From Chloroflexota bacterium (GTDB lineage: Bacteria > Chloroflexota > UBA11872): a stretch of DNA of 64,000 nt. The stretch covers positions 1 through 64,000 of the forward strand of contig JAJEDE010000025.1 in assembly GCA_022821645.1 (NCBI GenBank). The letters are read 5' to 3'. The first letter of the stretch is position 1, and each line of letters begins with the position of its first letter. A model generated the notes under the pieces. It saw only the letters and a list, made by a program, of their open reading frames with translations, ran no database searches and was not told where the DNA came from. Position numbers and translations under genes: made by a program. Shown piece after piece: positions 1-64,000 of this stretch.

Positions 1-15
1 CCCCCAGGTGGCTCG

Positions 16-49
16 GGCCGGCCCCACCCCTTACGGTAGGGGCCCGGCC
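16..49. terminator. GC-rich hairpin at left edge
   Basis: Bases 16-25 pair with 39-49, leaving one bulged base and a 13-nt loop. The stem is almost all G/C. No U-run follows, so a rho-independent terminator for a gene left of the window is only a guess. Bases 50-129 hold no recognisable gene. Confidence 0.35.
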
Positions 50-129
50 ATAGACAGCTCCCCCCTTCACCCCCGCTTGACAGTGATGGGCCAATGCCTG
101 ACGTTGGCGCGGGTACCGGTCGGAAGTAG

Positions 130-2340
130 TTGGACCCCAGAATGTTTGCTACTCGCGTAACGCCTTTCGGTTCGAATCGTGTTGCCGTCATCCTGGCGAT
201 CCTGGCTGCCGCGGCCTTGTTCGTCTTGGCTCCTCGCCACGCGTCCGCGTCGCACTCCGGGACGCCGGGTCTCGCCGTCAGTGCAACCTGCGACAACGAG
301 TCGGCTGTGCCGGGCGACTCGGTGTCATGTCGAGTGCGCGTGTCGAATACCGGTGGAACCGAGCTGACCGGTCTGTTCCTGCTCCACTACCCGTACGAAA
401 CGGACCGCCCCACGCCGGACTACGCGGGCTATCCGCCGCTGCACCTGGGCGACCTGGCGACCCACGAGTCGCTGATCCTGTTCACCTCCTACACGCTGAC
501 CGCCGACGATCTGCCCGGACCGCTGGTTCAGACATTCGGCGCCGACAGCGATCAGACCGACGAGGTGTGGGCGTACGCGACCACGCCACTGCTTGCATCC
601 ACCGGGGCCGCAACAGCTTCCGCGCTACGCAGCGCCACCGTGGCCGAGTTGCAAGCCAACGCCGAGGCGTTCGAGTACACCGTGGGCACCCCGGGCGGAA
701 GCATCACCTACTCCACCATCGGCGCTCCGCTGACCTTGAATCTGGCTCTGTCAAACGACTCGTCGTCCTCCAGCATCCTTGGCTATCTCTTCGAAGGTCT
801 TACCGAAACCTCCTGGCTGAACAACCAGGTTGAGCCGAGCCTGGCGGAATCCTGGGAACACTCCGACGACGGACTGACCTGGACGTTTCATCTGCGTCGT
901 GATGTGACCTGGCACGACGGCCAGCCCTTCACCGCCCGCGACGTGGACTTCACCTTCAATCGCATCATCTACAACGACGACATCCCCACTGGGACTCGGG
1001 CGTCGTTCACCTTCCGGGTGTTCGACGCGGAAGCCGCCGAATGGCGCGAAGAGCGGATGAACGTCACCACCATCGACGACTACACCGTCCGCTTTGTGCT
1101 GCCGGTGTCCTTTGCGCCGTTCCTGCGCTCCATGGGCACCGCCATCTACCCCAGGCACATCCTCGAGCCGCATGTTGACGATGGAACGTTCAACTCGACC
1201 TGGGGGATCGAGACCGACCCGGCCGAGATCATCGGCACCGGTCCCTTCACAATCGAAACTCTAGAGACCGACGAGCGCATCGTCCTTCGACGCAACCCGA
1301 ACTACTGGCTGACCGACAGCGCCGGCAACCGCCTGCCCTACCTGGAGCGAGTCGAATACGCGGTCGTCCCGGATTTCGCCGCCGAACTCGCCAGGTTCCG
1401 GGCGGGCGATGCGGACGCCCACGGCGTCCTGGGCGAGGAATTCGCAATCCTCGATCCGCTGCAGGAGGCCGAGAACTTCACGCTCTTCAGCCGCGGTCCC
1501 GGCTTCGGCTCGACGTTCCTGACCTTCAACCTGAACCCCGGCAGCGATTCCGAGTCCGGGGAGCCATTCCTGGCGCCCGAGAAACTGCGCTGGTTCGAGA
1601 ACACCCGCTTCCGCCAGGCGGTCGCGCACGCGGTCGACAAGGCCGCCATCATCCGCGACATCCAGCATGGGCTGGGGTATCCGCAGTGGGCCTTCGTGAG
1701 CCCGGCCGCCGGCGATTTCCACAACCCGGATGTCCAGCGCTACGAGTACGACATCGAAAAAGCCAACGCCATCCTTGACGGGCTGGGTTGGATGGATCGC
1801 GACGGCGACGGGGTCCGCGAAGACTACGCCGGCAACAACATCACCTTCACCATGGCCACCAACGCGGGCAACGACGTGCGGGCGCGGATCCTGGAGATCA
1901 TCCGGAATGGTCTGGCGCAGATCGGAGTTCAGGCGGACGTCGAGGTCATCGACTTCGGCGAAATCGTCCAGCAACTCACCAGCACCTACGACTGGGAATC
2001 GATCCTGATTGGCTTCGGCGGCAGTACCGAACCGCACTTCAGCAGCGTGTTATGGCATAGCAGCGAGTCGCTGCACCTCTGGAACCCGAATCAGTCCGAA
2101 CCCGCGACGACCTGGGAAGCCGAAATCGACTCGTTATTCACTCGCGGTAGTCAGGAGTTGGATCGCGAAGAGCGGGTCGTGCACTACCACCGGGCGCAGG
2201 AAATCGCGGCCGAGAATGTGCCGGTCATCTACACCGCGCACTCGGAGCGGCTTTCCGCGGTCCGCAACGTGTTTGGCAACCTGACGCCCACCCTGTTTGG
2301 GATTTGGGACATCCGCTACGTCTACCGGACGGACCTGTAG
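130..2340 (+). CDS. ABC transporter solute-binding protein, family 5 (peptide/nickel type), with N-terminal CARDB-like domain
   Basis: A 736-residue secreted solute-binding protein. The N-terminus is a signal peptide (hydrophobic about residues 17-33, ending at an Ala-Ser-Ala site). About residues 45-155 resemble a CARDB/DUF11-type beta-sandwich (Cys-containing, with a VSNTGG turn). From about residue 175 onward it is the SBP_bac_5 fold: 'TWHDGQPFTARDVDFTF' about 80 residues into this domain, GTGPF, and a late 'GWMDRDGDGVRED' loop. In known systems such proteins deliver oligopeptides or other solutes to Dpp/Opp-type permeases. No permease or ATPase is adjacent, so the substrate is unknown and it may work with distant components. 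The start is ATG at 130; ATG 142 is an alternative. thiN follows 15 nt after the stop. Confidence 0.85.
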   Translation: MDPRMFATRVTPFGSNRVAVILAILAAAALFVLAPRHASASHSGTPGLAVSATCDNESAVPGDSVSCRVRVSNTGGTELTGLFLLHYPYETDRPTPDYAGYPPLHLGDLATHESLILFTSYTLTADDLPGPLVQTFGADSDQTDEVWAYATTPLLASTGAATASALRSATVAELQANAEAFEYTVGTPGGSITYSTIGAPLTLNLALSNDSSSSSILGYLFEGLTETSWLNNQVEPSLAESWEHSDDGLTWTFHLRRDVTWHDGQPFTARDVDFTFNRIIYNDDIPTGTRASFTFRVFDAEAAEWREERMNVTTIDDYTVRFVLPVSFAPFLRSMGTAIYPRHILEPHVDDGTFNSTWGIETDPAEIIGTGPFTIETLETDERIVLRRNPNYWLTDSAGNRLPYLERVEYAVVPDFAAELARFRAGDADAHGVLGEEFAILDPLQEAENFTLFSRGPGFGSTFLTFNLNPGSDSESGEPFLAPEKLRWFENTRFRQAVAHAVDKAAIIRDIQHGLGYPQWAFVSPAAGDFHNPDVQRYEYDIEKANAILDGLGWMDRDGDGVREDYAGNNITFTMATNAGNDVRARILEIIRNGLAQIGVQADVEVIDFGEIVQQLTSTYDWESILIGFGGSTEPHFSSVLWHSSESLHLWNPNQSEPATTWEAEIDSLFTRGSQELDREERVVHYHRAQEIAAENVPVIYTAHSERLSAVRNVFGNLTPTLFGIWDIRYVYRTDL

Positions 2341-2355
2341 ACCGGAGAGTGTCGC

Positions 2356-3021
2356 GTGGGCTCCGGCCGGACGGTGCTGGTGGTGCTGAACGGGGACATC
2401 GACCCGGCATTTCTCGCGCGGCAACTGGCGGCGGCGGATCGAGTCGTCGCCGCCGACGGCGGAGCCCAGGCAGTCACCGAATCCGGCGCCGCCTGTGACG
2501 TCATCGTGGGCGACGGCGACTCGCTGGGCGAGCAAGGACTTGTCGAAGCGCAGGCGGCCAACCCGGATGTCGAAGTCCGTCGCTTTCCCACCGCCAAGGA
2601 CGCTACCGACGCCGAACTGGCCATGCGGGCCGCACTTGAAGTCGATCCCGATCGAATCATCGTGGTGGGCGCGTTCGGCGGCGCCCGCCTCGACCACGAA
2701 CTGGCGTCCGTCATGCTGCTCGCCAACCAACATTGGCTCGACCGCGACGTCGTGCTGGCCGACAGTCGCCGCGATGTCCGGCTGGTTACCGATCGGGCCG
2801 AAATCCGCGGCCAGGCAGGCGACATCGTGACCCTGCTGGCGGTCGGCGGTCCAGTGAAGAACATCCACTCCCACGGTCTCGCCTATGAGCTTGGCGGCCG
2901 CAGCCTCGTGGTCGGAACAAGCCTTGGCGTCAGCAACGAACTCACCGGTTCAACGGCGACGGTGGAGGTCGAATCGGGCATGTTGCTGCTGGTGCATGAG
3001 CACGGCTCGGCCGGCAATTGA
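2356..3021 (+). CDS. thiN: Thiamine pyrophosphokinase
   Basis: A 221-residue thiamine pyrophosphokinase, which transfers pyrophosphate from ATP to thiamine to give the cofactor TPP. Family motifs run in order: ADGGA (about 35), VGDGDS (about 52), KDATDAE (about 81), GGARLDHELA (about 104) and the C-terminal GSTATVEVESG barrel. Length is normal. It starts at GTG 2356, 15 nt after the solute-binding protein gene. Immediately downstream is a TPP riboswitch that controls a thiamine-precursor transporter, so salvage kinase and uptake are encoded together. thiN lies upstream of the riboswitch and is not controlled by it in cis. Confidence 0.9.
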   Translation: MGSGRTVLVVLNGDIDPAFLARQLAAADRVVAADGGAQAVTESGAACDVIVGDGDSLGEQGLVEAQAANPDVEVRRFPTAKDATDAELAMRAALEVDPDRIIVVGAFGGARLDHELASVMLLANQHWLDRDVVLADSRRDVRLVTDRAEIRGQAGDIVTLLAVGGPVKNIHSHGLAYELGGRSLVVGTSLGVSNELTGSTATVEVESGMLLLVHEHGSAGN

Positions 3022-3098
3022 CACCCCGATTCGCGCGTGCGAGCGTTGGGTGCATGAAGTAACGGCTCGCGTTTCGACGAGCCTCAACAATTGAATAC

Positions 3099-3190
3099 TC
3101 GGGGAGCCGGGGGCAGCCCGGCTGAGAAGGTGACCGGAGCCGTCGCCGACCCGTGGAACCTGATCTGGGTAATGCCAGCGTAGGGAACAG
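3099..3190 (+). promoter_or_regulatory. TPP riboswitch (THI box)
   Basis: The segment carries the hallmarks of the thi-box aptamer: CTGAGA at 3122-3127, ACCTGATCTGGGTAATGCC around 3158-3176, and the closing AGCGTAGGGAA at 3177-3187. A GC-rich P1/P2 region lies at 3101-3121. The aptamer ends about 65 nt before the first gene of the HMP-type transporter operon. No clear terminator follows, so control of translation initiation (the GAGGAG ribosome site is at 3242-3247) seems more likely than attenuation; that part is inference. Confidence 0.95.
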
Positions 3191-3254
3191 GCTCGGGCAT
3201 ATCCGCAGGTTGCACGCCAATCCGCGGATTTCGTTGTTCTTGAGGAGGATGGCG

Positions 3255-3560
3255 ATGCCACGAGCAACGCTGGCAATTCAAGTGCAGTCGCTGGCCGGCT
3301 GCGACGATCTGGAACCGATCAACGCGGCCATCGCGCACATCCAGGCCGCCGGATTCGAGTACGAGGTCGGCTCGTTGGAGACCACCATCGAAGGCGACGA
3401 CTCCAGTGAGTTGATGCAGGTGGCGATCGACGCGCACCGCGCGGCCATCGCCAAGGGCGCCGACGCGATCCAGAGCAACATCCGCCTGCTGGAGCGCCCC
3501 AGCGGGTTGGACACGATGCGCGAACGCGTCGCGCCCTACCGCAGCCAGACTGCCGGTTGA
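3255..3560 (+). CDS. Thiamine-binding protein, MTH1187/YkoF-like (DUF77)
   Basis: A 101-residue single-domain protein of the thiamine-binding DUF77/MTH1187 family. It has the ferredoxin-like pattern with 'AIQVQSL' at the start and the conserved EVGSLETTIEG segment around residue 40. Relatives (YkoF) bind thiamine or its HMP moiety and sit with thiamine-related ABC transporters. ATG 3255 was chosen because GAGGAG at 3242-3247 is 7 nt upstream; ATG 3249 is too close. It is the first gene after the TPP riboswitch. Its TGA overlaps the next gene's TTG. Confidence 0.85.
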   Translation: MPRATLAIQVQSLAGCDDLEPINAAIAHIQAAGFEYEVGSLETTIEGDDSSELMQVAIDAHRAAIAKGADAIQSNIRLLERPSGLDTMRERVAPYRSQTAG

Positions 3561-4333
3561 ACACGCAACGCGTCGCGCGGATTGCCCCGGCACTTGGCGT
3601 GCTGGCGGTGCTGGTGGGCGCGTGGGAGCTGGTCACCCGGCTGGCCGCCGTTCCCGAGTGGTTGCTGCCAAGTCCGACCGTCATCGTGGCCGAGTTCTTC
3701 GAGTCACTCCCCCAGCTGGTCCCGCACACTGTCCGCACCCTGCTGGAAGCGGCCATCGGCTACGCGGCGGCCCTTCTGCTGGCGTTCCTGGTGGCTGCCC
3801 TGATCGATCAATCGGGCCTGGCCCGGCGCGCACTGTCGCCGCTGCTGGTGACCTCGCAGACGATTCCAATCTTTGCCCTGGCCCCGCTGCTGGCCATCTG
3901 GTTCGGATTCGGCATCACGCCCAAGATCCTGATCGTGGCCCTCGCCTGCTTCTTTCCCATCGCGGTCAGCTTGGCCGGCGGGCTGCGTAGCGCCGACCCG
4001 GATATGCAGGCGCTGGTGCGCTCGATGGGCGGGAACCGTCGACAAGTCTTCAGCAAGGTGAAGCTGCCGTCCGCCATCCCATCGCTGCTGAGCGGCATGA
4101 AGATCGCCGCCAGCTACAGCGTCATCGCGGCCGTGATCGGCGAATGGGTCGGTGCCAGCCAGGGGCTCGGCCTCTACATGCTGCGCGCGTCCAGTTCCTT
4201 CCAGACCGCGCGCGTGTTCGCCGTCATCGCGGTCATTGCAGTTCTGAGTGTCGCCGTGTTTCTTGCCGTCGATGTCGTAGGGCGCTGGATTGCGCCCTGG
4301 ATTTACGTTCGTACTGAGGAGGCCCAGACATGA
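3557..4333 (+). CDS. thiX: ABC transporter permease for thiamine precursor (HMP) uptake
   Basis: A 258-residue inner-membrane permease of the SsuC/TauC/ThiX type with about six hydrophobic segments. The EAA loop is visible around residues 150-180 (RSMGGNRRQVFSKVKLPSAIP). It starts at TTG in a TTGA overlap with the preceding stop, indicating translational coupling. Its neighbours are a NMT1/THI5-like binding protein and an ATPase behind a TPP riboswitch, pointing to hydroxymethylpyrimidine or a formylamino derivative as the cargo. The exact substrate is inferred from context. Confidence 0.88.
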   Translation: MNTQRVARIAPALGVLAVLVGAWELVTRLAAVPEWLLPSPTVIVAEFFESLPQLVPHTVRTLLEAAIGYAAALLLAFLVAALIDQSGLARRALSPLLVTSQTIPIFALAPLLAIWFGFGITPKILIVALACFFPIAVSLAGGLRSADPDMQALVRSMGGNRRQVFSKVKLPSAIPSLLSGMKIAASYSVIAAVIGEWVGASQGLGLYMLRASSSFQTARVFAVIAVIAVLSVAVFLAVDVVGRWIAPWIYVRTEEAQT

Positions 4334-5322
4334 GACTCACACGACGGCGCGCCCTGGGCGCGCTCGGCGCGGCGGCGGCGATTCCGCTGCTCAGCGCCTG
4401 CGGGGAAGAACATTCCGGACCGGCGAGCGTCACCGTCATGCTCGACTGGGTGCCCAACACCAACCACACCGGGCTCTACGTGGCGCAGGCCAAGGGCTAC
4501 TTCGCCGAAGAAGAGCTTGAGGTCACGATCGTCGAGCCGGGCACGGCCGGCGTCGAGGCCGCCGTGGGCTCCGGCGCGGCCAGTTTCGGCGTCAGCTACC
4601 AGGAAGGCGTCACCCTGGCGCGCGTCCAGGATGTGCCGGTGGTTTCCATCGCCGCGGTTATCCAGCACAACACCTCGGGTTTCGCCTCGCCCGTGGACCG
4701 GCGCATTCGCCGGCCCAAGGACTTCGAGGGCAAGAAGTACGGCGCCTTCGGCTCCGACGTCGAGCGCCAGGTGCTCACCTCCCTGATGGAGTGTGACGGC
4801 GGCGACGTCAATGCGATCGAGTTCGTGGACATCGGCTTCACCGACCCGTTCGTGGCCTGGGAGCGCGGCGACGTTGACTTCGTCTGGATCTTCGAGGGCT
4901 GGACGGGCGTTGAGGCCCAGCTGCGCGGGGTCGAATTGAACTTCGTGCGGATGACCGACCTGGACTGCGTGCCGGACTACTACACGCCGGTCTACGTCAC
5001 CGGCGAACAGCTGATTGCCGACCGGCCCGACGTTGTGAAGCGCTGGACACGGGCGCTGAAGCGTGGCTACGAGTACGCCATCAGGTACCCCGAGGATGCG
5101 GCCGAGATCCTTATCGCCAACGCGGAAGGCATCAACGCCGACCTCGTGCGCCTCAGCCAGCCCTGGTTGAGCCCGCGCTACGCGGAGGACGCGGACCGTT
5201 GGGGCGACCAGTCGCAGGCGGTCTGGGACGCCTACTCGAACTGGATGGTGGAGCGCGGCCTGCAGTCGCGCGTGATCAACACCTCGGACGCCATGGACAA
5301 CAGCTTCATCCGGGACAGCTAG
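4330..5322 (+). CDS. thiY: Lipoprotein substrate-binding protein, NMT1/THI5-like
   Basis: A 330-residue lipoprotein. An Arg-rich N-terminus and hydrophobic stretch end in the lipobox LLSAC (Cys about 24). Then comes 'LDWVPNTNHTGLYVAQAKGYF', the typical opening of ThiY/THI5-like HMP-binding proteins. Later come the 'KYGAFGSDVE' hinge segment and 'WIFEGW', also usual in this family. It overlaps the permease stop by ATGA and is followed after 6 nt by the ATPase. Family and riboswitch suggest it captures a pyrimidine precursor of thiamine outside the membrane. Confidence 0.9.
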   Translation: MRLTRRRALGALGAAAAIPLLSACGEEHSGPASVTVMLDWVPNTNHTGLYVAQAKGYFAEEELEVTIVEPGTAGVEAAVGSGAASFGVSYQEGVTLARVQDVPVVSIAAVIQHNTSGFASPVDRRIRRPKDFEGKKYGAFGSDVERQVLTSLMECDGGDVNAIEFVDIGFTDPFVAWERGDVDFVWIFEGWTGVEAQLRGVELNFVRMTDLDCVPDYYTPVYVTGEQLIADRPDVVKRWTRALKRGYEYAIRYPEDAAEILIANAEGINADLVRLSQPWLSPRYAEDADRWGDQSQAVWDAYSNWMVERGLQSRVINTSDAMDNSFIRDS

Positions 5323-5328
5323 AGGCTC

Positions 5329-6102
5329 ATGTCCGTTGGACCGCCGGTCTTGCGGCTATCCGGCGTGTCCAAGGCTTACCCGGCCAACGGCGGCCAGCCG
5401 GTCCAGGCGTTGCGTCGGGTCAGCCTGCACGTCGGCCCGGGCGAGTTCGTCTCGCTGGTCGGTCCCAGCGGCTGTGGCAAAAGCACGCTGCTGGGACTGA
5501 TCGCCGGGCTCGAGGAGCCTACGGACGGCGCCATCGAAATCGCGACCCAGGCCGATGGTTCGCCCGGCCAGGTGGCTTACATGCCGCAGCGCGATCTGCT
5601 GCTGCCCTGGCGCTCGCTGCTGGACAACGCGACGCTGGGAGCCGAAGTCGGCGGCGGCGACCGCGCCGCGGCACGTAAGCGTGCGCAGGCGCTGCTGCCA
5701 TCTTTCGGTCTTGAAGGCTTTGCCGACGCGCTGCCGCACACCCTCTCCGGTGGCATGCGGCAACGCGCGGCCCTGCTGCGTACCGTTCTGCTCGACCGGG
5801 AAATCCTGCTGCTGGACGAGCCGTTCGGCGCCCTGGATGCGCTGACGCGGGCCGCGCTTCAGGAATGGCTGCTCGAAGTTTGGGGACGGCTGAAGGCGGC
5901 CGTGCTATTTGTCACGCACGACGTTGAGGAAGCCCTCTGGCTGTCGGACCGCGTCTACGTGATGACTCGTCGCCCTGGCAGCATTCAACTTGACTTGTCC
6001 GTCAGTCTGCCCAGGCCCCGCACGCGCGCCGTGCGCGGAACCGCGGAATTCGCCGCCCTCAAGCAGCGCCTGCTCGACGCATTGCTGGCCGACACCGCCT
6101 AG
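5329..6102 (+). CDS. thiZ: ABC transporter ATP-binding protein, thiamine precursor uptake
   Basis: A 257-residue ATPase of the nitrate/sulfonate/taurine/ThiZ subfamily. It has Walker A GPSGCGKST (about residue 45), Q-loop MPQRD, signature LSGGMRQR (about 141), Walker B ILLLDEPFGALD and the switch His in FVTHDVEEA. All motifs are intact. It is the last gene of the riboswitch operon and powers uptake with the permease and lipoprotein upstream. Start ATG 5329 is 6 nt after the previous stop. Confidence 0.93.
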   Translation: MSVGPPVLRLSGVSKAYPANGGQPVQALRRVSLHVGPGEFVSLVGPSGCGKSTLLGLIAGLEEPTDGAIEIATQADGSPGQVAYMPQRDLLLPWRSLLDNATLGAEVGGGDRAAARKRAQALLPSFGLEGFADALPHTLSGGMRQRAALLRTVLLDREILLLDEPFGALDALTRAALQEWLLEVWGRLKAAVLFVTHDVEEALWLSDRVYVMTRRPGSIQLDLSVSLPRPRTRAVRGTAEFAALKQRLLDALLADTA

Positions 6103-6114
6103 CTGCGGATTGGC

Positions 6115-6588
6115 ATGATGACCACCACTCGCATCGACGGGGAAAGAGCCGTGAAGCCGAACCCGCTGATCGGTGCCTGGCGACTCGTAACCTACGAGGC
6201 CCTCGCTGGGGACGAAGTCTCCTATCCGCTGGGCGAGGACGCGTCGGGCTACATCATGTACACGCCCGATGGCTACATGTCGGTCCTGATCATGGCCGCC
6301 GGCCGGGCAAACTTCGCGTCGGACGACATTCTGGGCGGCACCGACGCGGAAAAGCTGGCGGCGGCGGGCACCTTCATTTCCTACTGCGGCGAGTATGAGT
6401 TCTTGGGAGACCGGGTCGTTCACAAGATCGAGACGGCCTTCTATCCCAATCGCGTTGGGACCGAGCAGGTCAGGTACGTCCGCCTGGAAGGCGATGAGAT
6501 CGTCTTGACGACCCCGCCAATGGTCATCCACGGGACGTCGCGGTCGGGTCGACTCGTCTGGGAGCGGGCGGCGCCGCGCAGCCCCTAG
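6115..6588 (+). CDS. Lipocalin-like domain protein
   Basis: A 157-residue protein of the lipocalin-like family (Lipocalin_5 type): 'LIGAWRLVTYE' near the N-terminus, then 'GYIMYTPDGYMSVLIM', a central helix and strands ending in 'LVWERA'. Such proteins are single beta-barrels, often next to catabolic genes, with no firmly established ligand. It lies 12 nt after the transporter ATPase on the same strand. Start is ATG 6115 or the adjacent ATG 6118. Confidence 0.75.
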   Translation: MMTTTRIDGERAVKPNPLIGAWRLVTYEALAGDEVSYPLGEDASGYIMYTPDGYMSVLIMAAGRANFASDDILGGTDAEKLAAAGTFISYCGEYEFLGDRVVHKIETAFYPNRVGTEQVRYVRLEGDEIVLTTPPMVIHGTSRSGRLVWERAAPRSP

Positions 6589-6673
6589 GTCTCGTGCAGA
6601 GGCAGCCGGACCGACACGGCGCAGCCGGAGCTTGGCATTATGGCGGGGCCCGTCGCTTGCGGAGCTTGCCGTC

Positions 6674-8047
6674 ATGACGCGCAATCCCTCACGCGATCTC
6701 GCCGAATTTGCCGCCGCAGTCTCACCCGACACGCTACAGCCGGAGGTTGAAGCGCGGGCCCGCGGCCTGCTGCTTGACTACTTCGGCGTGTTGATTGGCG
6801 GCAGCGCGCTCTCCGTTTCCGAGCGCGTCGCGACCTATGCCGTTCGAGCCAGCGACGGTGAGGCCTCGGTCCATCTGCGCGAACGGGCGCCGGCGCCCTC
6901 GGCGGCGCTGGCCAATGGGATGGCTGCCCACGCGCTGGAACTCGACGACGTAACAAACGAGTCCTCGCTGCACCCCGGCGTCGTGGTCTGGCCTGCCGCC
7001 ATGGCGGCCATCGAACGCGGCGGGGGGACGCTTGGCGATCTGCTGGCGGCCGGCGTCGGTGGATACGAGGTAACCATGCGGGTCGGCGACGCCCTCTACG
7101 CGCCCGCCACGTATGGGCGCGGGTTTCACCCAACCGGCGTTGCCGGCGCCCTGGGCGCGGCGGTTGCAGCCGCGCACGCGGCCGGGATGGACGCCGACGG
7201 CATTTTTCAGGCCCTGGGTCTTGCCGGTGGCCTGGCCGCCGGATCGATGGCCTACGTCCAAAACGGCAGCGACGGCAAGCGGCTGAACGCCGGCTGGGCC
7301 GCGCATGCGGGAATCGTGGCCGCCGACCTGGCCGCCGCCGGCGTCGTTGGCCCCACCGACGCCCTCACCGGGACCTACGGGCTGCTGCAGGCCTTCAGCA
7401 ACGACCCGCGACCCGAGTTGCTGAGCGCGCTCGATCCCGACCATCCGGCCCTGCTCGATGTCGCCATCAAGCCCTACCCCTGCTGTCGCTACATCCATCC
7501 GGTGATCGACGCCTGTCGTGAGCTGCGCGCCGCGAACGGCTTTCAACCCGACCAGCTTCGGCGGGTCACCGTGAGCGTGCTTCCCGGTGGTGGTGAGATC
7601 GTGGCCGATCCGGCCGAACCGAAGCGGCGACCGGCGAACCGCGTGGACGCCCAGTTCAGCGTGTACTACGGGGCCGCGCAGGCCCTGGTCCACGGCCGGC
7701 CGACGCTTGAGAGTTTCGGCGAGCCGCATCTCCGGGACCCCGAGGTGCTACGTGTGGCCGACCGCGTCCAGGTCACCAGCGACCCGACGCTGGACGCTGC
7801 CTATCCGCAGCGCTGGGGCTGCGTGCTCAACGTCGAGTTCGCCGGCGGCGAGGCTCGAACCGTCCGCGTTGACGACCCGCGCGGCGACCCGAGGCGGCCG
7901 TTGAGTGAGGCGGAACTCGTGGAGAAGTTCCGGTCCACCGCTGTTCCGGTCGATTCGGACCTTGCCGAAGCCGCCCTCCGGGGCGCGCTGCACGCCCCAC
8001 TCGATACGCCCCTGGCAGATCTGATTCAGGTGGCGCAGCCCGTATAG
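6674..8047 (+). CDS. MmgE/PrpD family protein
   Basis: A 457-residue member of the MmgE/PrpD family, which includes 2-methylcitrate dehydratase and other dehydratases or isomerases of small carboxylates. Typical signatures are 'AAHALELDDV' and 'LHPGVVVWPAAMA' in the helical domain, 'FHPTGVAGALGAAVAAA', and 'IKPYPCCRYIHPVIDA' in the second domain. Length matches the family. ATG 6674 is preferred to the in-frame TTG at 6632. No other methylcitrate-cycle gene is near, so the substrate cannot be assigned. Confidence 0.85.
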   Translation: MTRNPSRDLAEFAAAVSPDTLQPEVEARARGLLLDYFGVLIGGSALSVSERVATYAVRASDGEASVHLRERAPAPSAALANGMAAHALELDDVTNESSLHPGVVVWPAAMAAIERGGGTLGDLLAAGVGGYEVTMRVGDALYAPATYGRGFHPTGVAGALGAAVAAAHAAGMDADGIFQALGLAGGLAAGSMAYVQNGSDGKRLNAGWAAHAGIVAADLAAAGVVGPTDALTGTYGLLQAFSNDPRPELLSALDPDHPALLDVAIKPYPCCRYIHPVIDACRELRAANGFQPDQLRRVTVSVLPGGGEIVADPAEPKRRPANRVDAQFSVYYGAAQALVHGRPTLESFGEPHLRDPEVLRVADRVQVTSDPTLDAAYPQRWGCVLNVEFAGGEARTVRVDDPRGDPRRPLSEAELVEKFRSTAVPVDSDLAEAALRGALHAPLDTPLADLIQVAQPV

Positions 8048-8068
8048 GACGCACCGGCGACTCACGCT

Positions 8069-8074
8069 AGAATG
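8069..8074 (+). promoter_or_regulatory. Candidate -10 element of the pdx operon
   Basis: TAGAAT lies 45 nt before the pdxS start. The same hexamer occurs just upstream of uvrD (53903-53908) and, on the minus strand, the MoxR gene (33414-33419) and the aminotransferase gene (about 14432-14437). No convincing -35 box is seen. Confidence 0.4.
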
Positions 8075-8118
8075 TGGGCTAAGAGTCTCAATTCTGGAGA
8101 TCTCTGTCCGGGGTAGCC

Positions 8119-9018
8119 ATGAGTTCCAACGGCGCTGTCAGCAAGAACACCGAAACCGTCAAGCGCGGCCTCGCGCAGATGCTCAAGGGCGGCGTCATCA
8201 TGGATGTCGTCACCGCCGAGCAGGCCAGCATTGCGGAAGAAGCGGGCGCCGCCGCGGTAATGGCGCTGGAGCGAGTTCCGGCAGACATCCGCGCGGATGG
8301 CGGCGTGGCCCGCATGGCCGACCCGGAGAAGATCCTGGAGATCCAGGCTGCCGTCACCATCCCGGTCATGGCCAAGTGCCGAATCGGACACTTCGTGGAA
8401 GCCGAGGTGCTGCAAGCGCTAGACGTCGACTACATCGACGAGTCGGAAGTCCTGACGCCCGCCGACGAGGAGCACCACGTCGCCAAGTCAGGTTTCGACG
8501 TGCCCTTTGTCTGCGGCTGTCGCAACCTGGGCGAGGCGCTGCGGCGCATCGGTGAGGGCGCGGCCATGGTTCGCACCAAGGGCGAGGCCGGCACTGGTGA
8601 CGTCGTCGAGGCCGTCCGCCACATGCGGCGCGTCATGTCCGAGTTGCGCCAGATCCAGCACATGCGACCGGACGAGCTATACGCCTACGCCAAGGAGATT
8701 CAGGCCCCTCTGAACCTGGTGGAAGAAGCCGCCGAACTGGGCCGCATGCCGGTTGTCAATTTCGCCGCCGGTGGAATCGCCACCCCGGCCGACGCCGCGC
8801 TCATGATGCGGCTCGGCTCCGACGGCAACTTCGTGGGCAGCGGCATCTTCAAGTCCGGCGACCCGGCGCAGCGCGCCCGCGCGATCGTGGAAGCGACCAC
8901 CAACTTCGAGGACTCCGCGCTGGTCGCCGAGGTCTCGCGAAATCTCGGTGAGCCAATGGTTGGAATCGCCAACAGCTCGCTCCAGCCCGAGGAGATGCTT
9001 GCCGGTCGCGGGTGGTAA
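8119..9018 (+). CDS. pdxS: Pyridoxal 5'-phosphate synthase, lyase subunit
   Basis: A 299-residue PdxS, the (beta/alpha)8 subunit that makes PLP from ribose 5-phosphate, glyceraldehyde 3-phosphate and ammonia. Highly conserved segments: KGGVIMDV (about 28), [21 protein letters not shown] (catalytic Lys region), '[12 protein letters not shown]', 'TKGEAGTGD' (phosphate loop, second catalytic Lys region) and '[18 protein letters not shown]'. Full length. The glutaminase subunit gene pdxT follows after 15 nt, giving the usual PdxST pair. Confidence 0.98.
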
Positions 9019-9033
9019 CGACGCGAGGTACGC

Positions 9034-9612
9034 GTGAGCGTTCGCATTGGCGTCCTCGCGCTTCAAGGCGATTTTGCCGAACATGGCGCCATGCTCGGCA
9101 GGCTTGGCGCCGAAACCGTTGAAGTGCGGCAACCGTCCGATATCGACGGTCTCGAGGGCTTGATCATCCCCGGCGGCGAGAGCACCACCATCGGCAAGCT
9201 GATGATGCGGTACAACCTCCGCGAGCCTATCCGCGATCTCGCCGCGGCCGGAACTCCGATCTGGGGCACCTGCGCCGGCCTGATTCTGCTGGCCCGCAAC
9301 GTGGGTCGGAATCAGCCGCTGCTGAACCTCCTTGACATAACCGTGGAACGCAATGCCTTCGGCCGTCAGACCGACAGTTTTGAAACCGATCTCGAAATCG
9401 ACGGCATTTCAGGCGGTCCCTTCCCCGCCGTCTTCATCCGTGCTCCCGTCGTGCGCGAGGTGGGACCCGGCGTGCAGGTGCTCAGCCGACTGGACGATGG
9501 AACGATCGTGGCGGTACGGCATGGGCGTCTCTTCGGCACATCCTTCCATCCCGAGTTGACCGGGGATACGCGGCTGCACGCCGGGTTCGTCGAAATGGCC
9601 AGGCACGCGTGA
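9034..9612 (+). CDS. pdxT: Pyridoxal 5'-phosphate synthase, glutaminase subunit
   Basis: A 192-residue class-I glutaminase that supplies ammonia to PdxS. Motifs: LALQGDFAEH at the start, PGGEST (oxyanion region, about 47), nucleophile Cys in 'GTCAGLI' (about 80) and the His-Glu pair in SFHPEL (about 170). The start is GTG 9034. Its TGA overlaps the GTG of the next gene (GTGA), so the downstream GNAT-like gene is translationally coupled to it. Confidence 0.97.
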   Translation: MSVRIGVLALQGDFAEHGAMLGRLGAETVEVRQPSDIDGLEGLIIPGGESTTIGKLMMRYNLREPIRDLAAAGTPIWGTCAGLILLARNVGRNQPLLNLLDITVERNAFGRQTDSFETDLEIDGISGGPFPAVFIRAPVVREVGPGVQVLSRLDDGTIVAVRHGRLFGTSFHPELTGDTRLHAGFVEMARHA

Positions 9613-10592
9613 CGCCGAGCGTCTCGCGACTACGTCCCTGGCACGCGCCGGCGCTGGCGCGGAATTTCATTCTCGCAACCGGTCCACGGGAGCACGTGGC
9701 GCCGGTGGCCGGACCCACGCCCCCGGCTTTCATGGCTCTTGCGGCCACGCTGCCTGGGCTCGTCCCCGACGTGCAGGGCTATGCGGCCTGGGCAAGTGAC
9801 GCATTGATTGGCTTTGCGCTGGCCGAGTTTGTGCCCGATCGACGCCGGGCCAATGTCTCGGTGTTGACCGTCGCTCTTTCGGCTGACGACATCGCGCCGG
9901 ACTCGGCTGAGGTTGCGGCCTGCGCCGCCCTGCTCGAGCGACTCACCGCCGACGCCGCGGCCCGCGGCTACGTAAGCGTTTTCGCTCGCCTTCCGCGAGA
10001 CAGCAGGTTTCGCGAGGTCTTCGGGCGCCTGGGCTTCGTCGGCGCCGTCAGCGAGGATGTCTACACGCGTCGCCCCGCGCCCATCGCGAACCCCGGGCCG
10101 ATATCCGGGCTGCGGCCGGTCGAGCAGGCGGACGCGTGGGAAATCTCCCAGCTTTACCGCACCATCACGCCCGCGGCGTTGCAGCTGGCGGAATCGCCCG
10201 GCGGTGAGCGACCTTCAGTTCGGCAACGCCGACTGCCCCTGCTCGGCGGTGGCCGCGCACCTGAGGAGTTCGTTGTCGATGGTGAGCGAGGTCTGGACGG
10301 CTGGCTGCGCCTCCATCCCGGTACGCGCGGGCGCCACACCGCCGCCTTGATGGTGCATCCGCGTCGCGCGGCTCTCACGCGCCCGCTGCTTGGCTTCGCG
10401 GTCTGCTCGCTGATGAACGCGGGACGTCTGCCTGTCCGAGTGGTTGTCCATGCCCACGAAGATGCGCTGCGCCGTGCGGTGGAGGCCGAGGGCTTCGCCA
10501 GAACCGAGGAACGCGAGCTGCTGGTCAAGCACATGTCCGTGCGGATTGCCGCCGAAGTGCCCGCGCAGGCGCTCGACCGGGCGACGAGCTAG
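9609..10592 (+). CDS. GNAT-like acetyltransferase-related protein
   Basis: A 327-residue protein with two weak GNAT-like halves. The first (about residues 1-155) has 'LLERLTADAAARGYVSVFARLPRDSRFREVFGRLGF', typical of the GNAT C-terminal region. The second (about 165-310) ends in a similar helix with 'EAEGFARTEERELLVKHM'. The acetyl-CoA pyrophosphate loop (R/Q-x-x-G-x-G/A) is not clear in either half, so activity is uncertain. It starts at GTG in a GTGA overlap with pdxT. It lies in the pdxST-tmk run, but no role in PLP synthesis can be inferred. Confidence 0.6.
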   Translation: MTPSVSRLRPWHAPALARNFILATGPREHVAPVAGPTPPAFMALAATLPGLVPDVQGYAAWASDALIGFALAEFVPDRRRANVSVLTVALSADDIAPDSAEVAACAALLERLTADAAARGYVSVFARLPRDSRFREVFGRLGFVGAVSEDVYTRRPAPIANPGPISGLRPVEQADAWEISQLYRTITPAALQLAESPGGERPSVRQRRLPLLGGGRAPEEFVVDGERGLDGWLRLHPGTRGRHTAALMVHPRRAALTRPLLGFAVCSLMNAGRLPVRVVVHAHEDALRRAVEAEGFARTEERELLVKHMSVRIAAEVPAQALDRATS

Positions 10593-10598
10593 TCCGAC

Positions 10599-12092
10599 GT
10601 GGCGTCGCCCGACGTTCTGCAACCGCCCACGACCGTCAACGCGCCGCATATTCAGTCGGGCGATGACGACGAACTCCGGGACCTGATCGCCGCCTTGCCG
10701 GTCCGACTGCAGGACGACCTGCGGACTGTGTCTGGCTGGACCGAGGCAGTTGAGATCGTGCTTGATCTTGGCCGCGTTCCGGAGATCCGCCTCAGTGACG
10801 GTTCCGAGCGCCGGTTGCCCTGGACGGTCGACGCCGGGCACATCGCGGCGGTTGTGGAAGCCATCGGCGAGTTCACCGACGACAACCGCGCCGGCGTACC
10901 TGGCACCCTCCACCGATTCTCGGCGATTCGGAATCGATCAGGCCGGGTCGTCGGGCTGACGGTCCGGCGCGGGCGTGCGCTCCACGGCACCACGGCGATC
11001 GTGCGCGACATCGTTGCCGGCGACCACAGCCTGCTGCTGCTGGGACCGCCCGGCGTGGGCAAGACGACGATGTTGCGTGAGATGGCGCGGGTGCTGGCGA
11101 ACGATCACGGCGCACGGGTGGTCATCGTTGACACATCCAACGAGATCGGCGGCGACGGTGACATACCCCACCCCGGCATCGGTCGCGCCCGGCGCATGCA
11201 GGTGGCTGCTCCGGACCGACAGCACCGAGTCATGATCGAGGCAGTGGAAAACCACATGCCTGAAGTCATCGTGGTGGACGAAATCGGAACGGACCTCGAA
11301 GCCGAAGCCGCCCGCACCATCGCCGAACGCGGTGTCCGGCTCATCGCCACCGCCCATGGTCAGACGCTGGACAACGTGCTGCTGAATCCGCTGCTGAGCG
11401 ATCTGGTGGGCGGCGTCGAGTCCGTAACCCTCAGCGACGACGAGGCGCGCCGCCGCCGCACGCAGAAGACCGTGCTCGAGCGCCGCTCGCCGCCCACTTT
11501 CGATACCTTGATCGAGTTGCACTCGCGGGATGCCTTCGTGATCCACCACAACGTCGCCGGCTCGGTGGACGCCATTCTTCGCGGCAGCGCCGTGCGCGCC
11601 GAATCCCGCATGCGGCTTCCCGATGGCCGGGTGCTTCGCGATACCAACGCCGAGGCACGCGTGAGTGCCGAGAGTTCATTGCCTCAACCGGTGCAGTCCG
11701 ACGACGCGCCCGAGGATGACGGACGACTCAACATTTTCCCGTTTGGCGTCAGCAGAAGCCGGTTGGAACACGCCATCGCCAATTGCGAATCCGACATGAT
11801 CAGGCTGGTGCGTCACCTGGCGCAGGCTGACGTGGTCGTGACCTTGCGTAGCTTCCATCGCAAGCGCGCCCGCGTGTTGCGGGACGCCGAGGCCCGCGGC
11901 GTCCCGGTCTACGTCCTCCGGAACAACACGATCACGCAAATGGAGGCCTGCCTGGCGACGCTGCTGGACATGGAGCGGCCCGAAGAACCGACGCCGCGGC
12001 ATCCCGCGCAGGCCACGGCGAGCGCGCGCGGCAACGGCGCGCCCCGCCAACACCTGCGCACGCCCGTGACTTCGCGGCCGAGGCCTACATGA
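10599..12092 (+). CDS. AAA ATPase of the Ycf45/SpoIIIAA-like family
   Basis: A 497-residue P-loop ATPase resembling Ycf45 of cyanobacteria and plastids and SpoIIIAA of spore formers. Walker A GPPGVGKTTMLREMAR is near residue 151, followed by 'VVIVDTSNEIGGDGD' and Walker B 'VIVVDEIGTDLEA' (about 222). Beyond about residue 385 a region with 'KRARVLRDAEARGVPVYVLR' resembles the C-terminal nucleic-acid-binding part of Ycf45 proteins. The C-terminal tail is Pro/Ala-rich and probably disordered. The function of the family is not established. Start GTG 10599; the end overlaps tmk by ATGA. Confidence 0.82.
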   Translation: MASPDVLQPPTTVNAPHIQSGDDDELRDLIAALPVRLQDDLRTVSGWTEAVEIVLDLGRVPEIRLSDGSERRLPWTVDAGHIAAVVEAIGEFTDDNRAGVPGTLHRFSAIRNRSGRVVGLTVRRGRALHGTTAIVRDIVAGDHSLLLLGPPGVGKTTMLREMARVLANDHGARVVIVDTSNEIGGDGDIPHPGIGRARRMQVAAPDRQHRVMIEAVENHMPEVIVVDEIGTDLEAEAARTIAERGVRLIATAHGQTLDNVLLNPLLSDLVGGVESVTLSDDEARRRRTQKTVLERRSPPTFDTLIELHSRDAFVIHHNVAGSVDAILRGSAVRAESRMRLPDGRVLRDTNAEARVSAESSLPQPVQSDDAPEDDGRLNIFPFGVSRSRLEHAIANCESDMIRLVRHLAQADVVVTLRSFHRKRARVLRDAEARGVPVYVLRNNTITQMEACLATLLDMERPEEPTPRHPAQATASARGNGAPRQHLRTPVTSRPRPT

Positions 12093-12802
12093 TCGGCGAT
12101 CAGCCGTCCGGCCTCTTCATCGTGTTTGAAGGACCTGAAGGAAGCGGCAAGACCACCCAGGCTCAGCTGCTTGGCGATGTGCTTCGACAACAGGGGCTGG
12201 ACGTTGATCTGACGCGAGAACCGGGCGGAACGCCGCTGGGCGAACGCTTGCGTCGCGTTCTGCTTCAGGAACAGGACATGCAGGCCGTGGATCCACACGT
12301 GCAGGCGCTGTTGATGTCGGCCGCCCGGTCGCAGCATGTGAGCGAACGGATTCGTCCGCACCTCGAACGCGGTGGCGTGGTGATCTGCGACCGGTTTGCC
12401 GCCTCTACCCGTGCCTACCAGGGCGGTGGGTTCCGACTGCGACGACGCGATCTTGAACACCTGACGTCATTCGCTATACAGGATGTGACGCCTGACGTAA
12501 CGGTTCTGCTGGATGTTGAGGTTGAGGACGGGCTGAAGCGAAGCCTCAGTCACCGGAATACGGACTGGGAAAAGGCCGGCGGCATCAACTGGCACGGGCT
12601 GCCCTTCCACCGGCGCGTTCGGGCTTCCTACCTGGACCAGGCCGCCGATGACCCCGATCGGTGGCTGGTGGTGGATGGGCTTCAGCCGCCCGGGGACATT
12701 GCGGCTGAAATCCTGGGTCGCGTGCAGCCTGAAGTCGACGGCCGGGAACTCCGCCAGGTCACCGCACCCGTCCAGCGACTGCTGCCGCTCAGCATCGCGT
12801 AA
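12089..12802 (+). CDS. tmk: Thymidylate kinase
   Basis: A 237-residue dTMP kinase that makes dTDP for DNA synthesis. P-loop 'FEGPEGSGKTTQ' (about 12), the DR-E-P segment 'LTREPGGTPLGE' and 'VICDRFAASTRAYQGGG' (DRx motif and substrate-binding loop) are all present, followed by 'VTVLLDVEVEDGL'. About 25 residues longer than a minimal Tmk, at the C-terminus. ATG 12089 overlaps the preceding stop. The next gene, a c-di-AMP receptor homologue, is 43 nt downstream; tmk-darA order is also common in Firmicutes. Confidence 0.95.
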   Translation: MIGDQPSGLFIVFEGPEGSGKTTQAQLLGDVLRQQGLDVDLTREPGGTPLGERLRRVLLQEQDMQAVDPHVQALLMSAARSQHVSERIRPHLERGGVVICDRFAASTRAYQGGGFRLRRRDLEHLTSFAIQDVTPDVTVLLDVEVEDGLKRSLSHRNTDWEKAGGINWHGLPFHRRVRASYLDQAADDPDRWLVVDGLQPPGDIAAEILGRVQPEVDGRELRQVTAPVQRLLPLSIA

Positions 12803-12845
12803 GCTGCCCGCGTCGCGCCGTTCGCCCCGCCCGATTGGACCCCCG

Positions 12846-13175
12846 CTGAAGCTCTTTTTCGGGATCGTTCAGGAGGCGGATGCCGACCTGCTGGCCGACT
12901 CGCTCGTATCGGGCGGATTCCGGTTTACCCGTGTTCCCACCGCCGGGGGATTCCTGCGCGAGGGCAACACGACCTTCATCATTGGCGCGGATGAGGATCG
13001 CATTGGTGACTTGCTCGGGATCGTGCGTCGCAACGCCACGACTCGCATGCAAATCGTCAGCCCCGAACAGACAGTCCAGGATCCCGTGGAAGCGCCTTTG
13101 CCATTCCCCGTTGAGGTTCAGGTTGGCGGGGCCACCATGTTCATGTTCGACCTTGAGCGGGTCGAGCAAATCTAG
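12846..13175 (+). CDS. darA: DarA/PII-like cyclic-di-AMP receptor family protein
   Basis: A 109-residue PII-like protein of the DarA/PstA/YaaQ family, which in Firmicutes binds c-di-AMP. It has 'KLFFGIVQEADADLLADSL' at the start, the glycine-rich 'TRVPTAGGFLREGNTTFIIG' core and 'VGGATMFMFDLERVEQI' at the end. Family members begin M-K-L-I-x-A-I-V-Q; here the matching first codon is CTG at 12846. No ATG, GTG or TTG is in frame between the end of tmk and this point. CTG initiation is therefore proposed. No diadenylate cyclase gene lies in the window. Confidence 0.85.
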   Translation: MKLFFGIVQEADADLLADSLVSGGFRFTRVPTAGGFLREGNTTFIIGADEDRIGDLLGIVRRNATTRMQIVSPEQTVQDPVEAPLPFPVEVQVGGATMFMFDLERVEQI

Positions 13176-13186
13176 GCGGCTCGGAC

Positions 13187-14374
13187 TTAGCGCGCGGCGG
13201 CCAGGACCGGGCGCATCCGCTCGACGGCGCGCTCCAGATTCTCCACGGAGTTGGCAAACGACAGTCGCAGCGAATCGGCGCCCACCGTGCCAAAGGCCGT
13301 CCCGGCCAGCACCGCCACGCCTGCCTCGTTCAACAGGCGATCCGCGATCTCGTCGGTGCTGACGCGGAAGCCGCTGAGCTGGGGAAACACGTAGAACGCG
13401 CCTGCCGGACGCTGGCAATCAACGCCCTCCAGGCTGTTCAGTCCGTCCACAATCACGTCGCGCCGGCGCTGGAATTCAGCCACAAAGCCGTCCACGGCCT
13501 CCTGCGGCCCGGTCAGCGCCTCGACGCCCGCCATCTGGATAAACGCGGCCGTGCAACTGGTGCAGTTGGTCTGCAACTGGGCTACCGCTTCCGCCAGGCC
13601 CTCGCTCATCACGCCATAGCCCAGTCGCCAGCCTGTCATGGCGTAGGTCTTGGAAAAGCCGTCCAGGATCAGGGTCTTGTCGGCCATGCCCGGGCAGGCC
13701 GCAATTGAGGCGTGCTCGATCTCGCCGTACATGATGCGTCCGTAGATCTCGTCGCTCAGGACATGCAACGGCCGGTCCGCCACCAGGTCCGCGATCGCGC
13801 AAATGTCCTCCGGCGGCAGGACGCCGCCCGTGGGGTTCTGTGGTGAGTTGAGAATCAACAGCTTGGTCCGGTCGGACAGCTTGGCCCGCAGCTCGTCCAG
13901 GTCCAGCCGAAACTGGTTCTCCGGCCGCAGGGCCAGCGGCACCGGCGTGGCGCCCACGAAGCGAATCACCGACTCGTAGATCGGGAATCCCGGGTCCGGA
14001 TACAACACTTCATCCCCGGGACCGCACAGCGCCGTAATCCCGAAGTACATGATGGGCTTGGCGCCCGGCGTGATGACGACCTGTTCGGGAGTGACCTCGA
14101 TTCCTCGCGACTCGGCAACGTCGGCGGCGATGGCCTCCCGCGCCTCCGGGATTCCGGCGGATGGCACGTAATGCGTAAAGCCGTCATCCAATGCCCGCTT
14201 GGCCGCCTCGATGATGTTGGCTGGGGTGTCGAAGTCTGGCTCACCGATCTCCAGGTGGATGATGTCGCGGCCTTCGCGCTCCAGGGCCTTGGCTCGGGCC
14301 AGGACTGAGAAGGCGGTCTCGGTGCCCAGGCGGCTCATGGCGCCGGCCAGGTCAGGATGAGGCAGAGTTGTCAT
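13187..14374 (-). CDS. Pyridoxal-phosphate-dependent aminotransferase class I/II
   Basis: A 395-residue fold-type I aminotransferase resembling aspartate/aromatic aminotransferases. Markers: 'IHLEIGEPDFDTP' near the start, 'YPDPGFPIYESVIRF', 'NSPQNPTGGVLPPE', 'VLSDEIYGRIMYG' and the PLP-binding Lys in 'DGFSKTYAMTGWRLGY' (about residue 234). The C-terminal Arg for the alpha-carboxylate is in 'DSLRLSFANS'. The start is ATG 14374, not the upstream TTG. It converges on darA with only 11 nt between stops. A TAGAAT hexamer about 60 nt upstream on its strand may be the promoter. Confidence 0.92.
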   Translation of the reverse strand: MTTLPHPDLAGAMSRLGTETAFSVLARAKALEREGRDIIHLEIGEPDFDTPANIIEAAKRALDDGFTHYVPSAGIPEAREAIAADVAESRGIEVTPEQVVITPGAKPIMYFGITALCGPGDEVLYPDPGFPIYESVIRFVGATPVPLALRPENQFRLDLDELRAKLSDRTKLLILNSPQNPTGGVLPPEDICAIADLVADRPLHVLSDEIYGRIMYGEIEHASIAACPGMADKTLILDGFSKTYAMTGWRLGYGVMSEGLAEAVAQLQTNCTSCTAAFIQMAGVEALTGPQEAVDGFVAEFQRRRDVIVDGLNSLEGVDCQRPAGAFYVFPQLSGFRVSTDEIADRLLNEAGVAVLAGTAFGTVGADSLRLSFANSVENLERAVERMRPVLAAAR

Positions 14375-14439
14375 GGGTGCGGTTTCTCGTTTGGGGGGAC
14401 AGACTGCGGCCAATTGAGGGCCGACGTGCGGATTCTATC

Positions 14440-15372
14440 GTGACTGACTCGAAACCAGACCCTGGCGCCATGGTGCGACCGATGCGCGAGGACGACGCGG
14501 AGGCAGTGGCCCATCTGCTGCGCGCGGCGTATGGGACACCCGACGGCGGTGCAATCTCAAGCGTTGACGGTCCGAATCTGCCGCTGACCGCACGCCGAGT
14601 TCGCCGGTGGCGCCAGTGTTCCTCCGCTGCCTGGGTTGCCGAGGTCGCGGGCTACGGTCCCGTGGGCGCGGTGTTTGCGGTGATTGAGCCGGAAGCCGCC
14701 TGGATGGCCGGATTGGGGGTTGCTCCGAACTTTCGGGGCGCCGGGCTGGGCGCCGCGCTGACGGATCACGCGCTGAAATACCTGGCGGCCAGTGGATGTC
14801 CTTTGCTTGGCATGGAGGCGGCGCCGCCGGCGGTGGGCGCCGCCGGGCTGTATGCGCGGCGCGGCTTTCGGCCGGCCGATCTCACGGTGCGACTGCGCGG
14901 CAAGGCTGCGGAACTCGGAGCGGCGGTCGACCCGATGGTCTGGCGGGAGTCCGCCTGTCCGGACTTCAAGGACCGCGCTCGCGGCATTGATTCCACGGTC
15001 GCGGCCAGAGTCCACGCGCAGCCGCAGTCAGCGCAGAGCTATCTGCTTGAACGCGCCCAGACCTCGCTGTTGTGTGATCCGGATCCATTCATTCCCGCTG
15101 CGGGCGGGTCGTTGGATCTGCGGCTTGTCATGAGCAGCGCCCCGCACGGACGCGAGGTCGTGACGTCCCTGGCCGCGGCTGCGGCCTCCGCAAATGCCAG
15201 GGGGCTGACCGCCATTGAGATTGATCTGGCGCTGGCGGACGGGGACTTGCTTCGTTCGCTGCTGCGCTCGGGTATGGCGCCGATCGCTTCCACGATTCGA
15301 CTTGTCAACAACTTCGACGCCTACGTTGCCTGGCGCCGGCGCAACGGGCCCATCGGGCGCTGGTCGTTCTAG
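14440..15372 (+). CDS. GNAT family N-acetyltransferase
   Basis: A 310-residue protein whose first half is a clear GNAT domain: 'MVRPMREDDAEAVAHLL' opens it, and motif A 'GLGVAPNFRGAGLGAALTDHAL' (R-G-A-G-L-G loop) binds acetyl-CoA. The second half (about residues 180-310) has a GNAT-like helical pattern without a clear cofactor loop. Start GTG 14440 is chosen because upstream sequence is the divergent promoter region of the aminotransferase; ATG 14470 is possible. Substrate unknown. It converges on the methyltransferase gene, 3 nt between stops. Confidence 0.82.
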   Translation: MTDSKPDPGAMVRPMREDDAEAVAHLLRAAYGTPDGGAISSVDGPNLPLTARRVRRWRQCSSAAWVAEVAGYGPVGAVFAVIEPEAAWMAGLGVAPNFRGAGLGAALTDHALKYLAASGCPLLGMEAAPPAVGAAGLYARRGFRPADLTVRLRGKAAELGAAVDPMVWRESACPDFKDRARGIDSTVAARVHAQPQSAQSYLLERAQTSLLCDPDPFIPAAGGSLDLRLVMSSAPHGREVVTSLAAAAASANARGLTAIEIDLALADGDLLRSLLRSGMAPIASTIRLVNNFDAYVAWRRRNGPIGRWSF

Positions 15373-15375
15373 CGT

Positions 15376-16152
15376 CTACCCGTCGGGCTTGGTCGCGACG
15401 ACGATCATGCGGTCGCTGTCGGGTTCGAAGGGATCGAGTCTGGCGTTGCCGTACAGCTCCGGATGGTTGAAACCCGCGGTTTGCAGTGCGGCCTTCAACT
15501 CGTCCTGTTCCAGGTAGCGCAGTCGGAACGTCGTGGTACGCCGATGCACCACGCCGTCGTCGCTGAGCCGGTCGTAGAAGTGCGCGGTGTCGATTGTCTG
15601 AGCAGCGGGGTCGATATCCCAGGACACGAAGTGCGTGATTTGGGAGTTATCCGGCCCGGCAAAGGTCGCCTGGTGCCGAACCACGCCGTCGCGCATCGCC
15701 AGCAGGTCGGGTGACGGATTGACGATGTCCACGGCCAGAAGGCCGCCGGGCCGAAGGACGTCGTGTGCGGCGCGCAGCGTGTCTCGAACGTCGGCCGCGG
15801 ATTGCAGGTGCAGTAGTCCGTCAAGCGCGCAGAACGCCAGGCCGAACTCGTCGTGACTGCTCGCGTGCCGCATATCGCCGCGTCTGAATCTCAGCGGCAA
15901 TCGGCGCGAGCCCAGATTGGTGCGCGCGATCGCCAGCATGGCCTCCGAGGTGTCGATGCCGTGGATTTCGTGCCCGGCCTCGGCCAGGGCGATGGCCACA
16001 CGGCCCGTGCCGCAGCCCAGTTCCAACACCGGACCGCCGGCGCGGGCCGCCAGCGCACGGTACAGGTCAAGGTCTTCGGTCCAACCGCGGTGCTCGGCCT
16101 CGTAAAGGTCGGCAATGCGCGCGTATGGATCGTCCAACCGGACGTCGCGCAC
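15376..16152 (-). CDS. Class I SAM-dependent methyltransferase
   Basis: A 258-residue Rossmann methyltransferase. Motif I 'VLELGCGTGRVAIALA' (about residue 45), the Asp at the end of strand 2 (HGIDTSEAML), 'FCALDGLLHL' and 'VLRPGGLLAVDIVNPSP' are all present. The GTG at 16152 shares its first base with the TAG of the upstream membrane-protein gene (TAGTG), so it is the last member of the overlapping operon holding the pseudo-Mre11/Rad50 genes. An upstream in-frame extension exists but would lie inside the previous gene. The acceptor substrate is unknown. Confidence 0.87.
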   Translation of the reverse strand: MRDVRLDDPYARIADLYEAEHRGWTEDLDLYRALAARAGGPVLELGCGTGRVAIALAEAGHEIHGIDTSEAMLAIARTNLGSRRLPLRFRRGDMRHASSHDEFGLAFCALDGLLHLQSAADVRDTLRAAHDVLRPGGLLAVDIVNPSPDLLAMRDGVVRHQATFAGPDNSQITHFVSWDIDPAAQTIDTAHFYDRLSDDGVVHRRTTTFRLRYLEQDELKAALQTAGFNHPELYGNARLDPFEPDSDRMIVVATKPDG

Positions 16153-16910
16153 TACCGGATGCGCAGCCTGCGCAGCACGAAGTCGGCCACGATCAGCGTG
16201 AGTATCACCAGGATCAGCAGACCGAAACTCGCCGTGCGATTCAGGGCGCTCACGGCCATGGCGGCCACGCCCACGGACACGAGAATGGCGTGGCGGGTGA
16301 GCGCCCACGTTGGGATCTTCTTCGGCGTGGCGTCACCGCCGCGGCGAAACCAGTACTCGAAAGCCCACGTGGCGAACAGGGCGCCAAACGACATGGTGAC
16401 CACCACCGCAAGCACGTTGAGCCCGTGCGCGGGATCGGTGAAGACAAGCTGGAAACCCAGCAGGATGGGGCAGGTCACGGTCCCCATGCCCATGGCCAGC
16501 CAGAGCCAGCGCGTGGCGTCAATCCGCTCGCGTGGAGCTGCCGCGGAAGCCTCGTAGCCGCGTGGCTCCGGGTCGCTGACATCGAGCGACAACTGCAATT
16601 GGCTGTCGGGATCGCCTTCGTTGCTGGCGGCGGCGGCGACGCCTGGGCGGCCGGGTCGAGGCGCTCGCTTCTCCGGCGGCGTTGTCGCAGGTTGCGATTC
16701 CCCGGCGACTTCGCCGCGACGAATCCGAACGGCCTGGTTTTCGTCTGTCTTGGTGCTGTCGATCGCTGTCGACTTGCCGCTGGGAATCCTGGTGTTGGAC
16801 GCCTTGCGGGTACTGCGTCGACTCAGCGTCTGTGGGCGACGCTCTCGGCGACGTATGGGTCTGGCTCCGGGTCGCCGCGACACGCGGCGGCCGGTCTCGG
16901 ATGCGAGCAC
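16152..16910 (-). CDS. Membrane protein with long charged N-terminus, unknown function
   Basis: A 252-residue protein without recognised family. Residues 1-135 are polar, rich in Arg, Pro, Ser and Glu, and probably disordered. About 137-250 hold four hydrophobic segments: 'LWLAMGMGTVTCPILLGF', 'VLAVVVTMSFGALFATWAF', 'HAILVSVGVAAMAVSAL' and 'SFGLLILVILTLIVADFVL', ending in a basic tail. GTG 16910 shares a base with the stop of the coiled-coil ATPase-like gene (TAGTG). A membrane partner for the YhaN-like protein, which itself has a membrane hairpin, is a reasonable inference. Confidence 0.75.
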   Translation of the reverse strand: MLASETGRRVSRRPGARPIRRRERRPQTLSRRSTRKASNTRIPSGKSTAIDSTKTDENQAVRIRRGEVAGESQPATTPPEKRAPRPGRPGVAAAASNEGDPDSQLQLSLDVSDPEPRGYEASAAAPRERIDATRWLWLAMGMGTVTCPILLGFQLVFTDPAHGLNVLAVVVTMSFGALFATWAFEYWFRRGGDATPKKIPTWALTRHAILVSVGVAAMAVSALNRTASFGLLILVILTLIVADFVLRRLRIR

Positions 16911-19897
16911 TAACCGGCCTCTCGAATGCCGCCGGCGACCGGCGCAACGTTCGACGCATGCCCGTTGGTCAGTGAAGTCACGCGGTCGAACCGGCCGCGG
17001 CCGGACACGAGCGGCTGTCCGGTGGCGATTATCTGCGGATAGCGTTGCGCCGCCTCGCCCAGGCTGGCTGCCGCCGTGAGGGCTTGCAGGATCGTGCCGT
17101 CGTGGTCCGTTGCCGATTGCTCCAGCCACATGAAAGCCGGCAAGTCCGTCGCGTCCAGCGGCGGACCGGCGACCGCCAACGATTGCGCCAATGCTCGTTC
17201 CACCTGCTCGCGGCTGCCGGCATCGAGATCGCGTGGCGCTCGCCAGGCGGCCGCCTGCGGATCCCACACGTCCACGCTCAGGTCCTCTCCGCAGCGAGCG
17301 TCCCAAAAGCGGCCGGCGCTGGCGGCCGGCAGGATGCTCCGCAACTCGTGCTCGATTGAGGCCGACAAGCTCTCCAGGGAGGCTTCCAGAGCATCGCGCA
17401 CGATCGTCTGGCCGATTTCGCGAACCCTGCGCGCGCGAAAGGCCTGATCCAGGCGAGCCTGGGCATCGACAGGGTCGATGTCCGTGCACTCCACGCCGGC
17501 CCGCAGTTCCAGTGTCTGCACCCGAGTCTCGGTCCGGCGCGCCGCCTCGCGCGCCTGCCGCAACGAGCGGCGCATCGCGTCGGCTTCGATCGGTTCCGCG
17601 TCCAGCTCCGGGATGGCGGCTCGCGCTTCAGCCGCCGTCGGATCGGCGTCGCAGTCAACCCCCAGCGCCCGCATGGCCGCCGCCAGATCGGTCGTGTGCC
17701 GTCTCGCCGCCGCCCGTACGGTTCGGCCGCGCAGGGCGGCGTCGCGGGCGACGCTGTGGGCTTGTTCCCCACCGACCTGTGCGGCGATGGCCGCAAGCTG
17801 CGCAATCTGCACGGCTCGCGCGCGATCATCGGCGCGTTCGGAGTCCGGTTCCTGTCGCTTGGATATTTCGGCGTCCAGCGAGTCGACTTCGTCCCTGGCG
17901 CGAGTCTCATCCCGGATTGCCATCTGCCGCTTGAGCTCCAGGTCCGCGCCGCCGCTCAATTTCTGCTTCAGGTCCTGCACCTTGCGCACGGTGCTGCGTC
18001 GCGTCTCTTCAACGTCTTCCCGGGACACTCCAATCTGCAGTTCGCCGGCCAGGCGTTCCGCCGCCCGCCGGGCGCTGGCCGCTCGCTCCAATTGCGTGCG
18101 TCGCTCAGCCGCTGCAGAGACTTGCTGCTGCTCCGGATCGCTGCGGTGCATGGATGCCACGCGTGCTTCCAGGCGCCGAACCTCGCGTGCGGCATCCTCG
18201 GCTGCCTGCGATGCGACGTCCGCTTCCCGGCGAAGCTCCGTCGAGTCGCTTCGAGTGTCCCCATCGGCCATCCGTCGTAGACGAGCCGTGGCACCGTCGC
18301 GGAGCACCACGGCCCTGGCCGCATTGGCGGGGACTTCCAGACCCAGCGCCTCAAGCTGGTTCTCGATGCGAGTTCGCGCCTTCTGTGCCTCCGCGCCTAC
18401 GAGCACCCGGTGCTCCGACTGCCGAAGTGCGCGTGCCACGGTGTCCAATTCGCGTTCCAGTTCGTCCACGCTTTGGGCGTTTCCACGTTCCGCCAGCGTC
18501 AGCCAGATGCCGGCCAGCGTGCCCACCATTCCCACGGTCAGGCCCAGGGGCGCGAGCGGAGCGAAGGCCAGCAGCCCAACCACGCCCGCGGCAAGGCCGG
18601 CTGCCGCTCCACCGGCCGCCAACCTTCGCCAGTTCTCCCGCAGCCGGACTTCGCGCTCGCGGGTGCGTACCGCGGACTCCAGGGCATTCAGTTGATCGTG
18701 GAGCGCCGCCGCTTCTGTCTCGGCCGTCGCAGCGTCGTCATCGTCGTTGGTCGCTTGGTCCAGCCACTTGCGCCAGAGGCGGTGCGCCGTCGGTAGCTGG
18801 GAGTCTTCGGTGATTCTGTCACTAAGCGTTCGCGCTCGCTCTGCCTGGGCGGCCAGACGTTCGGACTTGCTCCGGCTGGCGGCAAGTTCCTGGCGGGCGC
18901 GTTCCAGGACGGCCACGTCCTCGCCAACGGACGTGCTCGCGCGTCGTGCCTGCTCGGCCGCTGCAGCCGCGGCGTCGGCCCGGTCGTACGCGGCCAATCC
19001 GCGTTCCAGCGCCGTCAACCGCTGCTCGCTCGTCGTCAGTTCCGAGCGCAGGCCCCCAAGGTCGGCGACCTGCGTCTCAAACTCCATGCGCCGTGCCTGG
19101 GCGGCCTGCAGCCGCTCTATCGCAACGTCGCGATGGTCCAGCAGGTGTGCCAGCGCAAGGGCATGCTCAGCCCGTGCGACGTGGCGCTCAAACCCCTCCG
19201 CCAGCGACAGCATCTGCCGTCGCTCATCCTCGGCCTCGGCGACAAGCCGTTCCGCCTCCTCGAGCTGCTGAACCGCGCGTGCGGCCCGGTCGCGCTTGCG
19301 CACGAACTCAATCCGCTGGACCTCGCGGGCGGCTCCGCTATTAGCCTCCGCGGCCTTGGCCAGCGCGACGTGCAGCGACGCCAGCCGCTCAGCCTCCTCG
19401 AGATCCCGGCTCACCTCCACACTGGCGGCCAGCACATTCATGCGGCGCGAGCCAAGCCAGGCGCGAACGACATCGCGCAGCCGCCCGGCCAACGGCGCAA
19501 GGTCGCGCGGGGGCCAGACGAGAGCAGCCAATGCCTCGCTGTCCGCGCCCAGCAGGCGCTCGAGTTCGCGTTCGATGCGTTCGCTTCCCGAAACCGGGGC
19601 TAGGCCGGATGGCCCGCTTCGTGCCAGTGTCGTCGTGAGACGACCGTTCCGCTCGATTCGCCGCTCGATGGCATACGTCGCGCCACCGGCCACGATGGAC
19701 GCACCGACCAGCGCACCATCCCGGCGGCCGATCCCCGGCGTCACGTCGCCGAACAGCGCGCAGCGCAGCGCGGCGCTAAGCGTTGACGCCGTTGCCGGCG
19801 ACGCTTCGATAAGGTGTCGTCCACGCGGCAGGAAGGCGACATCCACGTCCTCGATCTCGCCCACGTGGTGGGCGATCAAGCGCTCAAGGAAGATCAC
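16910..19897 (-). CDS. YhaN/SbcC/Rad50-like coiled-coil protein with degenerate ATPase motifs and central membrane hairpin
   Basis: A 995-residue protein with the architecture of YhaN-type SMC relatives: an N-terminal head half (1-150), coiled coil (about 160-425), a hydrophobic hairpin (about 427-468), coiled coil (about 475-870) and a C-terminal head half. The head opens in the family style ('FLERLIAHHVGEIEDVDVAF...'), but where Walker A (GxxxxGKS/T) belongs, the sequence is LIEASPATASTL, with no Gly-Lys. The signature region reads LDAGSREQVERAL (from about 891), and Walker B is replaced by LPAFMWLEQ, so the Asp is lost. ATP hydrolysis by the usual mechanism is unlikely. GTG 19897 overlaps the stop of the SbcD-like gene (GTGA). 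Confidence 0.78.
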   Translation of the reverse strand: MIFLERLIAHHVGEIEDVDVAFLPRGRHLIEASPATASTLSAALRCALFGDVTPGIGRRDGALVGASIVAGGATYAIERRIERNGRLTTTLARSGPSGLAPVSGSERIERELERLLGADSEALAALVWPPRDLAPLAGRLRDVVRAWLGSRRMNVLAASVEVSRDLEEAERLASLHVALAKAAEANSGAAREVQRIEFVRKRDRAARAVQQLEEAERLVAEAEDERRQMLSLAEGFERHVARAEHALALAHLLDHRDVAIERLQAAQARRMEFETQVADLGGLRSELTTSEQRLTALERGLAAYDRADAAAAAAEQARRASTSVGEDVAVLERARQELAASRSKSERLAAQAERARTLSDRITEDSQLPTAHRLWRKWLDQATNDDDDAATAETEAAALHDQLNALESAVRTREREVRLRENWRRLAAGGAAAGLAAGVVGLLAFAPLAPLGLTVGMVGTLAGIWLTLAERGNAQSVDELERELDTVARALRQSEHRVLVGAEAQKARTRIENQLEALGLEVPANAARAVVLRDGATARLRRMADGDTRSDSTELRREADVASQAAEDAAREVRRLEARVASMHRSDPEQQQVSAAAERRTQLERAASARRAAERLAGELQIGVSREDVEETRRSTVRKVQDLKQKLSGGADLELKRQMAIRDETRARDEVDSLDAEISKRQEPDSERADDRARAVQIAQLAAIAAQVGGEQAHSVARDAALRGRTVRAAARRHTTDLAAAMRALGVDCDADPTAAEARAAIPELDAEPIEADAMRRSLRQAREAARRTETRVQTLELRAGVECTDIDPVDAQARLDQAFRARRVREIGQTIVRDALEASLESLSASIEHELRSILPAASAGRFWDARCGEDLSVDVWDPQAAAWRAPRDLDAGSREQVERALAQSLAVAGPPLDATDLPAFMWLEQSATDHDGTILQALTAAASLGEAAQRYPQIIATGQPLVSGRGRFDRVTSLTNGHASNVAPVAGGIREAG

Positions 19898-20991
19898 GAC
19901 ACGGCCTTCGTCGGTTCTCGACGCCGCGCGATCTCGGCCACATGAGCCCGAGCGGCGGCGACCAACGCCCGTTCGTCGTCGTCGGCGGCAGCTGCCAGGA
20001 GTCGTTCGCTGACGCGCCGTGCGTTGACCAGGAAAGATGAGCGAGCCGTGGCGCTGGCGTGTTGCGGAGCGTCGGCAACCCTCAATTCATCAATGCCAAA
20101 ACGCAACAGCGTGCCCGCGGCGGCGGCCTGATCCACCAGGCGGGGCGGATCCAGGTCGTGCCAGGCGGCACGCGACATCTGTCCGTGCAGCTCGACATCG
20201 AGGATCGCGGCCGTCCCCAGTTCCGACGCGACCAGGCTTTCCACCTCGCCGGCCGACCGCGGCGAATCGAACGAAAGACGCGCCGGCCGCAGAGTTTCGG
20301 TCGGCAGGAACGACGGAGTCGCCCCCACGGCCGCATCGATATCCAGGATCACAAAGCCGGGCTCCGCGCGTCGTTCCAGCGAGGGGCCCGCCCATCCGGT
20401 TGTGACGACGGGAACATCGTCCAGGCGCTCCCACGCGGAAGCACCGGCACGCGTATCGACGACCAGGTCGGCGGAGCCGGCCGGCAAAGGGGATCCGGCG
20501 AGTTCACCCTCTCCCGTAAAGATCTCGATCATCAAATCAGCGGCGTCCCCATCGGCCATGGCGCTGCCGGTTACCAGGCCAACCTGGAGGTTGGCGAGCG
20601 GCACGACCACAGACCCGGGAGCTTGGGCAGGCAGCAACGCGTCGACGAGACCGACTTCAGCCAGAAAATCCGTACCGTCCGAGACAGGACCCGGCGGTTC
20701 GCCAGTCGCTATGAGCGTCATCCCAGCGCGGCGCGCCAATCCGAGTGGGGCCATCGCGGCCCGCACGTTATCGAGTGATGGCGGCGACTCGGCAAACAGG
20801 CCGGGCCCGCAGACGAACCCCTGGCATCCCGCCCGCGCCGACTGCTCAAGGACCTCGGCAAAGGCTCGGTGCGTGAGCGTACTGAAGAGGTCCCGTTGAA
20901 CGGACGACAGCGCTGCCGGGCGCGCGCCGAGTTGAAATCCCGCGGCTATGGCGAGACGGGCGCGACTCTCACGAGACCGGACGATACGCAC
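19894..20991 (-). CDS. SbcD/Mre11/YhaO-like protein lacking metallophosphoesterase residues
   Basis: A 365-residue protein whose strand/helix order follows the SbcD/YhaO nuclease, but every metal-binding motif is altered. Motif I (D-x-H) is AGFQLGA (17-23), followed by the usual R-D helix (VQRDLF). GDxxD is CGPGLFAE (61-68), GNH(D/E) is TGEPPG (96-101), the single-His strand is IEIFTGEG (about 155-162), and GHxH is DTRAGAS (179-185). The following 'VPVVTTGWAGPSLERRAEPGFVILDID' (split: VPVVTTGWAG, then PSLERRAEPG, then FVILDID) matches the family's post-GHxH strand. A capping domain fills the rest. GTG 20991 is the assumed start, with AAGGA 12 nt upstream. It pairs with the YhaN-like gene it overlaps. 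Confidence 0.75.
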   Translation of the reverse strand: MRIVRSRESRARLAIAAGFQLGARPAALSSVQRDLFSTLTHRAFAEVLEQSARAGCQGFVCGPGLFAESPPSLDNVRAAMAPLGLARRAGMTLIATGEPPGPVSDGTDFLAEVGLVDALLPAQAPGSVVVPLANLQVGLVTGSAMADGDAADLMIEIFTGEGELAGSPLPAGSADLVVDTRAGASAWERLDDVPVVTTGWAGPSLERRAEPGFVILDIDAAVGATPSFLPTETLRPARLSFDSPRSAGEVESLVASELGTAAILDVELHGQMSRAAWHDLDPPRLVDQAAAAGTLLRFGIDELRVADAPQHASATARSSFLVNARRVSERLLAAAADDDERALVAAARAHVAEIARRREPTKAVS

Positions 20992-21124
20992 GGAGACAAG
21001 CTCATCCTTGCCCCCCGTGACGCAGGCCGCACAATCCGCACGGTCTGACGCGGGCGATGGTAGCACCCTGGCCGGGCAAAGCCTCGCACGCCGTTCGAGG
21101 CGCAGGCGGCCGAGCGACCGTCGC

Positions 21125-21682
21125 CTACGCCATTGCGAAGAGCGGCGGCGGGCGTTTGCCGACCCGTCGCGCCGGTCCCGGCAGGCTGCGCGGACCCCTT
21201 GATTCCAGCCGGATGCCGCATCCGTCATGCACGTACCGGCGGGACCCGTCTTCAATAACCAGGGTGTGATCGCGCATCCGCCGATGCAGGTCTCGCAGGA
21301 CCAGGTCAACGACCGGGAACGTGAACCTCCAGGTGGCTACCAGCTCGTGCGGAACGCGCCCGGGCTGGAATCGAAGTCCGGTGCGCGCCGCGAATACCTC
21401 GCGGTGCACTTGATGGCCCCAACTGACGAAAAGCCGGGCCTCGCGTGTTCGGCGGCCCAGCACGTGCGAGGCGCCGTGTCGCAACGTCTGGCGGGCCACC
21501 TGCCGAATCACCTCGTCCCGCCCGGCGGCCGGGTGCCGAAGGGCGTAGCGGTACAAACGGCCAAGCCTGGCCATCGCCATTCGGCTGCCGGTTGTGGTAG
21601 CTCGGCCGGCCTCGGCCGTGGCGTGACCGCTGGCTGCCTCAAGGCGCAGCAGGTCGCCGAACTGATCGGGCAGTCGCGACAT
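21125..21682 (-). CDS. Conserved-looking basic protein of unknown function
   Basis: A 185-residue, Arg-rich protein that I do not recognise. It has an excellent ribosome site (AAAGGAG, 7 nt before ATG 21682) and so is very likely expressed. Visible parts: a helical N-terminal half with 'RLYRYALRHPAAGRDEVIRQVARQ', a middle segment 'FVSWGHQVHREVFAAR', and 'DGSRRYVHDGCGIRLE', which looks like a beta-hairpin. It lies between dinB (63 nt upstream) and the pseudo-Mre11 gene (133 nt downstream) on the same strand and may link them in one transcript. Confidence 0.6.
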   Translation of the reverse strand: MSRLPDQFGDLLRLEAASGHATAEAGRATTTGSRMAMARLGRLYRYALRHPAAGRDEVIRQVARQTLRHGASHVLGRRTREARLFVSWGHQVHREVFAARTGLRFQPGRVPHELVATWRFTFPVVDLVLRDLHRRMRDHTLVIEDGSRRYVHDGCGIRLESRGPRSLPGPARRVGKRPPPLFAMA

Positions 21683-21745
21683 CAGGCACTCCTTTGCAGG
21701 GGTCGGTTGCTGTACGAACGTTTCGGATCCAATGAATGCAACGCC

Positions 21746-22999
21746 TCATCCCAGGACATCCTCACGCCACGCGTAACGCTCGCGGTCCATGCGGGCGCTC
21801 GATCCCAGCAGTGCGCCATGCGTAATCACCGCATCGCCAAAGCGCGCGCGAACTTCGTCCATGGCGACTTCAAGTGGTCGGGAGTCTCGCCTGGTCTTTG
21901 AAATAAGCGAAAGCTGTCGCGCCGAGGCTGGCTCAATGCCCGTCACGTGAACCCCAACCAATCTGAACACGTCCTGGCCACCCGCTTCCCGCCCGAGCAG
22001 GTCCCGGATGGCGCCGACGATCGCTCGAGTCTGGTCGGTTGGCTTGGGCAGCGTGACCTGCCGCGTGATCGTTCGGAAGTCGGCGTAACGCAGCTTGAGG
22101 ACTACGGTTCGCCCTATCAGGCGCTTGGCACGCAGGCGCCGCGCCACGTGATCGGCGAGCTGGCGCAGATAGCGCAGGACCAGGTCCCTATCGCCGGTGT
22201 CGTGGCTGAAGGTCACCTCGTGGCCCACGGACTTGGCCGTTCGCTCGCTCTCGACATCGCGGGGATCGATTCCGCGCGCGAGCGTCGTCGCTTTACGCAG
22301 CTCACGCATCCGTTCCGGGTCGTGGCGCGACAGGTCGCCGATGGTGCGAATGCCGCGAGCGGCCAGGCGGGTCTCGCTCTTCGGACCGATGCCCCAGATC
22401 ATTCGTACCGGCAGCGGGTCCAGGAAGTCCTGCTCGGAGCCGGGCCGCACAATGCGCCGCCCGTCGGGCTTGGCCAGCGTCGAGGCGATCTTTGCGACTG
22501 ACTTGCTGGTCGCGATGCCCACGGAAACCGGCAGGTCAACCGCGCTTCGTACGGCGTCCCGCACGTGGTCGGCAGTCTCGTGCGGCGTGCCGTATCGTCG
22601 CTCGCAGCCCGTGACGTCCAGAAACGCTTCGTCCAACGACAGCGGCTCAACCAGCGGCGTATACGTCCGAAAGACCCGCATGACTTCCGCGGACACGTCG
22701 GAATACAGCCGCATGCGTCCCGACACGAATTCCGCGTGCGGACAGAGGCGGGCGGCCTGGCGCAGCGGCATCGCCGACCTGACGCCGTAGGCCCGCGCCT
22801 CGTAGGAGGCCGCCGCGACGACGCCGCGCGCATCCCGCGGACCGCCCACGATCACGGGGCGACCTTTCAATTTCGGTCGTTCCCGCTGCTCGACAGACGC
22901 ATAGAAGGCGTCCATATCCGCGTGCATGATGACCCGCCGCTCTTGCCACTCGGCGGGCAGACGGCCGTGGGGCCGGAATTCGGGGCCTGTCGCGTCCAT
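21746..22999 (-). CDS. dinB: DNA polymerase IV (Y-family translesion polymerase)
   Basis: A 417-residue Y-family polymerase. The catalytic 'HADMDAFYASVEQRE' (first Asp pair) is near residue 26, 'SYEARAYGVRSAMP' follows, and the second acidic motif is 'PLSLDEAFLDVTG' (about 120). The thumb helix-hairpin-helix 'MIWGIGPKSETRLAARGI' and little-finger domain complete it. It copies damaged DNA with low fidelity. Its start is ATG 22999. A GTTC-N7-GTTC direct repeat 15-29 nt upstream of the start suggests LexA control. lexA itself is nearby on the same strand. Confidence 0.95.
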   Translation of the reverse strand: MDATGPEFRPHGRLPAEWQERRVIMHADMDAFYASVEQRERPKLKGRPVIVGGPRDARGVVAAASYEARAYGVRSAMPLRQAARLCPHAEFVSGRMRLYSDVSAEVMRVFRTYTPLVEPLSLDEAFLDVTGCERRYGTPHETADHVRDAVRSAVDLPVSVGIATSKSVAKIASTLAKPDGRRIVRPGSEQDFLDPLPVRMIWGIGPKSETRLAARGIRTIGDLSRHDPERMRELRKATTLARGIDPRDVESERTAKSVGHEVTFSHDTGDRDLVLRYLRQLADHVARRLRAKRLIGRTVVLKLRYADFRTITRQVTLPKPTDQTRAIVGAIRDLLGREAGGQDVFRLVGVHVTGIEPASARQLSLISKTRRDSRPLEVAMDEVRARFGDAVITHGALLGSSARMDRERYAWREDVLG

Positions 23000-23013
23000 G
23001 CGCTGAGTGTACC

Positions 23014-23028
23014 GAACAAATAACGAAC
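23014..23028 (-). promoter_or_regulatory. Candidate SOS/LexA box upstream of dinB
   Basis: On the minus strand this reads GTTCGTTATTTGTTC, the GTTC-N7-GTTC direct repeat known for LexA boxes of Alphaproteobacteria. A matching element, GTTCGTTTATTGTCC, stands before lexA. Both are followed by CGG or CGGT. A third GAAC at 23040-23043 does not keep the spacing. Confidence 0.6.
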
Positions 23029-23140
23029 GTACAAATTACGAACATGCGCTCTGCCGCGGGAGCTTCGATGACAGATGGTCGTCTGCCGGACAGTGCGATC
23101 CGGCGAATCCGACGCTCACGCCTCGTCCGCGTGGTGATGG

Positions 23141-23848
23141 CTAAAGGATGCTGCGCGCCTGCGCCAATTCCTGCGTGCCCAGTTCACCGTCCGCGTGTTC
23201 CAGGACGCGCCGGAAGGCCGCTTGTGCCTTCGCGGAGTCACCGGCCGTCTGATGCGCCCGCGCCAGGGCGAAATCCCAGCGAACCGAGGCTTGGTCCGGC
23301 CGGCTGGCTTCCAGGCGGGCCAGGGCGCGCCGCGCTGCCTGCGGCGACGGTTGAACCGCGAGTTCCGCCAGCACGCGATCGGCCGTGACGGCGGCCGTCG
23401 GGTTCAGCCGCTGCGCGTGGTTCAGTGCGTCGAGCGCGCCTGGTGCGTCGCCGGCTTTCAGTCGCGCCCGGCCCAGCGCCTGCCACACCGCCCCGCCATC
23501 GGCGCCATGCTCCACGGCCGCTTCCAGGCAGCGCGCGGCCGCGCCATGGTGGCCGGCGGCGTCCAGCGCGGCCGCCACGTTGCGATAGAGCCGCGGCCGT
23601 AGATCGTCATTGCCCAATTCGCCGCTTGCCGTGTCCAGCGCCAGGTCAAAAGCCTCGCGCGCCGCCGAGGTATTGCCTTCGGCGGCGTAGCGCACCCCCA
23701 GGCTGGCCAGATGTAACGCCGACAGGCGAACTTCAGGGCTTGGTGCGGCGGCGTCCACGGCCAGCAGGGCGCACTGCGCGGCGGCATCCACGGCGCCTGC
23801 CGCTACCAGGTCTGCTATGTCGTCGCGGCGATCCTGGATTTCCGCCAC
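23141..23848 (-). CDS. TPR-repeat protein
   Basis: A 235-residue helical protein built of tetratricopeptide-like repeats, for example 'LYRNVAAALDAAGHHGAAARCLEAAV', 'VWQALGRARLKAGDAPGALDALNHA' and 'FALARAHQTAGDSAKAQAAFRRVL' (each given in short sections of one repeat: about 34 residues per unit). TPRs mediate protein contacts; no catalytic domain is present. GTG 23848 lies 13 nt after the lexA stop, so the gene is probably co-transcribed with lexA and would be part of the SOS response if that promoter is LexA-controlled. Confidence 0.75.
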   Translation of the reverse strand: MAEIQDRRDDIADLVAAGAVDAAAQCALLAVDAAAPSPEVRLSALHLASLGVRYAAEGNTSAAREAFDLALDTASGELGNDDLRPRLYRNVAAALDAAGHHGAAARCLEAAVEHGADGGAVWQALGRARLKAGDAPGALDALNHAQRLNPTAAVTADRVLAELAVQPSPQAARRALARLEASRPDQASVRWDFALARAHQTAGDSAKAQAAFRRVLEHADGELGTQELAQARSIL

Positions 23849-23861
23849 GCGCGTGTCCGCG

Positions 23862-24461
23862 TCAGAGCCGCCGCATGATCGAGGTCACCCGCCCGCGAAT
23901 CCGCACATCGTCGGCGTAGATCGGCGCCATATCGGCATTTGCCGGTTGTAGGCGGGCCCGGTCCGCCTCGCGGAAAATCCGCTTGAGCGTTACCGAACCG
24001 TCGTCCAGCATGGCCACGCCAATCTCACCGTCCCGAATGGTCTCTACCGGATCCACGATCACGATGTCGCCATCGCAGATGTGGTCGTCGATCATGCTGT
24101 CCCCGCGCACGCGGAGCGCATAGGCCGTGCCGTCGGGCGACAGGTCCGCCGTAACGGCAATCGTGTCCAGTCGCTCTTCGTAGGCGTCGATCGGGGCGCC
24201 GGCGGCGATTTCGCCCACGATCAGGACATTCACCACCCCGCCCGGCATCCCTCCGCTCAGGATTTCGATTCCGTGCGACTGGCCCGATCGCCGGATATAC
24301 CCCTTGCGCTCCAGCACCTCCAGGTGCTGCTGAACCGTGGCCGGCGCCAGGCCCAGCACGGCGCCTATTTCCCGCACGCTGGGCGTATACCCCTCGTCCT
24401 GCAGGAACCGCTCAATAGTCTGCAACACACGATGCTGCCGTTGTGTCAGTGGATCGCCCAC
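23862..24461 (-). CDS. lexA: LexA repressor
   Basis: A 199-residue SOS repressor. The N-terminal winged helix-turn-helix is clear ('YTPSVREIGAVLGLAPATVQ', then QHLEVLERKGYIRR). The autocleavage Ala-Gly lies in GEIAAGAP. The catalytic Ser is in VRGDSMID and the Lys in GSVTLKRIF. GTG 24461 is chosen because GAAGGA lies 9 nt upstream and the length becomes the normal 200; a GTG at 24551 would add an unusual Arg/Pro-rich tail. A GTTC-N7-GTCC element about 97 nt upstream suggests autoregulation. Confidence 0.95.
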   Translation of the reverse strand: MGDPLTQRQHRVLQTIERFLQDEGYTPSVREIGAVLGLAPATVQQHLEVLERKGYIRRSGQSHGIEILSGGMPGGVVNVLIVGEIAAGAPIDAYEERLDTIAVTADLSPDGTAYALRVRGDSMIDDHICDGDIVIVDPVETIRDGEIGVAMLDDGSVTLKRIFREADRARLQPANADMAPIYADDVRIRGRVTSIMRRL

Positions 24462-24557
24462 CGCAAGCCGTCCTTCAGCGCGTCCCGGTGCTCGCCTTGG
24501 GCGCGGCTCGTCGCCGTGTCCAGGGCCCGAACTCTTGAGATGCAATGTCACGCTACC

Positions 24558-24572
24558 GGACAATAAACGAAC
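24558..24572 (-). promoter_or_regulatory. Candidate SOS/LexA box upstream of lexA
   Basis: On the minus strand this reads GTTCGTTTATTGTCC, matching the dinB element (GTTCGTTATTTGTTC) at 12 of 15 positions. The repeat spacing is 7 nt in both. It lies about 97 nt before the chosen lexA start, consistent with an operator near the promoter. Confidence 0.55.
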
Positions 24573-24616
24573 GGTCAAGTCGGAGTGCCGCCGTGCTCGA
24601 GTAAGGATCGCCTCGC

Positions 24617-24994
24617 TTAGGCCGCGTCGATCCGAATCGCCGTCCCCGTGCGAACCCGCCGCAACGCGTCGACCGGCGGATCGCAGACACGTCCCACCAC
24701 GTTCACCGGGCTGGCCGCCCGAACCTCGTTCCCCTGGCTGGCCGGTGTGCGGCCGAAGAACACGCAAAAGGCCAACCCCGGCGGCCAATAGGCCAGATCG
24801 CCGACCTCCACCACGTCCGAAGCGTCCGGTTCCTGCTCGGCCTGCACGCCGATGTCGAAGTAATACTCGTGGCCCCAGGTGTTCACCGTTCGGGCGATCG
24901 GCAGCGCGTCCCAGATGGCGTCGGCCGTCGGCGTATCGAATAACTCGCCGTTCATTTCGATGTCGCCAACGGTGATTGTGATCGGTCGAGGCAT
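24617..24994 (-). CDS. Cyclophilin-like fold protein (DUF369/PF04126 type)
   Basis: A 125-residue protein of the small cyclophilin-like family: 'MNGELFDTPTADAIWDALP' near the start, 'TWGHEYYFDIG' in the middle, then 'VGDLAYWPPGLAFCVFFGRTP' (two strands of the barrel). Length fits the family. Structural relatives share the cyclophilin barrel but lack the usual proline-isomerase active site, and their function is unknown. It stands alone between lexA and the glucoamylase gene. Confidence 0.8.
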   Translation of the reverse strand: MPRPITITVGDIEMNGELFDTPTADAIWDALPIARTVNTWGHEYYFDIGVQAEQEPDASDVVEVGDLAYWPPGLAFCVFFGRTPASQGNEVRAASPVNVVGRVCDPPVDALRRVRTGTAIRIDAA

Positions 24995-25053
24995 GAGGGG
25001 CTTGGTTGGAGAATGGGCAGGATGACCTTAGCAGTCGCACCGCCTGGCGGTGG

Positions 25054-27021
25054 CTAGGCGATCTGCGCGACCTTCTCGGCGTACTTCTGCACCGTCGTCG
25101 CGAACTCCGCGTGACTCCACGTCAGCGGGCTCACGCTTAGCGGCGCGCCCGAATAGGGGTGCACCTGCTCGGCCAGCGTGCCGCTCGGCAGGGCGCGGTC
25201 CGCCACCCAGGCCAGAATCTCACGGGCCGGCGTCAGGTCGGCCTCCGACTCGGCCAGCGCCACGTACCACTGCGCGAGCCACAGCGTGCAGATGAACCAG
25301 GGATTCCCGGGCACGTTCCGAAGGTCGCCGCTGACCTGGTGGTAGTAATCGTTCTGGTAGCGCGCCACGCCGCCGACGGAGGTCTTGACGGTCAACTCGT
25401 CGCGCACGCTTTCCATCGTGGACCGCACGCGCGTGTCGTCCGCCTCGAACATCCCGAACCGCCAGACGCCGTGCACGCTGGCGTCGATATTGAGATCCGG
25501 CGTCAACGAGCCGTCCGCATTCACCTCGACCCGCCGAATGAACCGCCGGTGCTCCTCGCTGTACAGGTGCTCCAGGGTTGCGGCTCGGATTTCGGATGCT
25601 GCCGTTCGGTAGCGCGAGGCCGTGTCCAGCTCCCCGAACCCCTCGGCAAACTCCGCGGCGGCCTCCAATCCAGCCCAGACCGATGCAACGGTGAATGTGT
25701 GAATGCCCAGGCGTTCTTCCCACAGGTCCCACGAGGCCGCCGGCAGGCCGCTGGGCTCATGCCGGTATCGCACCATGAAGTCCGCCGACGCCTTGATCAG
25801 CGGGGCGTAGACGCCGCGGATGAACTCGGTGTCCATGAACCGCTGGTTGTAGAGGCGCAGCGCCCACAGCACCAGCGCCGTCTCGTCCTCCTGGATCGGC
25901 AGCACGCGCTGCCGGTTCGCGTCCGCCCACGGGTGCCAGCTGCTGCCCGGCGAACCGTCCGGGTGGTACTTGTGCAGCATGAACCCGCCCGGCTGCAGGG
26001 CGCGGCGGCAAAACTGGAAGAAGCGGCCGGCCAGTTCGCGCTGGTTGGCCCCGATCAGCGCTTCCGCCACCAGCGCTCCGTCCCGCGGCCACATGTAGCT
26101 GTAGGTGTCGCGCCCGAACTGCAGGATGTCGCTATCGTTCGCCGCGATAATCGCGCCGCCGTCGTCGATCTGCGTGCGCACCACCAGCATGCTCCGGCGG
26201 TACAGGTCGCGGCTGGCCGGTTCCAGCGGCCAGAGGTCGGTCGGATCCCGCGTGACCCAGTACGACCAGTAGTCGCTGGTTCGCTGGATAAAGCTCTCCG
26301 GCGTTCGGTCCACAATCGTGTCGTTGTGGTCCTTCGCCCGGAAGAAGTCGTCGGAGGCCACGATCCAGTAGTGCGCCGTGCCCTCGCCGCCGCCCGCAAC
26401 CGTTACGCGCACCGAGCCAATACTGTCCACCTGCCCCTGCGCGATGGGGTTGCCTTCCAGGCGCCCGTCTTCGGCGTCCAGCCATGTCCCTTGCGATGCG
26501 TCCTCGGACTTCCCCCCGACGCTGTATTCGTCGAATCCAACCTTGTCCCCGACCTGCGCGTTGCACAGGAAGTTCACGTTGCGCTTGTAGTGCACGATGC
26601 CCTCGGTCCAGGGATCGAAATAGGCCGTGTCGCCGATCCCGTCCCGCTCCAGCCAGAAGTCGGCGTGGAAGTAGAGGGTGAACGTACGTTCGTGGTCAGC
26701 CAGGTTCCTCACGGCGACACGGCGCACGAAGATTGGTCGGTCAAAGTCCACGGCGTCCGCGCACATCAGCTCCACGCCAAGCCGCGAATTCGCAAGCCGA
26801 ACGTTTGTGGCCAGCGTGTGGTCCGCGTAGTCCAGGTCCCGCGACCACTCGTCGTTGCTGATCCACGAGAACTGCCCGTCCACGCCCACGCCAAATCGGC
26901 AGGCCCGCCCACCGGTCTGGTTCTCGGAGCCGACCCGCGGGTAGTAGATATCGCGCACGCGGTAGCGCGAGTCGAAGTTGACTAGAAACGATCCGTTGCC
27001 GAGGGCCAGGTCGCGCGGCAT
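25054..27021 (-). CDS. Glycoside hydrolase family 15 (glucoamylase-type)
   Basis: A 655-residue GH15 enzyme: an N-terminal beta-sandwich (about 1-270, starting 'RDLALGNGSFLVNFDSRYRVRD' in two halves: RDLALGNGSF, LVNFDSRYRV) followed by the (alpha/alpha)6 barrel. The general acid Glu is in 'SWDLWEERLGIHTFT' and the second catalytic Glu in 'GTLAEQVHPYSG' near the C-terminus. 'YMWPRDGALVAEAL' is the conserved substrate-binding segment. It releases glucose or related sugars from alpha-glucans or trehalose-like substrates. No signal peptide, so probably cytosolic. ATG 27021 is chosen over upstream GTG/ATG codons lacking homology. Confidence 0.9.
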   Translation of the reverse strand: MPRDLALGNGSFLVNFDSRYRVRDIYYPRVGSENQTGGRACRFGVGVDGQFSWISNDEWSRDLDYADHTLATNVRLANSRLGVELMCADAVDFDRPIFVRRVAVRNLADHERTFTLYFHADFWLERDGIGDTAYFDPWTEGIVHYKRNVNFLCNAQVGDKVGFDEYSVGGKSEDASQGTWLDAEDGRLEGNPIAQGQVDSIGSVRVTVAGGGEGTAHYWIVASDDFFRAKDHNDTIVDRTPESFIQRTSDYWSYWVTRDPTDLWPLEPASRDLYRRSMLVVRTQIDDGGAIIAANDSDILQFGRDTYSYMWPRDGALVAEALIGANQRELAGRFFQFCRRALQPGGFMLHKYHPDGSPGSSWHPWADANRQRVLPIQEDETALVLWALRLYNQRFMDTEFIRGVYAPLIKASADFMVRYRHEPSGLPAASWDLWEERLGIHTFTVASVWAGLEAAAEFAEGFGELDTASRYRTAASEIRAATLEHLYSEEHRRFIRRVEVNADGSLTPDLNIDASVHGVWRFGMFEADDTRVRSTMESVRDELTVKTSVGGVARYQNDYYHQVSGDLRNVPGNPWFICTLWLAQWYVALAESEADLTPAREILAWVADRALPSGTLAEQVHPYSGAPLSVSPLTWSHAEFATTVQKYAEKVAQIA

Positions 27022-27154
27022 GGCGTGAGCTCCACTACTCGAATCGCCTGTTCCATTGTCGCAGTTGCCGGACGACGCGCGCCGCGTTGACACCGGTTTT
27101 CGGCGCTCCCTAAGCTCGCCGCGCCGCCTGCTCGTTCGTTGAGGAGTCGACTTC

Positions 27155-28150
27155 GTGGCCGACCGGCACAAGATTCTGATTACCGATTACGTCTGGCCTT
27201 CCACCGATCCCGAGCGCGAGGTCCTGGCCGAGCTCGATGCCGAGGTCGTTGAATCCGACTCCGGCGACGAAGACCGCCTCACCGAACTGGCCGCCGACGT
27301 CACCGGCATCCTCACCTGCTTCGCCAAGGTCACCGAACGCGTCGTCCGCGCGTCGCCTCGTCTGCGCGTCGTCGGTCGCTACGGCGTCGGCACGGACAAC
27401 ATCGACGTCGACACCTGCACCTCGCTGGACATTCCCGTCACCTTCGTGCCCGACTACGGCTACGAAGAGGTCGCCGACCACGCCATGGCCCTGCTCATGG
27501 CCCAGGCCCGCGGCATTTCAGTGCTGGACCGCAGCGTGCGCACCGGCGAGTGGACCAACCAGCCCGCCCGACCCATGCACCGCATGCGCGGCCGCGTCCT
27601 CGGAATCCTCGGCTATGGCCGCATCGGCTTTGCCCTGGCCCAGCGCGCCATCCCGCACGGGCTCAAGATCCTCGTCCACGACCCATACATCACCGCCGAC
27701 CGCGTGGCCGACATCGGCGCTGAACTGGTCGACAAGGACCGCCTGGTGACCCAATCGGACTTCATCTCCGTCCACGCCCCGCTCACCCCGGAAACCCACC
27801 ACACCATCGGCGAGCCCGAGCTGCGCGCCATGAAGCCAACTGCCTACATCATCAACACCGCGCGCGGACCGCTCATCGACGAGTACGCCCTGGCCCGTGC
27901 CATCGACGCAGGGTGGATCGCCGGCGCCGGCATCGATGTCCTCGAACAGGAACCCCCGCCCCCCAACCACCCGCTCATCGGCCTGGAGCGCGCCATAGTT
28001 ACCCCGCACGCCGCCTTCCTCTCCGAGGAATCGCTGCTGGAACTGGAGCGCCGCGCAGCCCTGTCCGTCGTCCGCGTCCTCCAGGGCCGGATGCCGGAAT
28101 ACGTCTGGAACCGCGAGGTCCTGGAACGGGTCAGCCTGGCCGAAGCCTAG
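27155..28150 (+). CDS. D-isomer specific 2-hydroxyacid dehydrogenase (CtBP/SerA-like)
   Basis: A 331-residue NAD-dependent dehydrogenase. The Rossmann nucleotide motif is 'VLGILGYGRIGFALAQRA' (about 148). The catalytic Arg is in 'YIINTARGPLIDEYAL' (about 235), the Glu in 'GIDVLEQEPPPPNHPL' (about 264) and the His in 'IVTPHAAFLSEESL'. The N-terminal domain has 'VVGRYGVGTDNIDVD'. This set fits the phosphoglycerate dehydrogenase/CtBP-like group; the hydroxyacid is not determined. Start GTG 27155. It is divergent from the GH15 gene, with 133 nt between. Confidence 0.92.
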   Translation: MADRHKILITDYVWPSTDPEREVLAELDAEVVESDSGDEDRLTELAADVTGILTCFAKVTERVVRASPRLRVVGRYGVGTDNIDVDTCTSLDIPVTFVPDYGYEEVADHAMALLMAQARGISVLDRSVRTGEWTNQPARPMHRMRGRVLGILGYGRIGFALAQRAIPHGLKILVHDPYITADRVADIGAELVDKDRLVTQSDFISVHAPLTPETHHTIGEPELRAMKPTAYIINTARGPLIDEYALARAIDAGWIAGAGIDVLEQEPPPPNHPLIGLERAIVTPHAAFLSEESLLELERRAALSVVRVLQGRMPEYVWNREVLERVSLAEA

Positions 28151-28165
28151 CCTTGACGCGCAGCT

Positions 28166-29023
28166 TCACGCTTCGATGTAGCGCCGGTAACCCCAGACCA
28201 CGCCGACGCCGATCAGCGCCCCGCCGAAGATGCCGAGAATATCGACGCCGATGTCGCCGCTGAACGGCACGAGTGACTCGACCGACGTTGCCCCGCTCTC
28301 CCACCAGACATACCAGCGCACCAGGAACCACCAGCCGGCCAGTCCGGCCAGGTAAACCGCCAGCCTCATGCGGAACCGGGCATTCACGCCTGTCTTGGAT
28401 CGTTGCCGGGTCATCGTCTGCTTCAATCGCTCGGTCTTCGCGTCCTGGCCGCCGCTCGAATGCTCGGCGGCGATCTCCTGCTCGATGATCGAGCGGGCGT
28501 TCGCGCCGGCCGGTGAATGGCTCACGATCGCGAGCGAGGTCGGATAGCTTCGATAGAAGTAGTAGCGAAAGACGAAGCTGAGCGGGAGTCCCATGGCGAT
28601 GCCAAGGCCGATTACAGCGCCCGCTTGCGCCCACTGAAAGGCCGCCAGCACAACCAGTAGCGCGACCCAGAGCAGCCCCTGGTGCAAGAGGTAGTGTTGA
28701 TCGGGGGACTGGATCGTGAATTGTCGGTGCACCAGCGCGCGACGCCAGCGCCAGCGCTCGATGACGGCGAGGCCTATGCCTCCGGCGCACAAGATCCCGG
28801 CGGCCGGAGGCGCCCCGGTGAACAGGAAAACGAGCCCGGGCAGCGCACCGACAATGAACCCGGCAAAAAGGATGGCCGGCCAGCCGGCGGTCGCCTCGCG
28901 CACGTGGGTGCGATAGCGCAGGAACGCTCGCCCTGCCTCATGCGGCGCATAGCCGGCGTTGATCAGCGCCCGCACAGCAACCTGGGTGTGATGTGGATCT
29001 TCGGGACGACCTCGAACAAACAT
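28166..29023 (-). CDS. Multi-pass membrane protein of unknown function
   Basis: A 285-residue protein with about six hydrophobic segments: 'ILFAGFIVGALPGLVFLF', 'GILCAGGIGLAVIE', 'GLLWVALLVVLAAFQW', 'AVIGLGIAMGLPLSFVF', 'LAVYLAGLAGWWFLV' and 'VDILGIFGGALIGVGVVW'. Residues 1-45 look like a soluble helical domain; a charged loop (about 170-215) splits the membrane part. Not recognised. ATG 29023 has a good ribosome site (GAGGAG, 6 nt upstream). Convergent with the dehydrogenase gene (15 nt between stops). Confidence 0.7.
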   Translation of the reverse strand: MFVRGRPEDPHHTQVAVRALINAGYAPHEAGRAFLRYRTHVREATAGWPAILFAGFIVGALPGLVFLFTGAPPAAGILCAGGIGLAVIERWRWRRALVHRQFTIQSPDQHYLLHQGLLWVALLVVLAAFQWAQAGAVIGLGIAMGLPLSFVFRYYFYRSYPTSLAIVSHSPAGANARSIIEQEIAAEHSSGGQDAKTERLKQTMTRQRSKTGVNARFRMRLAVYLAGLAGWWFLVRWYVWWESGATSVESLVPFSGDIGVDILGIFGGALIGVGVVWGYRRYIEA

Positions 29024-29024
29024 C

Positions 29025-29129
29025 TCAAACTCCTCGCTGGACGCGCGTGTGCGGCGCAGCGCGCCGTCTCGCAGCTTCGGTCGGCGACGACGATTCCAGG
29101 CTTAGCGCCGTCTTCGCGATGTTCCTCAT
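29025..29129 (-). CDS. Possible 34-residue leader peptide
   Basis: A short reading frame with ATG 29129 and an AAGGTGA-like site 9 nt upstream. It ends one base before the ATG of the membrane-protein gene, so its stop lies over that gene's ribosome site. The peptide is Arg/Ala-rich and unlike anything known to me. Coupling of translation is possible, but chance occurrence is just as likely. Confidence 0.2.
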   Translation of the reverse strand: MRNIAKTALSLESSSPTEAARRRAAPHTRVQRGV

Positions 29130-29167
29130 GGTTTCGAGTTCACCTTCGACTATTCTGCAAGCCACGG

Positions 29168-31126
29168 CTAGGCCGCTCGGATCCGCTGGTCGACGGCGTT
29201 CCGAATCAATGTCGGCAGCAACTGGCTGTCGTGCACGATTTCCCCAAAACAAGCCCCCAGCGGTCGCCCGTCGATTCTCGGCATGTACGCGCGCTCGAAC
29301 TCCGTGCGCAGCACCCCCACCCCGAACGCCAGCACCTTCGTGGCCTGTCCGCTCGGACCGTTGCGGTTCCGGCGGTCCAGGTCCGTCAGCACACGCCGGA
29401 GTTGAGCCGGATCGCTGCTGATTCCGTCCGTAATCACGATCACGCTCTTCAAGCCGGACTGCGGCTGGATGTGTGTCAACGCCCGTCGCATCGCCCCCGC
29501 GTCATCGGTCTCGCGGTGGTCCAGCTTGTAGATGGTCCGGACAATCTGGCTGTGATCGCGCGGACGGTAGGCCGCCTCCGAGGGAATCCCGGCCGCCGTC
29601 CACACGCTCTGCTCGAAGCGCCAGTGAACCACGGCCTCGGCGCTGAAACTCAGCACCGCATAGGGAATCCGCAGCCGCTCGTGGATCTCAATGAACATCA
29701 CCGCCGCTTCCACCAGCCGGTCGAATTTCTTCGTCGGAAACCCCCGCTGCACCATGCTCCCGCTGATGTCCAGCAGGATGGCGCTGGCGAAATCCCGCTG
29801 CCGGTCCTCCCGCGCCACCCGCACCCCTCGCAGAAATGCCGAGGCGGGGTCCGTGACCAACCGCTCCGGATGCTCCAGGTCGATCTCACCCGTATCGCCC
29901 CGCCGCTGCTTGCGCGGACGCCGCCAGGGGTCCACCGCGCCGTGACGGCGCAGATCCATGATTTCCGCCAGTCCGCGACGGCGTCCACTGCCGTAAATCG
30001 ACTCCCGGATCAGCGGCTCCAGCTTCCGCACCGCCGCCGGGTAGTCGTACGCCTCGTAGTCGATCTGCGGTCCGCGACCCTTCCGCAAGTACGAGATGAG
30101 CCCCGGGTGCCAGGACTCGCCGGTTGAGCTCAGGACTCTGTCCCGCACTTGCCGCCGGCTCCACCGCCGCCGCTGCCCCTGGGTTATCGACGCCGGGTTT
30201 CGGTCGGCTGGCGCCGCCGGCGCCCCATCGCGCCGCCGGCTCTGCAGCGGCTGAGCCACTCCTCCCGGCATCTCCTGTTCCTGCTCGGCCGGTTCGTCGC
30301 TGTCGGCGCTGGCGCCTTCCGTGCCGGCCAGGGCGCCCGGTTCCGTTTCGCTCGCCGAATCGGACTCGTCCTCCAGAGTCTCGCCCGGATCACTGTCGTC
30401 GGGCGCGCGGGTCTTGGGACGCGCTCGCTCCGCCGCCTGCCGCCGAGCTTCCTGTTCGGCCATCACCAGCGAGCGGTACGCGGGCAGCACGCCATCCGTT
30501 AGCTCGTCCAGCAACCCCGAGACCTGCGCGCGTCCAGCCGCCCGTTCTACGGCTTCCAGCGTCGCCTCGAACGCCACCGCGGCCGGCCGATCCAACACCG
30601 GCGCCGCCCGGCTGCCGGGCCATTGTCGTTCCGTCCAGGCGTGAATGTGCGCGTCCAGGAACTGGTGATGCATCGGCGCGCCGCCGGTGTCCCGAATGCC
30701 CTGCATGTCGCTCATCGGCTCCAACTCGACCCCACGCCCATACAGACGCCGGAACAGGCGAGCGATCCCCGGATACCGGGCCATGTGCAGGCGATTCACC
30801 CGCATGTCGTTGACCACGTTCACCAGCAGCGTCAGCGCGGCGGCGGAAACCGCCGCGTTGGCGTGGCGCTCGATCCATCGCGCCGTCGCCATCGCGCCCG
30901 CCTTACCCGTAAAGCGGACCTCGGCCGCCTCGTGCGCCAGCCCCGCCACCATCAGCTCAGGCGGCCACTCCGAGAGCAACGCACGCGGGTAATCCACGAC
31001 CTCCCGTGCCGGGCGGTAGGCCCACCAGGGTCCGGCTTCCAGGCGCACCGGCAGGTCGCTCAGGATCAGCCGGCCGGCCAGCTCGAACTGTTCGGTCGTC
31101 AGCCGGCTTTCGTCAGACCAGGCCAT
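29168..31126 (-). CDS. VWA-domain protein (CoxE/CobT-like), MoxR partner
   Basis: A 652-residue protein. About residues 1-240 form a helical metallopeptidase-like or VWA-associated region ('LAHEAAEVRFTGKAGAMATARW'-type segments). About 230-300 are acidic and low in complexity (Asp/Glu/Ser). The C-terminal von Willebrand A domain has the MIDAS 'ILLDISGSMVQRG' (DxSxS, about 445) and 'VIVITDGISSD'. Such proteins work with MoxR AAA+ ATPases as chaperones or metal-insertion machines. The gene overlaps the upstream MoxR gene by 14 nt. The client protein is not known. Confidence 0.87.
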   Translation of the reverse strand: MAWSDESRLTTEQFELAGRLILSDLPVRLEAGPWWAYRPAREVVDYPRALLSEWPPELMVAGLAHEAAEVRFTGKAGAMATARWIERHANAAVSAAALTLLVNVVNDMRVNRLHMARYPGIARLFRRLYGRGVELEPMSDMQGIRDTGGAPMHHQFLDAHIHAWTERQWPGSRAAPVLDRPAAVAFEATLEAVERAAGRAQVSGLLDELTDGVLPAYRSLVMAEQEARRQAAERARPKTRAPDDSDPGETLEDESDSASETEPGALAGTEGASADSDEPAEQEQEMPGGVAQPLQSRRRDGAPAAPADRNPASITQGQRRRWSRRQVRDRVLSSTGESWHPGLISYLRKGRGPQIDYEAYDYPAAVRKLEPLIRESIYGSGRRRGLAEIMDLRRHGAVDPWRRPRKQRRGDTGEIDLEHPERLVTDPASAFLRGVRVAREDRQRDFASAILLDISGSMVQRGFPTKKFDRLVEAAVMFIEIHERLRIPYAVLSFSAEAVVHWRFEQSVWTAAGIPSEAAYRPRDHSQIVRTIYKLDHRETDDAGAMRRALTHIQPQSGLKSVIVITDGISSDPAQLRRVLTDLDRRNRNGPSGQATKVLAFGVGVLRTEFERAYMPRIDGRPLGACFGEIVHDSQLLPTLIRNAVDQRIRAA

Positions 31127-33395
31127 AGCCGGCCAACGTCGCTTCCAGCACCGCGCGAATGTCGTCCCCGGCCCCGTCCAACACCCCCCGCCGCAACCAG
31201 CGCACGAACGTAGCCGAGTCGTCGCCCGCCCGCGCGCTGGTCACCAGTTCGGCCGTCGTCAGGCTCACTCGCTCGGCCGCAGCCCCGGCCAGGTCCGCCG
31301 GTACGTCGTTCAGCGGGTGCCGCGCGTCCCTGTCCCAGGCGCCCGACAGAATCGCCCGACCCGTGCCCGCCAGTTCCGCCGCCGAATGCAGCAACCCCGG
31401 ATCGACCGCCTCGCCGGCCACGAACGCCAGGATCGCGGCCTCTTCGTCCAGCGGCGGATAGTCCATCCGAATCACCGCCCCAAAACGGTTCTCGACCGCC
31501 TCGTTCAGCGGCTTCACGCCCGGACCCTCCGCAAACCCGGTCGCCACCAGCCGAAAGTCGGGATGCGCGTGCACCACCCGCCCGTCCGGCAGCAGCAGCC
31601 GCCCGCCCTTGTCGAACAGCCCGTTGATGATCGAATGCACGTCCGGATACGCCAGGTTGTACTCGTTCACAATCACGAACAGCCCCTCGCTCGCCGCCTC
31701 CAGGAATCCCTGGATCGACCACGAGGTCGCTCCGCCCGTCAGCCGCCGCGCCGCCGTCAGATCCGTCTTGCTGGTTTCGCCTGTCAGGCTGAATTCCACC
31801 GCCGGCAGATTCCACAAATGCGCCAGCGTCCGAGCCATCGCCGACTTCCCGCAGCCCGTAGGCCCCCGCAGGAACACCGGCCGCCCCGCCACCAGCGCCC
31901 CCTGCGTCAGCCGCAAGGCCTGCCAACTCGATGCCGTCAGACAGGGCAGCACGCTGGAGGCCGGCGGTACCTGTCCCAGCGACGACGCCAGGTTCAGTCC
32001 GTACTCCGTCCGCAGCGCCCGCCGCAACTCGTCGGAGGCGGCGCCATCGCTGCCGTTCGCGCTCTCGATCACCGGCGGACGGTCCGTGCGCCCGCGAATC
32101 CGCACCCTGCGCCCGCCCGACAAGCCCAGCGTCACGCCGGCTGCACCGTCGGACGGTTCCGACCCTGCCGCCAGCGTGGGCGCCGGCAGCGCCACCGCCG
32201 CGCCCGCATCCGGTCGTTCGATGTCCAACAGGGCCTGCCGCAGTTCCTCTGGATAGGCCGTCGACGCCACCGCCCGACCCAGCGCCTGCCGCGTCGTCTC
32301 CGCCACCGGCTGCATCAGGTCGTCCGGCGCAATCGAAAGCACCGCCTGCGCCCCGATCTCCGCCAGCGGCAGCCCCGTCGCGTGCCCCAGCGCCAGCCAG
32401 TGAACCAGCGACCGCGTCGAAATCCGGTCCCGCATGGCCCCGCCCAAATCGGCGTGCCCGCGCAGCTGGCTGGCCACACCCACCAGCCGCTCCACGATTG
32501 AAGGATTGGCCCGCAAGTCCAGCGCCTCCGCCAACTCCAGCCGCCCGAACTCGAAGGCCACCGCGTCGGCCTCCTCCTCCGGCGGCAGAAACCCCATCGG
32601 AATCGCCCCCAGCCCCCAGCCAAACCGCCGTTGCAGCGCCCGCCCGATCTCAGCGGCCCCCACGTAGTTCGGATTAGCCGTGGCAAACACCCCGAACTGC
32701 TCATGCACCTCGATCTCGATGTTCCCAAGGTCCGTCCCCGAGATCACCAGCCGCCCCGTATCCATCGCCTGCGTCAGCGCGCTCACCAGGTCCGGCGGCA
32801 GCATGTTGATCTCGTTGATCAGCAGCTTGTGCCCGTGCAACATCGCCTGCACTGCGGGACCCAGCGCCGCCACCGTCGACTGACCCGCATCGCCCCGCAC
32901 GACCTCCGTCCGCTGAAAAAAGTCCGCCAGCGTCGTATCCCCGCTGAACGTCAGTTCAACGCACGGCTCATTGGCTAGGTGGCAATAAGTCTTGACCATC
33001 GTCGTCTTGCCGCAGCCCGTCGGCCCGGTCAGCAGCACAAAGGTCCGAAGGTGCGGATTCGCTTCGATCTGCGCCATCCGTTGCAGGATCTCCGCCATCG
33101 AGGCCGTAATCCGGATAAACACCTCGTCCCGCGTCGGCACCAGCCGCGCCGCATCCGGCGCCTCGTCTCCGAACCCGCCCAGTTCCTCGCGAACCTCCGC
33201 CGGCACCGCCCGAAACCGCCCGACTCCCAGGTCTCGCCGCGCAAACCGCTCCCCCAGGATCTCCAGCTCCGAGCGCTCCAGAACAATGTGCTCCCCAAAC
33301 ACCGCGTGCCCATCGCCGGCCGGGCCGCCACGGCCCTCCGCCGCATCCTCCGCGCCAAACAGGGACCTCAGAAAACTCTGCATCACCAAGCCCAT
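31113..33395 (-). CDS. Tandem MoxR-type AAA+ ATPase
   Basis: A 760-residue protein with two AAA_5/MoxR ATPase modules. Module 1: Walker A 'LTGPTGCGKTTMVKTYCHL' (about 137-150), Walker B 'LLINEINMLPPDLVSAL' and sensor 'FGVFATANPNYVGA'. Module 2: Walker A 'LRGPTGCGKSAMARTLAHL' (about 500), 'FVIVNEYNLAYPDVHS' and 'FRLVATGFAEGPG'. In both, the Walker B Asp is replaced by Asn (INE, VNE). N-terminal 90 residues are a spacer. With the overlapping VWA gene it forms a MoxR-VWA chaperone pair. Start ATG 33395 or ATG 33383. TAGAAT at 33414-33419 on this strand may be the -10 box. Confidence 0.87.
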   Translation of the reverse strand: MGLVMQSFLRSLFGAEDAAEGRGGPAGDGHAVFGEHIVLERSELEILGERFARRDLGVGRFRAVPAEVREELGGFGDEAPDAARLVPTRDEVFIRITASMAEILQRMAQIEANPHLRTFVLLTGPTGCGKTTMVKTYCHLANEPCVELTFSGDTTLADFFQRTEVVRGDAGQSTVAALGPAVQAMLHGHKLLINEINMLPPDLVSALTQAMDTGRLVISGTDLGNIEIEVHEQFGVFATANPNYVGAAEIGRALQRRFGWGLGAIPMGFLPPEEEADAVAFEFGRLELAEALDLRANPSIVERLVGVASQLRGHADLGGAMRDRISTRSLVHWLALGHATGLPLAEIGAQAVLSIAPDDLMQPVAETTRQALGRAVASTAYPEELRQALLDIERPDAGAAVALPAPTLAAGSEPSDGAAGVTLGLSGGRRVRIRGRTDRPPVIESANGSDGAASDELRRALRTEYGLNLASSLGQVPPASSVLPCLTASSWQALRLTQGALVAGRPVFLRGPTGCGKSAMARTLAHLWNLPAVEFSLTGETSKTDLTAARRLTGGATSWSIQGFLEAASEGLFVIVNEYNLAYPDVHSIINGLFDKGGRLLLPDGRVVHAHPDFRLVATGFAEGPGVKPLNEAVENRFGAVIRMDYPPLDEEAAILAFVAGEAVDPGLLHSAAELAGTGRAILSGAWDRDARHPLNDVPADLAGAAAERVSLTTAELVTSARAGDDSATFVRWLRRGVLDGAGDDIRAVLEATLAGYGLV

Positions 33396-33537
33396 CCGCC
33401 ACGCGCCGCCCGCATTCTAGGCGGGCGCCCGGCCCGACCCGGAGCCTTAGCCGTACCGAGAGTTTCGAGCGCCGTCGACTGGTCCAGGGCATGTGGTACG
33501 TTGAATCCGATGCCCGACCCCGCCGGAGCGTCGCCGC

Positions 33538-33972
33538 ATGAGCGCCGAAGCGTGGACGATTCTGGGCACGGGCGGGGCCCTGTTTGTTGGATTAGCTGGC
33601 TTGGCTGTCGCCATCTGGCGCAGCCTTAACGCTCGTCTCGAATTCATGGCCCAGCAGCAGGCCGAGGCGTTGCGAGATTTGCGCGCCGAGCAGGCTATGG
33701 CCTTGCGCGGTCTACGCGCGGAGCAGGCTGCGGCCTTGCGCGATCTACGGGCTGAGATGGATGCGCGCTTCGACGCCATCAATGCCCGCCTCGACGGCAT
33801 TGATGTCCGCCTCGACGGCATTGATGCCCGCCTCGACGGAATGGATGCCCGCTTCGACAGGATGGACACGCGCCTCGATAGGATGGAAGAGCGCCAGTAC
33901 GAAACGGCGCAGGCGCTGGCCCGTCTCGGCGGTCACGTTCCTGAGCCGGTCGCCCGGGAGCCGGCTCCCTGA
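33538..33972 (+). CDS. Membrane-anchored coiled-coil protein with hendecad and heptad repeats
   Basis: A 144-residue protein: one N-terminal membrane segment ('ILGTGGALFVGLAGLAVAIW'), then coiled coil. Residues about 45-77 are three 11-residue units of type LRDLRAEQAMA. Residues about 79-120 are six 7-residue units of type RLDGIDA/RLDGMDA. The tail is Pro-rich. The change from hendecads to heptads implies a change in supercoil handedness. No function is known. Good ATG start with GGAG upstream. Its TGA overlaps a CTG that may start the next gene. Confidence 0.72.
   Translation: MSAEAWTILGTGGALFVGLAGLAVAIWRSLNARLEFMAQQQAEALRDLRAEQAMALRGLRAEQAAALRDLRAEMDARFDAINARLDGIDVRLDGIDARLDGMDARFDRMDTRLDRMEERQYETAQALARLGGHVPEPVAREPAP
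33670..33768 (+). repeat. Three tandem 33-nt repeats (hendecad coding)
   Basis: Units at 33670-33702, 33703-33735 and 33736-33768 inside the coiled-coil gene. Each encodes an LRxLRAExxAx hendecad. Changes between units are mostly synonymous or conservative. Confidence 0.8.
33772..33897 (+). repeat. Six tandem 21-nt repeats (heptad coding)
   Basis: Units of 21 nt beginning GACGGCATTGATGCCCGCCTC or close variants, starting at 33772, 33793, 33814, 33835, 33856 and 33877. Each encodes a seven-residue coiled-coil turn. Such arrays vary in copy number by slippage, so length variation among strains is expected. Confidence 0.85.
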
Positions 33973-34205
33973 CCCTCGAAACCGCCGATCTGCTGGCCAT
34001 CGCCGGCATCGTGCTACCTCTTCTGCTAGCCGTCGTGGGCGGGACGCTTGCCTGGCTGAAGTCCGACATCCGAGACCTGCGCACTGAGATTCGCGCAGTT
34101 GACGCGAAAGTGGACGCCTTGACCCAGGCCCTCCTGGCAAGCGGTCTGATCCGTATATCGTTGACTGCTGTCTCCGAGCCTGACGCCCCGCCGTCCGCGT
34201 CCTAA
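33969..34205 (+). CDS. Small membrane coiled-coil protein, CTG start proposed
   Basis: A 78-residue protein: a membrane helix ('LLAIAGIVLPLLLAVVGGTLAW') followed by a short coiled coil 'DIRDLRTEIRAVDAKVDALTQ'. This is the same topology as the upstream gene. The only alternative start, GTG 34011, would cut the membrane segment in half. CTG 33969 forms a CTGA overlap with the upstream TGA and keeps the whole helix, so CTG is proposed. The two proteins may pair through their coils; that is inference. Confidence 0.55.
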   Translation: MTLETADLLAIAGIVLPLLLAVVGGTLAWLKSDIRDLRTEIRAVDAKVDALTQALLASGLIRISLTAVSEPDAPPSAS

Positions 34206-34252
34206 ACCGAGTCAACGCCGACGAGCAACGTAGTTCCGCGCGGCGCCACCGT

Positions 34253-34333
34253 CTATCCGACCCGCCCGTAAACCTCCACCGTCCTTGCCGCGCACCGCTC
34301 CCACGTAAACGTCTCCACCGCCCGCCGCCGCCC
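34253..34333 (-). pseudogene. 3'-end fragment of a GT4 glycosyltransferase gene
   Basis: On the minus strand this encodes the last 25 or so residues of a GT4 protein ('RRRAVETFTWERCAARTVEV'...) and a stop. 34275-34333 is identical over 59 bp to 36373-36431, the 3' end of the intact GT4 gene 2.1 kb away. The final codons differ (an extra Gly before the stop), so it derives from a related allele or paralogue rather than a fresh copy. The rest of the gene is missing. Confidence 0.8.
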
Positions 34334-34335
34334 AA

Positions 34336-34428
34336 GTCCACGCCCTGGACGGCCGCGTGAATTTCCTCGCCGAACGCGTGATCGACCTCCGCGACTGGGT
34401 CGCCCGCCTCGAATCGCACCCAAACTAG
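34336..34428 (+). pseudogene. 3'-end fragment of a coiled-coil protein gene
   Basis: The + strand reads about 30 codons ending in TAG (34426-34428). They encode a heptad-like sequence ('NFLAERVIDLRDWVARLES') with no start or upstream body. The style resembles the coiled-coil proteins just upstream. It abuts the GT4 fragment and looks like debris of a recombination event. The remainder, 34429-34607, holds no feature I can name. Confidence 0.45.
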
Positions 34429-34607
34429 CGCCAGCCAAAGTTGCTGCTGGATGCTTGCGAGTTGAATGGCGCATGTCGAGTTGAATCCGTTGGCGCAGCA
34501 CACGGGTGGCCTTGCTTCATTAGGAATGAGGGACTCTCTGGTTCCTGACGACACTCGGTTGCTATCGTCAAGCCGCGAATTCGCTTGAGTTCCGCCTCCT
34601 GACCGAC

Positions 34608-36320
34608 GTGGTACTTCCCGAAGATCTCGCTCTGACAGAACCCGAACGTCGGGTGTGGAAGGACTTAATTTCGGGCGAGTCAGGCAATTTGGGCTCCGGT
34701 GATCCTCGCAAACTTGCTTCGTCGCACGACTGGGGTGCAGATCGGAAGATTCGCGGGCATGTTCTAGCGGAACTGCTCCGACGTGCTGGGACCGATGAAC
34801 TGCCTGAAATACGGCGGGTGCGGATTCGGGGCGCGCGTATAACGGGCAAGGTAGATCTGAGTCATGCTGAAATACTAGTGGCCGTAGATTTTGATCGATG
34901 CCTGTTTGAGAAAGTCATACTCCTTGAATACGCGCGTATCCGTCGGCTTCAGTTGAATGTCTGTGTACTGCGCTCCCTAAGGGCAAGAGGGGTTTCCATA
35001 GCGGGCCCTTTGGGAATCAGGCGATCCGATGTTCGAGGCACAGTTCGTCTCATTGATGCCACAGTCAGCCAGTCCGTGACGTTCTCCGGCTCTACAATTG
35101 CTGGTGTTGATGGACTGGCGCTTATCGCTGATCGAATAGAGGTTGGCGGCAACTTATTCCTAAACAGAGTTGTCACCAAGATAGAACCACCCAGTGAGCC
35201 TGAGGTCTTCAGAGCCACCGGCGCAGTGCGGTTGTTGGGTGCACGAATCGACGAGCAACTCAATTGCATTGGCGGACGATTCAGAAACCCCGGGAAAGTC
35301 GCGCTATTCGCCAGCAGCGCGCAGGTTGGCGGTAACGTGTACTTGAGCGATGGGTTTCATGCGACTGGACAGGTGCGGCTCTTGAGCATGAGAATTGGTG
35401 GTCAGTTGAGTTGTTCCAACGGACGATTCGAATGCCCTCAGGATGTCGCGCTCAGCGCCAGTAGCGCACGGATAAACGGCAGAGTTGCAATGACTCACAG
35501 TTTCCATGCAACCGGTGAGGTGCGGCTGATGAGAGCACGAATCGGCGGACAGTTGAACTGTAGCGGCGGACGGTTCGTCAATCCAAAGGGCACGTCGCTG
35601 AATCTCCAAACTGCGCAAGCGAACTCGATTCTGCTTCGTAATCTTGCCCCCGATACCGCCGGACGAATTGATTTGGTCGGTTCGAAAGTATCGATCCTTG
35701 CGGACGACGAATCATCAGCATGTCTTGAGGGTGTCTCCCTTCGCCTAGATGGCTTTGTGTACGATTATATCGCTCCCGAATCCCCGCAGGATGTTCGCAC
35801 TCGGCTGCGATGGCTACGACTACAGGGTCCTGGATATCATCCACAGCCGTACGACCAACTTGCAGAAGTCTTTCGGCGCAGCGGCCGGGAGCAAGAGGCT
35901 AGGGATGTCTTGATTTCTAAGCGACGGGCGCGTCGAGAGTCACTCCGAAGGTGGTATAGCAAGATCTGGGATATATTAGTGGATTGGACCTTGCTATACG
36001 GGTGGCATCCGTGGCGTCCACTTGTGGCGGGTGCTCTTGTACTTCTGGTCGCAATAGGCCTTGTCTTTGGGGCACAGGACGCAGGGCTCATAGTCGGACA
36101 GTCAGATAGGATATCGTCGTTTCATCCATTGGTTTATGCGCTGGATGTGTTCTTGCCGATCATCGATCTTGGCGTGGAGTCGAGTTGGACAATTGACACG
36201 TCCGGTGACAGTCAACGAGCGTGGCTAATTACATGGTATCTTTGGTTTGTCAAAGTGGTTGGATGGGGAACGATGACGCTTGCATTGGCAGCACTAACGG
36301 GGATAGTTAAGAGGGACTGA
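34608..36320 (+). CDS. Repeat-containing membrane protein (beta-helix-like repeats plus C-terminal membrane domain)
   Basis: A 570-residue protein. About residues 60-370 carry degenerate beta-helix-like repeats: 'VRLLGARIDEQLNCIGGRF', 'VRLLSMRIGGQLSCSNGRF' and 'VRLMRARIGGQLNCSGGRF', about 50 residues apart. Then comes a helical part ('YDQLAEVFRRSGREQEARDVL', a TPR-like helix pair, shown here at 20 residues or less per element) and two to three membrane segments ('PLVAGALVLLVAIGLVFGA', 'VVGWGTMTLALAALTGI'). Actinobacterial relatives are often labelled membrane-associated oxidoreductases without proof. Codon use is visibly A/T-richer than all neighbours, pointing to horizontal gain. GTG 34608 is the assumed start. 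Confidence 0.7.
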   Translation: MVLPEDLALTEPERRVWKDLISGESGNLGSGDPRKLASSHDWGADRKIRGHVLAELLRRAGTDELPEIRRVRIRGARITGKVDLSHAEILVAVDFDRCLFEKVILLEYARIRRLQLNVCVLRSLRARGVSIAGPLGIRRSDVRGTVRLIDATVSQSVTFSGSTIAGVDGLALIADRIEVGGNLFLNRVVTKIEPPSEPEVFRATGAVRLLGARIDEQLNCIGGRFRNPGKVALFASSAQVGGNVYLSDGFHATGQVRLLSMRIGGQLSCSNGRFECPQDVALSASSARINGRVAMTHSFHATGEVRLMRARIGGQLNCSGGRFVNPKGTSLNLQTAQANSILLRNLAPDTAGRIDLVGSKVSILADDESSACLEGVSLRLDGFVYDYIAPESPQDVRTRLRWLRLQGPGYHPQPYDQLAEVFRRSGREQEARDVLISKRRARRESLRRWYSKIWDILVDWTLLYGWHPWRPLVAGALVLLVAIGLVFGAQDAGLIVGQSDRISSFHPLVYALDVFLPIIDLGVESSWTIDTSGDSQRAWLITWYLWFVKVVGWGTMTLALAALTGIVKRD

Positions 36321-36353
36321 GTGGACACGTCCGATAAGTATGCCCGAGTGCCA

Positions 36354-37553
36354 CTAAACCCTCCCGTAGACTTCCACCGTCCTTGCCGCGCACCGCTCCC
36401 ACGTAAACGTCTCCACCGCCCGCCGCCGCCCGTTCCGCCCCCAGCGCCGCATCCGTTCCTGGTCGCTCATCGCCTCATTGATCCCCCACGCAATGTCCGC
36501 CGCATCCGCCCCGTTCACGTGGATCCCGCACTGATTCGGCCCGTAATTCAGCACCTGCTCACGAAAGCCAACCACTCCCCGTGCTCCAACCACCACCGGC
36601 TTGCCGCACGCCATCGCCTCCAGGCACACGATCCCGAATGGCTCATACGTCGACGGCAACACCACCAGGTCAGCCGCCGCGAAATGAGCGATGCGCTCCG
36701 CCTCCGACACCCACTCCGTCCTTAGCGTGACCGAGTCCTCGATCCCAAGCCCCGCCACCAGCCCCCGGATCTCGTCGTCCTGATCCCCCGTCCCCAGGGC
36801 CACCAGCCGCGCCTGCGGGTGCCGAGCCACCACCTGCGGCCAGGCCTCCACCAGCGGCCGAGTCCCCTTCACCCCCGTCAGTCGCCCGATGAAGAACACC
36901 ACCGGCGCGTCGTCCGGCAACCCATACCGCGCCCGTAGCTCAGGCCCGCCCGGCGCATCCGGCGAGAACCTGTCCGTGTCCACCCCATTCCAAACGCCAT
37001 GCACCCGCTCCGCGTCCCAGCCGTGCGCAATCAGGTCACGCACCATCGCCTGGCTCACCGTGATCGTCGCGGCCGCCGCCCGGCCCGCCGCCGTCTCCCA
37101 CTGCGACACGATCGGCGAGGGCCCGCCCGGCTGACGTCCCCACTCGGCGCTATGCACGTGCAGCACGATCGGCGCGTCCACGTGCCGCGCCAGCGTCAAT
37201 CCGGCCGGCGCCCCCAGCCAGTCATGCACCGCAATCACGTCGAACGGATTCCTGTCGTGCTCGGCCCGCACCGCGTCGGCCCAGAGAATGTTCGTCGAAT
37301 ACAACTCCCCGAAAAACGCCCCCCAGCTCGACGCCTCCTGGCTATATACCCCCAGGTACGTCGGGCTCAGGTCCAACTGGCGCGCCCAATGCGTATCCGG
37401 CCGTTCCTCTGGTGCCTCACCGTCCCGCAGCGCCGCAAACACCTGCACGTCGTGCCCCGCCGCCCGCAGCGCCGGCGCCATCGCCCCCGAATACGTCCCC
37501 AGCCCGCCCACCACGTGCGGCGGGTACTCCCACACCACCATCGCAATCCGCAT
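36354..37553 (-). CDS. Glycosyltransferase family 4, glycogen-synthase-like
   Basis: A 399-residue GT-B enzyme: N-terminal 'MRIAMVVWEYPPHVVGGLGTY' (cut: VVWEYPPHVVGGLGTYSG), 'VIAVHDWLGAPAGLTLA', 'VWNGVDTDRFSP', 'FFIGRLTGVKGTRPLVEAW' and the nucleotide-sugar motif 'STYEPFGIVCLEAMACGKPVV' (E-x7-E). It likely transfers glucose or another hexose from a nucleotide donor, as in bacterial glucan or glycoconjugate synthesis. It leads a set with an aldo/keto reductase, a GH57 hydrolase and a second GT4. Its 3' end is duplicated at 34253-34333. Confidence 0.9.
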   Translation of the reverse strand: MRIAMVVWEYPPHVVGGLGTYSGAMAPALRAAGHDVQVFAALRDGEAPEERPDTHWARQLDLSPTYLGVYSQEASSWGAFFGELYSTNILWADAVRAEHDRNPFDVIAVHDWLGAPAGLTLARHVDAPIVLHVHSAEWGRQPGGPSPIVSQWETAAGRAAAATITVSQAMVRDLIAHGWDAERVHGVWNGVDTDRFSPDAPGGPELRARYGLPDDAPVVFFIGRLTGVKGTRPLVEAWPQVVARHPQARLVALGTGDQDDEIRGLVAGLGIEDSVTLRTEWVSEAERIAHFAAADLVVLPSTYEPFGIVCLEAMACGKPVVVGARGVVGFREQVLNYGPNQCGIHVNGADAADIAWGINEAMSDQERMRRWGRNGRRRAVETFTWERCAARTVEVYGRV

Positions 37554-37589
37554 TGAGGTCTATTCCGTCCTATGGCTCAGCGGATTGCG

Positions 37590-38396
37590 CTAGGCGCACG
37601 CATCCAGCGCTCGGCGCTGCTCCGCATCCAGGTCCCAGCCCACCGACCCCGCCAGCTCCGTCACCCGCTCCGGCCGGTCCGTCTTCGGAATCGCAATCAC
37701 GCCGTCCTGCCCCACCAGCCAGTTCAACATCACCTGCGCCGGCGTCCGGCCCGTGCTGCGGCTGACCTCGTGCAACACCCCCGACCCCGCGTGACCGTCA
37801 AAGTCCGCCAGCGCCAGCGGCGTATGCGCAATCACCGTCACTTGCGTCTCCTGGCAGTACGCCAGCACGTCGTCCGCCACGTCCCGCTCGAACAGGTTGT
37901 ACCGGATCTGGTTCGACACGATCGGATACCGCCGCGCCGCATCCTGCGCCGCCTTCAGCTGATCCGCCGAGAAGTTACTGACCCCGATAAACCGGATCAG
38001 CCCCTCGTCCACCAGCCGCTCCAGCGCGCCTATCGACTCGCCAATCGGGATCGAAGGATTAGGCCCGTGAATCTGGTACAGGTCGATCACCTCCACGCCC
38101 AACCGCTGCGCGCTCGCCCGCGCATGCACCGGCACGTCGGACGCAGCCAGGTTCCGCGGCGAAATCTTGGAGGCGATAAAGACGTCATCCCACAGCCCGG
38201 CCAGTTCCTCGCCCACCAGCGTCTCGGCGGCGCCCGGCTCATCGCCCCGCGCGTTGTACGACTCCGCCGTATCGATCAGCCGCAGTCCCGCCGCCAGCCC
38301 TTTGACAAGCACGCCCCGTCCGCCGAAATACCGGGCCGTCCCCAGCCCGATCTTCGGCACGGTCGTTTGTGTCGGCCCCAGGTAAACCTCGTCCAT
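37590..38396 (-). CDS. Aldo/keto reductase
   Basis: A 268-residue NADPH-dependent reductase. 'LIDTAESYNARGDEPGAAE' holds the catalytic Asp and Tyr; 'IASKISPRNLAASDVP' holds the Lys. Then 'LYQIHGPNPSIPIGES' (His), 'FIGVSNFSADQLKAA' and 'IPKTDRPERVTELAG' (NADPH-binding) follow. Intact and of slightly short but normal length. It lies between glycan genes on the same strand, 10 nt upstream of nothing else; the carbonyl substrate is not predictable. Confidence 0.9.
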   Translation of the reverse strand: MDEVYLGPTQTTVPKIGLGTARYFGGRGVLVKGLAAGLRLIDTAESYNARGDEPGAAETLVGEELAGLWDDVFIASKISPRNLAASDVPVHARASAQRLGVEVIDLYQIHGPNPSIPIGESIGALERLVDEGLIRFIGVSNFSADQLKAAQDAARRYPIVSNQIRYNLFERDVADDVLAYCQETQVTVIAHTPLALADFDGHAGSGVLHEVSRSTGRTPAQVMLNWLVGQDGVIAIPKTDRPERVTELAGSVGWDLDAEQRRALDACA

Positions 38397-38406
38397 TCCG
38401 ACCTCG

Positions 38407-39594
38407 CTAGCTGATCGCGTCGATGAAGTTGATGTACACCCGCTGGTGCTCCCACAGCAGCCGGTCCGCCCCCAGCCACATCCACTCGCCAGGGGTGAAA
38501 TAGGCCGAAACGTCCGCCTCCGAGCCTTCCCGTCCCACCCACTGCAACCAGTGCAGGTTGTCCGACTGCAGCAGCAGGTACGCCAGGTCGATCAGCGATG
38601 GATCTTCCGTCAGTTGCGCCGTCCCGTACGCCGCCGTCATCAGCCGGAACACCGCCTGCTGCGCATGATTCCCCAGGAAAAACTCCAGGCCGCCGTGCTG
38701 GCCCGCCCACGTCGCCGGAAACGGCGACAGCGGCAACTCATGCGCGCCGCTGCCAAGGGCATCCACCGCCCCGCTCGGCGTCAGGCAGCGCACCCCGCGC
38801 TTCTCCAACTCGTTCGGCAGTGCGTCCAGGAACTCGAATATCCCCGTGTCCACGTTGTGATGCTCGCCAAACGTCTCAAAGTCCCACGCCAGCGTTACCA
38901 GGTCCCCGGGCGTCGAAGCAATCCACTCCGCGTAGCGGTCCGCCGTCAGCGGCCAGCCGTCCCAGCTCTGGTTCGAGAACCGGTACCCCACGTCGTCGCT
39001 CAGGTCGAAGTGCCGGGCCAGCAGCGGCAGGCCGCCCCGTTCCTTATACAGGTGCGCCGCGCTCCGCCACTCCATGATCCAGGGCCGCCCGTCCACGAAT
39101 CCGGCTTCAAACCCCGTTCGCGCCAACGTCCGCGCAATGTCCGACGACATCAGCATCTCGGTCGTATCCGCCACCCGCGGCCGCTTTCCGCACAATTCCT
39201 CCAGCCCCGTGGCCGACCGCTCCATCCCCCGCGCAAACAGCGGCAGGTCCAGCAGCATGCTCACCGCGTGATACGGCTCCGTCGCCACCGGCTCGCAGTT
39301 CGCGTGACCCAGCAGCGCCTTCAGTTCACCCAGCAACTCCGGGTCCCACGTCTCGAACTGCGGCAGCGTCGACAGCGGAATCCCCAGCCCCAGCGCCAGC
39401 CCCCGGTCCAGCAACTCCCGCCACAGCTTGATCGCCGGCCGGTAGCACCAGCGCGCCACCTTCTCGAAGTAGAACTGGTTGAGGTCGTCGTCGAACAGCG
39501 CCGCTTCGATCGTCGCCGCGTCCGCCCCGTGCGGAATCGGAACCGCCGGAATACGCACCCGTCGCGGTTGGTGAATCAGCGTGTAGATAACCAG
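38407..39594 (-). CDS. Glycoside hydrolase family 57, CTG start proposed
   Basis: A 395-residue GH57 enzyme, a retaining family acting on alpha-glucans. The N-terminal strand with conserved motif I (HQP, in 'VIYTLIHQPRRV') lies upstream of the first GTG (39558). Only CTG 39594 (or ATC 39606) includes it, so a CTG start is proposed. Other motifs: 'CEPVATEPYHAV', 'RVADTTEMLMSSD' (region of the nucleophile) and 'TLAWDFETFGEHH', which holds the acidic Asp/Glu pair. It lies between a GT4 and an aldo/keto reductase, fitting alpha-glucan turnover. Confidence 0.85.
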   Translation of the reverse strand: MVIYTLIHQPRRVRIPAVPIPHGADAATIEAALFDDDLNQFYFEKVARWCYRPAIKLWRELLDRGLALGLGIPLSTLPQFETWDPELLGELKALLGHANCEPVATEPYHAVSMLLDLPLFARGMERSATGLEELCGKRPRVADTTEMLMSSDIARTLARTGFEAGFVDGRPWIMEWRSAAHLYKERGGLPLLARHFDLSDDVGYRFSNQSWDGWPLTADRYAEWIASTPGDLVTLAWDFETFGEHHNVDTGIFEFLDALPNELEKRGVRCLTPSGAVDALGSGAHELPLSPFPATWAGQHGGLEFFLGNHAQQAVFRLMTAAYGTAQLTEDPSLIDLAYLLLQSDNLHWLQWVGREGSEADVSAYFTPGEWMWLGADRLLWEHQRVYINFIDAIS

Positions 39595-39657
39595 GGTGTC
39601 GGCGATTGGACGTGCGCGATCGTGGGGGTGGGGCGGCCGGCTGGCGCTCCCCGAATG

Positions 39658-41019
39658 CTAACCGACCACCACGTCCTGCCCGGCTGCCAGGTGGCGCATC
39701 CGGGTCAGGAATATCGGGGTCACGGCTTCCCAGGTAAACAGCTCCGCCGCCCGTCGTGCCCCGGCCCGGATCGACGCATTCAGCGCCTCATCGTCTTTCA
39801 ACTGCAACGCAAACCGCACGATCTCGTCCGGATCCGCCGCGTCGTCCAGCACCACGCAGTTCTGTAGCGGCCGCGCGTAGTCCTCCCCTGTCGACCCCAC
39901 GTACGCAATCCCGCCCGCCGCCATCGCCTCCAGCCCCACCAGCCCGAACGGCTCGTACCCGCTGTTCGCCAGCGTCCCGTCCGCCGCGGCATAGAAGACC
40001 GGCAGAATCTCGTCCGGCACGAAGAACCGCAGGTCCAGCACCGCCGCCTCCGGCGCCGCCCCCAGCGCCGTGGCAATCCCCGCCACCGTACGGTCGTCCG
40101 TCGCCACCTCGGCCCGGTCCAGCCCCCGCCACACCATGTGCCGGTAAAGTTCCTCGCCATAGGCTTCATAGGCGCCCGGCTTGATCACCAGCCGGGCGTT
40201 ATACCCCTCCGACCGCATCCGGTAAACCGCCTCCACGGCCTCCAGCCACCCCTTGTCCGGATCGGTTCGACCGAGCTTGAAGAACCACAGGTCGCAGTCC
40301 ATCGCCCGCCGAAACGCCGCCACCGCGTCCGGATCGACCGGCGTCAGTCGCTCCTCCGGCACCCCGTTCGGAATCACCACCGGGTTGACCCCGCAGTCCC
40401 ACATCTGGTGCTTGACGTACTTTGACACCGCCGCAAAGTCCGCCACGTAACCAATCCGGTCCCAGTTCATGCGGTTGAACGACATGTCATTGTTCGCGTT
40501 CCACACCAGCACGCAGTTCTGGCGAATCCCGTTGAAGTGCAGGGAATCGCTCAGCCGAGAAAGCGCGTCGGCCGTGTGCCACTCCTCCGCCATCACCACC
40601 ACCGTGCGCCCCTGCGCCACCGCTGGCGTCGCTATCTCGAACGTCACGTGCGCAGGCACCGAGTCCTGGAAATCATGAACTTTCTCGATCTCGGCTTCGT
40701 ACACCCCGCCCCGATGATGCTCGCTGAGCCACTGGCACCATCGGTGCAAATGCAGCCGCCCGTCCTCTTGCACCTCGTACCCCGGTCGGTCTGGATCTCC
40801 AACAAACACCAAGTGCGTATTGAACCCCTGCCGCGCCAGCGACCGCGTGAACTGCGCCACCCGCACCCCCAGGCCCCCCGCCTGCGAGTAGGGTTGATCC
40901 GGTCCCTCGAATGAGAGAAACACGATCTCCAGGTTTTCCGGCGTGAACTTCGGCGGCACGGACAAGTCTTCGGGTGTGCTGTGCGACAGCCGGCACTCGG
41001 CTGCCCACACAGATGGCAT
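39658..41019 (-). CDS. Glycosyltransferase family 4 (second)
   Basis: A 453-residue GT-B enzyme. 'FLSFEGPDQPYSQAGGLGVR' is the glycogen-synthase-like N-terminal loop. 'YVADFAAVSKYVKHQMWDCG', 'VVIPNGVPEERL', 'FFKLGRTDPDKGWLEAVEA' and 'SGYEPFGLVGLEAMAAGG' (E-x7-E) follow. ATG 41019 is preferred; upstream in-frame sequence is a repeat-rich spacer. It is the first gene of the minus-strand glycan set (GT4-GH57-AKR-GT4). Two GT4 enzymes plus GH57 suggest synthesis and trimming of a polymer of glucose or methylglucose, but the product is unproven. Confidence 0.88.
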   Translation of the reverse strand: MPSVWAAECRLSHSTPEDLSVPPKFTPENLEIVFLSFEGPDQPYSQAGGLGVRVAQFTRSLARQGFNTHLVFVGDPDRPGYEVQEDGRLHLHRWCQWLSEHHRGGVYEAEIEKVHDFQDSVPAHVTFEIATPAVAQGRTVVVMAEEWHTADALSRLSDSLHFNGIRQNCVLVWNANNDMSFNRMNWDRIGYVADFAAVSKYVKHQMWDCGVNPVVIPNGVPEERLTPVDPDAVAAFRRAMDCDLWFFKLGRTDPDKGWLEAVEAVYRMRSEGYNARLVIKPGAYEAYGEELYRHMVWRGLDRAEVATDDRTVAGIATALGAAPEAAVLDLRFFVPDEILPVFYAAADGTLANSGYEPFGLVGLEAMAAGGIAYVGSTGEDYARPLQNCVVLDDAADPDEIVRFALQLKDDEALNASIRAGARRAAELFTWEAVTPIFLTRMRHLAAGQDVVVG

Positions 41020-41132
41020 TGCCAACAATCTTAGCCCCGCCCCAGGCCTCCCCCGCACCTCAATCCGAACCGCGGCGCTCCGTTCATCGGCTACCCCCTC
41101 CCCAGGAGTCCGCCGCCTTTCCGCTCTCCCCG

Positions 41133-41243
41133 CGGAGACCGCTGCACGACGCCCCGTGCCCTCAATGCGCCCGCTCTTTCTCCCTCTCCCCGTGGGAGAG
41201 GGTCGGCGTGAGGGTCTTCCGGGCACCCGCCCTCGGGTTACCT
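41133..41243. repeat. Diverged copy of an interspersed repeat
   Basis: Resembles the first unit of the element at 44708-44907: GGAGACCG, then a spacer, the palindromic CTCTCCCCGTGGGAGAG, then GTGAGGGTCTTCCGGGCA and a GGGTTAC end. The outer inverted repeats are worn. It fills most of the 309-nt gap between the GT4 and murJ genes, where no gene is seen. Confidence 0.7.
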
Positions 41244-41328
41244 ATGTGCCTCTTGTGGGAACCGGTTGGGATGAGGGCCTTCGCTGTGCGCGACGCAAGG
41301 CGACCCACAACTCGACTGGACACATGCA

Positions 41329-42906
41329 GTGACCTCGGACTCTCCACGCCCGGAGTCTGAGGGCCTCGGCGGAGGCATCGCCGCCGCCGCCGGCATCGTC
41401 CTCGCCTCCATCGCCCTCAGCCGTCTCCTCGGCTTCGTCCGCCAGGCCGCCATCAACGCCCAATTTGGCGTAGGACCCGAAGCCGACGCCTGGTACGCCG
41501 CCTTCCGCATTCCCGACACCATCTTCATGCTGTTGGCAGGCGGTGCCCTGCTCTCGGCCGTCATCCCCGTCTACGCCGAGGTCAAGTCCCGCGGCGACCC
41601 CGAGGCCCTACGCCAGCTCCTCAGCGGCGTCGCTACCCTCGTCTTCCTCGCCACCGCCGCCTTCGCCGCGCTCGGCGTCCTAATCGCCGAGCCGCTCATG
41701 ACGGCCATCGCCCCTGGTTTCGAGTCCGGCACCCACGACCTGGCCGTCGATGCCTCCCGCTGGCTCATGCTCTCCCCGGTCCTGCTCGGACTCAGCGCCC
41801 TGGCCAAGGCCGCCCTCCAGGCCGAACGCCGTTTCGTGCCCCCCGCCATCAGCCCCCTCCTCTACAACGTCGGCATCATCATCGGCGCTCTGCTGCTGGC
41901 TCAGGCCTTCGGACTCCGCGGCCTCGTCTGGGGCACCCTCATCGGCGCGGTACTGCATCTGGCCGTTCAGGCGCCCGGCCTGGCGTCCTGGGGCCGTTTC
42001 CGGCTCACCTGGGGCCTCGCCAACCCCGATGTCCGCCGCGTGATCGTCCTCATGCTGCCCCGCCTCCTCGGCGTCGCCGTCCTCCAGGCCAGCCTGATCT
42101 ACGTCAACATCCTGGCCTCGCTGCAAGGGCCCTCAGCGGTCGCCGCTCTCAACAACGGCTTCCTGCTGATGCTGCTGCCCCTCGGCGTCTTCGGCATGGC
42201 CCTCGGCGAAGCCGCCCTGCCCGAGCTAGCCGGCCGCTGGGCCGGCGGCGACCGCGAACTCTTCGCCGCCCGCGTCAGCGGCGTCGCCCGCCACATCGTC
42301 TTCCTCAACCTGCCCGCCGCCGTCGTCCTCGCGATCCTGGCCGAACCCCTCGTCGCCGTCCTCTTCCAGCGCGGCGCCTTCGACGCCCACGCCACCGAAA
42401 TCACCGCCATCGCTCTCCGCTTCTTCGCCCTCGGCCTCGCCGGCCACGCCGCCGTCGAAATCCTCGTGCGCGGCTTCTTTGCCATGCAGGACACCCGCAC
42501 CCCCGTCGCCATCGCCGCGGCCTCCCTGGCCTTCCACATGCTGCTGTCCTGGTTCCTGGCGCAGTGGTTCGGCATCGGCGGTATCGCCTTCGGCCTGTCC
42601 GTTGGCGTCCTGGTGGAAGCCGTCATTCTTGGCGTTGTGCTGCATCGCCGCGGTGGGATGTCCTTCGGCCGTCCAGAGCTTTCGGTCGCCGCCACCGCCC
42701 TCGTCGCCGCCGCCATGATGGGCCTCGTCATCGCCGTCCTCCGCGTCACCACCTGGACCGACGGCCCCATCGGCCTCGACTCCGCCCTGCTCCTCGCCGC
42801 CTACCTCGCCGCCGCCGTCCTCGCCTACCTCGCTGTCGCCTGGCTCCTCGCCAGCCAGGAACTCACCGAACTAACCACCCGCCTCTCCCGCCTCCGCCCC
42901 CGCTAG
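41329..42906 (+). CDS. murJ: Lipid II flippase MurJ/MviN family
   Basis: A 525-residue polytopic protein of the MOP superfamily with about 14 hydrophobic segments. Typical MurJ features: 'SRLLGFVRQAAINAQFGVG', 'DAWYAAFRIPDTIFMLLAGG' and 'LLYNVGIIIGALLL', followed by the late 'FFALGLAGHAAVEILVRGFF'. It moves lipid-linked peptidoglycan precursor across the cytoplasmic membrane. Some relatives act on other lipid-linked glycans, which is possible here given the glycosyltransferases nearby. Start GTG 41329. Confidence 0.9.
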   Translation: MTSDSPRPESEGLGGGIAAAAGIVLASIALSRLLGFVRQAAINAQFGVGPEADAWYAAFRIPDTIFMLLAGGALLSAVIPVYAEVKSRGDPEALRQLLSGVATLVFLATAAFAALGVLIAEPLMTAIAPGFESGTHDLAVDASRWLMLSPVLLGLSALAKAALQAERRFVPPAISPLLYNVGIIIGALLLAQAFGLRGLVWGTLIGAVLHLAVQAPGLASWGRFRLTWGLANPDVRRVIVLMLPRLLGVAVLQASLIYVNILASLQGPSAVAALNNGFLLMLLPLGVFGMALGEAALPELAGRWAGGDRELFAARVSGVARHIVFLNLPAAVVLAILAEPLVAVLFQRGAFDAHATEITAIALRFFALGLAGHAAVEILVRGFFAMQDTRTPVAIAAASLAFHMLLSWFLAQWFGIGGIAFGLSVGVLVEAVILGVVLHRRGGMSFGRPELSVAATALVAAAMMGLVIAVLRVTTWTDGPIGLDSALLLAAYLAAAVLAYLAVAWLLASQELTELTTRLSRLRPR

Positions 42907-42912
42907 TCGGCG

Positions 42913-42936
42913 GCGGGCGCTTTGGCGGCCGCCCGC
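42913..42936 (+). terminator. GC hairpin after murJ
   Basis: GCGGGCG at 42913-42919 pairs with CGCCCGC at 42930-42936, starting 7 nt after the murJ stop. No U-run follows. The rest of the 311-nt gap to the ammonium transporter holds a second weak hairpin (GGAGTT/AACTCC at about 43136-43153) and the ribosome site of amt. Confidence 0.45.
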
Positions 42937-43217
42937 GAAAGACTGGCCTGCCCTCCGGTCCCGCCTGCGGGTGGCGGTGATCGTGGCCGTTTGCGGGTCG
43001 TCTCGCGCGGACGGCCATCTGTCCGCCTACACGGCCGTGGCGGGTTCTAGGCGCTCACTTCTCACGGAGCGTTCGTACCTCCGCCGCTCGCAATATGCCG
43101 AAAATCTCGCGTTTCTTTTGGGCGCGCAATGATTCGGAGTTGGGAAAAACTCCGTCGCTCGGTACCCTCACCTCGCGAGTTGGTCTAGTCGCTGTGAACT
43201 CTTTGAGGGGAGTAGAC

Positions 43218-44615
43218 ATGACCGCAATCATGCAACGGTTTGGACAGCGCCGACGCACCCTTCTACTACTGGCGGCGGCCGCGACCCTCGGCATCTTCCT
43301 GGCACGGCCGGCCGTCGCGCAGGCGCAGGGCGTGGAAGCCGAAGCCGTCTATGTGCTGAACACCTTCGCGTTCCTGGTCTGGGGCGCGCTGGTCATGTGG
43401 ATGAGCGCCGGCTTCGCCATGCTGGAGGCCGGGTCCGTACGGACCAAGAACGCCTCCATGATCTGTCTCAAGAACATCGGCCTCTACTCAATTGCCGGAC
43501 TCGCCTACTTCATCATCGGCTACAACCTGATGTACGGCGACCTCATCGGCAACTTCATCGGATCCTTCAAGCTCTTCTACGGACCGTCGGCCGAAGAGAT
43601 CGCGCTGGTCAACGGCGAGGGCGATGCGGCGGCCGTACTGGCCGGCGAAAACGCCTATTCCACGATGTCCGACTGGTTCTTCCAGATGGTCTTTGTCGCC
43701 GCGGCCGCCTCCATCGTGTCCGGCGCATTGGCCGAGCGGGTCAAGCTCTGGTCCTTTTTCCTGTTCGTCTTGATCCTCACCGCTGTCATCTACCCCATCG
43801 TCGGCGCCTGGACCTGGGGTGGCGGCTGGCTGGACGGCCTGGGCTTCAAGGACTTCGCCGGCTCCACCATCGTGCACAGCACCGGTGGCTGGGCCGCGCT
43901 CGCCGGCATAATCGTCGTCGGTCCCCGGCTGGGCAAGTTCAGGAAAGACGGCACGGCCCGCTCCACGCCGCCGTCAAATGTCCTGATGGTCACGCTCGGC
44001 GTCTTCATCCTCTGGCTCGGTTGGTTTGGCTTCAACGGCGGTTCCCAACTGGCGCTGGGCAGCGCCGCCGACGCCATCGCCATGAGCCACGTGCTCGTCA
44101 ACACCAACCTCGCCGCCGCGGCCGGAGCCATGGCCGCCCTGGTGGCGTCGCGGCCGATTTTCGGACGCACCGACGTGTTGGGCGGCCTGAACGGCGCCCT
44201 GGCCGGACTGGTGTCCATCACCGCCGGACCCGACATCGTCGATCACTACTGGGCGATCATCATCGGCGCCATCGGCGGCGTGATCTGCGTGGCCGGGATG
44301 AAGCTGCTGGAGAAGCTGCGACAGGACGACGTGGTCGGCGCGGTTCCCGTGCACTTGTTCGCGGGTATCTGGGGAACCCTCGCCGTCTGCATCGCCGCTG
44401 GCGGCATGTTCCATGTCCAGTTGATCGGCATTCTGGCCATCGGCGCCTTCGTGTTCATCGTTTCCTTTGGGCTCTGGAAGCTCATGGAAATGACCATCGG
44501 CTCGCGCGTGTCGCAACAGGTCGAGCAACTCGGCCAGGACGCCGGCGAACTTCGCATCGAGGCCTACCCCGAGTTCGTCCTCATGCCCGAGGAGTACGAC
44601 GGCGAGGACGATTAG
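43218..44615 (+). CDS. amt: Ammonium transporter (Amt family)
   Basis: A 465-residue Amt protein with a cleavable signal peptide (Ala-rich, ending at about residue 37) and 11 membrane helices. Family features: 'FLVWGALVMWMSAGFAMLEAG', 'GAWTWGGGWL' and 'GFKDFAGSTIVHSTGGWAAL' with the first pore His, 'LGWFGFNGGSQLA', and the second pore His in 'VGAVPVHLFAGIWG'. It conducts ammonium or ammonia across the inner membrane. ATG 43218 is 7 nt after GAGGGG; the ATG-less upstream frame is not conserved. No adjacent glnK was found. Confidence 0.95.
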   Translation: MTAIMQRFGQRRRTLLLLAAAATLGIFLARPAVAQAQGVEAEAVYVLNTFAFLVWGALVMWMSAGFAMLEAGSVRTKNASMICLKNIGLYSIAGLAYFIIGYNLMYGDLIGNFIGSFKLFYGPSAEEIALVNGEGDAAAVLAGENAYSTMSDWFFQMVFVAAAASIVSGALAERVKLWSFFLFVLILTAVIYPIVGAWTWGGGWLDGLGFKDFAGSTIVHSTGGWAALAGIIVVGPRLGKFRKDGTARSTPPSNVLMVTLGVFILWLGWFGFNGGSQLALGSAADAIAMSHVLVNTNLAAAAGAMAALVASRPIFGRTDVLGGLNGALAGLVSITAGPDIVDHYWAIIIGAIGGVICVAGMKLLEKLRQDDVVGAVPVHLFAGIWGTLAVCIAAGGMFHVQLIGILAIGAFVFIVSFGLWKLMEMTIGSRVSQQVEQLGQDAGELRIEAYPEFVLMPEEYDGEDD

Positions 44616-44655
44616 CCCGAGCAATTGATGGGCTAAGCGCTGAATTGCCTATGCC

Positions 44656-44687
44656 GCGCGGAGGCGGGCCCACGCCCGCCTCCGCGC
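44656..44687. terminator. Perfect 14-bp hairpin after amt
   Basis: GCGCGGAGGCGGGC (44656-44669) and its exact complement (44674-44687) flank a CCAC loop, 41 nt after the amt stop. It lacks a U-run but is the strongest perfect hairpin in the window; likely an intrinsic terminator or 3'-end stabiliser. Confidence 0.6.
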
Positions 44688-44707
44688 AGGTCGTGTCTGA
44701 CTCACGC

Positions 44708-44907
44708 TCATGAGAGACCGTTGCAAAACGCCCCGCGCACTCAAATGCAGGGCGGCTCCTTCTCCCTCTCCCCGTGGGAGAGGGTTGGGGTGAGGGTCTT
44801 CCGGGCAACCAACCCCCGGTTACGCAAAGGTCTCTCCTGGGGGGAGAGGGTTGAGGTGAGGGGTCTCCCGCGCAACCAAGCCTCGGTTACGCAAAGGTCT
44901 CTCATGA
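44708..44907. mobile_element. 200-bp MITE-like element with 17-bp terminal inverted repeats
   Basis: The ends are TCATGAGAGACCGTTGC (44708-44724) and the inverse of TCATGAGAGACCTTTGC (44891-44907), matching at 16 of 17 positions. Inside are the palindrome CTCTCCCCGTGGGAGAG and a tandem partial duplication: the segment around GGTTACGCAAAGGTCTCTC occurs at about 44818-44836 and again at 44885-44903. There is no coding sequence. No clear target-site duplication is seen. A worn relative is at 41133-41243. Confidence 0.7.
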
Positions 44908-45083
44908 CCGGGAGGGCCGGCGCTCAGACTGGTGGCGAATGGCGTCGATGCGCGACCGTCCCTGTCCGCCGTCAGCTTGGCTGCGGCAGTTCAGGCAGGT
45001 CTCCCCGTATCCGATAGACTGCCGCTCAATTCGCCGTCGGGAGTGCACGGATGGCCGTTGACCTCAGCCTGTGCACGGTTCGC

Positions 45084-45112
45084 CACGCGCTAATTTTGCA
45101 AAAGAGCGCGTG
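45084..45112. promoter_or_regulatory. Palindromic operator or hairpin before ATP-grasp operon
   Basis: CACGCGCT (45084-45091) and AGCGCGTG (45105-45112) flank a spacer containing the inner palindrome TTTTGCAAAA. GGATAAAA, a -10-like sequence, follows at 45122-45129, a few bases before the ATG at 45137. The arrangement fits a repressor site over a promoter; an RNA hairpin is the alternative. The rest of the 44616-45136 gap is covered by the terminator and repeat entries; no gene is seen there. Confidence 0.5.
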
Positions 45113-45136
45113 AACGCTGCCGGATAAAACACCCGT

Positions 45137-46570
45137 ATGGACTTCAAGAAGTATGAACTTGACGCGCGCATCTACGACGAAATGTTCCATGCGGATGGAA
45201 CCGCCCGAACCCATTACGACGGTGTCCACACCGCCTTAACCGAGACGTCCGCGCCTGACCTGGCCGATATCCAGGACCAGGTGACCGGCTCCTTCTCCAG
45301 CGAGGGAATCTCCTTCAAGGTCTACGGCGACGAAGAAGGCGACGAACGCATCATCCCCGTCGACTGCCTGCCGCGCGTGCTCTCGGCCGGCGAGTGGCGC
45401 GAACTCGAGACCGGCCTGACCCAGCGCCTCAAGGCCCTCAATCTCTTCCTGGCCGATGTCTACGGTCCGGCCCGCATCGTCGAGGACGGCGTAATCCCTG
45501 TCGACGTCGTGCGCGGCTGTCCGCAGTACCGGATCGAAATGCGTGGCTTCCAGGCCCCGCACGGCGTCTGGGTCGCCATCTGCGGAACCGACCTCGTTCG
45601 CACCAACGAGGGCTTCAAGGTCCTCGAAGACAACTTGCGCGTGCCCTCTGGCGTCGCCTACATGCTCGCCAATCGCAAAGCCGTCAAGGCCAGCTTCCGA
45701 CGCCTCTACCGCGCCTCGCGAGTCCAGGAAATCGAGCATTACGGGCGAGTCCTCCGCACAACCCTTGAGGAACTGGCACCCGCTGGAACATCCGACCCGA
45801 CCATCGCGTTGCTAACCCCCGGCGTCTACAACTCGGCCTTCTACGAGCACATGTTCCTGGCCGGACAAATCGGCGCGGAGCTTGTCGAGGGGCGCGATCT
45901 CCTGGTGGACGACGGCGTCGTCTACATGCGCACGACCGCCGGACTGCGGCGGGTCGATGTGATCTACCGGCGTATCGACGACGACTTCCTGGACCCTGTC
46001 GTATTCCGTGAAGACTCCCTGCTCGGCGTCCCCGGACTCTTGCACGCCTGCACGCAGGGCAACGTCACGCTGGCCAATGCCCCGGGCACCGGAGTCGCCG
46101 ACGACAAGAGCGTCTACGCCTACGTTCCCGACATGATTCGCTACTACCTGGCGGAAGAACCGATCATCGCTAACGTCCAGACAAACCTGTGTCGTAATCC
46201 CGAAGGACTCGAATACACGCTCGACAACCTGGCAAACCTCGTGGTCAAGCGCGTCGGCGAGTCCGGCGGCTACGGCATGCTCATCGGTCCCCATGCCACG
46301 CCCGCCGAGCGCTCGGAATACGCGGAGCAGGTGCGGGCCAATCCTGCCGACTTCATCTCGCAACCCGTGCTCGCCCTGTCGCGGGCGCCCTGTCTAATCG
46401 ATGGCCGCATCGAACCTCGCCACGTTGACCTGCGCCCCTTCGTGCTGCATGGCCGCCAGACCCGCATCGTCCCCGGCGCGTTCTGTCGCGTCGCCCTGCG
46501 CCGCGGCAGCCTCGTGGTCAACTCCAGCCAGGGCGGCGGTGGCAAGGACCTCTGGGTGCTGGAGAACTAA
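45137..46570 (+). CDS. Circularly permuted ATP-grasp type 2 protein
   Basis: A 477-residue protein of the circularly permuted ATP-grasp family (DUF404/DUF407). Markers: 'IPVDCLPRVLSAGEWRELE' near residue 75, 'VYGPARIVEDGVIP', 'GVWVAICGTDLVRTNEGF', 'VLEDNLRVPSGVAYML' and 'NLVVKRVGESGGYGMLIG'. Such enzymes are predicted ATP-dependent ligases; in comparative studies they cluster with alpha-E and transglutaminase-like proteins, exactly as here, in a predicted peptide-synthesis or modification system whose product is unknown. Confidence 0.92.
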   Translation: MDFKKYELDARIYDEMFHADGTARTHYDGVHTALTETSAPDLADIQDQVTGSFSSEGISFKVYGDEEGDERIIPVDCLPRVLSAGEWRELETGLTQRLKALNLFLADVYGPARIVEDGVIPVDVVRGCPQYRIEMRGFQAPHGVWVAICGTDLVRTNEGFKVLEDNLRVPSGVAYMLANRKAVKASFRRLYRASRVQEIEHYGRVLRTTLEELAPAGTSDPTIALLTPGVYNSAFYEHMFLAGQIGAELVEGRDLLVDDGVVYMRTTAGLRRVDVIYRRIDDDFLDPVVFREDSLLGVPGLLHACTQGNVTLANAPGTGVADDKSVYAYVPDMIRYYLAEEPIIANVQTNLCRNPEGLEYTLDNLANLVVKRVGESGGYGMLIGPHATPAERSEYAEQVRANPADFISQPVLALSRAPCLIDGRIEPRHVDLRPFVLHGRQTRIVPGAFCRVALRRGSLVVNSSQGGGGKDLWVLEN

Positions 46571-46575
46571 GCCAC

Positions 46576-47544
46576 GTGCTGTCCCGCAGTGCCGAGGGTC
46601 TCTACTGGATGGGCCGCTACCTGGAGCGCGCCCAGCATCTCAGCCGCCTGCTGCGCATGCAGACGGAGGCCCTGGTTGATCGCCCGGTCAACGAGATCCA
46701 CTTCGGCTGGCTGCGCGTCTACGGAAGCCTGCACCGCCAACCTCCCGTCGGCAGCCTCGAACTCCTCGCCCAGGACGACTTCACCCTGGCGGACTCGTAC
46801 ACCCTGGCGGACGACCTCACGTTCGAACCCACCAATCCGGACTCGGTGTGGAGCGGAATCTCGAACGGACGCGAAAACGCCCGCCACGTGCGTCACTGCC
46901 TCAGCGCCGAAATGTGGACCTGCCTGAATCGAACCTATCTGCGCGTTCAGGGCATGACGATCCAGGACATCTGGGCGTCGTCGCCTGAGCGCTTCTATGC
47001 AGAGACCGTGGCCGACATCGACACCTTTGCCGGCGTGGCCGCGGCCACGATGTACCGCGACGAAGGCTGGCGATTCCTGAACCTCGGGCGCGCGATCGAG
47101 CGCGTGCAACTCTCGTCCGCGCTGCTCCAGGCCCAGATCGTGGCTGCCGACCGCACCCGCGATGATTCCGAAGCCGCCTGGACCGGCCTGCTGCGCCTGT
47201 ATCACGCGCTCGAGGCCTACCACCGGACCCACGGCCTCACCGTCGAGCCGCGCCAGGTTCTGGACCTGTTGGCTACCGATGCCCGCCTGCCCGACTCCCT
47301 CTGCCGGTCGCTGGACATGCTCTCCGCCGAACTCGCCGACACGGCCGCCAGCCCCAATGGCCGGGCTGCCGCCGCCGCGCAACGACTCATCGGTCGCATG
47401 AGCGCCCTCGTCAACTACGACTGGCTGGACCAGGACGACCAGCAGGCCTTGCTCCAGCGGCTGGACGCGCACGGACGAGACCTCCACGACCTGGTGGCGG
47501 ATTCCTTCTTCAACTACCCGGTTCACGACGCCCCGGTTCGCTGA
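46576..47544 (+). CDS. Alpha-E domain protein (DUF403)
   Basis: A 322-residue all-helical protein of the alpha-E family. It opens with 'LSRSAEGLYWMGRYLERAQH', the hallmark, and has 'VAAATMYRDEGWRFLNLGRA' followed by an E-R-x-Q segment. GTG 46576 is 5 nt after the ATP-grasp stop. It is the second member of the ATP-grasp/alpha-E/transglutaminase trio. The family has no proven activity; the conserved helices suggest a scaffold or enzyme acting with the ATP-grasp partner. Confidence 0.92.
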   Translation: MLSRSAEGLYWMGRYLERAQHLSRLLRMQTEALVDRPVNEIHFGWLRVYGSLHRQPPVGSLELLAQDDFTLADSYTLADDLTFEPTNPDSVWSGISNGRENARHVRHCLSAEMWTCLNRTYLRVQGMTIQDIWASSPERFYAETVADIDTFAGVAAATMYRDEGWRFLNLGRAIERVQLSSALLQAQIVAADRTRDDSEAAWTGLLRLYHALEAYHRTHGLTVEPRQVLDLLATDARLPDSLCRSLDMLSAELADTAASPNGRAAAAAQRLIGRMSALVNYDWLDQDDQQALLQRLDAHGRDLHDLVADSFFNYPVHDAPVR

Positions 47545-47548
47545 CCCG

Positions 47549-48451
47549 ATGGCGGGTCCGGTCCGCTACCAGGTCGAGCACGAGTCGCGCTACACCTACA
47601 CCGCGCCCGCCCGCTCCTGCGTCATGCGCCTCTGCCTCAAGCCGCGCGGCGACGGCGGTCAGCGGCTGGTGCGGTTCGCGGTTTCCACCGATCCCGCATC
47701 CACCCTTGGTGTTGAGACTGACGCCTTCGGCAACACCCGGCACGTGCTCAATCTCCATCGCGAGCACGCCGGCCTTGTCATTTCAGCCTCGTGCGCCATC
47801 GAGATTCCTCCGTCGCCGCTCCTGCCCGAATCGCTGGTCGCCGATGCCTGGACGGCGATTCATGCCGAGCGTGATGCCTTCGCCGACTGGGACTTCACCC
47901 GCCCCAGCGCCCTCACAACGCCATCGCCCGCGCTCGCCGCGTTCATGCGCCGCTGCGGCATCCGTGTTCGAGACGATCCGCTGGAGAGCCTGCGCCGCCT
48001 GTCCGACGCGCTGCATGACGGCTTCACATACAGCCCCGGCAGCACCTCGGTCATTTCGCCCATCGATCACATTCTCGAAACCGGCCACGGCGTCTGCCAG
48101 GACTACGCCCACGTCATGATCGCCGTCGCGCGGTCGTGGGGAATCCCCACCCGTTACGTCTCCGGCTACCTCCACGTCACCGGCGCCGCAGGCGAGCAGG
48201 CGCCGTCAACCTTGACCCATGCCTGGGCTGAATGCCGCCTGCCCGGCCTCGGCTGGATCGGCTTCGACCCCACCAACCGCACCCTCGCCGACCATCGCCA
48301 CGTCCGCCTCGCCGTCGGCCGCGACTACCAGGACGTCGCCCCCACCCGCGGCGTCTTCCGCGGCCCCGGCCAAAGCCACCTCCACGTCACCGTCCGCATC
48401 CACCCGCTGACCGAACCGCCAGCGAAATCCCTCCACGACCGGCGCCCCTGA
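47549..48451 (+). CDS. Transglutaminase-like cysteine protease family protein
   Basis: A 300-residue protein with an N-terminal bacterial transglutaminase-associated domain ('YQVEHESRYTYTAPARSCVM'; short beta-sandwich) and a papain-like transglutaminase core. The catalytic triad is visible: Cys in 'ETGHGVCQDYAHVMIAVAR' (about 184), His in 'LTHAWAECRLPGLGW' and Asp in 'GFDPTNRTL'. It may hydrolyse or form peptide bonds. It is the last gene of the trio, 4 nt after the alpha-E gene. Confidence 0.93.
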   Translation: MAGPVRYQVEHESRYTYTAPARSCVMRLCLKPRGDGGQRLVRFAVSTDPASTLGVETDAFGNTRHVLNLHREHAGLVISASCAIEIPPSPLLPESLVADAWTAIHAERDAFADWDFTRPSALTTPSPALAAFMRRCGIRVRDDPLESLRRLSDALHDGFTYSPGSTSVISPIDHILETGHGVCQDYAHVMIAVARSWGIPTRYVSGYLHVTGAAGEQAPSTLTHAWAECRLPGLGWIGFDPTNRTLADHRHVRLAVGRDYQDVAPTRGVFRGPGQSHLHVTVRIHPLTEPPAKSLHDRRP

Positions 48452-48595
48452 GCGCAGCACCCAACCGCTCTCGCCGCCGGCCTCCTCGACGGACGCCCGT
48501 CTCCTTTCCCGAGACCGGAAAGTCAGGCGTCCCTGGCGGCGTCCTCAAGCCTGTCGGCATGACGCTTTGCGACGGCGCCGAGCAGACCCTCCTTG

Positions 48596-49348
48596 TCAGT
48601 CACAGTCAGAAGCCTCCGGATCTCTCACCGGTCGGACCGACACCTCAGCAGCAACGCCGAAATGGTCCGAGAGCTTCCGGTCCCCATGAATGTTGCTGAT
48701 CGCATTCACGGAGCCGACCGCCCAATCCGCACTCAGCGCAATGTGATCGATGCTCTTCCGTCCCCGAAGGGCAAGTTCGGACGTGATGATCCGCAGCTTC
48801 GGCTCAAAGGCCTCTAGGAGCGCCAAACGAAGCGCCCGAGGTGCCCGGCTGCCCTGACCGATTCTCTGGTTGAAATCTCCCATCACAATCAACCGCTTCG
48901 CATCGACCCGCTCGAGAATCTTCGTAAGGCCTACCAGGCACTCCTCATGGTCCTGCCACCGCAACCTGCGCTCCGCCCCCCGCCGAGCCTCGGTCCGCGA
49001 TCCAAACCAGGGAATGCAGATTCCAATAACCGCCACCTCGCCCACTGAAGTCTGCGTGATCCCCGAAACAAAACGTCCCGGCGGCAGCGAATCGATCCCC
49101 AGGTCATCGACCTGGTGCCAAGTCTCTTTTGACCACAGCAAAACCTTACGACGGTTCTTCTTTAGCCCGTATCCATAATCCGGCCGCGAGCAAATCGCAT
49201 GTCCACCCTGGCCAAGCAGCTCGTCATGCGTCTCGGTCAGACAGATAATCTCCGGACCATTTCGATCAATATGACCCAGGATTTCCGGCGTTCGCCACGA
49301 CTTCGGCGTAGCAAACTCAACATTCCAGTTGACTATGCGCAGAGACAT
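48596..49348 (-). CDS. Endonuclease/exonuclease/phosphatase (EEP) family hydrolase
   Basis: A 250-residue EEP-fold protein. Catalytic motifs: 'RIVNWNVEFATP' (Asn), 'IICLTETHDE' (metal-binding Glu), 'RLIVMGDFNQRIG' (Asp and Asn), 'KSIDHIALS' and 'LSDHFGV' (terminal Asp-His). All are present, so activity is likely. The fold cleaves phosphodiesters or phosphomonoesters in nucleic acids, lipids or nucleotides; the substrate here is unknown. It is divergent from the DUF4268 gene. Codon use is less G/C-biased than in core genes, suggesting an accessory patch. Confidence 0.87.
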   Translation of the reverse strand: MSLRIVNWNVEFATPKSWRTPEILGHIDRNGPEIICLTETHDELLGQGGHAICSRPDYGYGLKKNRRKVLLWSKETWHQVDDLGIDSLPPGRFVSGITQTSVGEVAVIGICIPWFGSRTEARRGAERRLRWQDHEECLVGLTKILERVDAKRLIVMGDFNQRIGQGSRAPRALRLALLEAFEPKLRIITSELALRGRKSIDHIALSADWAVGSVNAISNIHGDRKLSDHFGVAAEVSVRPVRDPEASDCD

Positions 49349-49516
49349 AAACTTAAGTTCTTCGCGTATATGCCAAATCGACTAGTCGTGCTCTTTGGCG
49401 CTCAATAGCGTAAGAGACATGCACAGGCTAGCATACTTGCGTCTGAGTCGAACAATGTGCCACGCTGAACATCAACGCTATTCAGTCATAGATGCTGGGA
49501 TGCTAGGGAGACTGCC

Positions 49517-50482
49517 ATGCCTGAACGTGAAGGCGAGAGCGAGCAGTTGGCCGTTCGCGACAAGTGGGAGCATGAGGCGCACAACTTCACTCCTTGGCTG
49601 GCCGAGAATCTTCAGGTGCTGGGCGATTCGCTGGGGTTAAAGCTGGAATGGATCCAATCGGAAGTGCCGATAGGTCCGTATTTTCTCGACATTCTGGCGA
49701 GAGAGACTCGCGAGGATGTGAAGGTAGCCATCGAAAACCAGTTGGAAGAGACCAATCTCCACCATCTCGGCCAGCTACTCACTTATGCGACCGGATGCGG
49801 TGCGCACATTGCTATATGGGTGGCGCCGGAATTCGGCTACGAGCACGCCCAGGCTCTCCATCTGCTCAACGAATGGACGAATGAGCGGATTCGCTTCTAC
49901 GGCGTGAAAGTCGAGGTCATCAAGAAGGCTGGTGCTCTGTGTCCAGAGCCGAGGTTCCGCGAGGTGGTCTACCCGGGCGGCTGGAACCAGGCGGCCAGTC
50001 GTCCGTCTACAGTGATGCCCCTATCCAAACGGCAGCATCACGAGTTTTTTCAACCGATCGTTAGTAAGCTGCTGGCAGACAGCTTTGCCGATAGTGTGTA
50101 CCAGAGATTTAACCACGAGGATCGCACCTTCCCTTCCCGCCTCCACAAGGGAATAGCCTACGCAGTGTCCTTTTACAAAGACAAGGCGTGGGTATCACTC
50201 CATATCGAATTAGATGATATCCAGCGGACTAAGCAAGTGTTCGATGAGTTGAAGGCCTACCGCGAGCAGGTACAGGAGAGTGTCATCGCCGGTTCCGGCA
50301 GAGATTGGCGGTGGAACAGGCATGACTCGTTCTTGTTCTCCAGCATAAACATCGTAAGCGACGGGTCAATCGACGATCCTCCGGCAAAGCTGGAGGAGAC
50401 CAGAGCCTGGATGCTCGATCTGCTACCGAAGCTTGAGGAGGCCTTCGACCCGCACCTCAAGGAGATCTTGGCTTCCAAGTAA
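49517..50482 (+). CDS. DUF4268 protein with PD-(D/E)XK nuclease-like domain
   Basis: A 321-residue protein. The N-terminal half has a PD-(D/E)XK-like core: 'EVPIGPYFLDILARET' (Asp), 'VKVAIENQLEETNLHHLG' (E-x-Q in the usual E-x-K position) and 'HAQALHLLNEW'. The C-terminal half is DUF4268-like ('QHHEFFQPIVSKLLADS', 'DKAWVSLHIEL'). Such proteins occur in variable genome islands and are suspected defence nucleases, without proven action. Codon bias is weaker than in core genes. ATG 49517, after GGGAG. No methylase is adjacent. Confidence 0.82.
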   Translation: MPEREGESEQLAVRDKWEHEAHNFTPWLAENLQVLGDSLGLKLEWIQSEVPIGPYFLDILARETREDVKVAIENQLEETNLHHLGQLLTYATGCGAHIAIWVAPEFGYEHAQALHLLNEWTNERIRFYGVKVEVIKKAGALCPEPRFREVVYPGGWNQAASRPSTVMPLSKRQHHEFFQPIVSKLLADSFADSVYQRFNHEDRTFPSRLHKGIAYAVSFYKDKAWVSLHIELDDIQRTKQVFDELKAYREQVQESVIAGSGRDWRWNRHDSFLFSSINIVSDGSIDDPPAKLEETRAWMLDLLPKLEEAFDPHLKEILASK

Positions 50483-50584
50483 CCATCAGCAGGTCGGACC
50501 GGCCGCCATCCGTGCAGTGCTACGCAAGACGACCGGCGAGGCCGGCAGACTCGAGGCTTTTCCTTGGACGAGAAGTCTCTACGC

Positions 50585-50905
50585 CTACTCGCCCACGTCG
50601 GAGAAATTAGTGATAGCGACGTCGCCTTCCGGAAACTCCGCCACGATCTTGAGCTTGCCGCCCACCGCCTCGATATACGACCGCAGGCTCGACACATAAA
50701 CGTCCGCCCGCTGCTCCAACTTTGACACCGCCGGCTGGTTCACCTTCAGCATCTTCGCCATGTCCCGCTGGGTCAGCGCCCGCGCTCGGCGAAGCTCATG
50801 CAGCGGCATTTCGGCCAGCAATTCCTGCTTCATATCGTCCACGCGCCGCCGACGCTCCGGCGTGAAGTCCCTGGTCAGCTCGCTGAACGGATGGCGTCCG
50901 CTCAT
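50585..50905 (-). CDS. Xre-family helix-turn-helix regulator, antitoxin-like
   Basis: A 106-residue DNA-binding protein. The HTH is 'LTQRDMAKMLKVNQPAVSKL' (about 44-63), preceded by a helical dimer region and followed by 'YVSSLRSYIEAVGGKLKIVAEF' (a C-terminal strand typical of HigA-like antitoxins; shown in part). ATG 50905 has GGGAGAGG 8 nt upstream and overlaps the stop of a 53-codon frame (ATGA). The layout resembles a HigBA-type module in which the small partner comes first, but the partner is not a recognisable RelE/HigB toxin. Confidence 0.85.
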   Translation of the reverse strand: MSGRHPFSELTRDFTPERRRRVDDMKQELLAEMPLHELRRARALTQRDMAKMLKVNQPAVSKLEQRADVYVSSLRSYIEAVGGKLKIVAEFPEGDVAITNFSDVGE

Positions 50906-51063
50906 TCGATCAACCTCTCCCTTCGCAGTTCTTCCAGGTGCTCGCTGCAGAGGTCGTAGGCCAGCGGCACGAACTGCCCGCAGAGCCTGTCGTTCCCCGT
51001 CTTGTCGCCGCCACCATTCCCCGGGCTTGTCCGTGTACGCAGTCTCCCAGGGCATGGTCGCAT
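50902..51063 (-). CDS. 53-residue protein upstream of Xre regulator
   Basis: ATG 51063 has a strong GAGGA site 5 nt upstream. The frame ends in TGA overlapping the Xre ATG (ATGA). The product is Arg/Gly-rich at first (residues 1-25), then helical: 'GQFVPLAYDLCSEHLEELRR'. It has two Cys. It is not similar to toxins known to me. A palindrome covers its ribosome site. Translational coupling with the regulator makes it a plausible partner; it could also be a remnant. Confidence 0.5.
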   Translation of the reverse strand: MRPCPGRLRTRTSPGNGGGDKTGNDRLCGQFVPLAYDLCSEHLEELRRERLIE

Positions 51064-51066
51064 GAT

Positions 51067-51082
51067 ATTCCTCGCAAGGAAT
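51067..51082. promoter_or_regulatory. Palindrome over ribosome site of the 53-residue gene
   Basis: On the minus strand: ATTCCTTGCGAGGAAT, 6-bp arms with a TGCG loop, ending 3 nt before ATG 51063. It could be the operator of the Xre protein or an RNA hairpin hiding the GAGGA site. The remaining gap, 51083-51423, shows no gene or repeat I can support. Confidence 0.5.
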
Positions 51083-51423
51083 CATCGCGGGTATGAGGGA
51101 CGCGTCGGCGGCAGTGGTCCTGGCAGCACTCAGCCCGCCCCCGTTCCTGGTGAGCCAAGGTGCCGTCCCCTGCGGCCCGAGTCGAACCACACCCCTGCCA
51201 GCAACGCGTGCACTGATTGCATTGCCGGCATTGACGTCATTGCCAGCACCCCCCATCCCCGGCCCCGGCTCGCCCTGGACCGAGGACTCGGCGCCCGTGA
51301 CCTGAAAGCCCGCTTGACGACCACCACAGACACTTCGAACGCGGCGAGAAGGCGCCTCCCCCGTGCAGGCGACCATTCCCAGAAGTCGCGCGTCCTCGTC
51401 CACTGGCTTCCTGGCAGTCACAG

Positions 51424-53442
51424 CTACCCGTCGTCGCCGAACCAGCAGGACACCGTGCCGTTCGTCCGGATCCCACAGGAATGCCAGACCCCGGCGCTCA
51501 CGGCGGCGAACGTCCCCGCGGGAGCCTGACTCAGATACTCGTCGCCCCAGCATTCGACGGTGCCGTCCGTCCGCACGCCGCACGTATGGAACGCTCCAAC
51601 GCTGACGGCCTTGAACACTCCGCTCGGCGGCGTGGCTCGGCCTTGACTGTTGTCGCCCCAACATTCGATGGCGCCGTCCGTCCGTAGGCCGCAGGTGTGG
51701 GTCCTGCCGGCGCTGACGGCAACGAATGTCTGGCCGGGCTGCCCGGACTGGCCATACGAGTTGTCACCCCAGCAAGCGACAACGCCGGAGGTCCGCACGC
51801 CGCAGGTGTAAAAGAACCCGGCGCTGACAGCGGCGAACGCTCCGGCCGGCGGCCTGATCAGGTCTGCGAGATCTTCGCTCCCCCAGCAGTCAACGTCGCC
51901 GTTGGCGCGTACCCCGCACGTGTGCTGTTCCAGGGTGCTCACGGCAACGAATGTGCCGTCCGGCCGGGAGGCCGCGGCATCACCAGTGCCCCAACACGCG
52001 ATCGTGCCGTCCGTCCGTGTGCCGCAGGTGTGGCTCCTGGCGGCGCTCACGGCAACGAATGTCCCTGCCGGCGGCATGGCTTCGCCATACAAGTTGTTGC
52101 CCCAGCATTCAACGGTGCCGTCGGCCCGCACCCCGCACGTGTGGAAAGTTCCGACGCTTACATCGACGAACGCTCCGGCCGGCGGCGTGATCAGGTCGGC
52201 GAACTCGTCACCCCAGCACTCCACCACGCCGGAGGTCCGCACGCCGCAGGTGTGCCAGGTCGCGGCACTGACGGTCGCGAACGCTCCGGCTGGCGGGGTT
52301 GCGCGGCCATGACCGTCATCGCCCCAGCACTCCACGTCGCCGTCCGTCCGCACCCCGCACGTGTGACGAGCGCCGGCGTCCACGGCGGCAAACGCTCCGC
52401 CCGGCGGCGTGGCCTGGCCAAAGTAGTCGTTGCCCCAGCACGCAACGGCACCGTCGGCCCGCACCCCGCACGTGTGGAAGGACCCGACGCTGACGCCGAC
52501 GAACTCCCCGTCGGGTGGCGTGGCCTGACCGGAATCGTTCCAGCCCCAGCATTTCCCCCAGCCGTCGGTCCGCACCCCGCACGTGTGCGAATTTCCGGCG
52601 CTCACGGCAACGAACTGCCCGGGTGGCGGCGTGGCCTGACCGTTCCAGTCACGACCCCAGCACGCAACCGCGCCGTCGGTCCGCACTCCGCACGTGTGGT
52701 GCCCGCCGGCGCTGACGTCGACGAACGTCGCGGTGGGTGGCGAGGCTTCGCCGCCACTGTCAGCGCCCCAACATTCCACCGTGCCATCGGAGCGCACGCC
52801 ACACGTGTGCAGCCACCCTGCGCTTACGGTCGTGAAGGTCCCGGCCGGCGGCGTGGCTTGGCCAAAGAGGTCATGGCCCCAACAGGCCACCGAGCCGTCG
52901 GTCCGCAGCCCGCAGCTGTGAAAGTCCCCCGCGCTGACGGCTTCGAACGTCCCGGGCGCTGCCGGTCGTGGGATGTAACCCTCAACCGCCCACGCGAAGA
53001 CGCCGCGCACGTCGTGCCGATGGTCGGTGCGGCAGGCCGCCTCGGCCTTTTCGCCAAACACCCGCTGGTAAATCCCCACGTTGCCGTCGTTGCCCAGGCG
53101 CGCCTCCACGACGTCGTTCAACTCCACGCAGTCCGTCGGCCACGCTAGGTCGGGCGCGTCGGTGTCGGTGGACGGCGACCCGTCCGCGAACGCCCAGGCG
53201 AACACGCCCCGCACGTCGTCCCGATGATCGTTCTGGCAGGCCGCCTCGGCCTGTGCGCCAAACACCCGTTGGTAAATCCCCACGTTGCCGTCGTTGCCCA
53301 GGTGCGCCTCCACGATGTCGTTGAGTTCAACGCACGTCGTAGGCCACCGCGCCAGCACAGGCGCCGCCCCCAGCGCCGCCGCGACCGCCGCCATGACCGC
53401 CGCCAGCACCACCCCGACGACTACGACTCGGACGCTTCGCAT
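51424..53442 (-). CDS. Secreted RCC1-like repeat protein
   Basis: A 672-residue exported protein: signal peptide (about 1-31), then two near-identical 52-residue modules (about 32-83 and 97-148; each with 'CVELNDxVEAxLGNDGNVGI' and one further Cys), then 14 RCC1-like units of about 38 residues. The unit pattern is HTCGxRxDGxVxCWGxxxxGQ, with two Cys each, so disulfides are likely outside the cell. The final unit is altered (SCWFGDDG, then stop). RCC1 blades form beta-propellers; 14 units would make two seven-bladed propellers. ATG 53442 follows a GAGGAG site. Confidence 0.85.
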   Translation of the reverse strand: MRSVRVVVVGVVLAAVMAAVAAALGAAPVLARWPTTCVELNDIVEAHLGNDGNVGIYQRVFGAQAEAACQNDHRDDVRGVFAWAFADGSPSTDTDAPDLAWPTDCVELNDVVEARLGNDGNVGIYQRVFGEKAEAACRTDHRHDVRGVFAWAVEGYIPRPAAPGTFEAVSAGDFHSCGLRTDGSVACWGHDLFGQATPPAGTFTTVSAGWLHTCGVRSDGTVECWGADSGGEASPPTATFVDVSAGGHHTCGVRTDGAVACWGRDWNGQATPPPGQFVAVSAGNSHTCGVRTDGWGKCWGWNDSGQATPPDGEFVGVSVGSFHTCGVRADGAVACWGNDYFGQATPPGGAFAAVDAGARHTCGVRTDGDVECWGDDGHGRATPPAGAFATVSAATWHTCGVRTSGVVECWGDEFADLITPPAGAFVDVSVGTFHTCGVRADGTVECWGNNLYGEAMPPAGTFVAVSAARSHTCGTRTDGTIACWGTGDAAASRPDGTFVAVSTLEQHTCGVRANGDVDCWGSEDLADLIRPPAGAFAAVSAGFFYTCGVRTSGVVACWGDNSYGQSGQPGQTFVAVSAGRTHTCGLRTDGAIECWGDNSQGRATPPSGVFKAVSVGAFHTCGVRTDGTVECWGDEYLSQAPAGTFAAVSAGVWHSCGIRTNGTVSCWFGDDG

Positions 53443-53823
53443 GGTCGCAAGCTCCTCATCACGCCGAGACCGGTAGCCGGGAATCCGTGGCGCAACCAGG
53501 TGATCGGCCGACGGCACGTGGCTCTTGTCTCGGCCAATGGATTGCCTGAACCGCAGAAGCCGGAGTATTGGGATTCTGTTCACATCGGACAACAGGCTGT
53601 GTCGCTCCCGTCTGGCGTGCGCCGCATCACTCGCCGCAACGGCTGGGTTCCTCCAGCGCGCTCACTGCCCCTCGCAGGCTTCCGGCGCGCTCACTGGTTG
53701 CTGGTCGTACTCGAAAAATGTACACTGCCTGCGATGTCCACGCAACTCCGATTCCGCATGTCCCTCCCCCGCACGCCGCGCGCCGTCCTCGCTCCCTCGC
53801 CCGAAGACGCCCCGCCGCGCCTC

Positions 53824-53847
53824 AAGAGTTTTTTGGAAAAAACTCTT
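53824..53847. other. Perfect A/T-rich palindrome upstream of uvrD
   Basis: AAGAGTTTTTT and its complement with a GG loop: an 11-bp perfect stem. It has U-runs on both strands, so it could end transcription in either direction. It sits between the divergent RCC1 and uvrD genes. The rest of 53443-53913 shows no separate gene; an in-frame extension of uvrD to ATG 53734 would cross the palindrome. Confidence 0.5.
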
Positions 53848-53913
53848 ATTGCGCACGTGAGGCCCCATTTCGCTGCCCGTCAGCCCCGCCGCGCCGGTGC
53901 CCTAGAATCGCCC

Positions 53914-56148
53914 GTGAGCGCCACCCACCACCCCCAGGCCGCCGGCCTGCTGCCCCTCGATCTCAGCGGCCTGAACGCCCAGCAGCGCGCCGCCATCGAC
54001 CACGTCCACGGCCCCCTGCTCGTCTTCGCCGGCGCCGGCTCCGGCAAAACCCGCGTCATCACCTGCCGCGTCGCCAACCTCATCGCCCAGGGCGTCGCCC
54101 CCTGGAACATCCTCGCCGTCACCTTCACCAACAAGGCCGCCAACGAGATGCGCGAACGCATCGTCGACCTGGTCGGCCGCGCGTCGGGCGGCGTCAATGT
54201 CGGCACCTTCCACGGCCAGGCCCTCCGCATCCTCCGCCGCGACATCCACAACCTCGGCCGCGAGCCCGAGTTCACCATCTACGACGCCGACGACCAGCTC
54301 CGCCTCGTCAAGCAGGCCATGGGCGACGTCGGCATCGGCCTCACCACCATCAGCCCCGTCGCCATCCGCAACGCAATCTCCCGCGCCAAGGACGAACTCG
54401 CCGACCCCTTCGTCTACGCCGAACGCTCCGAGGGCTACTTCGAGGAGGCCGTCGCCCAGGTCTACCACCGCTACCAGCGCCTGCTCGACAGCGCCAACGG
54501 CGTCGACTTCGGCGACATGATCGCCTTCTGCGTCCGTCTCTTCCGCGAATTCCCCGACCTCCGCGCCTTCTACCAGGACCGTTATCGCTTCATCCTTGTC
54601 GACGAATACCAGGACACCAACCGCGCCCAGTACGAGTTCGTCCGCCAGCTAGCCGAGGGCCGCGGCAACGTCTGCGTCGTCGGCGACGACGACCAGAGCA
54701 TCTACACCTGGCGCGGCGCCGATATCCGCAACATCCTCGACTTCGAAGCCCAGTTCGCTGACTCCCGCGTCATCCGCCTGGAACGCAACTACCGCTCGAC
54801 GGGCAACATCCTGGCTTCAGCTAACGCCGTCATTTCCAAGGTCGCCAACCGCGCCGAAAAGACGCTCTGGACCGAGCGTGACGACGGCCAGCAGCCCGAA
54901 ATCATCGAGGCCTTCGACGAAGACGACGAAGCCCGCCAAGTAGGCAACCTCATCCGCGAACTTCGCGGCGAAGACGTCCCAAGCCACGACATTGCCATCA
55001 TCTACCGCACCAACGCCCAGTCCCGACCCCTCGAGGAATGGTTCGTCCGCCAGGGCCTGCCCTACCAATTGGTCGGCGCCACCGAGTTCTACGGGCGCCG
55101 CGAAGTTCGCGACGTACTGGCCTACTTGCGGGCCATTGCCAACCCCCGCGACCTGGTCAGCTTCGAGCGCATCGCCAACACCCCGCGCCGCGGCATCGGC
55201 GCCAAGACCCTTCAGGTCCTCCGCGAGTGGGCCGAACAGACCAGCCGCTCCTCCGGTGAGCTGACACGCCTGCTGGCCGCCGACGCCGACTCGGGCCAGC
55301 CGATTCAGCACACGCTCGACAACCCGCTGCCCACTCGTGCCACTCGCGCGCTTATCGAGCTGGGCCGCCTGCTCCGACGCATGGACACGCTGGCGGACGA
55401 GGTACCCGTCGGCGGCCTCGTCAACGCGGTCGTCCGCGAGTCCGGCTACGACGAAGTCCTCGACAACGACCCGGACAGTCCCGAAGAGCGCTGGGAAAAC
55501 GTCGTCGAGTTGCAGACCGCCGCCACCAAGTACGACGGCCTCGGCCCGCGCGAGAGCCTGTCCCGCTACCTCAGCGAAGCCGCGCTGGTTGCCGACGTCG
55601 ACAACTTGGCAACCGGCGGCGACGCCGTCACGCTGCTCACGGCCCACTCGGCCAAGGGTCTCGAATTCGGCGTGGTGATCCTCGTTGGCCTGGAGGAGGA
55701 GCTCTTCCCACACGCCCGCAGCTACGACGAACCCGCCCAGATGGACGAGGAGCGCCGCCTGGCCTACGTGGCGCTCACCCGTGCCAAGGACCGCCTGTTT
55801 CTCACCTATACCCGCCACCGCTCCGGCTGGGGCGCGCCCGTGCGCTTCCCGTCCCGCTTCCTGCAGGACATCCCGCCCGAGCGGCTCACCTATCGGCGCC
55901 GCCTTGACGCCCGGCCGACGGTCCTGTCTTCCGGCTTCGGCGTCGACGATGACGACGATCAGCCGCAGCCACCCACTGAACGTTCCTACCACGACGGCCA
56001 GCGCGTCCGTCACCCGGTATTCGGCGAGGGCCTGATCGTCGCCGGTCAGATCACCAACTTCGACGAGGAAGTCACCGTCATGTTCGGGGGTGACGTGGGA
56101 CTCAAGAAACTCGCAGTCAGCTACGCCAAGCTCGAGGCCGTGACCTGA
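53914..56148 (+). CDS. uvrD: UvrD/PcrA-type DNA helicase
   Basis: A 744-residue SF1A helicase. Motifs in order: 'LNAQQRAAI' (Q motif), 'FAGAGSGKTRVIT' (Walker A, about 42), 'ILAVTFTNKAANEMRERI', 'ILVDEYQDTNRAQY' (Walker B), 'VVGDDDQSIYTWRGAD', 'LERNYRSTGNIL', 'LLTAHSAKGLEFGVVILVG' and 'VALTRAKDRLFLTY'. The C-terminus ends in the PcrA-like Tudor-type tail ('GQRVRHPVFGEGLIVA'). It unwinds DNA in excision and mismatch repair. GTG 53914 is only 6 nt after a TAGAAT hexamer, so the mRNA may be leaderless; ATG 53734 is an alternative start. Confidence 0.95.
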   Translation: MSATHHPQAAGLLPLDLSGLNAQQRAAIDHVHGPLLVFAGAGSGKTRVITCRVANLIAQGVAPWNILAVTFTNKAANEMRERIVDLVGRASGGVNVGTFHGQALRILRRDIHNLGREPEFTIYDADDQLRLVKQAMGDVGIGLTTISPVAIRNAISRAKDELADPFVYAERSEGYFEEAVAQVYHRYQRLLDSANGVDFGDMIAFCVRLFREFPDLRAFYQDRYRFILVDEYQDTNRAQYEFVRQLAEGRGNVCVVGDDDQSIYTWRGADIRNILDFEAQFADSRVIRLERNYRSTGNILASANAVISKVANRAEKTLWTERDDGQQPEIIEAFDEDDEARQVGNLIRELRGEDVPSHDIAIIYRTNAQSRPLEEWFVRQGLPYQLVGATEFYGRREVRDVLAYLRAIANPRDLVSFERIANTPRRGIGAKTLQVLREWAEQTSRSSGELTRLLAADADSGQPIQHTLDNPLPTRATRALIELGRLLRRMDTLADEVPVGGLVNAVVRESGYDEVLDNDPDSPEERWENVVELQTAATKYDGLGPRESLSRYLSEAALVADVDNLATGGDAVTLLTAHSAKGLEFGVVILVGLEEELFPHARSYDEPAQMDEERRLAYVALTRAKDRLFLTYTRHRSGWGAPVRFPSRFLQDIPPERLTYRRRLDARPTVLSSGFGVDDDDDQPQPPTERSYHDGQRVRHPVFGEGLIVAGQITNFDEEVTVMFGGDVGLKKLAVSYAKLEAVT

Positions 56149-56819
56149 CCGCCAACGCCGCCCGCTGGGCCTTCGTCTTCGACTTCGACGGCACCATCTC
56201 CCCCGAGGACATGGGCCACGTCATCTTTGACGCCTTCGCCGACCCCACCTGGCGCGACATTGACGACGAATGGATCCGTGGCGAAATCACCACCAGCCAA
56301 CGCGCCCGCCGCCAGTTTGCACTAGTCGATGCCCGTGAGCCTGAGTTTCAGAAGCTCATCCAACAGCACGCCGTCGATCCAGCCTTCCCGGCGCTGGTCG
56401 CCGACTTGGGAAGGCACGGCGTCCCGGTCCAAGTCGTCAGCGACGGCTTCGACGCCTACGTCAAGCCCATGCTCGCCCGCGCTGGGTTCTCCGACCTGCC
56501 CTTCCAGTCCAACCGCTTGTTCTTTCGGAACGGCTCGATTGAGCTCGAGTTTCCCCACGAACGCCCCGGTCACGATCCGCGCGGTGGCTGGAAAGCCGGA
56601 CCGGTCCGGAGCTTGCAGGCCCAGGGCTGGCGCGTAGCCTACGCCGGCGACGGCATGAGCGACTGGGCCGCCGCTCAAGCCGCCGACCTGCTCTTTGCCC
56701 GCTCTCAACTGGCGGACCGCTGCAAGCAAGATGGCATTCCCTACCATGCGTTCGAGGGCATGGACGATGTCCACGACTGGGTGCGCGCCAACCTGCTGCC
56801 CGTGAGTAGGTCCACATGA
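56145..56819 (+). CDS. HAD-superfamily phosphatase (PSP/MtnX-like), CTG start proposed
   Basis: A 224-residue HAD phosphatase. Motif I 'FVFDFDGTISPED' (nucleophile Asp) lies upstream of the first ATG (56211) and would be lost if translation began there. The only usable start is CTG 56145, in a CTGA overlap with the uvrD stop. Motif II is 'VVSDGFDAYV', the Lys is near 'GGWKAGPVR' and the acidic motif IV is 'YAGDGMSDWAAA'. It resembles phosphoserine/MtnX-type phosphatases. Its ATGA overlap with the ligase gene suggests a role in nucleic-acid end processing, which is inference only. Confidence 0.85.
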   Translation: MTANAARWAFVFDFDGTISPEDMGHVIFDAFADPTWRDIDDEWIRGEITTSQRARRQFALVDAREPEFQKLIQQHAVDPAFPALVADLGRHGVPVQVVSDGFDAYVKPMLARAGFSDLPFQSNRLFFRNGSIELEFPHERPGHDPRGGWKAGPVRSLQAQGWRVAYAGDGMSDWAAAQAADLLFARSQLADRCKQDGIPYHAFEGMDDVHDWVRANLLPVSRST

Positions 56820-58711
56820 CGTTTCGCGAACTGGCCGAAGTGTTCGAACGCATCGACGCCGTGTCCGGCCGCAACGCCATGATCGAGATCCTGGCCGAGC
56901 TCTACCAACGCGTCACCCCCGAGGAAGCCGCCCAGGTCACCTACCTGATGCAGGGCCGCCTCGTCCCCAAGTTCGTCGACCTTGAGTTCGGCATGGCCAG
57001 CCGCCTGCTGCTGCGCTCGATCGGCGAAGCGTTTGAGACCGAGCCCGACGAAGTTCAATCCGTATTCCGAGAGGCCGGTGACCTGGGCCTCGCGGCGGAA
57101 TCTCTGACACCTGCGGAGTCGGTTACCGCCACCCCACCGCCTTGTCGAGGTTGGAGATTGGCGACGGGCTCGAAGTCCCGCCGTGCGTCTCGTCTGCGGC
57201 GATTCGGTCAGGGCCGAATCTACTGGCACACCGCCGTCGGCAATCCGTCCTGGCGAACGCGTCGACAAAGAGAGCTTGCCCAGGACTGGGCCCGAAACGT
57301 CTCGGTCGGCGGCGTCTTCGCGCGTCTGCGGGAGGTCGCCAAGGCGGAGGGCGCCGAGTCCCAGGAACGCAAGGTCGCCGGCGTCGCCGGCCTTTTGCGC
57401 GACCTGGACCCGCGTTCCAATCGCTACCTCCCGCGCATCCCAGTCGGCCGGCTGCGTCTGGGCATCGGCGACCCCACTTTCATGGACGCGCTCTCGTTCG
57501 CAGGCGTCGGCGACAAGTCCGATCGCAAGGCCATCGAGCGCGCCTACAACCTGACCTGCGACCTCGGTCAGACCGCCCGCGACTACTTGCGGGGCGGCGC
57601 CGACGCCATGGCCCGCGCCCAGGTTCAGGTCGGCAATCCCGTTCGCATGGCCCAGGCCGCCCGCATGTCAAGCGGTCAGGAGATTGTCGACAAGATCGGG
57701 TCGGCCGCGGTCGAGCCGAAGCTGGACGGCTTTCGCGTCCAGATCCATCGCGACGGCGACCAGGTCCGCATCTACAGCCGCAACCTCGAGGACATGTCCC
57801 GAATGTTCCCTGACGTGTCGCAGGCGGCCCGCGCCCACCTGAAGAAGCCCCGGGTCATCATTGAGGGCGAGGCCATGGGCGTTAACCCGGAAACCGGCGA
57901 ATTCCTGCCCTTCCAGGTCACAACCTCGCGCCGTCGCCGCCACGGCATCGAGGCGGCGGCGAAAGAGATTCCGCTCCACGTTCACGCCTTCGACCTGCTC
58001 TACGACGGCGACAACGTGATCGAACTTCCCTTCACCGAGCGCCGCCGTCGGCTCGAAGAGATCGTGGGGAGGGAAGGCGAGGACCTTCAGGTTTCCGAGT
58101 GCATCGTCACCGATGATCCAGAAGCAATTGACGTCTTCTTCAACGAGCAGGTACACGCTGGGTTTGAAGGCGTCATGGCCAAGCGCCTGGACTCCGCCTA
58201 CCAGGCCGGGCAGCGCAACTTCAACTGGATCAAGTACAAGGCCAGCTACTCCTCGGCCCTCACCGACACCCTGGACTGCGTCCTGATCGGCTACTGGCGC
58301 GGCCAGGGCAAGCGCACGCCCTGGGGCATCGGCGCGCTACTGAGCGCCGTCTGGGATGCCGACGAGCAGGTCTTCAAGTCCATCGCCCGCATCGGCACCG
58401 GCTACTCCGACGAAGAGTGGGTGCGTATCCGCGAGAAGCTGGACGAAATCGCGGTCGGCGACCGTCCCGCCAACGTCCACTCCGACGTCGTCCCCGACGT
58501 ATGGGCCAGCCCCGATATCGTGGTCGAAGTCCTGGCCGACGAACTTACCCGCAGCCCGATGCACGTCGCCGGCCGAACCGACGACGAACTCGGCCTCGCT
58601 CTCCGCTTCCCGCGCGTCATTGGCTTCATCCGCGAGGACAAGGCTCCCGCCGACGCCACCACCGTGGCCGAGGTCTGCGACCTGTTCGCCCGCCAGGGCG
58701 GAGCGAGCTAG
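56816..58711 (+). CDS. lig: ATP-dependent DNA ligase, archaeal/LigB-like
   Basis: A 631-residue ligase: N-terminal DNA-binding domain (about 1-230), adenylation domain with the catalytic Lys in 'AVEPKLDGFRVQIHRDG' (about 302), 'IIEGEAMGVNPETG', 'VHAFDLLYDGDNV', 'FEGVMAKRLDSAY' and 'NWIKYKASY', then an OB-fold with 'GYWRGQGKRTPWGIGALL'. An Arg/Trp-rich stretch of about 50 residues (about 107-160) interrupts the DNA-binding domain and looks unlike the family. It joins ATP-activated 5'-phosphate ends. ATG 56816 overlaps the HAD stop. Confidence 0.93.
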   Translation: MTFRELAEVFERIDAVSGRNAMIEILAELYQRVTPEEAAQVTYLMQGRLVPKFVDLEFGMASRLLLRSIGEAFETEPDEVQSVFREAGDLGLAAESLTPAESVTATPPPCRGWRLATGSKSRRASRLRRFGQGRIYWHTAVGNPSWRTRRQRELAQDWARNVSVGGVFARLREVAKAEGAESQERKVAGVAGLLRDLDPRSNRYLPRIPVGRLRLGIGDPTFMDALSFAGVGDKSDRKAIERAYNLTCDLGQTARDYLRGGADAMARAQVQVGNPVRMAQAARMSSGQEIVDKIGSAAVEPKLDGFRVQIHRDGDQVRIYSRNLEDMSRMFPDVSQAARAHLKKPRVIIEGEAMGVNPETGEFLPFQVTTSRRRRHGIEAAAKEIPLHVHAFDLLYDGDNVIELPFTERRRRLEEIVGREGEDLQVSECIVTDDPEAIDVFFNEQVHAGFEGVMAKRLDSAYQAGQRNFNWIKYKASYSSALTDTLDCVLIGYWRGQGKRTPWGIGALLSAVWDADEQVFKSIARIGTGYSDEEWVRIREKLDEIAVGDRPANVHSDVVPDVWASPDIVVEVLADELTRSPMHVAGRTDDELGLALRFPRVIGFIREDKAPADATTVAEVCDLFARQGGAS

Positions 58712-60087
58712 GCGGCGAACGGCCCCCGCGCCAGCGCCGCCGTCCGCGCGATCAGATCGCTCAGCCTGAGCGTCCCGATCCCACTCACAATCGTCTCCAC
58801 CCGATCATGAAAATGCTCGGTCCACTCCGCCGGCACCACTTCCGCGCCTTTGGTCGCTCCCAGGATCGACCCGGCCGTAGCCCCGTTGCAGTCCGTGTCC
58901 TCCCCACACTCCACCGCAATCCCAACCGTCGCCGCAAAGTCCCCACGCCCATACGCCAACCCCAGCACCACAAAGCACGCGTTGTTGATCGTATGCACGA
59001 AGTTGTAGTGCCCATACGCCTCGTCAACCCGCTCCCACGCGTCCTGCCAATCGGCGTACTCCTCGCTCCAGGCCAGCGTATTCGTCAGCGCCGCGTGCAG
59101 CCGGCTATTGGCCGGAATCTGGTCCATCCCCGCCCGCACCGCGTCCAGCGGATCGTCCAGGCTGAACGCGGCGGCAATCGTGGCCGCCGCCCACATCTCG
59201 CCGTAAATCCCGTTCTTCACATGCGACAGCGCCGCATCCCGAAACGCCAGCGCCGCCGCGGCCTCCGGCCTGCCCGGATGCACCCAGCCCAGCACATCGG
59301 CCCGAATTTGCGCGCCGATCCATTCGCGATACGGGTTATTTACCGTCGCCGCCTGGCTAGTTGGCAGCCCCAGTACCAGGTTGCGGTAGGCAGCCCGCTC
59401 AGCCGTGTACACCCGCCAGTACGGCAGCATCTCCAGCCACGACTGCCCAAAGTCGGCCGTGGTTACGCCGGGGCCATAGGTCTCCAGGATCTCCAGCGCC
59501 AGGATGCAGTAGTCAATGTCGTCGTCGCGCGGCACCCCATCGATCCGCCCCTGCGCCGAGTACACCGCCGACGGATGCCAGGCTCGGCCAGTCGGGTTCG
59601 GCTCCAGGTACGGCACATAGAAACGCAGGTCGCCGATGTCCGCCGCATCCAACAGCTCGCGGATCTCAGCACGCGACCACCCCTCAACCGGCTTACCCAG
59701 GGTGCAGCCGGCGCAGCGCCCGATCCAGGCGCCGCGCAAGCGACGCTCGTAGTCGCTTCCGTCAGCTTCGGGTATGGATCGGCCACCGGGCCGCGCGGCT
59801 TGAATCCCGGCCAGATCGCTCGGCTCGTCGTACTGGAAGTCCTCCCGCATGGGCAGCCCCTCAAGTCCAGCCAGTAAGGACTCAACGGTGGCCACGTCCA
59901 TCGACAGCACGTCGGACGAAAGAACTTCGGCCGTGATGTCCTGGACGTCGCAGCCTTCCTCAGCGAGTTGAACCAGTTCGTCTACCAGCGTCTTGCGCAG
60001 GTTGACGGCGGGATCGTCCGGTCGTCGGCGCCTGAACTGCTCCTGCAACTGTCTGTCGACTCGTTCACGAAGCTCCAGGATTCCCAT
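58708..60087 (-). CDS. ADP-ribosylglycohydrolase family protein
   Basis: A 459-residue protein. Residues 1-105 are a helical N-terminal region. The ADP-ribosylglycohydrolase core starts at 'GAWIGRCAGCTLGKPVEGW' (about 122). The metal-binding Asp residues are in 'GVPRDDDIDYCILALEIL' and 'ECGEDTDCNGATAGSILGA'. Enzymes of this fold remove ADP-ribose from proteins or related compounds. ATG 60087 shares a base with the MFS stop (TGATG), with GGAGGAG just upstream. Its stop TAG and the ligase stop overlap in a single CTAG. Confidence 0.88.
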   Translation of the reverse strand: MGILELRERVDRQLQEQFRRRRPDDPAVNLRKTLVDELVQLAEEGCDVQDITAEVLSSDVLSMDVATVESLLAGLEGLPMREDFQYDEPSDLAGIQAARPGGRSIPEADGSDYERRLRGAWIGRCAGCTLGKPVEGWSRAEIRELLDAADIGDLRFYVPYLEPNPTGRAWHPSAVYSAQGRIDGVPRDDDIDYCILALEILETYGPGVTTADFGQSWLEMLPYWRVYTAERAAYRNLVLGLPTSQAATVNNPYREWIGAQIRADVLGWVHPGRPEAAAALAFRDAALSHVKNGIYGEMWAAATIAAAFSLDDPLDAVRAGMDQIPANSRLHAALTNTLAWSEEYADWQDAWERVDEAYGHYNFVHTINNACFVVLGLAYGRGDFAATVGIAVECGEDTDCNGATAGSILGATKGAEVVPAEWTEHFHDRVETIVSGIGTLRLSDLIARTAALARGPFAA

Positions 60088-61259
60088 CAGCTTGCTCCTC
60101 CAGCCGCGCTTTCCGCCGCTTGCGGGGTCACCTGTCCGCCGCCGGTCCTGCCCGGAATCCAGCGTAGCGCCACCAGCACAGCGACCTGGGCCACAGCCAT
60201 CAGCATGAATGCCACATTGAGTCCGGCGGCATCGCCCACGAAGCCTGTCACCGGGTTCCCGATCGCCGCCGCGCCAAAAGAAACGCCCAGAATGATGCCG
60301 GTTCCCACACCCATGTGTGCTGGCACCAGCCGCTGCATCAGCAGCACGGTCGGCGTGAATCCGGCCCCGATCAGCGCGCCGACCGCGGCGACTGTCACGT
60401 ATGACGACGCGCCGACCGGCACTAAGGCGAATGCCGTTACGCACGGGATCAGCAGCAGCGATGAATAGCCGATCATTCGCCGCACTCCCAGCCGGTCGGC
60501 CAGCACGCCCCCACTGAACGCCCCCGCGGCATGGAATCCCAGGTACACCGCCAGCATCGATCCCGCAAAGCCCGGGTCGGGTCGGTCCGGGGAAACGAAG
60601 AACGGAATGTAGGTATTGAGGCTGGCGTAGGCCCACCCGCGGATCAGGGCAACGACCAGGACCGCCACCAGCGCGGCGCCAATGCCGCCCAACGAGCCGA
60701 AGCCACCGAACCGAGCCGTGGACTTGGCACTGGAAAACCCGCGTAGCCCCAGAGGGATCAGGGCAGCCACAACCAGTGCTGGCAGAGCCAGCAGCGGCAT
60801 CCAGTCCAGGCCGCTCGCCGCCAACACGGCACCCGCAGCCAGCGGCGCAACCGTAAAGCCCAGGTGTCCGCCAAGGAAGAATGTCGATACGCCGGCACCC
60901 TTGTGTCGGCGCGACGCCTCATTGGCGATGGCCCCGCCCTGCGGGTGGTACCCGCCGACCACGATTCCGGCGGCGCCCAGCAGCAACAGCAGCACGCCGT
61001 ACGACGGCGCCAGCGGGACGAACGCTACCAGCACGGCCATCGTCCCAACAGTGCCTGCGGCCAGCCAGCGCCGCCCGAAGCGGTCGCCGAGGTATCCGAA
61101 GATCGGTTGCGACGTGGAGGAAGTGATAGCCCAGACGGCCGACGCCACGCCCACGATCCCGAGTGACAACTCAAGGCGTTGTGCCAGAAACGGGTACATC
61201 ATGTTGGGCAGCATGGCCGTGAAGTCCACGGCGAAGTGCCCGACGGCGACCGTGGCCAC
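60087..61259 (-). CDS. MFS transporter, Fsr-like
   Basis: A 390-residue major-facilitator protein with 12 hydrophobic segments: 'AVGHFAVDFTAMLPNMMYPF' opens TM1, and the loop 2-3 motif is 'YLGDRFGRRWLAAG'. Similarity is closest to the fosmidomycin-resistance-like group by its 'H-x-x-x-D' TM1. The substrate is unknown. GTG 61259 is the assumed start; a CTG about 36 nt upstream (behind GGGAAGG) is another option, which would add a short basic segment. Coupled to the downstream ADP-ribosylglycohydrolase gene. Confidence 0.85.
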   Translation of the reverse strand: MATVAVGHFAVDFTAMLPNMMYPFLAQRLELSLGIVGVASAVWAITSSTSQPIFGYLGDRFGRRWLAAGTVGTMAVLVAFVPLAPSYGVLLLLLGAAGIVVGGYHPQGGAIANEASRRHKGAGVSTFFLGGHLGFTVAPLAAGAVLAASGLDWMPLLALPALVVAALIPLGLRGFSSAKSTARFGGFGSLGGIGAALVAVLVVALIRGWAYASLNTYIPFFVSPDRPDPGFAGSMLAVYLGFHAAGAFSGGVLADRLGVRRMIGYSSLLLIPCVTAFALVPVGASSYVTVAAVGALIGAGFTPTVLLMQRLVPAHMGVGTGIILGVSFGAAAIGNPVTGFVGDAAGLNVAFMLMAVAQVAVLVALRWIPGRTGGGQVTPQAAESAAGGAS

Positions 61260-61341
61260 CCAGCGCCGGGCCGCGCTGAAAACGGAAATCCGCAGACCTT
61301 CCCGGAAGTACGCGACCGCGGGCGCGTCCGGGCGCGATGGT

Positions 61342-61347
61342 ACATTC
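61342..61347 (+). promoter_or_regulatory. Candidate extended -10 of ppdK
   Basis: TGGTACATT (hexamer TACATT at 61342-61347) lies 60 nt before the ppdK start in the divergent region with the MFS gene. A matching -35 is not obvious. Confidence 0.3.
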
Positions 61348-61407
61348 GATAGCCGTGCGCGCCGTGCCCCAGCGGCGCACTAACCCAAGAGCCGGAGCCC
61401 CTTTCGC

Positions 61408-64000
61408 ATGTCAGCCACCGACCACAAATGGGTCTACCTGTTCCGCGAGGGTGCCGAGTCCATGCGCAACCTGCTCGGCGGCAAGGGCGCGGGCTCCGCC
61501 GAGATGACTCGCGCCGGCATCCCCGTCCCGCCGGGTTTCACGATCACGACCGAGGCATGTCTCGCCTACTTCGAAACCGGCCGAAAGTTCCCGGCCGGCA
61601 TGCAGCAGCAAATCGACCGGGCCCTCGCCGAAGTCGAGGTGCAGACTGGCAAGCGCTTCGGCGATCCCACGAATCCATTGCTGGTTTCGGTGCGCTCGGG
61701 CGCCCGCGTGTCCATGCCGGGAATGATGGATACGGTGCTCAATCTGGGACTCAACGCCCAGACCCTTGAGGGCCTGACCGAACTCACGGGCGACCCGCGC
61801 TTCAGCCGTGACTCCTATCGCCGCTTCGTCCAGGGATTCGGCGCGATCGTGCTGAACCTCGACAGCCGTGCGTTCGAAGAGATCATTCACGAGCACAAGG
61901 AGCGCCTCGGGAAGTCCGAAGATCCCGAACTGACCGCCGCAGAGTGGGAAGCGGTTGCCGCCGACTTCAAGAACCTGATTTTCGAGGAAACCGGCCAGCG
62001 CTTCCCGGAAAACCCGCACGAGCAACTGGAACGCGCCATCCGGGCGGTGTTCGACTCCTGGCACGGCCGCCGCGCCGTCGACTACCGCAACTTCCATCGC
62101 CTGCCCCACGATTGGGGTACGGCCTGCAACGTGCAGACCATGGTCTTCGGCAACATGGGCGAGCGTTCGGGCACAGGCGTGGCCTTCACCCGCGACCCCA
62201 ATGACGGCAACCCGGTGCTCTTTGGTGAGTACCTGCTTAACGCCCAGGGCGAAGACGTGGTGGCTGGCATTCGTACACCAGAGCAAATCAGTACGTTGCG
62301 CGAGACGCTGCCCGAGGTCTACGGCGAGTTTCAGGCCTACGCCCACGCGCTCGAAGCCCACTACGCCGAGATGCAGGACCTCGAGTTCACCATCGAGGAC
62401 GGCCGCCTCTACATGCTGCAGACGCGCGCCGGAAAGCGCAGTCCGGCGGCCGCCGTGCGCATCGCCGTGGACATGGTCCACGAGGGCAAGATCGACCGCG
62501 AGACCGCCGTTCGCCGTGTCGAAGCCGAGCAGGTCAGCGCCCTGCTGCATCCGCGTATTGACGCCTCAACGCCCGTGGACCCAATCGCCCACGGCCTCAA
62601 TGCATCCCCGGGCGCCGCGACCGGCGAAGTGGCCTTCACAGCCGACGATGCCGCGGCCCTGGCCGAGGAGGGCCACGCGGTCATCCTGGTTCGTCCCGAA
62701 ACCTCGCCCGATGACTTTCACGGCATGGCTGCCTCACAGGCCATTCTGACGTCGCGGGGAGGCGCCACCAGCCATGCGGCCATTGTGGCCCGGCAGCTTG
62801 GTCTACCGGCCGTCGTGGGCTGCGAGGTTCTGGACATTGACGTCGAGGCCGGCGAGTTCCGGGTCGGCAGCGAAGTGGTATGCGCCGGCGAGACCCTCAC
62901 CATCGACGGCACCCTGGGCAACGTGATTCGCGGGGAAGTGCCGCTGATTCCCGGCGAAATGACGCAGGAACTTCACGAACTGCTTAGTTGGGCCGACGAA
63001 ATCCGCCGGCTCCAGGTCTGGGGGAATGCCGACACGCCAGAAGAAGCTGAACTCGCGCGCTCCTACGGCGCCCAGGGGATCGGTCTCTGCCGCACCGAGC
63101 ACATGTTCCGCGAGGGCGATCGGCTACCAATCGTGCAAGACATGATCCTGGCCGAATCCGAGGCCGAACGACGTCGTGCACTCGAGAAGCTGTTACCCAT
63201 CCAGCGCGAGGACTTCGTCGGCATCCTGCGGGCGATGCACGGCCTGCCGGTGATCATTCGCCTGCTGGATCCGCCGCTGCACGAATTCCTGAGCGGCGTT
63301 GAAGACGAACTGGCCGGCCTGGAGCAAACCGGCGCATCTGAAGCCGATCTAGCGCTGGCCCGACGCAAGGTGTCGCGGGCCGCCGAGTTGCACGAATTCA
63401 ATCCCATGCTGGGCTTGCGTGGCTGCCGCCTCGGGCTGGTCTATCCCGAGGTCTACGAGATGCAGGTGCAGGCCATCGTGGAGGCCGCGCTGCATCTGAA
63501 GGCCGAGGCGGTGCATGTCCTGCCCGAGATCATGATTCCGCTTATCGGCCACATTTCCGAACTCACTACTATCGAGTCACGGCTGCGGGCCACCGCCGAG
63601 CACGTACAGCAACGCACCGGCGACCGGATTGAGTACAAGTTCGGAACCATGCTGGAGGTGCCGCGCGCCTGCCTGACCGCGACCGAGATCGCCGGCGTGG
63701 CCGAGTTCTTCAGCTTCGGCACCAACGACCTCACCCAGACCACCTTCGGTATCAGCCGCGACGACGCCGAGGGACGCTTCCTGCTCAAGTACGTGGAAGA
63801 CGGCATCCTCGTCGACAACCCCTTCGGCGTGCTCGACCGCGACGGCGTCGGAGCGCTCATGCGCACCGCCACCGAGCAGGGACGCGCCGCCCGCGATGAC
63901 ATCGAGGTCGGGATCTGCGGCGAGCACGGCGGCGACCCGTCGTCTATCGACTTCTGCGAGTCGCTGGGTCTGGACTACGTCAGTGCCTCCCCCTACCGCG
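61408..64000 (+). CDS. ppdK: Pyruvate, phosphate dikinase (3' end outside window)
   Basis: The first 864 codons of PPDK, which interconverts pyruvate, ATP and phosphate with PEP, AMP and pyrophosphate. N-terminal ATP-grasp ('LLGGKGAGSAEMTRAGIPVP', 'PLLVSVRSGARVSMPGMMDT', 'NMGERSGTGVAFTRDP'), central phosphohistidine domain with the catalytic His in 'TSRGGATSHAAIVARQLG', and the C-terminal PEP/pyruvate barrel ('IGLCRTEHMF', 'GTNDLTQTTFG', 'GICGEHGGDP'). Only the last few residues lie beyond base 64000. ATG 61408 has GGAG 10 nt upstream. Confidence 0.97.
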   Translation, partial: MSATDHKWVYLFREGAESMRNLLGGKGAGSAEMTRAGIPVPPGFTITTEACLAYFETGRKFPAGMQQQIDRALAEVEVQTGKRFGDPTNPLLVSVRSGARVSMPGMMDTVLNLGLNAQTLEGLTELTGDPRFSRDSYRRFVQGFGAIVLNLDSRAFEEIIHEHKERLGKSEDPELTAAEWEAVAADFKNLIFEETGQRFPENPHEQLERAIRAVFDSWHGRRAVDYRNFHRLPHDWGTACNVQTMVFGNMGERSGTGVAFTRDPNDGNPVLFGEYLLNAQGEDVVAGIRTPEQISTLRETLPEVYGEFQAYAHALEAHYAEMQDLEFTIEDGRLYMLQTRAGKRSPAAAVRIAVDMVHEGKIDRETAVRRVEAEQVSALLHPRIDASTPVDPIAHGLNASPGAATGEVAFTADDAAALAEEGHAVILVRPETSPDDFHGMAASQAILTSRGGATSHAAIVARQLGLPAVVGCEVLDIDVEAGEFRVGSEVVCAGETLTIDGTLGNVIRGEVPLIPGEMTQELHELLSWADEIRRLQVWGNADTPEEAELARSYGAQGIGLCRTEHMFREGDRLPIVQDMILAESEAERRRALEKLLPIQREDFVGILRAMHGLPVIIRLLDPPLHEFLSGVEDELAGLEQTGASEADLALARRKVSRAAELHEFNPMLGLRGCRLGLVYPEVYEMQVQAIVEAALHLKAEAVHVLPEIMIPLIGHISELTTIESRLRATAEHVQQRTGDRIEYKFGTMLEVPRACLTATEIAGVAEFFSFGTNDLTQTTFGISRDDAEGRFLLKYVEDGILVDNPFGVLDRDGVGALMRTATEQGRAARDDIEVGICGEHGGDPSSIDFCESLGLDYVSASPYR

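Follow-up and report, generated by a model that had tools for sequence, protein, structure and literature searches.

How Mre11-Rad50 complexes work is explained by their nuclease action and by movements that ATP drives. The known Mre11-Rad50 systems require ATP to function, according to the part of the source used here (PMC4494100), and against this background a version without a P-loop is notable. For the nuclease half there is a precedent in eukaryotic DNA polymerase B-subunits, whose calcineurin-like domain is described, in the portion of PMC4996933 that we draw on, as having been inactivated and turned into a scaffold. Here we report a gene pair of the Mre11-Rad50 type that has lost the catalytic motifs of both subunits, from a Chloroflexota bacterium (contig JAJEDE010000025.1, positions 1 to 64,000; this whole stretch of 64,000 nucleotides is referred to as the window). 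A literature search confined to open-licence PubMed Central found no paper on such a pair. The genes of the locus are listed in Table 1; the stop codon of the small gene and the start codon of the large gene overlap as GTGA and both frames are open, as the preliminary description of this DNA had stated. Neither protein had a significant match in Pfam or NCBIfam.

Table 1. Features of the degenerate pair and its two neighbouring genes, in positions of the window.
Feature	Position	Strand	Remarks
Small subunit, Mre11/SbcD-like phosphoesterase fold, metal-binding motifs all lost	19894..20991	(-)	365 aa
Large subunit, long coiled coil with Rad50-like head lobes at either end	16910..19897	(-)	995 aa; Walker A, signature and Walker B lost
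Former Walker A site of the large subunit, residues about 31-45, no Gly-Lys	19762..19806	(-)	computed from residue numbers
Mid-coil hydrophobic hairpin-like stretch of the large subunit, residues about 425-470	18488..18625	(-)	computed from residue numbers
Third gene, small membrane protein with 3 or 4 hydrophobic segments near the C-terminus	16152..16910	(-)	conserved over about 16155-16590; start codon uncertain
Fourth gene, class I SAM-dependent methyltransferase	15376..16308	(-)	neighbour of the membrane protein gene

Homology could be established without recourse to the motifs, since profiles made from degenerate sequences only matched intact Mre11-Rad50-like pairs in hhalign, at a probability of 99.4% (E 5.7e-22, 347 columns) for the small protein and of 99.8% (E 2.3e-29, 932 columns) for the large one, each E-value coming from one comparison and the coiled coil being able to inflate the score of the large protein. 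Crossed controls of small against large gave probabilities of 0.1% and 0.2% (E 0.49 and 0.35). The profiles of the window's family also matched those of the sister family in the same order (E 9.8e-22, small; 1.8e-33, large), whose small-protein profile in turn matched the intact one at E 6.4e-39, and an alignment of the head regions of the large profiles placed the former P-loop on the intact P-loop. Searched against PDB sequences, the degenerate-only profiles had Mre11 (E 3e-5; 5/5 matches Mre11) and Rad50 (E 5.4e-4) as their respective best matches, in agreement with the descent proposed in the preliminary description. In addition, structural models gave the small protein (pLDDT 84.3, pTM 0.76) the Mre11-related phosphoesterase fold, with Mre11 in the best 50 of 136 Foldseek matches at E <= 0.001 (top E 4.3e-12), and the large protein (pLDDT 80.8, pTM 0.42) the architecture typical of Rad50/SbcC, a long coiled coil connecting two head lobes, with helices across most of residues 164-910 and structural matches to SMC or Rad50 proteins. 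The folds are thus related to those of the active complexes, although these models are not independent of the homology claim because their alignments included intact relatives. As such, the profile comparisons show, at the level of sequence, that the pair descends from a pair of the Mre11-Rad50 type.

Every motif string quoted in the preliminary description was found to sit in the aligned column of the true motif. In the small protein, AAGFQL occupies the column of TADNHL, GPGLFA that of CGDLFD, GEPPG that of GGNHD and TRAGAS that of GHVHAR; in the large protein, ASPATA-ST stands in place of GRNEAGKST (Walker A), LDAGSREQ in place of FSGGTQDQ (signature) and FMWLEQ in place of FLFLDEP (Walker B). 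The same motifs are missing from the close homologues. The Mre11/SbcD metal-binding motifs D-x-H, GDxxD, GNHD and GHxH are gone from the family: none of 18 family members has an Asp left in motif I or motif II, the motif III His or the final His of motif V, and the only remnant is the motif I His, which persists in 4/18 (G010, whose small gene is split over two contigs, is left out of this count, and both of its pieces also lack the motifs). The Rad50/SbcC set of Walker A, signature, Walker B and H-loop is likewise missing from the large protein, with the Walker A Lys and the SGG signature each in 0/19 family members, and a CxxC zinc hook at the coil apex was found in none of the 19.

The loss is graded when the aligned sequences are followed from outside the order through the sister family to the window's family. 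Outside the order, all 22 aligned small proteins have kept D-N-H of motif I, GD-x-F-D of motif II, H-D of motif III (its N in 17), the motif IV His and the last His of motif V (complete GHxH in 15), and all 25 aligned large proteins have kept the P-loop and the Walker B DE, with the SGG signature in 23 (in this alignment G023 lacks its N-terminal part, and G024, whose N-terminus is cut, was omitted). The large protein of G024 has an intact signature and Walker B. The sister family, in five genomes, is intermediate, with broken nuclease motifs, no signature, and the Walker A Lys and Walker B Asp kept. Its four small proteins have lost most motif residues and each has remnants: G022 shows GDLF, for example, G019 the motif I Asp and G020 the last His of motif V, and three of the four keep the motif IV His. 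Among its large proteins the Walker A Lys is present in 4/4 that are readable there, the Walker B Asp in 5/5 (four with DD and one with DE), and none of the five has the signature. A tree of the head region, in which the family, the sister family and the intact set each lie on one side of a branch (SH-aLRT 100, 95 and 94), needs a single change between intact and not intact; it contains long branches, and it does not settle whether the family and the sister family form one clade. Judged from these alignments, catalytic motif loss is complete in the window's family and partial in its sister family.

The pair was found in 19/19 genomes of the window's family. Searches of 61 related genomes with the single proteins matched the large one in 22 and the small one in 21, and the large-protein profile matched 24/24 genomes of the order and 35/41 of the class, with no match in the six genomes of family f4. 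The pair is thus not a product of chance, as a relative of the large protein occurs throughout the order; long frames arising by chance in a G+C-rich genome were ruled out by dN/dS and conservation. The small-protein profile matched 22/24 genomes of the order, missing G020 and G021, where a small gene nevertheless adjoins the large one, and in G023, where the contig of the locus ends inside the large gene, its matches lie away from the locus. An adjacent small gene is present in 23/24 genomes of the order when the split gene of G010 is counted, and across genomes the two subunits are adjacent and inherited together. In a phylum sample, 58/251 genomes matched a mixed large-protein profile at E <= 1e-15; 34 of the matched genomes lie outside the class, and the regions of 17 (16 new and G052) were examined. 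No small gene was found in the stretches taken from G249, G049, G154 and G024.

The same genome also holds an intact SbcD-SbcC-like pair at a separate locus (L123) and an intact pair, with nuclease and P-loop motifs present, which we take to be of the YhaO-YhaN type (L122, on contig C23 of this genome, G000). The pair of the window is therefore a third one, and intact members of this third pair occur across the phylum (L114-L119, L121, L167-L184). Thus, the kinship with SbcD/YhaO and YhaN/SbcC named in the preliminary description holds as far as the Mre11-Rad50 type is concerned, but a degenerate copy of YhaNO or SbcCD was ruled out, with intact loci of both elsewhere and profiles nearer the third pair. 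The SbcC-like protein of the genome (L123:2772-5645) itself has no CxxC zinc hook motif. Since pseudoenzymes often regulate active relatives, and both intact pairs are available in the same genome, the dead pair or one of its subunits might join or compete with the SbcCD-like or YhaNO-like complex and tune it. We regard this as unlikely, given that the dead pair shares very little sequence identity with the active paralogues (16% for YhaO) and retains its own linked partner and its own neighbour genes throughout the order. PADLOC models gave no match to the large protein and a marginal one to the small protein (E 0.0071), and on this result a known anti-phage defence system was rejected for the pair of the window. 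Intact relatives match LmuB and other SMC-like PADLOC models, and the half-intact and intact large proteins of L111 and L117, respectively, match the models of the defence proteins LmuB (Lamassu) and mad3; for this reason, the third pair found across the phylum may merit testing in defence or repair.

The hydrophobic stretch that had been proposed as a membrane hairpin in the large subunit is present in the coil of 19/19 family members, with two peaks in 10 and one in 9, and it is the part of the structural model with the lowest confidence (pLDDT about 45-52). It occurs at a similar place of the coil in 19/25 intact members and in 2/5 large proteins of the sister family, and its absence from the other three means that it is not needed throughout the order. 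In family f3, the large proteins of G026, G028, G032, G038 and G040 have no such stretch and that of G030 has a weak one elsewhere in the protein; G030 is also the only one of 30 relatives of the large protein with a CxxC. A small multi-TM gene, for which no Pfam family was matched, lies 3' of the pair in 19/19 family genomes and in G020, G021 and G023 (the profile's seeds, the window, G003, G020 and G021, being among these), and in G019 its place is taken by a similar frame that the profile did not match. Outside the order it was not found in the stretches examined, most of which had short flanks. Beyond it follows the methyltransferase gene, whose true start is probably further downstream because its frame overlaps the membrane protein gene. 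On the other side of the pair, the upstream region (21746-25040) carries genes for a Y-family DNA polymerase and for a LexA-like protein with a long N-terminal extension, and the conserved gene between polymerase and pair (21125-21682; 58% identity in L125) has no Pfam match.

The methyltransferase gene is adjacent in the four family loci inspected (the window, L124, L125 and L126), and the sister-family loci L109, L111 and L113 likewise have the pair followed by membrane protein and methyltransferase. This arrangement raises the idea that the pair gained another activity, independent of the old sites, for example together with the methyltransferase and the membrane protein. However, adjacency alone is no proof of joint function, Pfam and NCBIfam revealed neither a new conserved motif nor a new domain in the pair, and L112 (G019, sister family) has kept the pair and the aminotransferase gene that lies further on in L109, L111 and L112, as in the window, while the methyltransferase gene between them is missing; we consider such a gain quite improbable. 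The sister-family intermediates sit at the conserved locus in 4/5 genomes, the fifth locus (L110) being ended by a contig edge.

Selection on the pair is purifying, as its median dN/dS (Nei-Gojobori) is 0.23-0.29: for the large gene 0.234 (0.191-0.460) in genus g1 and 0.232 (0.142-0.278) in g2, for the small gene 0.287 (0.209-0.518) and 0.242 (0.184-0.385), from 49/78 (large) and 29/66 (small) sequence pairs in g1 and 15/15 for both in g2, pairs with dS outside 0.05-1 being left out. The intact YhaNO-like control of the genome gave 0.183 for the YhaN-like and 0.133 for the YhaO-like gene (24/44 and 34/45 pairs, those with too little overlap also left out). The substitution pattern therefore indicates that selection maintains the pair, if somewhat less stringently than its active YhaNO-like paralogue, and the earlier view that this is not a dead gene in decay stands, with ratios well below 1. 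The former Walker A columns vary more than the whole protein (mean pairwise identity within genus 0.51 against 0.66), whereas variation is lower in the core strand of the former Walker B (0.87) and in the hydrophobic stretch (0.74). A duplicated pair in slow neutral decay would agree with the stepwise loss of motifs, with dN/dS above the control and with the ratio of 0.67 in the close genome pair G010/G012, which is based on few changes (16.5 synonymous, 29.5 nonsynonymous), but in view of the low medians, of the 0.50-0.60 of substitutions taken by third codon positions and of a large frame present without internal stop in all 19 family genomes, this explanation was already disfavoured and is highly improbable; pseudogene decay was rejected. 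ATPase activity persisting by way of unusual residues, such as the Walker B Asp retained in 6/19 large proteins (genus g2) and followed by Glu in none, is hardly credible, since all 19 have lost the H-loop His and the signature along with Lys and Gly of the P-loop.

Taken together, we propose that a Mre11-Rad50-like pair, catalytic elsewhere in Chloroflexota, probably became a non-catalytic, membrane-anchored scaffold within one order. The C-terminal helices of the Mre11-like protein and the base of the Rad50-like coil might still join both proteins, the coil might reach the membrane via the hydrophobic hairpin and the small TM protein, and the dead heads, neither cutting nor being opened by ATP, could hold on to DNA or to a protein partner, so that the pair may act as a tether or scaffold. 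Here we speculate, tentatively, that the conversion was stepwise, with the nuclease and signature lost first and the P-loop later, into a passive tether of DNA or protein to the membrane that gained a small TM protein as its new partner; a wholly de-catalysed Mre11-Rad50 kept as a core scaffold bound to the membrane is a possibility that we would not yet favour over its negation. A conserved pair without nuclease or ATP site is a natural experiment on the capacities of the bare architecture, and one phylum offers the pair in intact, half-lost and fully lost form, which opens the order of loss to study.

In comparison with known systems, the pair resembles Mre11-Rad50 and SbcD-SbcC in the order of its genes, in the phosphoesterase fold and in a coiled coil flanked by Rad50 head lobes, and differs from them in the missing metal, P-loop, signature and H-loop residues, in the hydrophobic stretch and in the lack of a CxxC hook. 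Like YhaO-YhaN, it has the small gene before the large one and a large protein whose coil contains a hydrophobic stretch, whereas the motifs of that pair are intact, its locus is another one and the pair of the window is nearer the intact third Chloroflexota pairs. The latter match both proteins in full-length profiles and, in most members, carry the hydrophobic stretch at a similar place, yet they have intact catalytic motifs, and no multi-TM gene was found with them in the stretches examined. The B-subunits of Pol alpha and delta have no Rad50-like partner, possess a different domain set and are not related as a family, and are nevertheless alike in combining a Mre11-related phosphoesterase fold and inactivated nuclease motifs with a scaffold role, as proposed in the part of PMC4996933 considered here.
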